Virus record (IMG/VR): IMGVR_UViG_3300027881_000052
Location: 1-30,066 of that record
DNA from: a virus
Strand: one strand, 5' to 3'
DNA length: 30,066 nt
In this document: in pieces, positions 1-30,066 of the stretch
Position numbering within the stretch: the stretch's first letter is position 1
How the letters are laid out: every line of letters begins with the position of its first letter
Made by a program: the position numbers and the translations under genes
Notes under the pieces: model-generated
What the model was told of the DNA's origin: nothing
What the model saw: only the letters and a program-made list of their open reading frames with translations
Databases searched by the model: none

Positions 1-1
1 C

Positions 2-973
2 GACCCGGACTACCCGTTGAAGGTCCTGCGGCAGATCAAGCGCATGAGGACCGGGTCGGCGTTCTACATCTCATCGTTCACCGAGCCGTTCCAGCCGGGC
101 ATCGAGGCGCACTACCACAACACGCAACGCACGGCGGCGGTCGCGGTCGGTGCCGGGCTCCCGGTGTTCTTCCTCACGAGGCAGACGCCGCCGGGTTGGG
201 CGGTCGACGTCGTCCGCAAGAACCCGTTCTCGTACTTCCAGTTCTCGATCAACACGCCGAGGCGGGACCACTGGCGACGCCTCTCACCGCGGGCCGCACC
301 GCTCGACGATCAAGTGGAGGCGATCCGGGAGTTGTCGCGCAAGGGCGTGTACATCTCGGTCCAGGTGAACCCGATCATGAGCGGCGTGACGACGGTCGAG
401 GAGGTCGTGACCCTCATCCACGAGTTGGCTCAGGCCGGAGCCCACCACCTCATCTTCAAGCACATCGAGATCGTCTCACCGGCTGCGAAGCAAATGGTCA
501 AGAAGATGCACCGCCTCTTCCCGGATCGCGGTGCGGACTTCGAGGCGTTGTTCAGCGAGACGATCGGCTCACTGCGCACGATCAAGGAGGGGTATCGCAA
601 GTCAGCGCTCGACCGCTACCTCATCGAGACGAGAGCGGCCGGAGTCACGATGGGGCTCTGCTACGAGTACGAGTACGGACGAGACGAGAGCGGCAAGGTG
701 GTCGACCGAGCCGGGGTCAGTCTCGGTCCGAAGTACACCACCGGAGATCAGTGCCACGGTCGCAAGGTCCCGATGTTCAGCCGACCGTCGCCGGACCGAC
801 CGTTCGCGCCGATCACGGTCTGCGATCCCGGCGGCTGTCTGTACTGCGCTGACCATCACGGCGGCGTCGATCAGGTCCCGTGCGGGACCGCACTGCTCGG
901 CGAGGCGACGGCGCTCAAGCCGAGAGACTACCGGGAGCCAGCATGGGCCAAGCACCGCCTTCCGATCCGCTGA
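2..973 (+). CDS. Radical SAM enzyme, spore-photoproduct-lyase-like (5' end outside window)
   Basis: The frame is already open at the left edge, so only the C-terminal 323 residues are seen. The TTG at 17 is not taken as the start. A segment near nt 205-400 resembles the middle of SPL-type radical SAM enzymes: 'FSINTPRRDHWRRLSPRAAP' is followed by a predicted helix and 'ISVQVNPIMSG'. The 'SFTEPFQPG' stretch near nt 74-100 also fits this family. The CxxxCxxC motif that binds the radical 4Fe-4S cluster must lie upstream and cannot be checked. The C-terminus is cysteine-rich, with Cys codons at 659, 752, 821, 836, 845 and 881, including C-x4-C-x2-C, which suggests an auxiliary metal or Fe-S site. 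It sits directly before a thymine-modification transferase and kinase, so the likely role is rearranging a thymine adduct in DNA, as the phage M6 radical SAM isomerase does. A photoproduct-repair enzyme is the alternative. The family call is good; the substrate is inferred. Confidence 0.75.
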   Translation, partial: DPDYPLKVLRQIKRMRTGSAFYISSFTEPFQPGIEAHYHNTQRTAAVAVGAGLPVFFLTRQTPPGWAVDVVRKNPFSYFQFSINTPRRDHWRRLSPRAAPLDDQVEAIRELSRKGVYISVQVNPIMSGVTTVEEVVTLIHELAQAGAHHLIFKHIEIVSPAAKQMVKKMHRLFPDRGADFEALFSETIGSLRTIKEGYRKSALDRYLIETRAAGVTMGLCYEYEYGRDESGKVVDRAGVSLGPKYTTGDQCHGRKVPMFSRPSPDRPFAPITVCDPGGCLYCADHHGGVDQVPCGTALLGEATALKPRDYREPAWAKHRLPIR

Positions 974-1755
974 CGTGGCAGGAGTTCGGAGCCGCACTGC
1001 TCGACACCGAGGACCTCGACCCGGTCTACGTGGCGGTGGCGGGTGCCGGGCTCGACGAGGATCAACTGAGCCGGTGGCTGCTCGCGTACTGGTGCTTCTA
1101 CTCGGCGGCGACGGCGTCGGACGTCTCTGACGCAGTCTCGTTCTGGGGTGCGATGCTCGACGAGTTCGACACCAAGGAGCGAGGGTTCGAGCGTCGGCAC
1201 TTCCGAGGCGACAAGGCGAGAGCGGCCGTGAGGACGATCATGGAGCAGGGCTCGCCGGAGGAGATCGTGCGATGGATCAGCGGCCGCGAGAACGGGCGGA
1301 CGCCGGAGCGGATCGCGTACGGAGTCGTCGCCGATCGGGTGCAGCGGCTCCCAATGTTCGGTCCGTGGATCGCTTGGAAGGCGGCGGACATGCTGGAGCG
1401 GATCGCCGGAGTGCCGGTCATCTTCGACCCGCGAGCGCTCGCAATGTACAAGGACCCGGTCCAGGGTGCGGCGCTCCTGCGTCGCGGCAACTGGCGGGCT
1501 CCGATCACCGACGAGGAGGTGGCGTGGGTCGCCGGTCTCGTCGTGCGGGAGTTCCGCGACCGGGCCGCACCGCCTCGGTACGATCGACCGTTCAACGTCC
1601 AAGAGGCTGAGACGGTCCTGTGCAAATACAAGGCGTACCGTAAGGGGTCCTACCGCGTCGGTAAGGACATCAAGGAGATGCGTAAAGGTCTCGCGCAGAG
1701 CGAGGGTCCAACAGCGGCCAGAGTCCTCTCTGCGTGCCCTACGGAGGTCACATGA
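943..1755 (+). CDS. aGPT-PPlase-type / amino acid:DNA transferase-like thymine modification enzyme
   Basis: A 270-residue, mostly helical protein. It carries the blocks I associate with the alpha-glutamyl/putrescinyl thymine pyrophosphorylase superfamily of phage base-modification enzymes: 'RWLLAYWCFYSAATAS' at residues 44-59, 'ERRHFRG' at 83-89, 'GPWIAWKAADMLER' at 140-153, and a C-terminal 'ETVLCKYKAYRKG' followed by 'VGKDI' at about 223-243. Family members replace the phosphate of phosphorylated 5-hydroxymethyluracil in DNA with an amino acid or polyamine, giving a hypermodified thymine. I cannot assign the clade or the nucleophile. The ATG at 943 is preceded by GGGAG. The frame is open further upstream (to 880), but that part overlaps the radical SAM gene and looks like shadow sequence. 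The gene overlaps the previous one by 31 bases and its stop overlaps the kinase start. A related helical domain also occurs in 5-hmdU DNA kinases, so a kinase accessory role is the main alternative. Confidence 0.78.
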   Translation: MGQAPPSDPLTWQEFGAALLDTEDLDPVYVAVAGAGLDEDQLSRWLLAYWCFYSAATASDVSDAVSFWGAMLDEFDTKERGFERRHFRGDKARAAVRTIMEQGSPEEIVRWISGRENGRTPERIAYGVVADRVQRLPMFGPWIAWKAADMLERIAGVPVIFDPRALAMYKDPVQGAALLRRGNWRAPITDEEVAWVAGLVVREFRDRAAPPRYDRPFNVQEAETVLCKYKAYRKGSYRVGKDIKEMRKGLAQSEGPTAARVLSACPTEVT

Positions 1756-2318
1756 TGAGAGTCGTCGGCATAGGAGGAGAGCCCGCGGTTGGCAAGACCG
1801 CGGTGATGCATCGAGTGATGGGCCGGATCGGACCCGGATGGAGCGAGCAGAAGCGAGGTCCGCTCGTCTGGATGGCGCTCGGCGACGTGATCGTTCTCGG
1901 GCGCTACCAGTTCGGGAAGTTCGACGGCACTGACCGGCTCTCGATGGCGGTCCAACCGGCGGCGGTCGACGCGATCGGCGCGTGGGCTCAGACCTCGAAG
2001 CTGTCAGTGCTGTTCGAGGGTGACCGCCTCTTCAACGGGTCGTTCCTCGACGCGATCGGGCCGAGGGTTGACGTTGAGCTTCACGCGATCGTCCTCACCG
2101 CTCCGGCGGACGAGATCGCCGAGCGTCACCGGGCTCGGGAGGACTCCCAGAGCGAGATGTTCATCAAGGGTCGGCGGACCAAGTATGCTCGGCTGGCCGA
2201 GCGGGAGCACGTCACGACGATGGTCAACGCCGAGCCCGAGGACATCGACCGGATCGCGTGGCACGTCCTCTCGCTCATCGGCCGGACCGGGATCACCGAC
2301 CTGATTGGAGGCACCTGA
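1752..2318 (+). CDS. P-loop kinase, probable 5-hydroxymethyluracil DNA kinase
   Basis: A 188-residue P-loop NTPase. The Walker A motif is GGEPAVGKT (residues 8-16), a hydrophobic strand leads to 'FEGDRL' (88-93, Walker B-like), and a lid-like basic segment 'RAREDSQSEMFIKGRRTK' (127-144) follows. The size and order fit small phage nucleotide or nucleoside kinases. Next to an aGPT-PPlase/AADT-type gene and a radical SAM gene, the best reading is the kinase that phosphorylates 5-hydroxymethyluracil in DNA, the activation step of thymidine hypermodification. The GGAGG at 1743-1747 serves ATG 1752 (overlapping the previous stop as ATGA) or ATG 1755; the latter has the better spacing and would remove one Met. 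A kinase acting on free nucleotides cannot be excluded from sequence. The enzyme that makes hydroxymethyl-dUMP is not in the window and would be expected upstream. Confidence 0.75.
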   Translation: MMRVVGIGGEPAVGKTAVMHRVMGRIGPGWSEQKRGPLVWMALGDVIVLGRYQFGKFDGTDRLSMAVQPAAVDAIGAWAQTSKLSVLFEGDRLFNGSFLDAIGPRVDVELHAIVLTAPADEIAERHRAREDSQSEMFIKGRRTKYARLAEREHVTTMVNAEPEDIDRIAWHVLSLIGRTGITDLIGGT

Positions 2319-2980
2319 TGCCCAATGGCAACGGCAGGAGACCGCCCAAGGCGACGTCCAAGCAACGAGGCAAGCGCAAGCCGAGGTCGAGGCAGGACGA
2401 CGCGAAGATTGAGCACCGCCGCCGGCAGGTCGCCGCGATGCTCCTCACGCTCCACAACCCGTCGGTGCGGCGGGTCCGCGACGCTCTGACGCAACTGCCG
2501 GAGCCGTTGACCGCCTCGAAGTCGACGATCCACCGCGACATCGTCACGTGCCGGGATGAGTGGGTGACGGAGAGATTCAGAGACATGGACGAGGTCATCG
2601 GCGAGGAACTTGCGAAGCTGTCGATGGCCGAGGAAGCGACGTGGAGAGCGCTCCACCGGTCGGCTCGACCGTCAGTCAAGACCTTCACTCGCACTCGCGA
2701 GATCATGGTGGACGGCGAGCCGAGGACGCTCACCAACACCTACACCGAGACCGTCGAGCGAGAGACCGACCCGCGGCTACTCCGGGCGCTCACCGACATC
2801 ATGGAGCGTCGAGCGAAGATGATCGGGCTGGACGCTCCCAAGGGCATCGACCTGAGCTCCAACGGCAAGCAACTCTCATTCACGGTCGACATCGGCGCTC
2901 CTGACTGGGCTCCGGTCGTGCTGCCGAAGGCGGAGGAGGAGCGGTTGATGCGACTGGAGGCAGGGACCGCAGAGGAGTGA
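2318..2980 (+). CDS. terS: Terminase small subunit
   Basis: A 220-residue protein placed directly before the large terminase. The first 30 residues are very basic. Residues of about 45-80 look like a helix-turn-helix with 'SKSTIHRDI' as a recognition helix, suitable for binding the packaging site. The middle is predicted helical, as in oligomerising small terminases. Near the C-terminus, 'RRAKMIGLDAPKGIDLS' matches a signature seen in many phage small terminases ('R..llGLdaP.k'). The role is to recognise viral DNA and load the large terminase. ATG 2318 overlaps the kinase stop by one base (TGATG) and has GGAGG 6-10 bases upstream. The open frame continues upstream to 2258, but that part lies inside the kinase gene. 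The call rests on context, HTH and the C-terminal signature. Confidence 0.8.
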   Translation: MPNGNGRRPPKATSKQRGKRKPRSRQDDAKIEHRRRQVAAMLLTLHNPSVRRVRDALTQLPEPLTASKSTIHRDIVTCRDEWVTERFRDMDEVIGEELAKLSMAEEATWRALHRSARPSVKTFTRTREIMVDGEPRTLTNTYTETVERETDPRLLRALTDIMERRAKMIGLDAPKGIDLSSNGKQLSFTVDIGAPDWAPVVLPKAEEERLMRLEAGTAEE

Positions 2981-2983
2981 CGC

Positions 2984-4192
2984 GTGCCAGCGAACGTCGA
3001 GATCACGTACCGGCGTCCACGCTGGCTCTACCCAAAGCAGTTCGAGGCGATCTACGACCCGGCTCGGTTCGTGTTCATCGAGGCGTCGACGAAGAGCGGC
3101 AAGACCGTCGGGTGCATCTCGTGGCTCGCTGAGAAGGCGGTCGGCGGAGTCGAGGGCAACGAGTTCTGGTGGGTGGCTCCGATCTACGCTCAGGCGAAGA
3201 TCGCGTATCGCCGGATGAAGCGGTTCCTGCCGCGGGATCACTACAAGGCGAACGACTCCGATCTGCGGCTCACGCTCGTCGTCAACGGTGCGGTGATCGT
3301 GTTCAAGGGCTCGGACAATCCGGACTCTCTCTACGGCGAGGACGTCTGGGCTTGCGTCGTCGACGAGGCGAGCCGGTGCAAGGAAGAGGCGTGGGTGGCG
3401 ATCCGGTCGACGCTCACCGCGACCCGCGGGCCGGTCCGGATCATCGGCAACGTCAAGGGTCGCAAGAACTGGGCGTACCGTCTCGGCCAGTTGGCGAAGG
3501 CCGGGCACGCCGGATACGCTTACCACCGCATCACCGCGGTCGACGCGATCCGGGCCGGAGTCCTCGTACTGGAGGAGATCGAGGACGCGCAGATGGTGCT
3601 CACTCCCGACGTGTTCAACGAACTGTACATGGCGATCGCGACCGAGGACGGTGCCAACCCGTTCGGGCTCGTCGCGATCGAGAACTGCGTTGCGCCGATC
3701 GCCGACGCTGAGCCAGTCGTCTGGGGTTGGGATCTCGGCCGCAAGCAAGACTGGACGGTGGGCGTGGGGCTCGACGAGTTCAAGCGCACCTGCCGCTTCA
3801 CTCGGTTCCAGAGGTCGTGGCCGGAGACAACGCAAGCGATCCTCAACGAGACCGGCGCTGCGAAGGCGCTCGTGGACGGCACCGGCGTCGGCGATCCGAT
3901 CGTGCAGGACCTCCAGAAGCTATCCGACGAGGACAACTTCGAGTCGTTCATCTTCACCTCCAAGAGCAAGCAGCAACTCATCGAGGGGCTCTGCCTCGAC
4001 GTCCAGCAGGGTGCGATCATCTTTCCGGACGGCGACATCAGAGACGAGATGGAGAACTTCGAGTACGTTCACACGAGGACCGGGATCAAGTACGAGGCAC
4101 CGCCAGGGCTGCATGACGACTGCGTCTGCGCTCTCGCTCTCGCTCGGCTCCGGCACGAGCAAGGCGGGTGGGCTCCGGCCGCGGCGTGGTAG
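2984..4192 (+). CDS. terL: Terminase large subunit (packaging ATPase and nuclease)
   Basis: A 402-residue protein with both terminase domains. In the ATPase domain, Walker A is ASTKSGKT (residues 34-41), Walker B is 'WACVVDE' ending at D127-E128, and 'IIGNVKGRKNW' (153-163) fits the coupling motif. In the RNase H-like nuclease domain, acidic residues lie at D250 ('WGWDLG'), D298 ('LVDGTGVGD') and D378/D379 ('HDDCVCALALA'). The product docks on the portal, drives DNA into the prohead and cuts it. Start is GTG 2984, three bases after the terS stop, with GGAG sites in the preceding coding end; no ATG gives a better N-terminus. At about 400 residues it is at the short end for the family but complete in motifs. 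Confidence 0.93.
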   Translation: MPANVEITYRRPRWLYPKQFEAIYDPARFVFIEASTKSGKTVGCISWLAEKAVGGVEGNEFWWVAPIYAQAKIAYRRMKRFLPRDHYKANDSDLRLTLVVNGAVIVFKGSDNPDSLYGEDVWACVVDEASRCKEEAWVAIRSTLTATRGPVRIIGNVKGRKNWAYRLGQLAKAGHAGYAYHRITAVDAIRAGVLVLEEIEDAQMVLTPDVFNELYMAIATEDGANPFGLVAIENCVAPIADAEPVVWGWDLGRKQDWTVGVGLDEFKRTCRFTRFQRSWPETTQAILNETGAAKALVDGTGVGDPIVQDLQKLSDEDNFESFIFTSKSKQQLIEGLCLDVQQGAIIFPDGDIRDEMENFEYVHTRTGIKYEAPPGLHDDCVCALALARLRHEQGGWAPAAAW

Positions 4193-4279
4193 GGTGGGAG
4201 TGGGAGCGGGGGATGTCAGAACCTCTACTCCTTCCTTTCCATCGGCGGCTCCGGTGGCCGACACCGCCGGGGTCGCCAC

Positions 4280-4308
4280 TTGACGATCGGCTCCGGCGGA
4301 GTTATGAG
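4280..4308 (+). promoter_or_regulatory. Possible sigma70-type promoter before the structural genes
   Basis: TTGACG at 4280-4285 is separated by 17 bases from TATGAG at 4303-4308 (five and four matches to the bacterial housekeeping consensus). It lies in the only sizeable intergenic gap. Transcription would start near 4315, just before the terminator-like hairpin at 4339. The match is modest and could be chance. Confidence 0.35.
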
Positions 4309-4338
4309 TGGTGAGGTGATTTTGATTGTCACGGGTCC

Positions 4339-4377
4339 GGCGACCTCTCTGCGCATGGGGGTCGCCATTTCTTTTTT
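4339..4377 (+). terminator. Intrinsic terminator or attenuator after terL
   Basis: GGCGACCTCT (4339-4348) can pair with GGGGGTCGCC (4357-4366). This gives a 10-base-pair stem with two G-U pairs and an 8-base loop. It is followed by ATTTCTTTTTT (4367-4377), a rare T-run in this GC-rich DNA. This is the layout of a rho-independent terminator for the + strand. The next gene starts only 26 bases later, so full termination would silence it unless read-through or antitermination occurs. Confidence 0.65.
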
Positions 4378-4403
4378 CAGCGAACCGGCCGGGAGGTAAG
4401 GCA

Positions 4404-4778
4404 ATGGGAAAGACCGTTCACAACGACGTTCTGGATGCGGCACTGGACAAGGTCGCGACGGGTAACCAGATGAGTGCGTGCGCAACCGAACCGACGACCC
4501 GGACCGAGGCGATCACGACCAACAAGCTGGCGATCGTCGCGATGACACCCGGTGACGGCAATGACTACACGGTGAGCGACGGCGACACCAACGGCCGGAA
4601 GGTCGAGGTCGGTGCGCAGACCGGCGTCACGGTCGACTCGACCGGCACGGCGGATCACGTCGCACTCGTGGACGCTTCGATCCTCCTCTATGTCACCACG
4701 TGCACGAGCCAGGGGTTGACGGCCGCAAACACCGTCGACTTCCCCGCATGGGACATCGAGATCGCCGACCCGACCTGA
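4404..4778 (+). CDS. Conserved phage structural-region protein, function unknown
   Basis: A 124-residue protein of a type I recognise from many tailed phages: 'TVHNDVLDAALDKV' near the N-terminus, a central 'VSDGDTNGRKVEV' followed by 'GVTVDSTGTADHVAL', then 'LLYVTTCTSQGLTAANTV', and a C-terminal 'PAWDIEIADPT'. The pattern is a short helix followed by beta strands. Family members lie among virion genes and are usually annotated hypothetical; a small virion or decoration protein is plausible but not shown. Start ATG 4404 follows GGGAGGTAAGG. The frame is open upstream to 4326, but that part runs through the terminator hairpin. Confidence 0.85.
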   Translation: MGKTVHNDVLDAALDKVATGNQMSACATEPTTRTEAITTNKLAIVAMTPGDGNDYTVSDGDTNGRKVEVGAQTGVTVDSTGTADHVALVDASILLYVTTCTSQGLTAANTVDFPAWDIEIADPT

Positions 4779-4793
4779 TGACCGGAGCCCACG

Positions 4794-5165
4794 ATGGACG
4801 TGTGGGTATTCCACGAGAACTTCGATGTACCGGAGTTGTGCGACCGCGCTGACGACCAGGACCCGGCAGATGTGAGCGACGGGTTCACCGGGATGACCCC
4901 GGACTATACGCCGGGGAAGCTTCGTCAAGCGGCGCGGACCTTCTGGCCGAGCGAGATGAAGGGCAGCGCACCGAACGCTCTCCAGAACGGCGAAGATCGG
5001 ATCTCCGACCCGGACTACCCGGTGGCGTTGATCTACCCGAACGGGAACGACGCCTACGGAGACCCGTGGGACGATGACTCGACCTACGCAACGAACCCGA
5101 GAGCATGGCGGATGTATTGGTGTCGCCATGCGCGGTCGGTCCCGGCACCGCCGCCGCCGGGGTAG
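4794..5165 (+). CDS. Hypothetical protein in the structural region
   Basis: A 123-residue acidic protein rich in Asp, Pro and aromatic residues. It has no signal peptide, membrane segment or family that I recognise. A DPDYP...YPNGNDAYGDPWDDD stretch around residues 75-95 is Asp-rich and could bind metal, but this is only composition. The protein ends in a proline run (PAPPPPG). ATG 4794 has GGAG eight to eleven bases upstream. Genes on both sides read as virion components, so a minor virion protein is the contextual guess. Confidence 0.65.
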   Translation: MDVWVFHENFDVPELCDRADDQDPADVSDGFTGMTPDYTPGKLRQAARTFWPSEMKGSAPNALQNGEDRISDPDYPVALIYPNGNDAYGDPWDDDSTYATNPRAWRMYWCRHARSVPAPPPPG

Positions 5166-5168
5166 ACG

Positions 5169-7721
5169 ATGGCGCTGACGAAGGAAGGTCAATACACCGG
5201 GTCCGGGGTCGATGTCTCCTCGGTGGACGTGACCTCAGTCGGGCAGTTCACCGACTGCCTCTACCTCGTGGTGGTTTCGTCGAAGCCGAGCAAGACCGTC
5301 TCGTCGGTTTCGAACACGGGCGGGTTGTCCTTCGTTCAGAAGAAACGACAGTGCGGCGGTCGGCAGCAGACCAGCATCGAGGTCTGGGAGGCGCGAGGGA
5401 CGCCGAGCGGATCGTTCACTGTCACCGCGAACCTGAGCGCCAGCACGTCGGCGGTCTGCGTCTCGGTCATCGCCATCACCGGGACCGACGATACGACGCC
5501 GACGCAGAACTACATCGGCAACAACACCGTCGGCGACAACGACGCGACCTGCTCGGGCGGGACCGACGCCGATCCATCCTCATACTCGCAGAGCATCAGC
5601 GACTCGTCCTCGTGGTTGTTCACCTGCATTGAGTTCCGCAACAAGACGCTGACGCTCGACTCGGCGTGTACCGAGATCACCGACATCAGCGCCAACAGCG
5701 GCGGGTCCGAGGCGAACCACAAGACCGCCTACGATACGACGCCGTCGACACCGACGCAGACCATCGACCACTCCGACAGCGATGTGGACTATTGCCAGAT
5801 CGGTTGCGAGATCGTCGAGGCGGCGGCGGGTGTGACGCTCGTCATCGCCGACTGCGCTCACGCTCACGCCGCAGACAACCTCGTCCTCGTCGAGAACAAG
5901 ACGCTCGCAATCAACGACGCGACCCACGCTCACGCTGCGGAGTCGCCGACGCTCGTCCAGCATCACGCACTGGCGATCGACGCCGCATTGCACAGTCACA
6001 CGGCCGACGCTCTCGACCTCGCGGTGACGCATCATCTCGCGATCCAAGAGGCGACTCACGGGCACACCGCACAGAACGTCGTCCTGTCGGTCACGTTCCT
6101 CCTCGCGATCGCCGGAGCCGTTCACGGTCACACGGCCGCGAACGTCGACCTGACGCAGCATCACGTCCTCTCGATCGACTCGGCGCTGCACTCGCACACG
6201 GCTGACAACGTCGATCTCGTTGAGGGTCACGTCCTCGCGATCGACTCGGCGATCCATGCTCACTCGGCGGAGTCTCTCGACCTCTCGCAGAGCCACGTCC
6301 TGAGCATCGAGGATGCTCTGCATGGGCACTCGGCCGACAACGTGGACCTCTCGGTCCAGCACATCCTCGCGATCGCAGACGCACTCCACGGTCACTCCGC
6401 AGACAATCTCGATCTCGTCCAAGCGCACGTCCTCGTCGTCGCCGATTGCCTCCACGCGCACACTGCCGAGAACCTCGACCTTGTCGAGTCCGGAGCGCTC
6501 CAGATCCAGTCGGCTCTCCACGGTCATTCTGCCGACTCACTCGACCTGATTCAGCATCACGTCCTCGTCGTCGCCGACGCGATTCACGCGCACACGGCGG
6601 ACAATCTCGATCTGGTAGAGGGGCTGACACTCGCGATCGACGACTGTCTGCACGGGCACACCGCCGACAACGTGACGCTCGCGGTCACTCATGTCCTGGC
6701 GATCGCTGATTGCCTCCACGCTCACTCGGCCGAGGTCCCGACGCTCGCGGTCACGCACGTCCTCGCGATCAACGATGCGATCCACTTGCACTCGGCGGAC
6801 AACCTCGACCTCGTGACCACCGGCGCTCTCGTGATCCAGGCCGCTCTCCACGGCCACACTGCCGACAATCTCGATCTCGTCCAACACCACGTCCTCTCGA
6901 TCGCCGACTGCCTCCACAGCCACTCGGCCGAGTCGCTCGACCTCGCACAGACGCACACGCTGGCGATCGACGCGACGACTCACGCGCACTCAGCCGACTC
7001 TCTCGACCTGACGCAAGCTCACGTGCTGGCGATCGCCGAGTGTCTCCATGCGCACGCCGCGGACAACATCGACCTCGCCGTGCCGGGGGTCCTGGAGATC
7101 CAGTCGTGCGCCCACGCTCACACGGCCGACTCTCCGGCTCTGACGCAGCATCACGTCCTCGCAATCGCATCCTCGGTCCACGCTCACTCTGCGGACAACC
7201 TCGACCTCGTCGAAGGGCTCACGCTCGCGATCGCGGACTGCGTCCACGGCCACACTGCCGACGAGGTGACGCTGACTCAGGCGCACGTCCTCTCGATCGA
7301 CGACACGGTGCACGCTCACGCTGCCGACAACGTCGACCTCGCGGTGACTCACGTACTCGCGATCGCCGGGTGCGTCCACGACCACTCGGCCGACAACGTC
7401 GCTCTCGTCCAGCATCACGTCCTCGTCATTGACGGCTGTCTCCACGCTCACGCCGCCGACGAGGTCCCGATCACGGCGACCAACTACCTTGAGATTCAGT
7501 CGACGGTCCACGCGCACTCGGTGGACAACATCGACCTCGTCCAGCATCATTACCTCGCGATCGACGACGCTCATCACGGTCACACGGCTGACTCGCTCGT
7601 GCTCGGCGGTGCTGAGCAGTTCCGGTCGCGGCAGGTCGTCCGGGCGGAGGTCCCGTTGCAACAGACGGTCCGAGCCGAGGTCAACTTCCGGCAGACGATC
7701 CGAGCGCAGATGAACAAATGA
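5169..7721 (+). CDS. Large repeat protein with 27 His-x-His repeats, probable virion fibre
   Basis: An 850-residue protein in three parts. Residues 1-223 are Ser/Thr-rich with alternating hydrophobics, consistent with a beta-sandwich attachment domain. Residues 224-817 are 27 back-to-back 22-residue repeats with approximate consensus L-A-I-x-D-x-x-H-x-H-[STA]-A-D-N-[LV]-D-L-V-Q-x-H-V; His-x-His is kept in every copy. Residues 818-850 hold about three short repeats (VVRAEV, TVRAEV, TIRAQM). Known trimeric phage fibres such as T4 gp37 bind iron through HxH motifs from three chains, so a metal-stabilised fibre is attractive but inferred. Start ATG 5169 lies just after the preceding stop with only a weak ribosome site, suggesting coupled translation. 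It could be a head fibre, tail fibre or decoration protein; the repeats are certain, the role is not. Confidence 0.85.
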   Translation: MALTKEGQYTGSGVDVSSVDVTSVGQFTDCLYLVVVSSKPSKTVSSVSNTGGLSFVQKKRQCGGRQQTSIEVWEARGTPSGSFTVTANLSASTSAVCVSVIAITGTDDTTPTQNYIGNNTVGDNDATCSGGTDADPSSYSQSISDSSSWLFTCIEFRNKTLTLDSACTEITDISANSGGSEANHKTAYDTTPSTPTQTIDHSDSDVDYCQIGCEIVEAAAGVTLVIADCAHAHAADNLVLVENKTLAINDATHAHAAESPTLVQHHALAIDAALHSHTADALDLAVTHHLAIQEATHGHTAQNVVLSVTFLLAIAGAVHGHTAANVDLTQHHVLSIDSALHSHTADNVDLVEGHVLAIDSAIHAHSAESLDLSQSHVLSIEDALHGHSADNVDLSVQHILAIADALHGHSADNLDLVQAHVLVVADCLHAHTAENLDLVESGALQIQSALHGHSADSLDLIQHHVLVVADAIHAHTADNLDLVEGLTLAIDDCLHGHTADNVTLAVTHVLAIADCLHAHSAEVPTLAVTHVLAINDAIHLHSADNLDLVTTGALVIQAALHGHTADNLDLVQHHVLSIADCLHSHSAESLDLAQTHTLAIDATTHAHSADSLDLTQAHVLAIAECLHAHAADNIDLAVPGVLEIQSCAHAHTADSPALTQHHVLAIASSVHAHSADNLDLVEGLTLAIADCVHGHTADEVTLTQAHVLSIDDTVHAHAADNVDLAVTHVLAIAGCVHDHSADNVALVQHHVLVIDGCLHAHAADEVPITATNYLEIQSTVHAHSVDNIDLVQHHYLAIDDAHHGHTADSLVLGGAEQFRSRQVVRAEVPLQQTVRAEVNFRQTIRAQMNK
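5838..7619 (+). repeat. 27 tandem 66-bp coding repeats (22 residues each)
   Basis: The region translates as 27 contiguous 22-residue units. The first unit starts LVIADCAHAH and the last LAIDDAHHGH. DNA copies differ at many third positions and use different His, Ala and Leu codons, while the amino-acid pattern stays constant. This points to old duplications under protein-level selection rather than recent slippage. No unit is broken and no frame change occurs. The units are not separated by spacers, so this is not a CRISPR array. Confidence 0.95.
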
Positions 7722-7731
7722 GGAGGAAGGC

Positions 7732-8805
7732 ATGACGACAGTTTGCACTCGGCCGGTCGACATCGAGCGCTACCGCGGTGACACCACGCCGATCGTCGTT
7801 GAGTTGGTCGACGCGGACTGCGAACCGATCGCCGAGACGATCCTGGGCGCATCGTTCCGGTTGACGGTCTCGCAAGAGGAATGGCCCGACACGAACCCGG
7901 CGCTCTTCGAGATCGTCGGCACCGACCTCGACGACACCAACAAGACGATCACGTTCGCGTTCACCGCGGTCGAGGCGGACAACATCGGCGCGTTCTACTA
8001 CGACGTTGAGATGACCGAGTCCGGAGGAGTGATCCACACGGTGCTCAAGGGGCTCATGGTGTTCGAGCAAGACATCACGAAGGCGTCCGGTCCGGCGGCG
8101 CTGCCCGACGTCACGTGGACGCCGAGCGGAGCCGACGGTGACCCGGTCCCGTCCGGTGGGAGCGACCCGTGGATCATGTCGTGGGAGGAGGACGAGCCGT
8201 CACCGTGGGAGTACGAGGACCACGACGGCAAGCTCACAATCACGCCGTCGACGATCGGCACGGCGAGCCAGCACACCGCACTGAAGCCCAATCACGAGGG
8301 CGTGGTGCCCGCCGTCCTGCGACCCGGCGACGCGGTGCGGGTCCTCTGTTGGCTGGAGCCCGATCAGCAGTTCCGGCTCCGGGTCCTCGGGATCACCGGC
8401 ACTCTGTTCGAGTCGGGTGGGTGGTGGGCGAGCGTCCGCTACAACGCCAGCGACGAGATCGAGTACGAGATTGAAACCGAATACAGCGTCGAAGATCTGC
8501 GGCGGGAGGACAGCTGGAGTGACGATCTCGCCGCGCAGACGGCGGGGTGGTTCTACGTCCTGCTCGTCTGCGGAGTCGAGGACGAGAACTCACCGGGCGA
8601 GTACTACCACGGGTTGAAGTTCTGGCCCGAGTTGGACGCCGAGCCCGCGTGGGACAGCGGCACGAATGACGCCTACCTCGAAGGCGACAACGTCGTCAGT
8701 CCGTGGGCGTGGTGGCTCCACCATCAAGGGCTCCCGTTCACCGACCACAAGTGGCGGATCGCCGAGGTCAAGGTGATCCGAACCGGCGTCACGTTCGGGC
8801 TGTAG
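7732..8805 (+). CDS. BppU-N-like virion protein
   Basis: A 357-residue protein. Residues 8-118 look like the Ig-like N-terminal domain of baseplate upper proteins (BppU/DUF2479). They contain 'YRGDTTPIVVELVDADCEPI', a central stretch ending in a strand that reads as IVGTDLDD...ITFAFTAVEAD, then 'GAFYYDVEMTESGG' and a closing 'LKGLMVFEQDIT'. Such domains usually anchor receptor-binding or fibre proteins to the virion. A Gly/Pro/Ser linker (about 119-150) leads to a Trp- and Glu-rich C-terminal domain (150-357) that I do not recognise and that may be a beta-sandwich. Start ATG 7732 has GGAGGAAGGC just upstream. It follows the HxH-repeat gene by ten bases, suggesting that the two work together. 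The BppU-like call is fairly good; the location on the particle is inferred. Confidence 0.7.
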   Translation: MTTVCTRPVDIERYRGDTTPIVVELVDADCEPIAETILGASFRLTVSQEEWPDTNPALFEIVGTDLDDTNKTITFAFTAVEADNIGAFYYDVEMTESGGVIHTVLKGLMVFEQDITKASGPAALPDVTWTPSGADGDPVPSGGSDPWIMSWEEDEPSPWEYEDHDGKLTITPSTIGTASQHTALKPNHEGVVPAVLRPGDAVRVLCWLEPDQQFRLRVLGITGTLFESGGWWASVRYNASDEIEYEIETEYSVEDLRREDSWSDDLAAQTAGWFYVLLVCGVEDENSPGEYYHGLKFWPELDAEPAWDSGTNDAYLEGDNVVSPWAWWLHHQGLPFTDHKWRIAEVKVIRTGVTFGL

Positions 8806-8815
8806 GGGAGGCGAG

Positions 8816-11110
8816 ATGACACAACGACTCGGACTGTTCAAGCGTCTCCGCCTCGGATCGAAATTGATGCAACCACTCTCCGACGAGGAGCGTGGAGTGC
8901 TCGGCAAGCTGTTGCCCGGCGGCTACAAGACGACTCCGTACCGCGGGGTCCGCGGGATGCTCACGGCGTACTCGAAGTCACCGTGGGTCCGGGCGATCGT
9001 CTCGAAGATCGGCGACGCGGTCGGCTCAACGAAGTGGATGCTGTTCGCGGTCAAGGGTGCGAGCGGCAAGTACGTCGCGGACCGGGCGCTCCAAGCGAAG
9101 GGCATCGACACTCGGGCGCTTGCTCTCGGCGGGCTCGACTTCGACGGTGAGCTTGTCCCGATCGTCGATCACCCGGCGCTCCGGCTGCTCAACTCGGCGA
9201 ACCCTCTCTTCCCCGGTCTCGTCGGCCGGACGCAGACGCAGATCTCAATGGACCTCACCGGCGAGGCGCACTGGCTACTCTCGCCGGAGGACTACGGCGG
9301 GACGGCGGTGCCGGAGCGGTTCTGGCTCCTGCCGTCGCATTGGGTCCAGGGGATGCCGACTTCCGGCGACGACAACTGGGACGTCCAGACACCGTTCTGG
9401 CGAGGCAAGTTCCCGGCTCAAGCGATCCTCCGGTTCGTGAACCCGGACCCGATCAACCCGTACGGCAGGGGCAGTGCGATCTTCCGAGCGTTCGGCGACG
9501 AGATCGACACCGACGAGTACGCGGCACAGCACGTCAAGTCGTGGTTCTTGAACAAGGCACGTCCGGACCTCCTCATCACCGGCGAGGGGCTCACCGAGAA
9601 GGATACCGAGCGCATGGAGGTCGCCTGGCTGCAGCAGATGCGCGGGTTCCTCCGAGCCCACAAACCGTTCTTCATCAATCGCAAGGTCGACGTCCGCGAG
9701 ATCAGTCAGCGGTTCGCCGACATGCAGCTGACCGACCTCCGCAAGTGGGAGCGTGACATCATCGTTCACGGCATCGGCGCTCCACCCGAGATCCTCGGCA
9801 TTGTCGAGAACTCGAACCGCTCGACGATCGACGCCGCCGACTACCTCTGGAGTCGGTGGGTCATCACGCCGCGACTCGATCTGATGCGAGCGTTCCTCCA
9901 GTATCAGTTGCTCCCGATCTACGACGACCGCCTCATCCTCGCCTACCAGTCGCCGGTCTCCGAGGACCGGGCGTACCAGCTGGACGTGATGAAGGCGAAC
10001 CCACCGGCGTTCTCCGTCAATGACTGGAGAGAGCAAGCCGAGTTCGAGCCGCGAGAGGACGGCGATGTGAACATGATCCCGTACAACGTCCGGATCGTCG
10101 ACAGTCTCGCGCCGGAGCCGGTCGTGAGGCTGAGCGTCAGGACGACGCCTCCATTGTTCCACCTATCTGACGACCTCTCGGATGGACTGGGTTGCGGGCA
10201 CGCAGAGGCATCATCCTCGCACGCCTCGCGTGGTGTCCTGCCATCCATCTTGGGCAAGCAAGTCGGCGGTCCGGAGACGACCGGGCTGGCTCTCAAGCTG
10301 TCGCCGGGGATGCAGAAGGAGATCATCGCCGCGTTCAAGGCGGTGCGCGACTCGATCGACTACCGGGCGCTCATGGCGGCGTTCGACGCGGGCAACATCC
10401 AGGCGGCTCTGGCGATCATCGAAGGGGCGGATCTGCCCGCCGCCTTCGAGGACGCTCGGCAGATTCTCAGACAGGCGGTCGTCGTCGTCGGCGAGGAAGC
10501 GGCCAAGGAACTCGGTGCGTACCTCGGGACGACTCTCAACTTCGAGATGACCAACCCGGAGGCGGTCGCGTTCCTCGAATCGGTCGGAGCCGACATGCTC
10601 GACAACGTGACTGACGACGTGATCGAGGCGGCTCGGAAGATCCTGACCGACGCCTACGCCGACGGTCACACATCGCAGGAGGCGGCGAAGCTCTTGCGCG
10701 AGAAGGTCGGGCTCACGACCCGCGACCTCAATCAACTCGACACGCTCCAACGTGCCTGGGAGGACGGCGGCGCATCCGCGGCCGAGATCCAGGAGTTGAC
10801 CGAGAAGTGGACTGAGGGAAAGATCCGATACCGGGCTCAGTTGATCGCCGACAACGAGCTCGTCGAGGCGGGGAACCGGGGTCAGCGAGCGCTCTGGGAT
10901 CAAGCGGCGAGCGAAGGGCTCATCCCGGCCGAGGCGAAGAGACGATGGATCGTGACGCCGGACGACGCCTTGTGCGTGCTGTGCGCTCCGATGGACGGCG
11001 TTGAGGTCGGGTTCACTGAGCTTTACCAGACCGACGTCGGCGCTGTGATGGTGCCGAATCAGATCCACGTTCGGTGCCGGTGTTCCGAAATGCTAGTGTT
11101 GAAGAAATGA
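8816..11110 (+). CDS. Portal protein fused to a MuF-like head protein domain
   Basis: A 764-residue protein. Residues 1 to about 440 match HK97-type portals: 'YSKSPWVRAIVSKIGDAVGS' near residue 44, 'DLTGEAHWLL' (about 145), 'FVNPDPINPYGRGSAI' (about 205) and a crown/clip-like 'GIGAPPEILGIVENSNRSTI'. After a linker, residues of about 490-764 are helical and end in a Mu gpF-like signature: 'LIADNELVEAGNRGQ', then 'WIVTPDDALCVLCAPMDG' and 'HVRCRC'. Cysteines C720, C723, C754 and C756 could form a zinc site. The portal is the dodecameric DNA channel at one capsid vertex; MuF proteins are minor head proteins associated with it. Portal and MuF are separate genes in many phages, so a fusion is noteworthy but not unique. 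Start ATG 8816 follows AGGGGAGGCG. The frame is continuous. Confidence 0.9.
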   Translation: MTQRLGLFKRLRLGSKLMQPLSDEERGVLGKLLPGGYKTTPYRGVRGMLTAYSKSPWVRAIVSKIGDAVGSTKWMLFAVKGASGKYVADRALQAKGIDTRALALGGLDFDGELVPIVDHPALRLLNSANPLFPGLVGRTQTQISMDLTGEAHWLLSPEDYGGTAVPERFWLLPSHWVQGMPTSGDDNWDVQTPFWRGKFPAQAILRFVNPDPINPYGRGSAIFRAFGDEIDTDEYAAQHVKSWFLNKARPDLLITGEGLTEKDTERMEVAWLQQMRGFLRAHKPFFINRKVDVREISQRFADMQLTDLRKWERDIIVHGIGAPPEILGIVENSNRSTIDAADYLWSRWVITPRLDLMRAFLQYQLLPIYDDRLILAYQSPVSEDRAYQLDVMKANPPAFSVNDWREQAEFEPREDGDVNMIPYNVRIVDSLAPEPVVRLSVRTTPPLFHLSDDLSDGLGCGHAEASSSHASRGVLPSILGKQVGGPETTGLALKLSPGMQKEIIAAFKAVRDSIDYRALMAAFDAGNIQAALAIIEGADLPAAFEDARQILRQAVVVVGEEAAKELGAYLGTTLNFEMTNPEAVAFLESVGADMLDNVTDDVIEAARKILTDAYADGHTSQEAAKLLREKVGLTTRDLNQLDTLQRAWEDGGASAAEIQELTEKWTEGKIRYRAQLIADNELVEAGNRGQRALWDQAASEGLIPAEAKRRWIVTPDDALCVLCAPMDGVEVGFTELYQTDVGAVMVPNQIHVRCRCSEMLVLKK

Positions 11111-11120
11111 GGAGGCTGCT

Positions 11121-12203
11121 ATGAGCGAGATGATGCTGACCCGATCCGAATGGAAGCGCCGAGCCGGTCAGGGCTCGGTCACTCACCCGCTCGCGGTCGT
11201 CCCGCCGCTCAGGAAGCTCGTGACGACCGAGGTCAAGCTGCAAGAGGTCGACCCGCAGACCGGGATGCAGGACGTGACATTCACGCTCTCCACCGGAGCG
11301 CTCGACCGCGAGAGCGACGTCATCAACCCGGAGGGGTGGGAGGTCGATGCGTACCTCACGAACCCGGTCGTGCTCTGGGCGCATCAGTACCAGACACCGC
11401 CGATCGCTCGTGCGACGAAGGTCTGGGTCGACGGCGGCAAGCTGCTCGCCACCGATCGCTTCACGCCGTCGGACGTCAACCCGTTCGGCGCGATGATCTA
11501 CCGCCTCGTGGCGGGTGACTTTCTCAAGACAGTCTCGGTCGGGTTCCGGCCGATCGAGTACGTGTACAACGACGACCACCACGGCTACGACTTCCAGCGG
11601 CAGGAGTTGCTCGAACACTCCGTGGTCCCGGTCCCGGCGAACCCGGAAGCGCTCATCGCGGCCGGTGAGACCGGCATCGACCTCACGCCGCTCCGAGAGT
11701 GGGCCGAGAAGATCCTGGAGACCGACGACGGCGCTGACACGGCGGCGTTGTGGCTCCCGAGAGAAACCATCGAACAAGTGCACGCTGCCGCCGGTCGAGT
11801 CGCTCCGACTCTCATCGAGACGAGCACCGCCGACGACGCTGCCGAGGACCGTTCGCCTGACGACGCCGAGAGCGTCGCCGACAAACTGACAGACCAAGAG
11901 GAGGTGCTGATGAAAGCTGCGATCCAGGCACTCACCGAGGTCATCCGCGAGCTACGCGAAGAGGTCAAGGCGTTGCCCGACGCGGTCCAGGCGAAGTTGC
12001 CCGAGCCCGAGCCCGAGCCCGAGCCCACCGCAGAGGCACCGACCGATCCCGAGCCGGAGCCCGAGCCGGAGCCGGAGCCCGAAGGCGGCACCGAGCCGGA
12101 GCCGGAGCCCGACGCCGCCGTCACCGAGGACGAGGCACGGGCGATCGCTCGTGGGGTGATCGAACAATCAATACTCGCGACCACCGGCGCTCTGCCGGAC
12201 TGA
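11121..12203 (+). CDS. HK97-family prohead protease with Glu/Pro-rich tail
   Basis: A 360-residue protein. Residues of about 30-190 are an HK97-type prohead serine protease, with His88 in 'VVLWAHQY', Ser139 in 'KTVSVGF', and the downstream 'LLEHSVVPVPANPEA' that is typical of the family. It degrades the scaffold and trims the capsid protein during maturation. Residues 190-255 are acidic. A predicted amphipathic helix (about 260-290) follows and could be a scaffold segment. Then come long Glu-Pro dipeptide repeats (about 294-333) coded by GAGCCC/GAGCCG hexamers, and a final helix 'VTEDEARAIARGVIEQSIL'. The tail makes it much longer than minimal proteases, so it probably doubles as scaffold. 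Start ATG 11121 follows GAGGAGGCT. Confidence 0.9.
   Translation: MSEMMLTRSEWKRRAGQGSVTHPLAVVPPLRKLVTTEVKLQEVDPQTGMQDVTFTLSTGALDRESDVINPEGWEVDAYLTNPVVLWAHQYQTPPIARATKVWVDGGKLLATDRFTPSDVNPFGAMIYRLVAGDFLKTVSVGFRPIEYVYNDDHHGYDFQRQELLEHSVVPVPANPEALIAAGETGIDLTPLREWAEKILETDDGADTAALWLPRETIEQVHAAAGRVAPTLIETSTADDAAEDRSPDDAESVADKLTDQEEVLMKAAIQALTEVIRELREEVKALPDAVQAKLPEPEPEPEPTAEAPTDPEPEPEPEPEPEGGTEPEPEPDAAVTEDEARAIARGVIEQSILATTGALPD
12001..12114 (+). repeat. GAGCC[C/G] hexamer repeat coding Glu-Pro runs
   Basis: Two blocks of six-base repeats coding alternating Glu and Pro within the protease C-terminal tail, separated by a short Thr/Ala/Asp spacer. Simple repeats of this kind expand and contract by slippage, so length is likely to vary among relatives. 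The encoded segment should be an extended, negatively charged linker. Confidence 0.85.
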
Positions 12204-12244
12204 GCGCGAGACCGAACAAGCGCAGAAGGACAAGGAGAAATCCA

Positions 12245-13432
12245 ATGGCAGAACTCACAAGAGAGCGCATCGCCGAGATCGCGAAGGAGGTCTCGGTAGA
12301 GGTGCTGAAGGAAACAGAGCACGGGGCAAACGATCCCGGTGCCCGGTTCGACGAGATGGTGAAAGCGTTCACCCAGGCGAACAAGGCGGCACAGCCCAAG
12401 AGCAAGGCCGACAAGGGTCTGGAGTGCGGCCGGTTCATGCGGGCGATCGCGGCCGGTGGCGGCGATCCCGACAAGGCCGGTCGATGGGCAGTCAAGGCCT
12501 ACGGCGAGGACGACGAGGTGACCAAGACGTTGATGGCGTCCGACGCCGCGGCTGGAGGTGTCCTCGTCCCGACGCAGTGGTCCACCGACTTCATCGAGAT
12601 GCTGCGCGAGATCGCCGTGGTTCGGAGCATGGGCCCGCGCATCGTACCGATGCCGACCGGGTCGCTCCAGATCCCCAAGCTCACCGGCGGCGCAACCGCG
12701 ACGTACATGGGTGAGACCGAGAACATCACCGCCACCGAGCAGACCTTCGGCCAAGTGAACATGACCTGGAAAAAGTTGGGCTGCATCGTGCCGGTCTCGA
12801 ACGACCTCCTGCGCTTCGAGGCGGTCGGAGCCGACGCGATCATCCGCGACGATTCCTTGTACGCAGTCGCGATCCGCGAGGACCAAGCGTTCCTCCGGGG
12901 TGACGGCACGCTGCACACTCCGAAGGGCATGTACCACTGGGCACCGGCGGCGAACAAGTTCGACGCGAACGCCACCGTCAACCTCGCCAACGTCACGAGC
13001 GACCTTGCAGACGCGATCCTGCGGCTGCGACAGGGCAACGTGAAGTTCATCAACCCTGGCTGGATCATGGCTCCGAGGTCCGAGATGTACTTGCGCTCGG
13101 TCCGCGACGCCAACGGCAATTTCGCCTTCAAGGAGGAGATGGACGGTGGGACCCTGTTCGGCTGGAAGTACGCCTCCAACAACGGCGTGCCGATCACTCT
13201 CGGCGGGACCGACTCGGAGATCTACCTGGCCGACTTCGCAGACTGCGTCGTCGGAGAGTCGGGCACCGTCATGGTGGACAGCTCGTCCGAAGCGTCGTAC
13301 TGGGATGGCTCGGCACTCCAGTCGGCGTATGCCCGCGACCTGACCCTGCTCCGGCTCATCGCGCACCACGACTTCGGCGTGCGTCATGAGGAGTCGATCG
13401 TGGTCATCGAAGCGGTCAAGTGGACTCCGTAA
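12245..13432 (+). CDS. Major capsid protein, HK97 fold
   Basis: A 395-residue HK97-type major capsid protein. Residues 1 to about 95 are helical and charged, like the delta (scaffold) domain that the protease removes. The mature shell protein probably starts near 'MASDAAAGGVLVPTQWS' (97-113), a typical start of the N-arm. Other family blocks include 'ATATYMGETENITATEQTFG' in the E-loop/P-domain region, 'VPVSNDLLRFE' and 'EDQAFLRGDGT'. An 'LFGWKYASNNGVPI' turn and the C-terminal 'RLIAHHDFGVRHEESIVVIE' strand also fit. It assembles the icosahedral shell around the portal. Start ATG 12245 follows AAGGAGAAATCC. The cleavage point is inferred from position, not from a known site. Confidence 0.95.
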   Translation: MAELTRERIAEIAKEVSVEVLKETEHGANDPGARFDEMVKAFTQANKAAQPKSKADKGLECGRFMRAIAAGGGDPDKAGRWAVKAYGEDDEVTKTLMASDAAAGGVLVPTQWSTDFIEMLREIAVVRSMGPRIVPMPTGSLQIPKLTGGATATYMGETENITATEQTFGQVNMTWKKLGCIVPVSNDLLRFEAVGADAIIRDDSLYAVAIREDQAFLRGDGTLHTPKGMYHWAPAANKFDANATVNLANVTSDLADAILRLRQGNVKFINPGWIMAPRSEMYLRSVRDANGNFAFKEEMDGGTLFGWKYASNNGVPITLGGTDSEIYLADFADCVVGESGTVMVDSSSEASYWDGSALQSAYARDLTLLRLIAHHDFGVRHEESIVVIEAVKWTP

Positions 13433-13471
13433 AAAACAGGACTCCGAAGGGTCCGAGAAAGGAATTGGCAG

Positions 13472-13942
13472 ATGGACATCAATGACAAAGACGCGGGGGC
13501 ATACCTCGCACTCATGGGCGGCGGCGGCGCTCGCGGCGTCGCGGCCGGAGCCGGTGACGCGACCGAGGCATTGGGAGCGATCGTCGACATGCAGGCCGAG
13601 GATGGGCCGATGTCGGGCGCGATCTTCGTGGCTGGTCAGTGCACGCTGACCGACCTCAAGACGTTCTCACTGACTGAGCTCAAGATCGAGCACGGGGCAG
13701 CGGCCAACCTCTCCGACGCGGTCGACTTCAAGGCGGTCGCGTTCACCGATCTCGTGGTGAGCGACGGCGGCGGAGCCGAGACCTTCGCGGTCAAGACTCG
13801 CGTGAACCTGAATGGCATCAACCGGTACTGGCGGGTGACGGTCACTCCGGATCTCGACCACACCGGCACCGACACGTTCGAACTCGGTTTCGGGTTCGCC
13901 GCAATCGGCGACTCGTCGCCGGTCGCCGACGGTGCGGACTAG
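13472..13942 (+). CDS. Putative capsid-associated (decoration-like) protein
   Basis: A 156-residue protein directly after the capsid gene. A glycine- and alanine-rich N-terminus (GGGGARGVAAGAGDATEA) precedes a region of alternating hydrophobic residues that should form beta strands: 'FVAGQCTLTDLKTFSLTELK' and later 'GINRYWRVTVTPDLDHTGTD'. I recognise no family. The position between the major capsid and connector genes is where decoration or head-completion proteins are often encoded, and the beta content fits that, but function is inferred from position only. Start ATG 13472 follows GAAAGGAATTGGCAG. The 39 bases upstream contain a weak hairpin, GGACTC-CGAA-GGGTCC (13439-13454). Confidence 0.7.
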   Translation: MDINDKDAGAYLALMGGGGARGVAAGAGDATEALGAIVDMQAEDGPMSGAIFVAGQCTLTDLKTFSLTELKIEHGAAANLSDAVDFKAVAFTDLVVSDGGGAETFAVKTRVNLNGINRYWRVTVTPDLDHTGTDTFELGFGFAAIGDSSPVADGAD

Positions 13943-13957
13943 GAGGTGGAGCAGCGC

Positions 13958-14191
13958 ATGTTCAAACCAGACACCATCACGGTCCGGCTGCTGGCTCAGG
14001 TCCCGCCATTCAACTGCAACGAGGTCGCCGGGTTCATCCCGGTGGTGGCGCAGAAACTCATCGCAGACGGTCAAGCCGTCTACGTGGACCCACCGCCCGG
14101 ACTCGACGAGACCGGAGCCGCGTTGCCGAAACCCAAGCCCAAGGCGAAGGCGAAGGCCAAGCCAAGAGCCAAGGCAAAGCCCAAGGGCTGA
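13958..14191 (+). CDS. Small protein with a lysine-rich C-terminal tail
   Basis: A 77-residue protein. Residues 1-50 form a small domain ('FNCNEVAGFIPVVAQKLIAD', then 'GQAVYV') of a kind often encoded just after phage capsid genes, with no assigned function. The last 20 residues alternate Pro or Ala with Lys (nine Lys, one Arg), like histone H1 or other nucleic-acid-binding tails. The tail may bind packaged DNA or an acidic virion surface. ATG 13958 is chosen because AGGAGG (13941-13946) lies 11 bases before it; the GTG at 13946 overlaps that ribosome site. Confidence 0.75.
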   Translation: MFKPDTITVRLLAQVPPFNCNEVAGFIPVVAQKLIADGQAVYVDPPPGLDETGAALPKPKPKAKAKAKPRAKAKPKG

Positions 14192-14239
14192 GCCTACTTT
14201 TTTAACCTGTGGCGGGACTGCCCGCCGGGGCGGTCCCGC
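14172..14239 (+). terminator. Hairpins and T-run after the capsid genes, possible terminator
   Basis: AGGC/GCCT (14172-14175 with 14192-14195) encloses AGCC-CAAG-GGCT (14178-14189). This gives an interrupted hairpin ending two bases before a T6 run (14198-14203), a weak intrinsic-terminator layout. Nine bases later, GCGGGACTGCCC (14212-14223) pairs fully with GGGCGGTCCCGC (14228-14239), with one G-U pair and a GCCG loop. That is a very stable 12-base-pair stem, but it is not followed by T residues. The stem is clear; its function as terminator, processing site or translation control is inferred. Confidence 0.45.
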
Positions 14240-14259
14240 TACCCAACCCGGAGGACCCG

Positions 14260-14388
14260 ATGCGCAAGCCGAAACTCGGCACCAAGAAGAAAATGAGACC
14301 CGTCGCGAAGAAGGAAAAGCGACCGGCGAAGGACCTGAAAGCGACGGTGACGAAGCCGGTCCTCGGTCATCAAACGGTTCGGAAGTAG
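14260..14388 (+). CDS. Very small basic protein (42 residues)
   Basis: A short reading frame with a good ribosome site (CGGAGGA, six bases before ATG) right after the strong hairpin. Sixteen of 42 residues are Lys or Arg (12 Lys, four Arg), with only two acidic residues, so the product is strongly basic and probably binds nucleic acid or an acidic partner. I recognise no family. It ends nine bases before the connector gene, fills an otherwise empty gap and follows another lysine-tailed protein, all of which supports a real gene. Confidence 0.6.
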   Translation: MRKPKLGTKKKMRPVAKKEKRPAKDLKATVTKPVLGHQTVRK

Positions 14389-14396
14389 GAGGTGTC

Positions 14397-15035
14397 ATGG
14401 CCGTCACGGTCCAGACCGCGGCAGAGCATACCAACCTGACGTCGATCGGCGAGGTCAAGCGAGCGCTCGGCGTCTCGTCCTCGAAGTTCGACCGGGTGAT
14501 TGAGCGACTCATCGAGGCGGCGACCGCCGCAATTGAGGAGTGGGTCGGTCACGTCTACGCGAAGCAAACGTACGTCGAGACGGTCGCCGGGAACGATCAC
14601 CCGGTGCTGCTCCTCACGCACGTCCCGATCCTCGGCACGCCGATCATCGTCGCCGACAGTGAGCCGATCGTCGACTTCACCGTGCGCGACGCCGAAGAGG
14701 GGTCGCTGTGGCGGCAGGTCGGGTGGGTGATGAGTGCGTGGATCGGTTGGAACGCAGAGCCGACCCGCCGGCAGAGCGACATGGCTGAGCTTCATCTGTC
14801 GGTCACGTACGAGGCGGGGTACGTCATGCCCGGCGAGGAGGACCGCGACCTGCCGAAGCACATCGAGCAAGCGTGCGTCGAGACGGTGGTGGCTTGGTAT
14901 CGCGGTCAACAGCGAGATCCGTCAGTCAAGAGCAAAAAGGTCGGCGACCTCGCGCTGACTTACGGCGGCTCGGACTCGGGTTCGGCCGGGCTCCCGGCGA
15001 CGGCTCGCTCACTGCTCTCTCGGAGGGTGCGATGA
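14397..15035 (+). CDS. Head-tail connector, gp6-like
   Basis: A 212-residue protein. The helical N-terminus 'TSIGEVKRALGVSSSKFDRV' is followed by 'LIEAATAAIEEWVGHVYAKQ', the usual opening of gp6/gp15-type head-tail connectors that stack under the portal. A beta region with 'LLLTHVPILGTPIIVAD' and a later 'HLSVTYEAGYVMPGE' then 'LPKHIEQACVETVVAWY' complete the fit. The C-terminus ('VGDLALTYGGS' then 'LPATARSLLSRRVR') is also typical. ATG 14397 follows AGGAGGTGTC. The frame is open upstream to 13932, but that part crosses two small genes in another frame and is not used. The stop overlaps the next start (ATGA). Confidence 0.85.
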   Translation: MAVTVQTAAEHTNLTSIGEVKRALGVSSSKFDRVIERLIEAATAAIEEWVGHVYAKQTYVETVAGNDHPVLLLTHVPILGTPIIVADSEPIVDFTVRDAEEGSLWRQVGWVMSAWIGWNAEPTRRQSDMAELHLSVTYEAGYVMPGEEDRDLPKHIEQACVETVVAWYRGQQRDPSVKSKKVGDLALTYGGSDSGSAGLPATARSLLSRRVR

Positions 15036-15370
15036 GTTGGGAGACCGGATTCGAGGACCTGATGCCGGACGTCGTCGTGCGACGACCGTACACCGGCCAG
15101 GACAAGTACAGCGCTCCGAGCTTCGGTGCGGCTCAGGACGTCCAGTGCCGGGTCGTGCGCAAGCCGACGATCCTGCGGCGGACCGGGACCGGCGAGGCGA
15201 CCGGGACGGTGCGCGAGGTCGTCTCGTCCGCGACGGTGTACTGCGCCGGATACGTCGGCTGGGCGATGCGAGATCAGATCACCCTGCCCGACGGTTCGCA
15301 GCCGGTGATCCTCGACCTGCGCGGCTACCCGGACGAGGACGGCGACCACCATGAAGTGGTGTTGGTCTGA
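15032..15370 (+). CDS. Head closure (stopper)-like protein
   Basis: A 112-residue, mainly beta protein. It has the pattern of small neck proteins encoded between connector and gp10-like genes. 'VVVRRPYTGQDKYSAPSFG' suggests the typical 'tG.d.yG.p.fg' turn, followed by 'VQCRVVRKPTI', and 'ITLPDGSQPVILDLRGYPDE' ends in a family-like 'HHEVVLV'. Stopper proteins close the portal channel after packaging and receive the tail. ATG 15032 overlaps the previous stop by four bases, with GGAGGG upstream, so translation is probably coupled. The call rests on gene order and weak pattern similarity. Confidence 0.7.
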   Translation: MSWETGFEDLMPDVVVRRPYTGQDKYSAPSFGAAQDVQCRVVRKPTILRRTGTGEATGTVREVVSSATVYCAGYVGWAMRDQITLPDGSQPVILDLRGYPDEDGDHHEVVLV

Positions 15371-15783
15371 TGGCACGGACGGGCGTCACCGTCGGCGTCG
15401 AGATCCACGGCAAGAGAGCGCTGATGGCGAAGCTCGCTCGGCTCGGCATCGACATTCATTTCGAGTTGGCCAAGGCGTTGTACCACGAAGGCGAGAGGAT
15501 CATGGGTGAGTCAAAATCAACCTACGTCCCGGTGAGGCGAGGGGTGCTGCGAGCGAGCGGTCACGTCCAGCTTCCGCAGAAGGGTCCCGTCGTCTACCTC
15601 GGATACGGCGGACCGGCGATTGACTACGCGATCGTCCAGCATGAGACGCCGCCGTCGAAGTACAAGCATCGAGTCGGCCAGTGGAAGTACCTTGAGGTCC
15701 CGGCGCTCCGGGCCGCAACGACGATGGGCGCGAAAATCGCCGCTCATCTCAGAGCAACGGCGGTGGCTCGTGCTGCTCGCTGA
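15370..15783 (+). CDS. HK97 gp10-like neck protein
   Basis: A 137-residue protein. It resembles the HK97 gp10 family: an N-terminal helix ('KRALMAKLARLGIDIHFELA'), 'MGESKSTYVPVRRGVLRASG' and 'YGGPAIDYAIVQHETPPSKY'. The last block is the 'Y...vh.......h..G..kyl' signature. The C-terminal helix 'VPALRAATTMGAKIAAHLRA' also fits. These proteins act at the head-tail joining site. The start overlaps the previous stop as TGATG. Confidence 0.85.
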   Translation: MARTGVTVGVEIHGKRALMAKLARLGIDIHFELAKALYHEGERIMGESKSTYVPVRRGVLRASGHVQLPQKGPVVYLGYGGPAIDYAIVQHETPPSKYKHRVGQWKYLEVPALRAATTMGAKIAAHLRATAVARAAR

Positions 15784-16177
15784 CCTCGGCACGTTCATCG
15801 CCGACGCCGGTCACGGGGTCGAGGGGTCTGACCTCTTCCTCGGGACCATGCCTTCAGATCCATCGGAGTGCTGCGCCCTGATTGAGTACTCCGGCGAGCC
15901 GCCGCTGAGGACGCAGAACGAGGGGTCTGCTCATTCGTCGGCGCAGGGCGGTGAGCGTCCTCGCGTGCAGCTACTCTGCCGGTCCGCCGAGTATGAGACG
16001 GGGCGCAGCCTTGTTCAAGCGATCACCGAGACCCTCGACGCCGTCCGCAATGAGACGATCGAGGGCACGTGGTACACGCGCATCGCGGCGATCCAGTCGC
16101 CGTTCCTCGTCGAGCGGGACGAGAACGACCGGTACGTGTTTGCCTGCAATTTTCAGATCGTCAAGAGAGTCGGGTGA
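15770..16177 (+). CDS. Tail terminator / tail completion protein
   Basis: A 135-residue protein fitting the phage tail terminator or minor capsid family in this position. It starts 'LLADLGTFIADAGHG' and contains 'ALIEYSGEPPLRTQNEGSA', 'RPRVQLLCRSAEYETG', 'TETLDAVRNETIEGTWYTRI', 'QSPFLVERDENDRYVFACNF' and 'QIVKRV'. It should cap the tail tube and join it to the neck. The start is uncertain: GTG 15770 overlaps the previous gene by 14 bases and gives the family-like N-terminus, but its ribosome site is poor. The frame is open further upstream to 15620 inside the previous gene. A tag-like extension there is unlikely. Confidence 0.8.
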   Translation: MLLADLGTFIADAGHGVEGSDLFLGTMPSDPSECCALIEYSGEPPLRTQNEGSAHSSAQGGERPRVQLLCRSAEYETGRSLVQAITETLDAVRNETIEGTWYTRIAAIQSPFLVERDENDRYVFACNFQIVKRVG

Positions 16178-16186
16178 GGAGGTCCC

Positions 16187-16537
16187 ATGACGAAAAAGAA
16201 ACCGTTGATCTCAGCCGCCGACGTCGAGCGAGCGACCGCCGACGCGGTGGAAGCGGCCGCGGCCGAGCCGCCGGAGCCCGAGCGTGACCCGGTCGAAGTT
16301 CTCGCTGAGGCCGGGGTCGACCCGAAAGCGGCGTACACCGTCGGGAAGTGGCACCATCACGACAACTACCTGTGCACCCGATGCGGCTACGCCTCGATCC
16401 ATCGAGAGGCGACGCTGAAACATTTCGCAACTCGCCACGCGGTGCGCTCGCCAGCACCGCGGATCGTTCACACCGGACTCGTCACCGAGGACGGGCAAGA
16501 CATCGTGCGGGTCGAGGAACCCGCCAAGGAGGAATAG
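16187..16537 (+). CDS. Small protein with a C2H2 zinc-finger motif
   Basis: A 116-residue protein. A charged, Ala/Glu/Pro-rich N-terminal half leads to 'YLCTRCGYASIHREATLKHF' then 'ATRHA'. Cys63, Cys66, His79 and His84 fit the classical C-x2-C-x12-H-x4-H spacing, so one zinc finger is likely. Related small zinc-binding proteins occur in phage tail regions, but I do not know a function. It lies between the tail terminator and tail tube genes with GAGGAGGTCCC upstream and three bases before the next gene. It may be a structural, assembly or DNA-binding protein. Confidence 0.75.
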   Translation: MTKKKPLISAADVERATADAVEAAAAEPPEPERDPVEVLAEAGVDPKAAYTVGKWHHHDNYLCTRCGYASIHREATLKHFATRHAVRSPAPRIVHTGLVTEDGQDIVRVEEPAKEE

Positions 16538-16540
16538 GTC

Positions 16541-16996
16541 ATGACGCAGCCATTGAGTTCGCATGGAGTGATCCTGAAAGTCGGCGACGGTGCGACGCCG
16601 ACCGAAGCGTTCACGGAGATCGCCGAGCTGGTAGACATCGCCGGTCCCGCGATCTCAAAGGGAACCCACGACGCACCGAACCAAAACACCGACTGGATGA
16701 AGCGGGTCGTCGGTCTTCTCAACGCGGGCGAGGTGACGTTCGACGTCAACTTCATCCCGATGGAGCCCACCCACAACGAGACGACCGGCGGGCTGCTCGC
16801 GGAGATCCGAAAGAACGTTCCGACGAACTGGCAGATGATCTACCCGGACGTCGAGACCGGGACCGATAGCCAGTGGGACATGGAAGCGTTCCTCGTCAAC
16901 TTCGAGCAGGACGTGCCGGTGGACGGCATCCTGAAGTCGAGCGTCACTCTGCTCATCAACGGCGAGCCGACTCTGACCGAGGGCGTGCCCACCTAA
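16541..16996 (+). CDS. Major tail tube protein
   Basis: A 151-residue protein of the lambda gpV-like siphovirus tail tube type. It starts 'SSHGVILKVGDGATPTEAFT' followed by 'IAELVDIAGPAISKGTHDA', and ends with 'VDGILKSSVTLLINGEPTL'. The middle includes 'AGEVTFDVNFIPMEPTH'. It polymerises as hexamer rings around the tape measure. ATG 16541 follows AAGGAGGAATAGGTC. It is placed two genes before the tape measure, with the two assembly chaperones between, as expected. Confidence 0.9.
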   Translation: MTQPLSSHGVILKVGDGATPTEAFTEIAELVDIAGPAISKGTHDAPNQNTDWMKRVVGLLNAGEVTFDVNFIPMEPTHNETTGGLLAEIRKNVPTNWQMIYPDVETGTDSQWDMEAFLVNFEQDVPVDGILKSSVTLLINGEPTLTEGVPT

Positions 16997-17007
16997 GGAG
17001 GTGACTG

Positions 17008-17358
17008 ATGACGGTCCCGAAAGTGAAGGTCCCACTGCGCCTGGACCGGGAGCGAACGTTGCTCCTATCCTTCAACGCTCTCTGCAAGGCGGAGGAGATT
17101 ACCGGCATGAACCTGCTAGCAGGTGAGGTCGTGTTCTCGTCGCTGAGAGTGCTGCGGGCGCTGCTGTGGGCCGGGTTGTTGCACGAGGACCCGCTGCTGA
17201 CGGTCGAGGAGGTCGGTGACCTCATCGAAATGGGCGGCGAAGAGGGTGTCGTCGGAGCCGAGTACGTGCTTGGCAAGATCATCGAGGCGTACGGCGTTGC
17301 GATGCCGGACGCCGAGCCCGAGACCGACGAGGGTGAAGGTGAGTCGGACCCTCCGTAG
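17008..17358 (+). CDS. Tail assembly chaperone (gpG-like)
   Basis: A 116-residue protein. It starts with a beta hairpin ('KVPLRLDRERTLLLSFNALC'), then 'KAEEITGMNLLAGEVV', helices 'LRVLRALLWAGLLHEDP' and 'TVEEVGDLIEMGG', and an acidic C-terminus. This is the standard pattern of tail tube assembly chaperones. It keeps tube subunits and tape measure in order during tail assembly and is usually absent from the virion. ATG 17008 follows AAGGAGGTGACTG. The stop is 12 bases before the next frame. Confidence 0.85.
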   Translation: MTVPKVKVPLRLDRERTLLLSFNALCKAEEITGMNLLAGEVVFSSLRVLRALLWAGLLHEDPLLTVEEVGDLIEMGGEEGVVGAEYVLGKIIEAYGVAMPDAEPETDEGEGESDPP

Positions 17359-17369
17359 AGGGGCAGGAG

Positions 17370-17735
17370 GTGTCGTGGGAGTTGATGTGGTCGATCGGTC
17401 GGTACGACCTCCGACTGAGCGAGGACGAGTTCTGGGCGCTGACGCCGCGGGAGTTCTCCTTGCTCCTTCGGCGTTGGCAGGTCGAGGGCAAGTGGCGCGA
17501 GGCGATGGCGGCGATCACGCCTTGGGTCCTCGCGTCGATCCACCGCGACACGAAGTCAAAGCGAGAGCCGTGGCTGCTATCGGACTTCACCGTGAGCGGG
17601 CTCCTGAAGCCGAGCCCGCGAGCGGCCGAACGTCGTCCGGACCCGGACCGGCCGGACGCCAAGACGATCTGGAACAAGGTCGGAGCGGTGATGACCGCTC
17701 TGGGCGGGAGGAAACGTGGCAACGATAGTAGGTGA
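17370..17735 (+). CDS. Second tail assembly chaperone-like protein
   Basis: A 121-residue protein. 'LRLSEDEFWALTPREFSLLL' near the N-terminus is typical of the second chaperone gene found just before tape measures in many siphophages, and the remainder is helical and basic. In many phages it is made as a -1 or +1 frameshift extension of the first chaperone. Here the frame is offset from the first gene by -1, but the common open stretch (about 17343-17358) contains no standard slippery heptamer. The start is unclear: GTG 17370 overlaps the AGGAGG at 17365-17370. TTG 17382 or ATG 17385 would lie 11-14 bases after that site. Confidence 0.75.
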   Translation: MSWELMWSIGRYDLRLSEDEFWALTPREFSLLLRRWQVEGKWREAMAAITPWVLASIHRDTKSKREPWLLSDFTVSGLLKPSPRAAERRPDPDRPDAKTIWNKVGAVMTALGGRKRGNDSR

Positions 17736-20046
17736 TCTCGTCGTCGCATTGAGAGGCGACACGCGACAGTTCGACGCCGCGATGACCCGAGCGACGACCC
17801 GGATGCAGGCCATGAGCAAGCAGATGGCCAAGACCGGGAAGATGCTCACCACCGGTCTCTCGCTCCCGTTGCTCGCGGTCGGCGGCATGGCCGCGAAGAT
17901 GGCGGTCGACTTCGAGACCTCGATGTCGCAGATCATCGGTCTCGTCGGCGTCGCTCGCGACGTGGTCGAGGCGTGGAAGGACGAGGTCAAGGACCTCGCG
18001 CCGACGGTCGGCAAGGGTGCGAACGAACTCGGACGTGCGCTGTTCTTCATCACGTCGGCCGGGCTGCGCGGCTCGACTGCGATGGAAGCGCTCGAAGCGA
18101 GTGCCAAGGGTGCCGCCGCCGGGCTCGGTGAAACGGCGACCGTTGCCGACGCCGCGACCTCGGCGATGAACGCTTACGGTCACGAGACAATCAACGCCGA
18201 GATGGCCACCGCCGTTCTCGTCGCGACCGTCCGCGAGGGCAAGGCGGCGGCGTCGGAGATCGCGCCGGTCATCGGTGCGGTCATCCCGGTCGCCGCAGAG
18301 TTGGGAGTCTCCTTCGATCAGGTTGGTGCCTCGATCGCCGCCATGACCCGGCTCGGGCTCAACGCGACGATGTCAGCGACCGCTCTCCAAGCGACCCTCT
18401 CGACGATCCTCAAACCGACGAAACAGGCGAACGACGCGATGATGGAGTACGGCTCGTCGATGGCCGACCTCCGGAAGCTGCTACGCGAGGAAGGGCTCAT
18501 CGCTCTCCTGATGCATCTCAAGGAGACCTTCGGCGAGAACGAAGAGGCGATGGGCAAGGTGTTCCGCAACGTCCGGGCGCTGCGCGGGGTCCTCTCGCTC
18601 GTCGGAGCGTCGGCCGAAAAGACCAAGGGCATTTTCGCCTCGCTCGCCAACACGACCGAGAACGATCTCAACAAGGCTTTCAAGGCGGCGCAGGACACCG
18701 CCGGGTTCAAGCTCAAGGCATCGTTCGCCGAACTCCAGACAATGATGATCGACCTCGGCGACGTCGTGCTGCCGAAGATCGTCGGTGCTTTCAGCGGGCT
18801 CGCCAAGGCTGCTCGCGGCGTCTCCGGAGCGCTCGACGATACAGGACCCAAGACCAAGGAGTTCGCCGTCAACATGACCATGTGGGCGATCGCCATTGGG
18901 CCGGTCGTCTGGGGGCTCTCGAAGATCGCATGGATTGCTCCGGTGGTCGTCAAGGAGATCATCGCGATCAACATGGCGACGATGGGCGTGATCAATCCGG
19001 TGACCAAGCTGTCGACCGCGTTCACCGCGGTCGAGGCGGTGCTTGGGGCGGTCGTCGGGTGGTCGGGTCTCTTCGCCGTCGCCATCGGTGCGATCGCTCT
19101 CGCAATCGGCGTCCTCATCGGCAACTACCTCCGGCCGATGTTCAACGAGTTCGAGTGGATGCAGACACTCTTCGATCTCAACGCGCACAAGGCGTCGGAT
19201 CTCACCGACGCGATGATGGACGCGAACGAGGTGTTTGACGACGGCGTCTACCAGCTACGCAAACTCAAGGAGCAACTCCACCTCACCGGCAAGGAGTGGG
19301 AGTTCTCGTCTGAGCGGACGAGGACCAACGCCGAGCGGATTCAGATGCTCACCGAGAAGGCGATCTTGCTCGGGAAGAAGCAACGTGAAAACATCGCACT
19401 CGCGCAGGAGGAGATGACCCTGCACGAGCGGGCTCTGGACATCAAGAAGCGGGGGCAAGCGCAGGTCGCCGGGATGCTCGACCAAGCGAACGCCGCTCAC
19501 GACAAGCGGGTTCAACTGCTCAAGGAGGAACTCGGACTGTACACCGCCGGAGACATTGCGCAGGGCATGGAGGACCTCGTTGAGAAGAACCGCGAGATGG
19601 AGAAACTCGGCATCGACCGCAATCAGCGTGGGAAGGTTTTCAGCGATGAAATGCTGATGTGGCTTCAGCTTGCGGAGGAGAACAAGGTAGCAATTCCCGA
19701 GGGCATGAAGCTCATGGGCGACGAGTTGAAAGGCGTGGTCAATCCTCAGATCAACAAGATGCTCGTCTACTGGAAACAGTTCCACCACGACGCTCGGGCC
19801 ACGGGCAAGGTCCTCGACGGGATCTGGATGAGCACCGGCGACAAGGTCAAGGCGCAACTGTCCGGCGGGTTCGAGAAGGGAATCAAGGACGGGGTCGAGA
19901 AGGGCGGCGTCCACCTCAGCGACTTCGTCCAGCGCATCGAGGACGAGCGGGTGGAGATCGACGTTCGGTTCGTCGTCGACTACGAGGATTATCAGCGGCA
20001 GGTCCGCGACATCGAGGCGGGCCGCACACCAGACACGACGGGGTGA
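17716..20046 (+). CDS. Tail tape measure protein
   Basis: A 776-residue protein. The N-terminus ('LVVALRGDTRQFDAAMTRAT' then 'MQAMSKQMAKTGKMLTTGLS') and the long core (about 60-350) match the TP901/lambda tape measure core. It contains 'AVDFETSMSQIIGLVGV', 'SAGLRGSTAMEALEASAKGA' and 'ATSAMNAYGHETINAEMATA'. Hydrophobic segments near residues 385-412 and 442-472 probably insert into the host membrane during DNA entry. The C-terminal half is charged, helical and probably coiled-coil. It sets tail length; at about 1.5 angstrom per residue, a tail of roughly 115 nm is expected. GTG 17716 follows GGGAGGAAAC and overlaps the preceding gene by 20 bases. Confidence 0.93.
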   Translation: MATIVGDLVVALRGDTRQFDAAMTRATTRMQAMSKQMAKTGKMLTTGLSLPLLAVGGMAAKMAVDFETSMSQIIGLVGVARDVVEAWKDEVKDLAPTVGKGANELGRALFFITSAGLRGSTAMEALEASAKGAAAGLGETATVADAATSAMNAYGHETINAEMATAVLVATVREGKAAASEIAPVIGAVIPVAAELGVSFDQVGASIAAMTRLGLNATMSATALQATLSTILKPTKQANDAMMEYGSSMADLRKLLREEGLIALLMHLKETFGENEEAMGKVFRNVRALRGVLSLVGASAEKTKGIFASLANTTENDLNKAFKAAQDTAGFKLKASFAELQTMMIDLGDVVLPKIVGAFSGLAKAARGVSGALDDTGPKTKEFAVNMTMWAIAIGPVVWGLSKIAWIAPVVVKEIIAINMATMGVINPVTKLSTAFTAVEAVLGAVVGWSGLFAVAIGAIALAIGVLIGNYLRPMFNEFEWMQTLFDLNAHKASDLTDAMMDANEVFDDGVYQLRKLKEQLHLTGKEWEFSSERTRTNAERIQMLTEKAILLGKKQRENIALAQEEMTLHERALDIKKRGQAQVAGMLDQANAAHDKRVQLLKEELGLYTAGDIAQGMEDLVEKNREMEKLGIDRNQRGKVFSDEMLMWLQLAEENKVAIPEGMKLMGDELKGVVNPQINKMLVYWKQFHHDARATGKVLDGIWMSTGDKVKAQLSGGFEKGIKDGVEKGGVHLSDFVQRIEDERVEIDVRFVVDYEDYQRQVRDIEAGRTPDTTG

Positions 20047-20049
20047 GAG

Positions 20050-20481
20050 ATGAGTTTCACGATCAACCAGACCGGCATCGAGCGAGACGCGACGCAACTG
20101 CTGTTTCCCGACCCGCCGATCCTCTTGGAGCGTCACGAGGAGGACGCCGCTGATGCGGTGTACGAGGTCTCGCTGCCGGGCAATCCGATCGTCGTCCAGT
20201 ACGTCCGAGACCAGCCCAAGAGCTTCCTCAAGATTCGACTGCGCTTGCTCGACGCCGCCGAGGTCGCGACGCTCGTGACGCTGATGGAGGGCTCCGGGCC
20301 GGTGACGGTGAAGCTGACGCCGGGCGATGCGGCGGAGTTCCTGGCGATGTTCGGACCGCGAGACGATCAAGACCTGATGCCATACAACGACGACTTCGCG
20401 ACCGGCAAGCCGGACGGCTCGGCGGTCGACACGGTGTTCACGCAATACCGGGCCGACCTCTTCCTGCTCCGGCTCGAATGA
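20050..20481 (+). CDS. Minor tail protein, function unknown
   Basis: A 143-residue protein of mixed alpha/beta character with no signal or membrane segment. Charged strands such as 'KSFLKIRLRLLDAAEVATLV' and 'GPVTVKLTPGDAAEFLAMFG' resemble small tail-tip proteins encoded after tape measures, but I cannot name a family. ATG 20050 lies three bases after the tape measure stop (TGAGAGATG). It is likely part of the distal tail or its assembly. Confidence 0.7.
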   Translation: MSFTINQTGIERDATQLLFPDPPILLERHEEDAADAVYEVSLPGNPIVVQYVRDQPKSFLKIRLRLLDAAEVATLVTLMEGSGPVTVKLTPGDAAEFLAMFGPRDDQDLMPYNDDFATGKPDGSAVDTVFTQYRADLFLLRLE

Positions 20482-20491
20482 GGAGGACGAG

Positions 20492-21517
20492 ATGAGTAGT
20501 GAGTTCATGCTGCGAGACGCCTCGGCACCGACCGACCCGGATGCCAACCTTCAGTTGCGGTGGGAGAACACGATCAGCACGCCGATCGTCTCCGCATCGT
20601 GGCTCGCGAACGGCATGTGCGTCGCCGGTGAGTACACGATCGCCGCGACCTCGGCGACGACGGTGGACGTGACCTCGGAGGACCCGAAGAACGAGTTGGT
20701 GGGCACCGGGATCTCGGTGGTGGCCGACGACGCGACGCCGAACGACCACGTCATCAAGGGCATCAACATCGTGTTCTCGTCGTCGCTCGCGAACGGCTGG
20801 ACAGGCAAGGTCGGCGTCGGCGTGTTCATGGCCGGTGACGGCTCGTCGGTCGACCGGCTCAAGGCCGGGATCGTCGAAGCGGGTCAGACCTCGGCGCAAC
20901 GCCGGATCGCGGCGTACAACGTCGGAGCCGAGGACTCGTCAGAGACCGCGATCTACGAGTTGCCCGGCCGCTTCATCGAGGGCTCGACGGTCGAGGACTT
21001 CATTGAGGACTTCGACAACCACTCCGATCCGGCACGGCACGACATCGCAACCGAGGTCGATCTGGTGATCACGTTCGCCGACTACCAGAGCGGGCCGACG
21101 CCGAAAACAGTCGACGTCTACGTGGACGACGGCGGCGGCTCGGTCAAGGCGATCGAGGACGCGGAACTGGACGGTGATACGTGGTATGAGCACGGGGTCG
21201 CGGGCTACATCGACGCGGTCGACAAGCTCAAGGGGCTGCGGATCAAATTCAAGGACAATCCCGGCGACCCGTCGGCCAAGACGTTCTACGGCCGGGTCCG
21301 GCGATCGGCGGCGTGGGTCGAGTACGCGCCGGATTCGTCCGGCTCGCCGGGTGCCTGGGGCTCCGGTCCGCTCACGCTCACTCAGTTGGGCGAGACCTCC
21401 GGCACCGTGACTGCCGGCGGCTACGCCTTGTTCTGGCGGCGGCTCGTCCTGCCCGACGCGGCGACGCCGGGTGACATGGCGATGACCAACGACCGCATCC
21501 GCGGTCTGACGGTCTGA
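20492..21517 (+). CDS. Minor tail protein, function unknown
   Basis: A 341-residue, Asp/Gly/Ser-rich protein with mostly predicted beta strands. Residues of about 40-150 contain 'TIAATSATTVDVTSEDPKN' and 'HVIKGINIVFSSSLANGWTG', which read as a beta-sandwich. The C-terminus ('GTVTAGGYALFWRRLVLPDA', then 'MTNDRIRGLTV') looks like a tail-tip domain seen in other phage minor tail proteins. No catalytic motif is visible. Start ATG 20492 follows GAGGAGGACGAG. Confidence 0.75.
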   Translation: MSSEFMLRDASAPTDPDANLQLRWENTISTPIVSASWLANGMCVAGEYTIAATSATTVDVTSEDPKNELVGTGISVVADDATPNDHVIKGINIVFSSSLANGWTGKVGVGVFMAGDGSSVDRLKAGIVEAGQTSAQRRIAAYNVGAEDSSETAIYELPGRFIEGSTVEDFIEDFDNHSDPARHDIATEVDLVITFADYQSGPTPKTVDVYVDDGGGSVKAIEDAELDGDTWYEHGVAGYIDAVDKLKGLRIKFKDNPGDPSAKTFYGRVRRSAAWVEYAPDSSGSPGAWGSGPLTLTQLGETSGTVTAGGYALFWRRLVLPDAATPGDMAMTNDRIRGLTV

Positions 21518-21527
21518 GGAGGTCGAG

Positions 21528-23636
21528 ATGCGTTTTTGGGAATGGGGTCAAGCCGACGCCGAGTTCGCCGATTGGCACTGCGACATGATCCGGATGCGGA
21601 CACCGTTCGGTCCGTGGGGGCAGACGGTCGACTCGGCCGAACTCGACGGGATCTACGATGCTGCCTCGCTCGACATGGGGGCAATCACCGGGTTCGTCTC
21701 CGAGGGTTTGCTGTTGATCCTCCAGGCCCAGATCAAGGCGAAGTTGGGGCAGGTCCCGGTCCTCCTCTCGGCGGACATCGTCTGGACGCACGGTGAGTAC
21801 AGCACTGACGGCTCCGGCACCTGGGAGACCCGCCGGATGATTACGATTCCCGACATGGGCGATACCTCGAACTACCGCTACGACAAGTCGCTCGACCTTG
21901 ACTGGTATCTCGACAAGGAGCATCCCGTGCGAGGGCAGGACGTCGAAGCCGCGGCCGCTGACAGCGGCACCTGGGCGCACGTCTACGGTGCGGGGAATTG
22001 GGAGCAGTCGAGGATGCCGCTTCGGTCGGTCATCGAGCGAGCGCTGCGAGACAACACCGACATCAACGCTCTCATGTCGTGCTATCACGTCGACGGGTCG
22101 ATGCCGCCCGGCCGGGTGGGAATGATCTTCAACGAGTTGACGGTCAAGAGCCGCCGCCCGTACCTTCACTTTGCCTACCTCTACCCGATTGAGTTCTACC
22201 GTGACGACGGCTCCGGCGACCTCGACCTGTCGAGCCCGGTCACGGACAATCCCGGCGACGAGTACTACCTGGGAGCGGTCGAGCCGGGTCAGACCGGGGT
22301 CGCGAAGAAATGCCACGTCCGGAACTTCAGCAGCGAGGTCCAGCAGGTCGAGGTCTTCGACGACCATCCGGAGTACAACACGCCCATCACGCGGGTCGGG
22401 TCCTCGCTGCTCGACTACGTCGACCTCGCCGACAACTCGGTCTCTCAGAAGTACACGGCCGTGTTCTACTCGGCGACTCAATTTGAAGTCAAGGCCGAGG
22501 CGTACCGGGACAACGCGATCTCACTCCACCCGTCGATCGACGCGACGGCGGCGTGGCGTGGTGCGGTCGGCGGTGACTGGACTGCGCCGGAAGGCGGGCT
22601 CACGATCCCGTCGGCGGCGTGGCAACCCGGCACGGCGCTCGACGACGAGTACGAGACCGGCGTGCGCGGACAGACCACCGACTCGGCGTGGCCAGCCGAC
22701 TCGAACGATCAGATAGAGATCACGCACGACTCCGGCGGCTCGGCTGACGCCGCCGGTTGGCGTCCATGCCTCGGTCGGCGCGAGACGACGCGAGCGCAGA
22801 CGACGATCGACGCGACCACCAAGCTCATCCCGACCCGCAAGGTCAACCCGGCCGATTGGCCGGTGGCGACCAAGGCCTTCGTGATGGACGAGACGAACAT
22901 CAATGAGGGTGAGATCGCGTCGGTGCAAGAGGCGGACATCGGCACGCTCGTGTTCTCCGGCTCCGGGCTCGACGACGCGACATTCAGCGGCAACTACAAC
23001 GGTGTCTGGAGCGACGATCTGCGCGTTGAGATCGACGCGACAGGGACGCCGGATACGTTCCAGGTGAGCTACGACGGCGGCAGCACCTTCCCGACGACCG
23101 GCGTGCCGATCACCGGCTCAGCGCAGTTGCTCGCGGACGGTCTCTACGTGACGTTCGGAGCGACGACCGGCCACACGCTGAATGACTACTGGGAGGCACC
23201 GATTGAGGCGTGGGCCCTGGAGCTCAGCGGTCTCACCGCGAACTCGAACGTCTACAACTCGGGCGCTCGGATCGGGACCACGCTGCCGATCCGCGACTTC
23301 GCGGCCGCGGTGTTCACGACGGTCGACGAGGACAGCGGTGACGGTGAGGCGTTCCCGGCTCGGCTCTTCGTCGCGTCAACGGCCGGGTTCGCAGCACCGC
23401 AGTCCATCTTCATTCAGTCGCCGCTCTCACCGGACACGGCCGAGACTCGCATCATCGACTCGGTCCAGGCGGGCGAATACATCGACGTCACGGTAGCGCT
23501 GACGCAGTCCTACCAGACCGGTAGCCTTGTCACTCGGGTCGGCATTGGTGAGGATGCGTTCTGGGCTCGGCCGGTCGCGACGCCGACGACCGCCGAGGAA
23601 CTGAAGCGACTCCGGTTCAATGCCCGGATGCTGTGA
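21528..23636 (+). CDS. Large minor tail protein, function unknown
   Basis: A 702-residue protein with a Trp-rich N-terminus (RFWEWGQADAEFADWHCDM) and long beta-rich regions. Residues of about 210-320 include 'VRNFSSEVQQVEVFDDHPEY', which suggests an Ig-like or jelly-roll domain that contacts neighbouring tail proteins. The part around 480-560 ('YNGVWSDDLRVEIDATGTPD', 'VSYDGGSTFPTTGVPITGSA') looks like the repeated strand-turn units common in tail proteins. There is no clear enzyme motif. ATG 21528 follows GAGGAGGTCGAG. It is probably a distal tail or baseplate component. Confidence 0.75.
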   Translation: MRFWEWGQADAEFADWHCDMIRMRTPFGPWGQTVDSAELDGIYDAASLDMGAITGFVSEGLLLILQAQIKAKLGQVPVLLSADIVWTHGEYSTDGSGTWETRRMITIPDMGDTSNYRYDKSLDLDWYLDKEHPVRGQDVEAAAADSGTWAHVYGAGNWEQSRMPLRSVIERALRDNTDINALMSCYHVDGSMPPGRVGMIFNELTVKSRRPYLHFAYLYPIEFYRDDGSGDLDLSSPVTDNPGDEYYLGAVEPGQTGVAKKCHVRNFSSEVQQVEVFDDHPEYNTPITRVGSSLLDYVDLADNSVSQKYTAVFYSATQFEVKAEAYRDNAISLHPSIDATAAWRGAVGGDWTAPEGGLTIPSAAWQPGTALDDEYETGVRGQTTDSAWPADSNDQIEITHDSGGSADAAGWRPCLGRRETTRAQTTIDATTKLIPTRKVNPADWPVATKAFVMDETNINEGEIASVQEADIGTLVFSGSGLDDATFSGNYNGVWSDDLRVEIDATGTPDTFQVSYDGGSTFPTTGVPITGSAQLLADGLYVTFGATTGHTLNDYWEAPIEAWALELSGLTANSNVYNSGARIGTTLPIRDFAAAVFTTVDEDSGDGEAFPARLFVASTAGFAAPQSIFIQSPLSPDTAETRIIDSVQAGEYIDVTVALTQSYQTGSLVTRVGIGEDAFWARPVATPTTAEELKRLRFNARML

Positions 23637-23645
23637 GGTTGAGGC

Positions 23646-25673
23646 GTGGGAACGGTCTCTGCCTCGGTCGGGCTCGGCGGCGGTCGCGGTGTTCGTGCCT
23701 CGATCTCGGGTCACCAGTTCACTGAGGCCGGGATCATGCGTGGCGGCGGTCGAGCACCGGGCTCGAAGATCGGGTCGAGCGTCGACGAGATCCTGAGAGT
23801 CAAGTCGTGGGACCCGGCCGACGCTGAGGACGAGGTCCCGCACGGTCACTCGGTCAAGCTCAACGTCGAGGCGATCGCCACCGCCGAGCATGAGGTTCTC
23901 TACGACGAGGGTTCGGACTTCCTCGCCGGGTCGTTCTCTGATGTCGAGATCGTCGGTGACGAACTGAATCTCATCACGTCGCCGTACGTCGAGGATTGGG
24001 AAGGCGTGACGCCGCTCAACAACTGGACGAAACGGCTCACCGGGTCTCCATCGCTGTCCGTCATTGACGACGGCTCCGGCGTGAACAATGTCCTCCGCAA
24101 ACTCAACTGGAACAAGACCACATTGCTCTCTGCCGACAACGGGCCGAACGCCTCAGATGTCATCGTCAAGGCGAGATGGCAGATCAAGAACAAGTGGGAT
24201 GCCTACCCAGGTCTCGCTGCTCGGATCACCGGCAGCGGGACGGCGTGCCGGGGCTACGTGCTGCTGTATGCCGAAGACAACGGGCAGGTGACGCTCCGGC
24301 GCATCACCGGCGACGGCTCGACCTTCCTCATTGGGTTCGATAATTCCCCCGGCATCGACGAGGTGCAGGTGGACGAGTGGTGCTGGATGGCGTTGCGGAT
24401 CAGCGGCTCTACGATCCAGTACAAGATTTGGATGGAGGACGAGTCGAGCGAACCCGCAAGCTGGAAGTGGATCGCCACGGACAGCGTCCACGCGGGACCG
24501 GGCGATGTTGGGATCTGGACTCGACATAGCACCGGCAACGAGGTCGTCTGGTGGGACGACTTCTCGGCCGAGACGGTCCCGCCGGTCTACCAGACCTCCG
24601 GTGATTGGGAGTCGGACCCGGTCGACGTGACCGACGTCCTCGCGTTCTCGCACGGTCTCGTCACGTGGACGCAGTCGACGCCGACTGACACGACGGTCGC
24701 GGTGAAGTGCCGGTGGCCGGGCGGCTCGTGGCAGACGATGACCAACGGCGGAATCCTGCCGCAGATCGACTACCTCAAGAGGATGGTCGCCGGGTCGAGC
24801 CGAGACACGCTGGAGTTCCGGGTCGAACTCGCGACCACCGACACTGACGTCACTCCGGCGGTCTCGGATCTCCGGGTGTACTTCGAGCCCGCTCGGGCGG
24901 AGGAGTTCGAGGTGACCGTTGACGGTGCCTCTCACGTCGAGGCGGACGGCACGCTCCAGTGGTGGGGTCGCGGTTGGATCGGGCCGGGTGATACGTCGGG
25001 CGATCCGCCGACGCTCGAAGCTGATTGGAGCGACCTCTGGCTGGAGACGACGGTGCCGTGGGTCGGCCGCAATGAGGAGACGATCGCCGCCGCGTTCGAG
25101 TACTGGAGCAACGCGATCGAGGCGATCACGTTCGACGCCGAGCCGTCACGCTACCGCCTCGGCTACCTCCGGTCGTATTGGTCGGTCCCGATCACGCCGT
25201 TCGAGCACGGACCGGCCGAGTGGACGTGGACCTCGCTCCAGGAGTGGTTCCAGATGGCCCACACCTATGAGTGGGTCATCGTCGACAAGGGTCAGGCGAT
25301 CCACGGCGACGCTCGGTGGCTCGTCGGTCACTATCAGATTGACAACTTCATCGGCTCGGTCCTCCCGGCACTCGTCCACGTCGCGAACTTCCCCGGCTCG
25401 CTGCTCGTCAAGGGCTACCAGATTGACAACTTCCTCGGCTCGCTGCTCGTCCAGGGCTGGCGGGTCGACAACTTCATCGGGTCGGTCCTGCCCGGCGTCC
25501 GGTTCGTGAAGAACTTCCCCGGCTCGGTCCTCGTCGCCGTCGGGCATCACACGAACTTCCCCGGCTCGGCGGTCATCTTCGGCGTCAACCGCGAGGGGGC
25601 AATTGAGATCAACGTGATCGACGACTCGACCTGGGCTGCGCTCGTCGCCGAGGGCATCGGAGTAGAGGAATGA
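23646..25673 (+). CDS. Large tail protein with lectin-like domain and NFxGS repeats
   Basis: A 675-residue protein. Residues of about 115-310 look like a concanavalin/laminin-G-type beta-sandwich ('VEDWEGVTPLNNWTKRLTGS' at its start, 'RGYVLLYAEDNGQVTLRRI' in the middle, 'VVWWDDFSAETV' at its end). Such domains bind glycans, so surface recognition is possible. Residues of about 316-420 form another beta unit ('YQTSGDWESDPVDVTDVLAF') that is common in phage tail proteins. The C-terminus (about 565-645) has six copies of an NF-x-GS motif. Start GTG 23646 follows TGAGGTTGAGGC, nine bases after the previous stop. The stop overlaps the next small ORF (ATGA). Confidence 0.75.
   Translation: MGTVSASVGLGGGRGVRASISGHQFTEAGIMRGGGRAPGSKIGSSVDEILRVKSWDPADAEDEVPHGHSVKLNVEAIATAEHEVLYDEGSDFLAGSFSDVEIVGDELNLITSPYVEDWEGVTPLNNWTKRLTGSPSLSVIDDGSGVNNVLRKLNWNKTTLLSADNGPNASDVIVKARWQIKNKWDAYPGLAARITGSGTACRGYVLLYAEDNGQVTLRRITGDGSTFLIGFDNSPGIDEVQVDEWCWMALRISGSTIQYKIWMEDESSEPASWKWIATDSVHAGPGDVGIWTRHSTGNEVVWWDDFSAETVPPVYQTSGDWESDPVDVTDVLAFSHGLVTWTQSTPTDTTVAVKCRWPGGSWQTMTNGGILPQIDYLKRMVAGSSRDTLEFRVELATTDTDVTPAVSDLRVYFEPARAEEFEVTVDGASHVEADGTLQWWGRGWIGPGDTSGDPPTLEADWSDLWLETTVPWVGRNEETIAAAFEYWSNAIEAITFDAEPSRYRLGYLRSYWSVPITPFEHGPAEWTWTSLQEWFQMAHTYEWVIVDKGQAIHGDARWLVGHYQIDNFIGSVLPALVHVANFPGSLLVKGYQIDNFLGSLLVQGWRVDNFIGSVLPGVRFVKNFPGSVLVAVGHHTNFPGSAVIFGVNREGAIEINVIDDSTWAALVAEGIGVEE
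25341..25571 (+). repeat. Six NF[ILP]GS coding repeats
   Basis: The C-terminal part of the preceding protein has DNFIGS, ANFPGS, DNFLGS, DNFIGS, KNFPGS and TNFPGS at irregular spacing of about 12-18 residues, with [SL]-V-L-V-like strands after most copies. The repeats could form a small beta-solenoid or fibre-like segment. Confidence 0.8.
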
Positions 25674-25792
25674 GAGTGATCGCAGGGACCCGTCCTACGG
25701 CACCGTACGCACGCGAGACTGCGCCGAGGCGATTGCACGAGCGCCGGGAAGGGCTCCGGGTCGTCAGCGGCTCGCGGCCGGGAGCGGTCTGA
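25670..25792 (+). CDS. Very small ORF fitting exactly between two tail genes
   Basis: A 40-residue reading frame. Its ATG overlaps the previous stop by four bases (ATGA), and its TGA shares a base with the next ATG (TGATG). It fills the gap with no unused bases, as genes in this genome usually do. The product is basic (nine Arg, one His) with no family or domain. The ribosome site is weak (GAGTAGAGGA), so translation would depend on coupling. It may be real or simply keep ribosomes moving to the next gene. Confidence 0.45.
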   Translation: MRVIAGTRPTAPYARETAPRRLHERREGLRVVSGSRPGAV

Positions 25793-26547
25793 TGGAATAC
25801 GGGGTCCGGGTGTTCATGGACAAGCGGGACGTCACGCCGTGGGTGCGCGAGGTCCAGTGGAAGCAAGCCGACTCGATCACCCGCAAATTTCAGATCGTGT
25901 TCAACGGGTGGCACGCCTTCTCCGAGGCGAACCGTTGGGACATCTTCGAGAGCGCCGACCCGACCGGTTCGCCGCGGGCTGAGGTCGTGATCCGCAACGG
26001 CATCGTCCCGAACGACGCTCAGCGAACGATCCGGGTCGGTGACGCGGTCCCGTCGATCTCGGCCGACGGCTACGAGTACGTCTACCTGACGATGCGCCGG
26101 GCTCCGAGTGAGACCGTCATCCTCGTCCCGAGCCGCCGCAACTACTCGTCGGACGTCGAGCAAGCGAAGAAGAACGCTGGCGGGTTCATCGGCTCGTACC
26201 GGGTCTGGCCGGGCTGCTCGTCGCTCCACACCGGCGTCCGCCGCCTCGCGGCCGCGGCTCGGGTGCGGGTCCGGCTCAGCATCCCGAACTACGACCTCGC
26301 ACCGAAGGCGATCGACCCGAAGCTGAGCTACTGGAAGGCGATCGAGGAGTTGACCGACCCGTACGCGCCGGTCCGCTACTACGTCCGGTCGACCAACACG
26401 CTCGTCATCGCCGACCCGATGCTGCCGATCATGGGAGCCGGGTCCACGCTCACGATCCCGTCGACGCTCATCAAGTCGATGGAGGTCCGGCCGCAACGTC
26501 TGCGCCGAGTCCGGCGCTTGCTGATGAGGGTCCCGACATGGCGTTAG
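25792..26547 (+). CDS. Putative tail hub or baseplate protein
   Basis: A 251-residue protein. The start, with 'YGVRVFMDKRDVTPWVREVQ' then 'SITRKFQIVFNGWHAF', resembles the opening beta domain of late-control/hub-like (gpD/gp27-like) proteins. Later parts include 'VRRLAAAARVRVRLSIPNYD' and 'YWKAIEELTDPYAPVRYYV', which recall the hub-domain helix and following strands ('iA...G......p.y....k....k..s.w..i..l'). The protein ends with a very basic stretch (RPQRLRRVRRLLMR). It overlaps the next gene by ten bases. The hub call is by pattern and position; a family search would be needed to confirm it. Confidence 0.65.
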   Translation: MEYGVRVFMDKRDVTPWVREVQWKQADSITRKFQIVFNGWHAFSEANRWDIFESADPTGSPRAEVVIRNGIVPNDAQRTIRVGDAVPSISADGYEYVYLTMRRAPSETVILVPSRRNYSSDVEQAKKNAGGFIGSYRVWPGCSSLHTGVRRLAAAARVRVRLSIPNYDLAPKAIDPKLSYWKAIEELTDPYAPVRYYVRSTNTLVIADPMLPIMGAGSTLTIPSTLIKSMEVRPQRLRRVRRLLMRVPTWR

Positions 26548-28226
26548 TACCGAACACCTGGGAAGATACCGAGTTCCTCCCGGCTCCATCGACGGCGGAC
26601 TGGACCGAGGGCATGGGCACAGTCTCGGTCCGGACCGGCTACTACGAGAACCCGTCGCGTGCGGAGGAGCGGATCATCATTGAGCAGACCAAGAGCGTGA
26701 AGAATCAGAACGGCACCGAGATCCGGCGTGACGAGGAGTTGTTCACGATCGAACTGCCCGGCGCACCGCCGTCGAGGTACGAGCGCAAGACGTACTCGGC
26801 GGCGTACCTGCCCGGTCTCGGGCGCAACCTCCGACTCGTCGAGAATGAGGTCATCATCTACTGGGCGTTCACTCCGTGGACGCACACCGACAACCTCGGC
26901 CGCACTCGGTTCCTCTCCGGTCTCTGCGTCTACGATCTGCCCGTGATCCCGAACGAGCCGACCGACGACGAGACGAAGGACGCCGCCGAGGAAGAGGAGA
27001 TCGTCTACGGTCCGATCAAGGACCGCATCGTGCAATCGGGTCGTCTCTGGAGTGGCGCGAATGAGGCCGCATCGGTGCCTCGCAAGGCCGACGCCGGGCA
27101 GGTGACGATCTGGGTGGACAACGTCGTCGTCGAGCATGAGCTTGTCGAGGAGGAGCAGGACAAGTGGACGCTCTGGAACCTCCAGAAAGACGGTCTCCGG
27201 CCGCAGCAGGTCTCGTGGTCCGGTCCGCGACACGTCCGGAAGGAATCGTTCTCGTACCGGCTCCCGGTCCCGGTCCAGCCGCCGCAGATCGACGTCAACA
27301 ACCGGGACGACGGCGTTGAGATCACGGCCAAGAAGGGCGGTGCGAAGATCACCAACCCGTTCTTCGGACCGGCGGGCACGGCGATCGTCCGCCCGGACCG
27401 CTACCACTTCTACCGCCGGACGGTGGCCGAGCCCGAGCGTGACGCCGACCCGAACCTCTACGACCAATGGGAGTCGCCGCCGATCCCGGATGAATTGCGG
27501 GCGATCCTGGAGGACACCGACGTCACCGACTTCGACGGCGCACCGGCCGAGATCCTGCCGACGGCGCAGACCTGGGATGAGCCGCACGACGCCGAGCCGG
27601 AGGACCCGCCGCGAGATACCGAGTTCCGCCGGGTCGGGACGGTGGACAACGTCAACGGCAAGCACGATGAGGGCGAGGCGATCTACCTTGACACCGACGT
27701 CGAGGACACCGGTGAGTACGAGTACTACGCCACCGCCGAGATCGGCGAACAGGAGAGCAACGACAGCAACCACGAGACGATCACCTTCTCGGGCGCCGGG
27801 TCCCGGCGCTACCGGATCCAGCGGATCACCGACGAGGTGATTGAGGCGATCGCACCGGACGATCCGGCGCTGCCGCCGCTCGACTACGGCGAGGTGATTG
27901 AGCTTGAGATCCCGATGGCGGTCGAGGACCCGATGCCGCCGCTCCTGGAGGTCGCCGATCGGCAGTTCGCAGCGAACCGCGGCGAGGACTTCAAGCTGCG
28001 GCTCGACGTCCAGATGCCGCTACTCGGGTTGGAGTGGGGGCAATCGGTCCGGCTCCCGAACGTCCAGTGGGAAACGTTCGGCGTCGACCTCCACGTGTCG
28101 ACGCAGACCGAGAGCGACAAGTGGATGCTCGTCGGGTTCGAGCGTCGTGCCCGCCGGAGCGACTCCGGCACGTGGGACTCCCAGGTGACCGTGGTCCATC
28201 TCTCGCGAAGGCCGGACCCGCAATGA
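26538..28226 (+). CDS. Large minor tail protein following the hub-like gene
   Basis: A 562-residue acidic protein, mainly beta. Residues of about 245-420 look like one or two fibronectin-III/Ig-like units ('PQIDVNNRDDGVEITAKKGG', then 'YHFYRRTVAEPERD', 'DTGEYEYYATAEIGEQES'), common in siphovirus tail-tip proteins. The C-terminus ('EDFKLRLDVQMPLLGLEWGQ' then 'SVRLPNVQWETFGVDLHVST') resembles the end of hub-type proteins, where strands report a coordinate or orientation-related domain. This raises the possibility that this gene and the preceding one are two parts of one hub protein. Start ATG 26538 lies within the previous gene. Its stop overlaps the next ATG (ATGA). Confidence 0.7.
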   Translation: MALVPNTWEDTEFLPAPSTADWTEGMGTVSVRTGYYENPSRAEERIIIEQTKSVKNQNGTEIRRDEELFTIELPGAPPSRYERKTYSAAYLPGLGRNLRLVENEVIIYWAFTPWTHTDNLGRTRFLSGLCVYDLPVIPNEPTDDETKDAAEEEEIVYGPIKDRIVQSGRLWSGANEAASVPRKADAGQVTIWVDNVVVEHELVEEEQDKWTLWNLQKDGLRPQQVSWSGPRHVRKESFSYRLPVPVQPPQIDVNNRDDGVEITAKKGGAKITNPFFGPAGTAIVRPDRYHFYRRTVAEPERDADPNLYDQWESPPIPDELRAILEDTDVTDFDGAPAEILPTAQTWDEPHDAEPEDPPRDTEFRRVGTVDNVNGKHDEGEAIYLDTDVEDTGEYEYYATAEIGEQESNDSNHETITFSGAGSRRYRIQRITDEVIEAIAPDDPALPPLDYGEVIELEIPMAVEDPMPPLLEVADRQFAANRGEDFKLRLDVQMPLLGLEWGQSVRLPNVQWETFGVDLHVSTQTESDKWMLVGFERRARRSDSGTWDSQVTVVHLSRRPDPQ

Positions 28227-29413
28227 GGGCTGAGCTCTACGACGCGGGCTCGAAGCTCCAGTACGATCCGCTGGCGCAGATCCCAGGCATGGACTCGGGC
28301 TACTTCCGGGCGCTCGACTTCGAGTACGACTGGCCGCAGGAGCGGGTGAACGAGATCAACGCCGCGATCCGCGAGACGCCGCTGCGAGGCGAGTTCCGGC
28401 CGTGGCCAGATCCGTTCCCGCAGCGGTGCTGGATCGACTGGACCAACCGGTACGAGGCGGAGGACGGCGGGCTGGAGATCAAGACGTGGCAGCGGGATCA
28501 ACTGAGTGGTGACTTCGCTCCGGTGCCGTTGCAGCGATCGGTCATCACCGACCCGACTGACTACAACCCGTACACCGACGGCGAGCACGCACGGCTCAAC
28601 GCCGAGATCGCGCCGGAGGACGTCGCCGCGAGAGAGGCGAACCCGACCGAATGGATCAGGCAGAAGTTGTACAACGAGATCGGAGGCAAGCGAGGGGGTC
28701 AATGCGATCTCAAGCGGCCGACGGTCATCGAGCAACTCGGGCATCAGGGTCCCGACTTCCGGCTCAGCTGCAATCACTCGCCGCTGTTCGCACCGTTCGA
28801 CCTCCGGCACCCGGAGTGGTATCAGGTCGTCGGGCCGGACGGCGAAGGAGCCGGGGTCTCGACCGAGGACCTCGTGCGAATGTCGGAGACCGGGCAGTAC
28901 CGTCTCTACCTCCGACCGGCGAACTGGCGGTGGGTCGCGACGGTCTGGGCGAACTACTACTACGTGTCGTGGTTCGAGGCGTTCCCGACCCGCGAGGTGT
29001 TCACCAAGGCGTGGTTCGATCGTCCGCCGATCTACCCGACGAGACACGACCTCCTCCACACGACGCAGAATGCGTACTTCGAGTACCTGGGCACGCTCTA
29101 CTCGATCGACTCCGGGATTGAGGACGGGTTCAACTCGTCCCGCGGGGCGGCTCAGCTTCGCACTTGGATCCTCGACGCTCAGTGGTGGACGCTCTCCGAG
29201 GCGTACATCTTCACCCGCAACGATCCGGCAACACTCGTCCTCTGGCTCTACCCGCCCGAGACGAACGACATCGTCCTCGGCATCGGCCGGGTCGACGTGC
29301 CCGAAGGAGAGGAGAGCGTGCTATGGCTGAAGCAAACGAGAGACCTGACGGACGAGTTCCCGAGGCAGGTGATCGGGAACTACATCATCCTGACGTTCAC
29401 GGCGGCGGACTGA
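28223..29413 (+). CDS. Minor structural protein, function unknown
   Basis: A 396-residue protein rich in Trp, Tyr and Pro. Aromatic stretches such as 'RWVATVWANYYYVSWFEAFP' and 'RTWILDAQWWTLSEAYIFTR' are a striking feature and could form a carbohydrate- or protein-binding surface. The C-terminal 'WLKQTRDLTDEFPRQVIGNY' then 'IILTFTAAD' looks like a tail-associated strand-rich end. No catalytic motif or family is recognised. ATG 28223 overlaps the previous stop by four bases. The open frame upstream (to 28034) lies inside the previous gene and is not used. Confidence 0.7.
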   Translation: MRAELYDAGSKLQYDPLAQIPGMDSGYFRALDFEYDWPQERVNEINAAIRETPLRGEFRPWPDPFPQRCWIDWTNRYEAEDGGLEIKTWQRDQLSGDFAPVPLQRSVITDPTDYNPYTDGEHARLNAEIAPEDVAAREANPTEWIRQKLYNEIGGKRGGQCDLKRPTVIEQLGHQGPDFRLSCNHSPLFAPFDLRHPEWYQVVGPDGEGAGVSTEDLVRMSETGQYRLYLRPANWRWVATVWANYYYVSWFEAFPTREVFTKAWFDRPPIYPTRHDLLHTTQNAYFEYLGTLYSIDSGIEDGFNSSRGAAQLRTWILDAQWWTLSEAYIFTRNDPATLVLWLYPPETNDIVLGIGRVDVPEGEESVLWLKQTRDLTDEFPRQVIGNYIILTFTAAD

Positions 29414-29415
29414 CC

Positions 29416-29679
29416 GTGGCGACTGAGGAGAGGTTCGTGGCGGTCCTCGAACGGCTCGCCGCCTCGCAGGAGACGATCGCCGAGGCGGTCAAGACGAACG
29501 CCGATACGAACCTCCATCTCGCCGGTCGCATGGATCAACTCGTCGCGACGATCCGCGGCGCACAGGCGAAGATCGGCGGGCAGATCGGTCCGGCGCTCGA
29601 CCGGGTGAAGGCGCAGCAGAAGAAACTCGAAGAGGAGACCGCCGCTGTCATTGCCAGCCGCGGGCAGGACCATGCCTGA
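29416..29679 (+). CDS. Small coiled-coil protein
   Basis: An 87-residue helical protein with regular hydrophobic spacing and charged residues ('VLERLAASQETIAEAVKTNA', 'LDRVKAQQKKLEEETAAVIA'), so a coiled coil is likely. The start is uncertain. GTG 29416 is two bases after the previous stop but has no clear ribosome site. GTG 29437 has GAGGAGAGG just upstream. An ATG near 29323 would overlap the preceding gene by about 90 bases. Its role is unknown; small coiled-coil proteins near the tail tip or lysis region are frequent in phages. Confidence 0.6.
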   Translation: MATEERFVAVLERLAASQETIAEAVKTNADTNLHLAGRMDQLVATIRGAQAKIGGQIGPALDRVKAQQKKLEEETAAVIASRGQDHA

Positions 29680-30016
29680 GACCGCCGAGGTTCGGCAACG
29701 TGACGCCGCGATCCCGCTGCGCGGGTATCGTCTCGATCATCTCCGCAAGGATCACGCCGTTGAGATTGGGGCCGACTTCTACTCTGACATTGCGATGACC
29801 TCGATGACGCTCTGGACGAACATCGCGACCCGGCTGCGCGTGAAGATCGGAGCCGGAGCGTACGCGGTCGTCGGGACGAGCCGAGCGGCCGCGGTCGACC
29901 TCGGCGCGTTCACCGCCGGTGAGACGAAGCAAGGCACGATCGAGGTCAAGGTGGGACCGGCCGAGGACGTGCGACACGAGGACATCGAACTGAATCTCGG
30001 GACTGGAGTAGGCTGA
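29672..30016 (+). CDS. Hypothetical small beta-rich protein
   Basis: A 114-residue protein. A basic segment (PLRGYRLDHLRKDHAVEIG) is followed by 'MTLWTNIATRLRVKIGAGAY' and 'GAFTAGETKQGTIEVKVGPA', which should form beta strands. No family is recognised. ATG 29672 overlaps the preceding gene by eight bases and follows GGCAGGACC. The stop shares a base with the next ATG. Confidence 0.6.
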   Translation: MPETAEVRQRDAAIPLRGYRLDHLRKDHAVEIGADFYSDIAMTSMTLWTNIATRLRVKIGAGAYAVVGTSRAAAVDLGAFTAGETKQGTIEVKVGPAEDVRHEDIELNLGTGVG

Positions 30017-30066
30017 TGGAAGGCAACAGCGGGTTCGAGGACCGGCGCAAGACGGGAGTTCATCGG
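30016..30066 (+). CDS. Start of a gene cut by the right edge
   Basis: An ATG at 30016 overlaps the preceding stop (TGATG), and the frame stays open for 17 codons to the edge (MEGNSGFEDRRKTGVHR). There is too little to identify. The coupling pattern used throughout the region supports a real start. Confidence 0.45.
   Translation, partial: MEGNSGFEDRRKTGVHR

Follow-up and report, generated by a model that had tools for sequence, protein, structure and literature searches.

A probable M6-like thymine-hypermodification cassette upstream of the terminase genes in a phage genome fragment

Described hypermodification systems and the phage locus

The DNA of Pseudomonas phage M6 contains 5-(2-aminoethyl)deoxyuridine (5-NedU), which is formed from 5hmdU via a 5hmdU DNA kinase, and it is resistant to about 48% of the Type II enzymes tested (PMC6449724). 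The M6 enzyme set consists of gp51 (AADT2), gp52 (a PLP enzyme), gp53 (a radical SAM enzyme, rSAM), and gp54 (a kinase). A five-gene locus of Rhodococcus phage Tonitrus (PP978825) was interpreted by its authors as serving thymidine hypermodification (PMC11955845). In Tonitrus, the order ParB-TET/JBP-AADT2-kinase was found upstream of the terminase. TET/JBP-started hypermodification in phages had reportedly been predicted already by Iyer in 2013.

The window analyzed here is an entire IMG/VR record of 30,066 bp, a phage genome fragment with a GC content of 65%. From left to right, it carries a modification cassette, packaging genes, and genes for the portal, capsid protease, major capsid protein, and tape measure. 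With the 5-NedU pathway of M6 (gp51-gp54 and gp58), the window shares an AADT2, a radical SAM enzyme of the gp53 type, a P-loop kinase, and the clustering of these genes. Unlike in M6, the order is rSAM-AADT2-kinase immediately before the terminase, and the kinase falls outside the HMUDK family. Neither AADT1 nor a thymidylate synthase (TS)-like dUMP hydroxymethylase nor a PLP-dependent decarboxylase was seen in the 30 kb of the contig, which is cut at its left end. A TET/JBP dioxygenase (PF12851) and a ParB-like protein were likewise not found within these 30 kb, and the expected place of both is beyond the left edge, as in the IMG/VR loci L176 and L318 for ParB. Compared with Tonitrus, the window has the same succession of AADT2 and a kinase of the same class upstream of the terminase; Tonitrus differs in possessing TET/JBP-like and ParB-like proteins, in lacking any radical SAM gene within the part read, and in its AADT2, which is only 25% identical to that of the window.

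The first-pass annotation had proposed an M6-like thymine-hypermodification cassette at this place, and the proposal is well supported by the protein families, the PDB matches, and the recurring enzyme set. We consider it probable, judging from these sequence relationships, that the left end of the contig is the right-hand part of an operon with M6 chemistry, located just upstream of the terminase genes, in which a starter enzyme is followed by the action of the kinase, the AADT, and the radical SAM enzyme.

Genes of the cassette and its surroundings

Three overlapping reading frames, as previously annotated, were confirmed on the + strand at 2-973, 943-1755, and 1752-2318, and the consecutive overlaps were 31, 4, and 1 bases, the last one with the gene at 2318-2980. 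The earlier assignments of the first two to a radical SAM enzyme and an AADT-type transferase also held. The product of 2-973 matched PHROG 9252, to which M6 gp53 belongs, in a profile search (E = 1.9e-78) and was 41% identical to M6 gp53, 63% to the rSAM of L010, and 58% to that of L014. Its N-terminus is missing, as the frame is open at the left edge of the contig: alignment to the proteins of M6, RHph_I65, and Pam3 placed approximately 150 residues off the contig, including the CxxxCxxC iron-sulphur motif (CTVGCAFC). Six cysteines of the sequenced C-terminal part were invariant over five relatives. PDB sequence searches with the rSAM profile found nothing, and no relative of the window rSAM was detected in the sequenced-genome contigs searched. 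By homology, this enzyme is predicted to rearrange an amino-acid adduct on thymine.

The product of 943-1755 was assigned to the amino acid:DNA transferases of the AADT2 (aGPT-PPlase2) type. It matched Pfam ADDT (5.4e-15), PHROG 6364 (1.3e-61), and PDB entries 8z2m/8z2n, whose molecule name is 'Glycinyltransferase' (1.8e-45), and it kept every column that was invariant among six aligned relatives. We take 8z2m to be an M6-type glycinyltransferase and M6 gp51 to be a glycinyltransferase of the AADT2 type; a transferase of the family used in the 5-NedU route is present in the window. Homologues were found in 99 isolate phage records, M6 and many relatives included, all with less than 60% identity. 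Scans for the window AADT2 and rSAM, by single protein or by alignment, yielded nearest relatives of 47-63% identity and no contig that overlapped the window. A search with the major capsid protein returned one relative, L395, without an informative left flank.

The product of 1752-2318 was previously thought to be a P-loop kinase of the 5-hmdU kinase family of M6; the former part was retained, and the latter was not. In Pfam, the protein matched Ploopntkinase3 (PF18751) at 6e-5, i.e., below the cut-off, and general AAA families, with no match to HMUDK (PF18748), and the M6-type HMUDK model did not match even at E 10. HMUDK was matched by M6 gp54 (7.7e-18) and the RHph_I65 kinase (6.3e-11); the kinases of Tonitrus, Terij, and Suffolk matched Ploopntkinase3. 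The identity of the window kinase was 19% to M6 gp54, 38% or 29% to Tonitrus gp7 depending on the alignment, 38-40% to the L010 kinase, and 34-37% to the L037 kinase. It scored 222.6 bits against the model of its own class (KinPL3), the seeds of which included the window kinase itself. By sequence, the enzyme is thus placed in a Ploopntkinase3-like class and not in the HMUDK family. The AlphaFold (AF2) model had a pLDDT of 93 and an intact Walker A, and its best structure match was hCINAP (adenylate kinase 6; Z 13.1), with a Clostridium thermocellum polynucleotide kinase also matched (Z 11.9). The predicted nucleotide/polynucleotide kinase fold, from which the substrate is not readable, is compatible with phosphorylation of a nucleic acid, and we propose that the protein is the 5-hydroxymethyl-U DNA kinase of TET/JBP- and rSAM2-type cassettes. 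We know of no enzyme of this class with tested activity.

The gene at 2318-2980 (+ strand) encodes a probable small terminase or helix-turn-helix (HTH) protein with weak Pfam matches. It precedes the gene for the terminase large subunit (TerL; 2984-4192, + strand; PHROG 2, 1.9e-29), which has IMG/VR relatives of up to 62% identity. The HTH gene is outside the pathway itself and places the cassette directly upstream of the packaging genes. Matches of 26-31% were found between its product and those of genes downstream of rSAM2, a second radical SAM protein described below (L243:11310-11915, L271:6648-7244, L280:11224-11820, and L286:13194-13832), hinting at an equal operon position beside the terminase. 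Between the terminase and portal genes, the window also encodes an 850-aa protein (5169-7721) with at least 24 head-to-tail units of 22 residues (HAHTADNLDLVQHHVLAIADCL-like), and this protein matched no Pfam family.

Kinase class and the enzyme that starts the pathway

Loci were gathered from IMG/VR with four separate baits (AADT2, kinase, rSAM, and rSAM2), all of their open frames were scored by small family models, and each distinct kinase was counted once. Kinase classes were scored with seed-only models because an iterated kinase model took in the HMUDK family. The survey comprised 188 deduplicated loci with a typed kinase, 94 of which were of the window class. A TS-like hydroxymethylase accompanied 70 of the HMUDK kinases, TET/JBP one, and rSAM2 one, with no source seen in 22. 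Among the window-class loci, TET/JBP was present in 58 and rSAM2 in 19, no source was seen in 17, and the TS-like enzyme was found in none. Six more kinases, which were untypable, all lay beside rSAM2. The association between kinase class and hydroxymethyl source gave a Fisher p of 7e-41, a statistic that ignores shared ancestry. The association is not absolute, since in L034 (8546-12065) the kinase next to ParB-TET/JBP-AADT2 is of the HMUDK type. The hypermodification cassettes of L052, L074, L058, and L029 each contained two or three kinase genes.

Pfam searches of whole contigs agreed with these counts. Tet_JBP exceeded its cut-off in the seven TET contigs and in no others, and the thymidylate-synthase family was detected in none of 29 contigs that were of the window class or carried rSAM2, including those of 266 kb and 141 kb. 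As a control, the same family was recovered in all eight records that were of the HMUDK class and had a TS-like gene, and in none of four TET-associated records.

The M6-like enzyme set with a KinPL3 kinase was found in the sequence-related cassettes of L010, L014, L037, L174, L176, L177, L180, and L183, and a PLP enzyme was present in most same-class relatives (e.g., L010, L014, and L176). The closest cassettes, those of L010 and L014, were both ordered AADT2-PLP-rSAM-kinase. L010 and L176 share AADT2, rSAM, and KinPL3 with the window but differ from it in gene order and in the presence of the PLP enzyme, their genes forming an AADT2-PLP-rSAM-KinPL3 chain; L176 adds ParB and TET/JBP, and L010 has rSAM2 instead of TET/JBP. 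In an rSAM tree, the window fell into the starred clade (SH-aLRT 98, 14 rows) together with all six rSAM2-type rows, two of the four TET/JBP-type rows, one TS-type row, and four rows whose source was unseen. As this tree was made without kinase sequences, it is independent support for the starter assignment. Furthermore, L318, whose TerL is a sister of that of the window (59% identity), showed the upstream order ParB-TET/JBP-ADDT-x-kinase-HTH-TerL, with Pfam matches to TET/JBP (PF12851, 3e-24), ADDT (2.8e-7), and Ploopntkinase3 (1.7e-20). L318 differs from the window in having no M6-type radical SAM gene and a divergent ADDT; judged by TerL, its genes occupy the place equivalent to the window cassette, and it is the window layout with the starter visible.

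A hydroxymethyl-dUMP synthase had been expected to the left of the window genes, an expectation that the survey did not bear out. Because of the co-occurrence with the kinase class and the layout of the TerL sister, TET/JBP or rSAM2 is most likely encoded in the missing left part instead. The chances that the starter is TET/JBP seem to us about evenly balanced, and rSAM2 is a tentative second candidate. In either case, hydroxylation in the window phage is probably post-replicative.

rSAM2 is usual in window-class cassettes without TET/JBP, and the two never co-occurred (26 rSAM2 loci and 59 TET/JBP loci). Like TET/JBP, it adjoins ParB-like genes, and it keeps CxxxCxxC. Its structural model (pLDDT 92) matched spore photoproduct lyase, which works on DNA thymine, with a Foldseek value of 1.3e-8 and Z 20.1, the next family reaching 15.9; when the rSAM2 profile was searched against PDB sequences, nothing was found. 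In sequenced genomes, rSAM2 gave 22 clear matches, mostly in rumen or gut anaerobes and including Bacteroides, Prevotella, Clostridia, and Methanobrevibacter, in a collection in which gut genomes are over-represented; three of the matches were MAGs with unstated oxygen preference. It was absent from isolate phage records, and the hosts of isolate phages with TET/JBP were aerobic. rSAM2 is perhaps an oxygen-independent alternative to the oxygen-requiring TET/JBP, a tentative reading with which all of these observations agree. Overall, rSAM2 (L235-L314 and L396-L421) was widespread and ParB-linked, and the phages and prophages carrying it belonged mostly to anaerobes.

Some phage radical SAM genes (L003:2427-4244, L037:4648-7681, and L014:4683-7279) carry inteins, located at the CxxxCxxC motif or beside it. 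The L003 intein lies just ahead of the third cysteine, the rSAM of L037 has two inteins, and the rSAM2 of L014 has one, which is split by further open frames.

Proposed pathway, alternatives, and implications

From the sequences, we infer the following catalytic steps, amino acid, product, and benefit for the window phage, and the order of the steps and the use of glycine follow the M6 pathway and the name given to the molecule in 8z2m. An off-contig enzyme, most likely a TET/JBP dioxygenase and next rSAM2, would turn thymine in phage DNA into 5-hydroxymethyluracil. The kinase (1752-2318) would phosphorylate the hydroxymethyl group, and the AADT (943-1755) would swap the phosphate for an amino acid, which would be glycine if the enzyme resembles M6 gp51. 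Rearrangement of the adduct would then fall to the radical SAM enzyme (2-973), and its decarboxylation to 5-(2-aminoethyl)-dU to a PLP enzyme encoded off the contig. The end product is not readable from sequence, and 5-aminoethyl-dU is our best guess. The likely benefit to the phage would be resistance to restriction. As a wider reading, we tentatively suggest that window-class phages activate thymine after replication by interchangeable starters, TET/JBP in aerobes or rSAM2 in anaerobes, and that the window phage uses one of these before entering the amino-acid route of M6.

The pathway could differ from this proposal at its entry. A TS-like hydroxymethylase encoded off the left end might supply 5-hydroxymethyl-dUMP to the nucleotide pool; the polymerase would build this nucleotide into DNA, and its subsequent modification would be identical to that in M6. 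Such a combination exists, as M6, RHph_I65, and Pam3 have rSAM, AADT2, and the TS-like enzyme within about 6 kb, and 46 of the 67 rSAM loci with HMUDK kinases carry the TS-like enzyme. However, the window kinase is of the other class, in which no TS-like partner was found among the 94 loci, in agreement with the whole contigs and their positive controls. In addition, AADT1, which was not seen in the window, was present in 45 of the 46 TS-type rSAM loci but in none of the 13 of the TET/JBP or rSAM2 type. We therefore regard a TS-like starter as unlikely.

Two other readings concern the function of the genes. The kinase might serve DNA packaging, leaving the cassette without a dedicated 5-hmU kinase: its best PHROG match was PHROG 800, 'terminase small subunit' (1.6e-10), and in cluster B mycobacteriophages such as Suffolk the related kinase adjoins the terminase, with no AADT, TET/JBP, or other modification gene in the stretches read. 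Against this stand the predicted nucleotide/polynucleotide kinase fold with its intact Walker A and the HTH gene at 2318-2980, which is a better small-terminase candidate. Public records label such kinases 'terminase small subunit' or 'adenylate kinase' (PHROG 800; M6 gp54, Suffolk gene 1, and Cr30 gp114), and these labels are probably names transferred between records, since M6 gp54 bears the terminase label yet matches HMUDK. A packaging role is thus very improbable. Finally, the operon could be a decayed or repurposed remnant, in which the radical SAM enzyme and transferase act elsewhere than on DNA thymine or nothing functions at all. The radical SAM gene is indeed incomplete in the contig, but the truncation is the contig edge and not an internal stop, the family-invariant residues are kept in the sequenced part, the overlaps between the reading frames are tight, and many different contigs carry this gene set. 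We consider this reading the least probable.

The preferred reading, an M6-type cassette started by in-DNA oxidation, would tell two entry routes apart: a pre-made hydroxymethyl nucleotide with an HMUDK kinase, and oxidation within DNA with a Ploopntkinase3-like kinase, both leading into the same AADT2/radical SAM/PLP chemistry. It offers a testable role for a kinase family that often bears terminase or adenylate kinase names. It also makes rSAM2, which is widespread among phages of anaerobes, a candidate for an oxygen-free substitute for TET/JBP; if this is true, rSAM2 would allow the methyl group of thymine in DNA to be functionalised without oxygen.

Follow-up and report, generated by a model that had tools for sequence, protein, structure and literature searches.

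A 22-residue HxH repeat array in a probable phage fibre protein, its relatives in other viruses and a companion gene

The probable fibre gene and its neighbourhood

The window (the whole stretch of DNA analysed here) is an IMG/VR virus record of 30,066 bases, and all of its features for which we give coordinates lie on the plus strand. A single open frame at 5169–7721 encodes an 850-residue protein that holds the entire array, including all 27 HxH motifs. The array (5832–7613) is preceded by an N-terminal domain of 221 residues (5169–5831), which has no detectable relatives in Pfam, phage records or IMG/VR, and is followed by a C-terminal tail of 35 residues (7614–7718) with a spaced R-x-x-hydrophobic pattern (RQVVRAEVPLQQTVRAEVNFRQTIRAQMNK). 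Searches of Pfam, PHROGs and PDB sequences, whether with the full-length protein or with an alignment of its repeats, returned nothing significant for the window, and the phage collection holds no close relative of it.

The gene order places this protein within the head module. The terminase large subunit (TerL; 2984–4192, phrog_2, E 2e-29) is followed by a gene of 124 codons at 4404–4778, which we call the companion gene, by an orphan gene of 123 codons without any match (4794–5165), and by the fibre gene itself. Directly 3' of the fibre gene lies a gene at 7732–8805, and after it come a portal/MuF gene (a portal and head morphogenesis fusion; 8816–11110, phrog_2662, E 2e-56, and phrog_3517), a protease, the major capsid protein, neck and tail proteins, and the tape measure. 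The N-terminal ~120 residues of the 7732–8805 product match phrog_1084 (E 1e-10), a family of unknown function which we take to resemble the BppU-like upper-baseplate domain, and this product is a likely partner of the fibre.

Relatives of the window TerL are numerous at 53–62% identity, and in a good number of them the portal directly follows TerL. In the nearest relative (L074), the interval between TerL and portal holds an apparent beta-helix spike and, immediately before the portal, a homologue of the 7732–8805 gene. In another (L087), a protein encoded at 3580–5331 of that contig has a LamG-like domain and then a different, 20-residue repeat without histidines, LRTLxxSVSLVxxLSTxxAR. Because spike- or lectin-type proteins occupy the interval in these relatives, it is probably a cassette for host contact. 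The 850-residue protein is probably a virion fibre with the array as its shaft, and since its gene lies between TerL and portal in the head module, attachment at the neck or collar is no less likely than at the tail.

A strictly periodic array under selection

The frame carries 27 HxH motifs and no others, and the spacing between them is exactly 22 residues in 26 of 26 intervals. When the residues of the array were shuffled 2,000 times, HxH arose 10.9 times on average, and at most 5 motifs fell in any one 22-residue phase, compared with 27 in the real array. The original prediction of 27 in-register repeats is therefore confirmed; its span, 5838–7619, is obtained by starting the unit two codons later than we do. 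With our unit start, HxH occupies positions 10 and 12 in every unit, and the consensus is H-V-L-A-I-x-D-A-L-H-x-H-[TS]-A-D-N-L-D-L-x-x-x. The further histidines that had been described near the unit boundary are also present, at position 1 in 18 units and at position 22 in 7 of the 27. In 10 of the 27 units the motif reads C-x-H-x-H, with a cysteine at position 8, two residues before the first histidine; elsewhere in the family a cysteine at this position occurs in ~3% of units. Judging from the sequence, it could be a third ligand or merely a small core residue.

The prediction had singled out the histidines by their conservation, and HxH is indeed invariant, but Leu3 is equally so (27/27), and Ala14 and Leu19 (26/27 each) and Ile5 (25/27) are nearly so. 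Between units, the median dS is ~1.0 against a dN of ~0.47. Pairwise codon differences at Ala14 (0.65) and Leu19 (0.50) are near the values expected at saturation (0.63 and 0.57, respectively). At the two histidine positions of the motif, CAC outnumbers CAT by 24:3 and 26:1, and in the rest of the genome by 49:8, so these codons give little evidence of synonymous divergence between units; the divergence is seen at Ala14 and Leu19. The array is a real and strongly selected feature, and its units are old, as indicated by a mean pairwise identity of 50% and by adjacent units being no more alike than distant ones.

Relatives of the repeat

Four scans of IMG/VR, one genome scan and two scans of phage records yielded 84 distinct arrays at 78 loci, with 1,014 units that share the 22-residue repeat. 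The number of units per array has a median of 11 and a maximum of 42, so that 27 units are not a record. The longest array (L158, in an ORF of 1306 residues starting at 2554) has HxH in 33 of its 42 units and is split by an apparent LamG domain. A search for homologues with different copy numbers and invariant HxH had been proposed; copy number does vary, but HxH is found in 837 units (83%) and is absent from the remaining 17%. It is present in every unit of 36 of the 84 arrays, and its commonest substitute is HxQ (71 of 1,014 units). The first histidine is kept in 97% of the first 580 distinct relatives' units, and the second is freer. Comparison of the sequences supports selection on the His pair as part of the repeat core in about 80 related arrays.

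The motif is largely or wholly replaced, by LxL, QxQ, HxQ, HxS, HxN or HxP, in L070, L065, L178, L193 and L067, with the unit otherwise kept. In L070 (ORF from 84), LxL stands in all but one of six units and none has a histidine there, and in L178, L193 and L067 most units carry HxQ, HxS, HxN or HxP. A metal that is obligatory in every unit does not agree with these arrays; given the 17% of units without HxH and the lack of a His pair in L070, the fold does not require metal. Since arrays of one family keep or lose HxH, the natural HxQ and LxL variants make the role of metal directly testable.

Changes in unit length all fall between L19 and the next L3 when only ungapped unit cores are counted. 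The altered lengths are even (20, 24 or 26) in 107 cases and odd (21, 23 or 25) in 42, these being counts of sequences rather than of independent events; a preference for even lengths is expected of an extended strand. Across the whole set of arrays, adjacent units resemble each other slightly more than they do in shuffled order (0.512 vs 0.500).

Outside the repeat, the relatives carry different N-terminal domains, several of which look LamG- or lectin-like by eye. A tail similar in style to that of the window protein follows 14 of the 69 arrays counted, compared with 13 of 455 control ORFs, and this short R-patterned tail may anchor the fibre to an adaptor. Tails of the form R-x-hydrophobic-x-V/I recur in relatives such as L022, L010, L035 and L192. 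Microcystis phage Mae-JY22 is the only isolate in which we found the repeat; its array (L022) has 8 units, and it also carries the companion gene. The scan of bacterial genomes found it on two metagenome-assembled contigs only, assigned to Anaerolineae (L072) and Planctomycetota (L073), which are possibly prophages or phage contigs binned with their hosts. The repeat has no entry of its own in Pfam, PHROG or the PDB, and our literature search found no description of it.

The companion gene

The product of the companion gene is a predicted fibre-attachment protein with a neck or fibre-adaptor fold. Its homologues, 39–69% identical, adjoin the array on either side at 55 of the 78 loci, a lower bound because the fetched flanks were limited, and they are found on none of 80 contigs with TerL relatives. 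The family is absent from Pfam, and its only PHROG match, if any, is a weak one (phrog_3758). An AF2 model built with 53 sequences reached a pLDDT of 97.2 and matched the Sf14 neck protein 9c39_K (Foldseek E 4.9e-4; 105 of 124 residues superposed at 2.7 A with Z 9.9), the Bas63 connector 9mt4 (Z 9.7), the tail fibres of Agrobacterium phage 7-7-1 (9rkv, Z 7.9) and the GP4 fibre-tail adaptor 8jou (Z 6.1); the HFTV1 tail was also among its best structural matches. The companion thus has its fold in common with these neck and fibre-adaptor proteins of Sf14, Bas63, 7-7-1 and GP4, although sequence identity is only 15–16%. The neck whiskers of Sf14 are formed by gp30 and gp31, which come next after the portal gp29 (PMC11821841); neither is equated here with 9c39_K.

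Fold and neighbourhood together suggest that the companion attaches the fibre to the virion. Its homologue gp9 in Octadecabacter DB virus 2 adjoins a tailspike gene, and in L011, L012 and L028 a Gp77 fibre-tail adaptor (PF23148, scoring over the cut-off) lies directly downstream of the array; the window record itself has no match to PF23148. Together with the array relatives, the association and fold match of the companion support the earlier reading of the array as a fibre shaft, which is very probably right. The companion family also offers a handle for annotating fibre cassettes in metagenomic phages that would otherwise be nameless.

Possible structures of the shaft

In several phage fibres and spikes, namely T4 gp37, the R-pyocin fibres, P2 gpV and the phi92 spikes, three chains contribute HxH motifs to octahedral metal sites (PMC6116203), and an octahedral zinc occurs in the HFTV1 tail fibre (PMC12494034). 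The window protein likewise has two histidines one residue apart, repeated along a putative shaft. With trimeric sites of this kind well documented in other phage fibres, metal binding is plausible here, and a metal ladder in the window fibre is plausible but unproven. The fibre context and the six-histidine precedents fit a trimer with HxH on its axis, and a trimeric shaft that also holds metal is the reading we favour, at about even probability.

The residues of the unit alternate in two stretches, 9–14 and 17–5, with turns at D15-N16 and D7-A8. For a trimeric, metal-bearing shaft we infer from this that each unit would contribute a short strand, x-H-x-H-x-A, and a long strand, V-x-L-x-Q-x-H-x-L-x-V, connected through turns at D-N and D-A. 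The residues that would face the core alternate along the strands: L3, I5, H10, H12, A14, L17 and L19. Three parallel chains of 27 units would form the shaft, in which the six histidines of three HxH pairs could bind either iron or zinc as a divalent ion on the axis, and the metal would fix the register of the chains and stiffen the shaft. If the rise per residue were that of the R1 pyocin shaft (93 A per 70 residues, PMC6116203), the 27 units would extend for about 79 nm. The fibre would belong to a long-tailed phage, and its anchor at the neck (collar) or tail could be the companion, the 7732–8805 protein or both.

What stands against a trimer with metal is that the window protein has no significant match to PTR (PF12789) or any other fibre family, and that the AF2 monomer of eight units is no trimeric strand arrangement but a regular beta-helix whose strands lie near residues 2–8 and 11–15 of each unit. 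Such a monomeric beta-solenoid, with one coil per unit and a shaft of ~13 nm, would bury the HxH motifs in a double ladder of histidines with steps of 4.8 A, with or without metal between coils. Its 22 residues per coil are normal for beta-helices, the slight likeness of neighbouring units over all arrays agrees with it, and VIA-align gave a Z of 16.2 to the PL3 pectate lyase 1ee6 (168 residues, 3.1 A) and of ~13–15 to many other beta-helices. However, Foldseek found nothing for the array model at E <= 0.001 in the PDB or BFVD (in the PDB, E > 0.1), adjacent units within the window are no more alike than distant ones, a buried His pair in every coil would be unusual without metal, and HxH repeats of the PTR type are present in a collar fibre. 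Because AF2 draws unrealistic beta-solenoids for repeat sequences (PMC11795689) and the confidence of our model is low (pLDDT 59.7, pTM 0.47), we do not take this model as evidence of the fold and consider the solenoid unlikely, if still a serious competitor. Direct-coupling analysis of 567 three-unit windows gave nearly the same mean strength at lag 22 (2.39) as at lag 44 (2.36), so the couplings mostly reflect lineage composition and favour neither the solenoid nor the trimer.

A trimeric fibre might also use the His pair for core packing or hydrogen bonding, with metal absent or incidental. Whole arrays that are mostly substituted or lack any His pair show that the fold works without it, HxQ is the commonest substitute, and L3, A14 and L19 are conserved nearly like the histidines. 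Against this stand the presence of HxH in every unit of 36 arrays and throughout the window array, the confinement of heavy HxH loss to a few arrays, as if a function were kept or lost as a whole, and the metal held by HxH trimer sites in solved structures (PMC6116203); we judge a metal-free trimer to be rather improbable. The position of the gene in the head module would suit a protein other than a fibre, one that acts inside the cell or sits within the head and has undergone a low-complexity expansion. This is very hard to reconcile with strict register and selection across about 80 arrays, with the lectin-like N-terminal domains and fibre-adaptor gene neighbours of the relatives, with the fold of the companion, and with the spike- or lectin-type proteins in the same slot of TerL relatives, and we give it hardly any weight.

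If the metal ladder is real, as many as 27 metal ions would be evenly spaced along one trimer of the fibre, which would bear on how long trimeric shafts keep register and on the design of metal arrays in proteins, as well as on the proposal that phages act as iron ligands in water (PMC11705849). Extended to the family, this would be a class of fibres in which as many as about 40 six-histidine metal sites follow one another in a ladder (in a solenoid, four-histidine sites that neighbouring coils share), among the longest periodic metal arrays known in proteins, with a dedicated small attachment protein at the neck or tail and with the ladder switched off in some lineages through HxQ or LxL; we hold this fuller picture only tentatively, as somewhat less probable than even.

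Comparison with known HxH fibres

The repeat family represents a large variant, hitherto undescribed, of a fibre design that is already known. Like the present repeat, PTR is found in phage fibres, has a period of 22 residues and carries HxH at fixed positions. The window record has no match to the PTR profile at E <= 1, and the curated cut-off is 27 bits; L036 exceeds this cut-off (32.8 bits per stretch, 54.5 for the whole), L001 matches less strongly, and L051 and L013 match weakly. HxH falls on profile positions 7 and 9 in L036 and L001, as it does in gp12 of Alteromonas phage R22Y, a protein that also matches Pfam PTR and has four of its six HxH motifs 22 residues apart. The published description of R22Y gp12 is of a tail fibre in which six iron sites are possible (PMC11705849). 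Repeats of the PTR type are also present in Bxb1 gp4, a protein that entry 9d93 names tail collar fibers. As close relatives the R22Y repeats were rejected, hhalign giving a probability of <1% between our repeat alignment and the R22Y segment; the link is through the PTR profile only. After HxH, the PTR repeat continues as xxxDIxxLxxxLxxK, which is helix-like, whereas the present repeat continues as xADNxxLxQxHxLxVxDA and looks all-beta. Common descent with PTR is suggested but not proved, because periodic HxH itself contributes part of the PTR score.

The comparison with T4 gp37 made in the original prediction is apt as regards the three-chain HxH metal sites of that fibre (PMC6116203), and both proteins have several HxH motifs in one fibre protein with an axial metal role proposed, but it does not extend to homology: the best domain of our family HMM scores -0.9 bits on gp37, whose HxH motifs are irregularly spaced (32, 14, 37, 14, 9 and 9 residues) amid Gly, Ser and Thr. 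The R-pyocin shaft, P2 gpV and the phi92 spikes, to which the repeat has no sequence match in the PDB, likewise unite HxH from three chains in an octahedral six-histidine metal site (PMC6116203). The R-pyocin shaft has a single iron site and not a periodic array; fully occupied, the window fibre with its 27 ions would stand far above both this single iron and the seven of T4 gp37.
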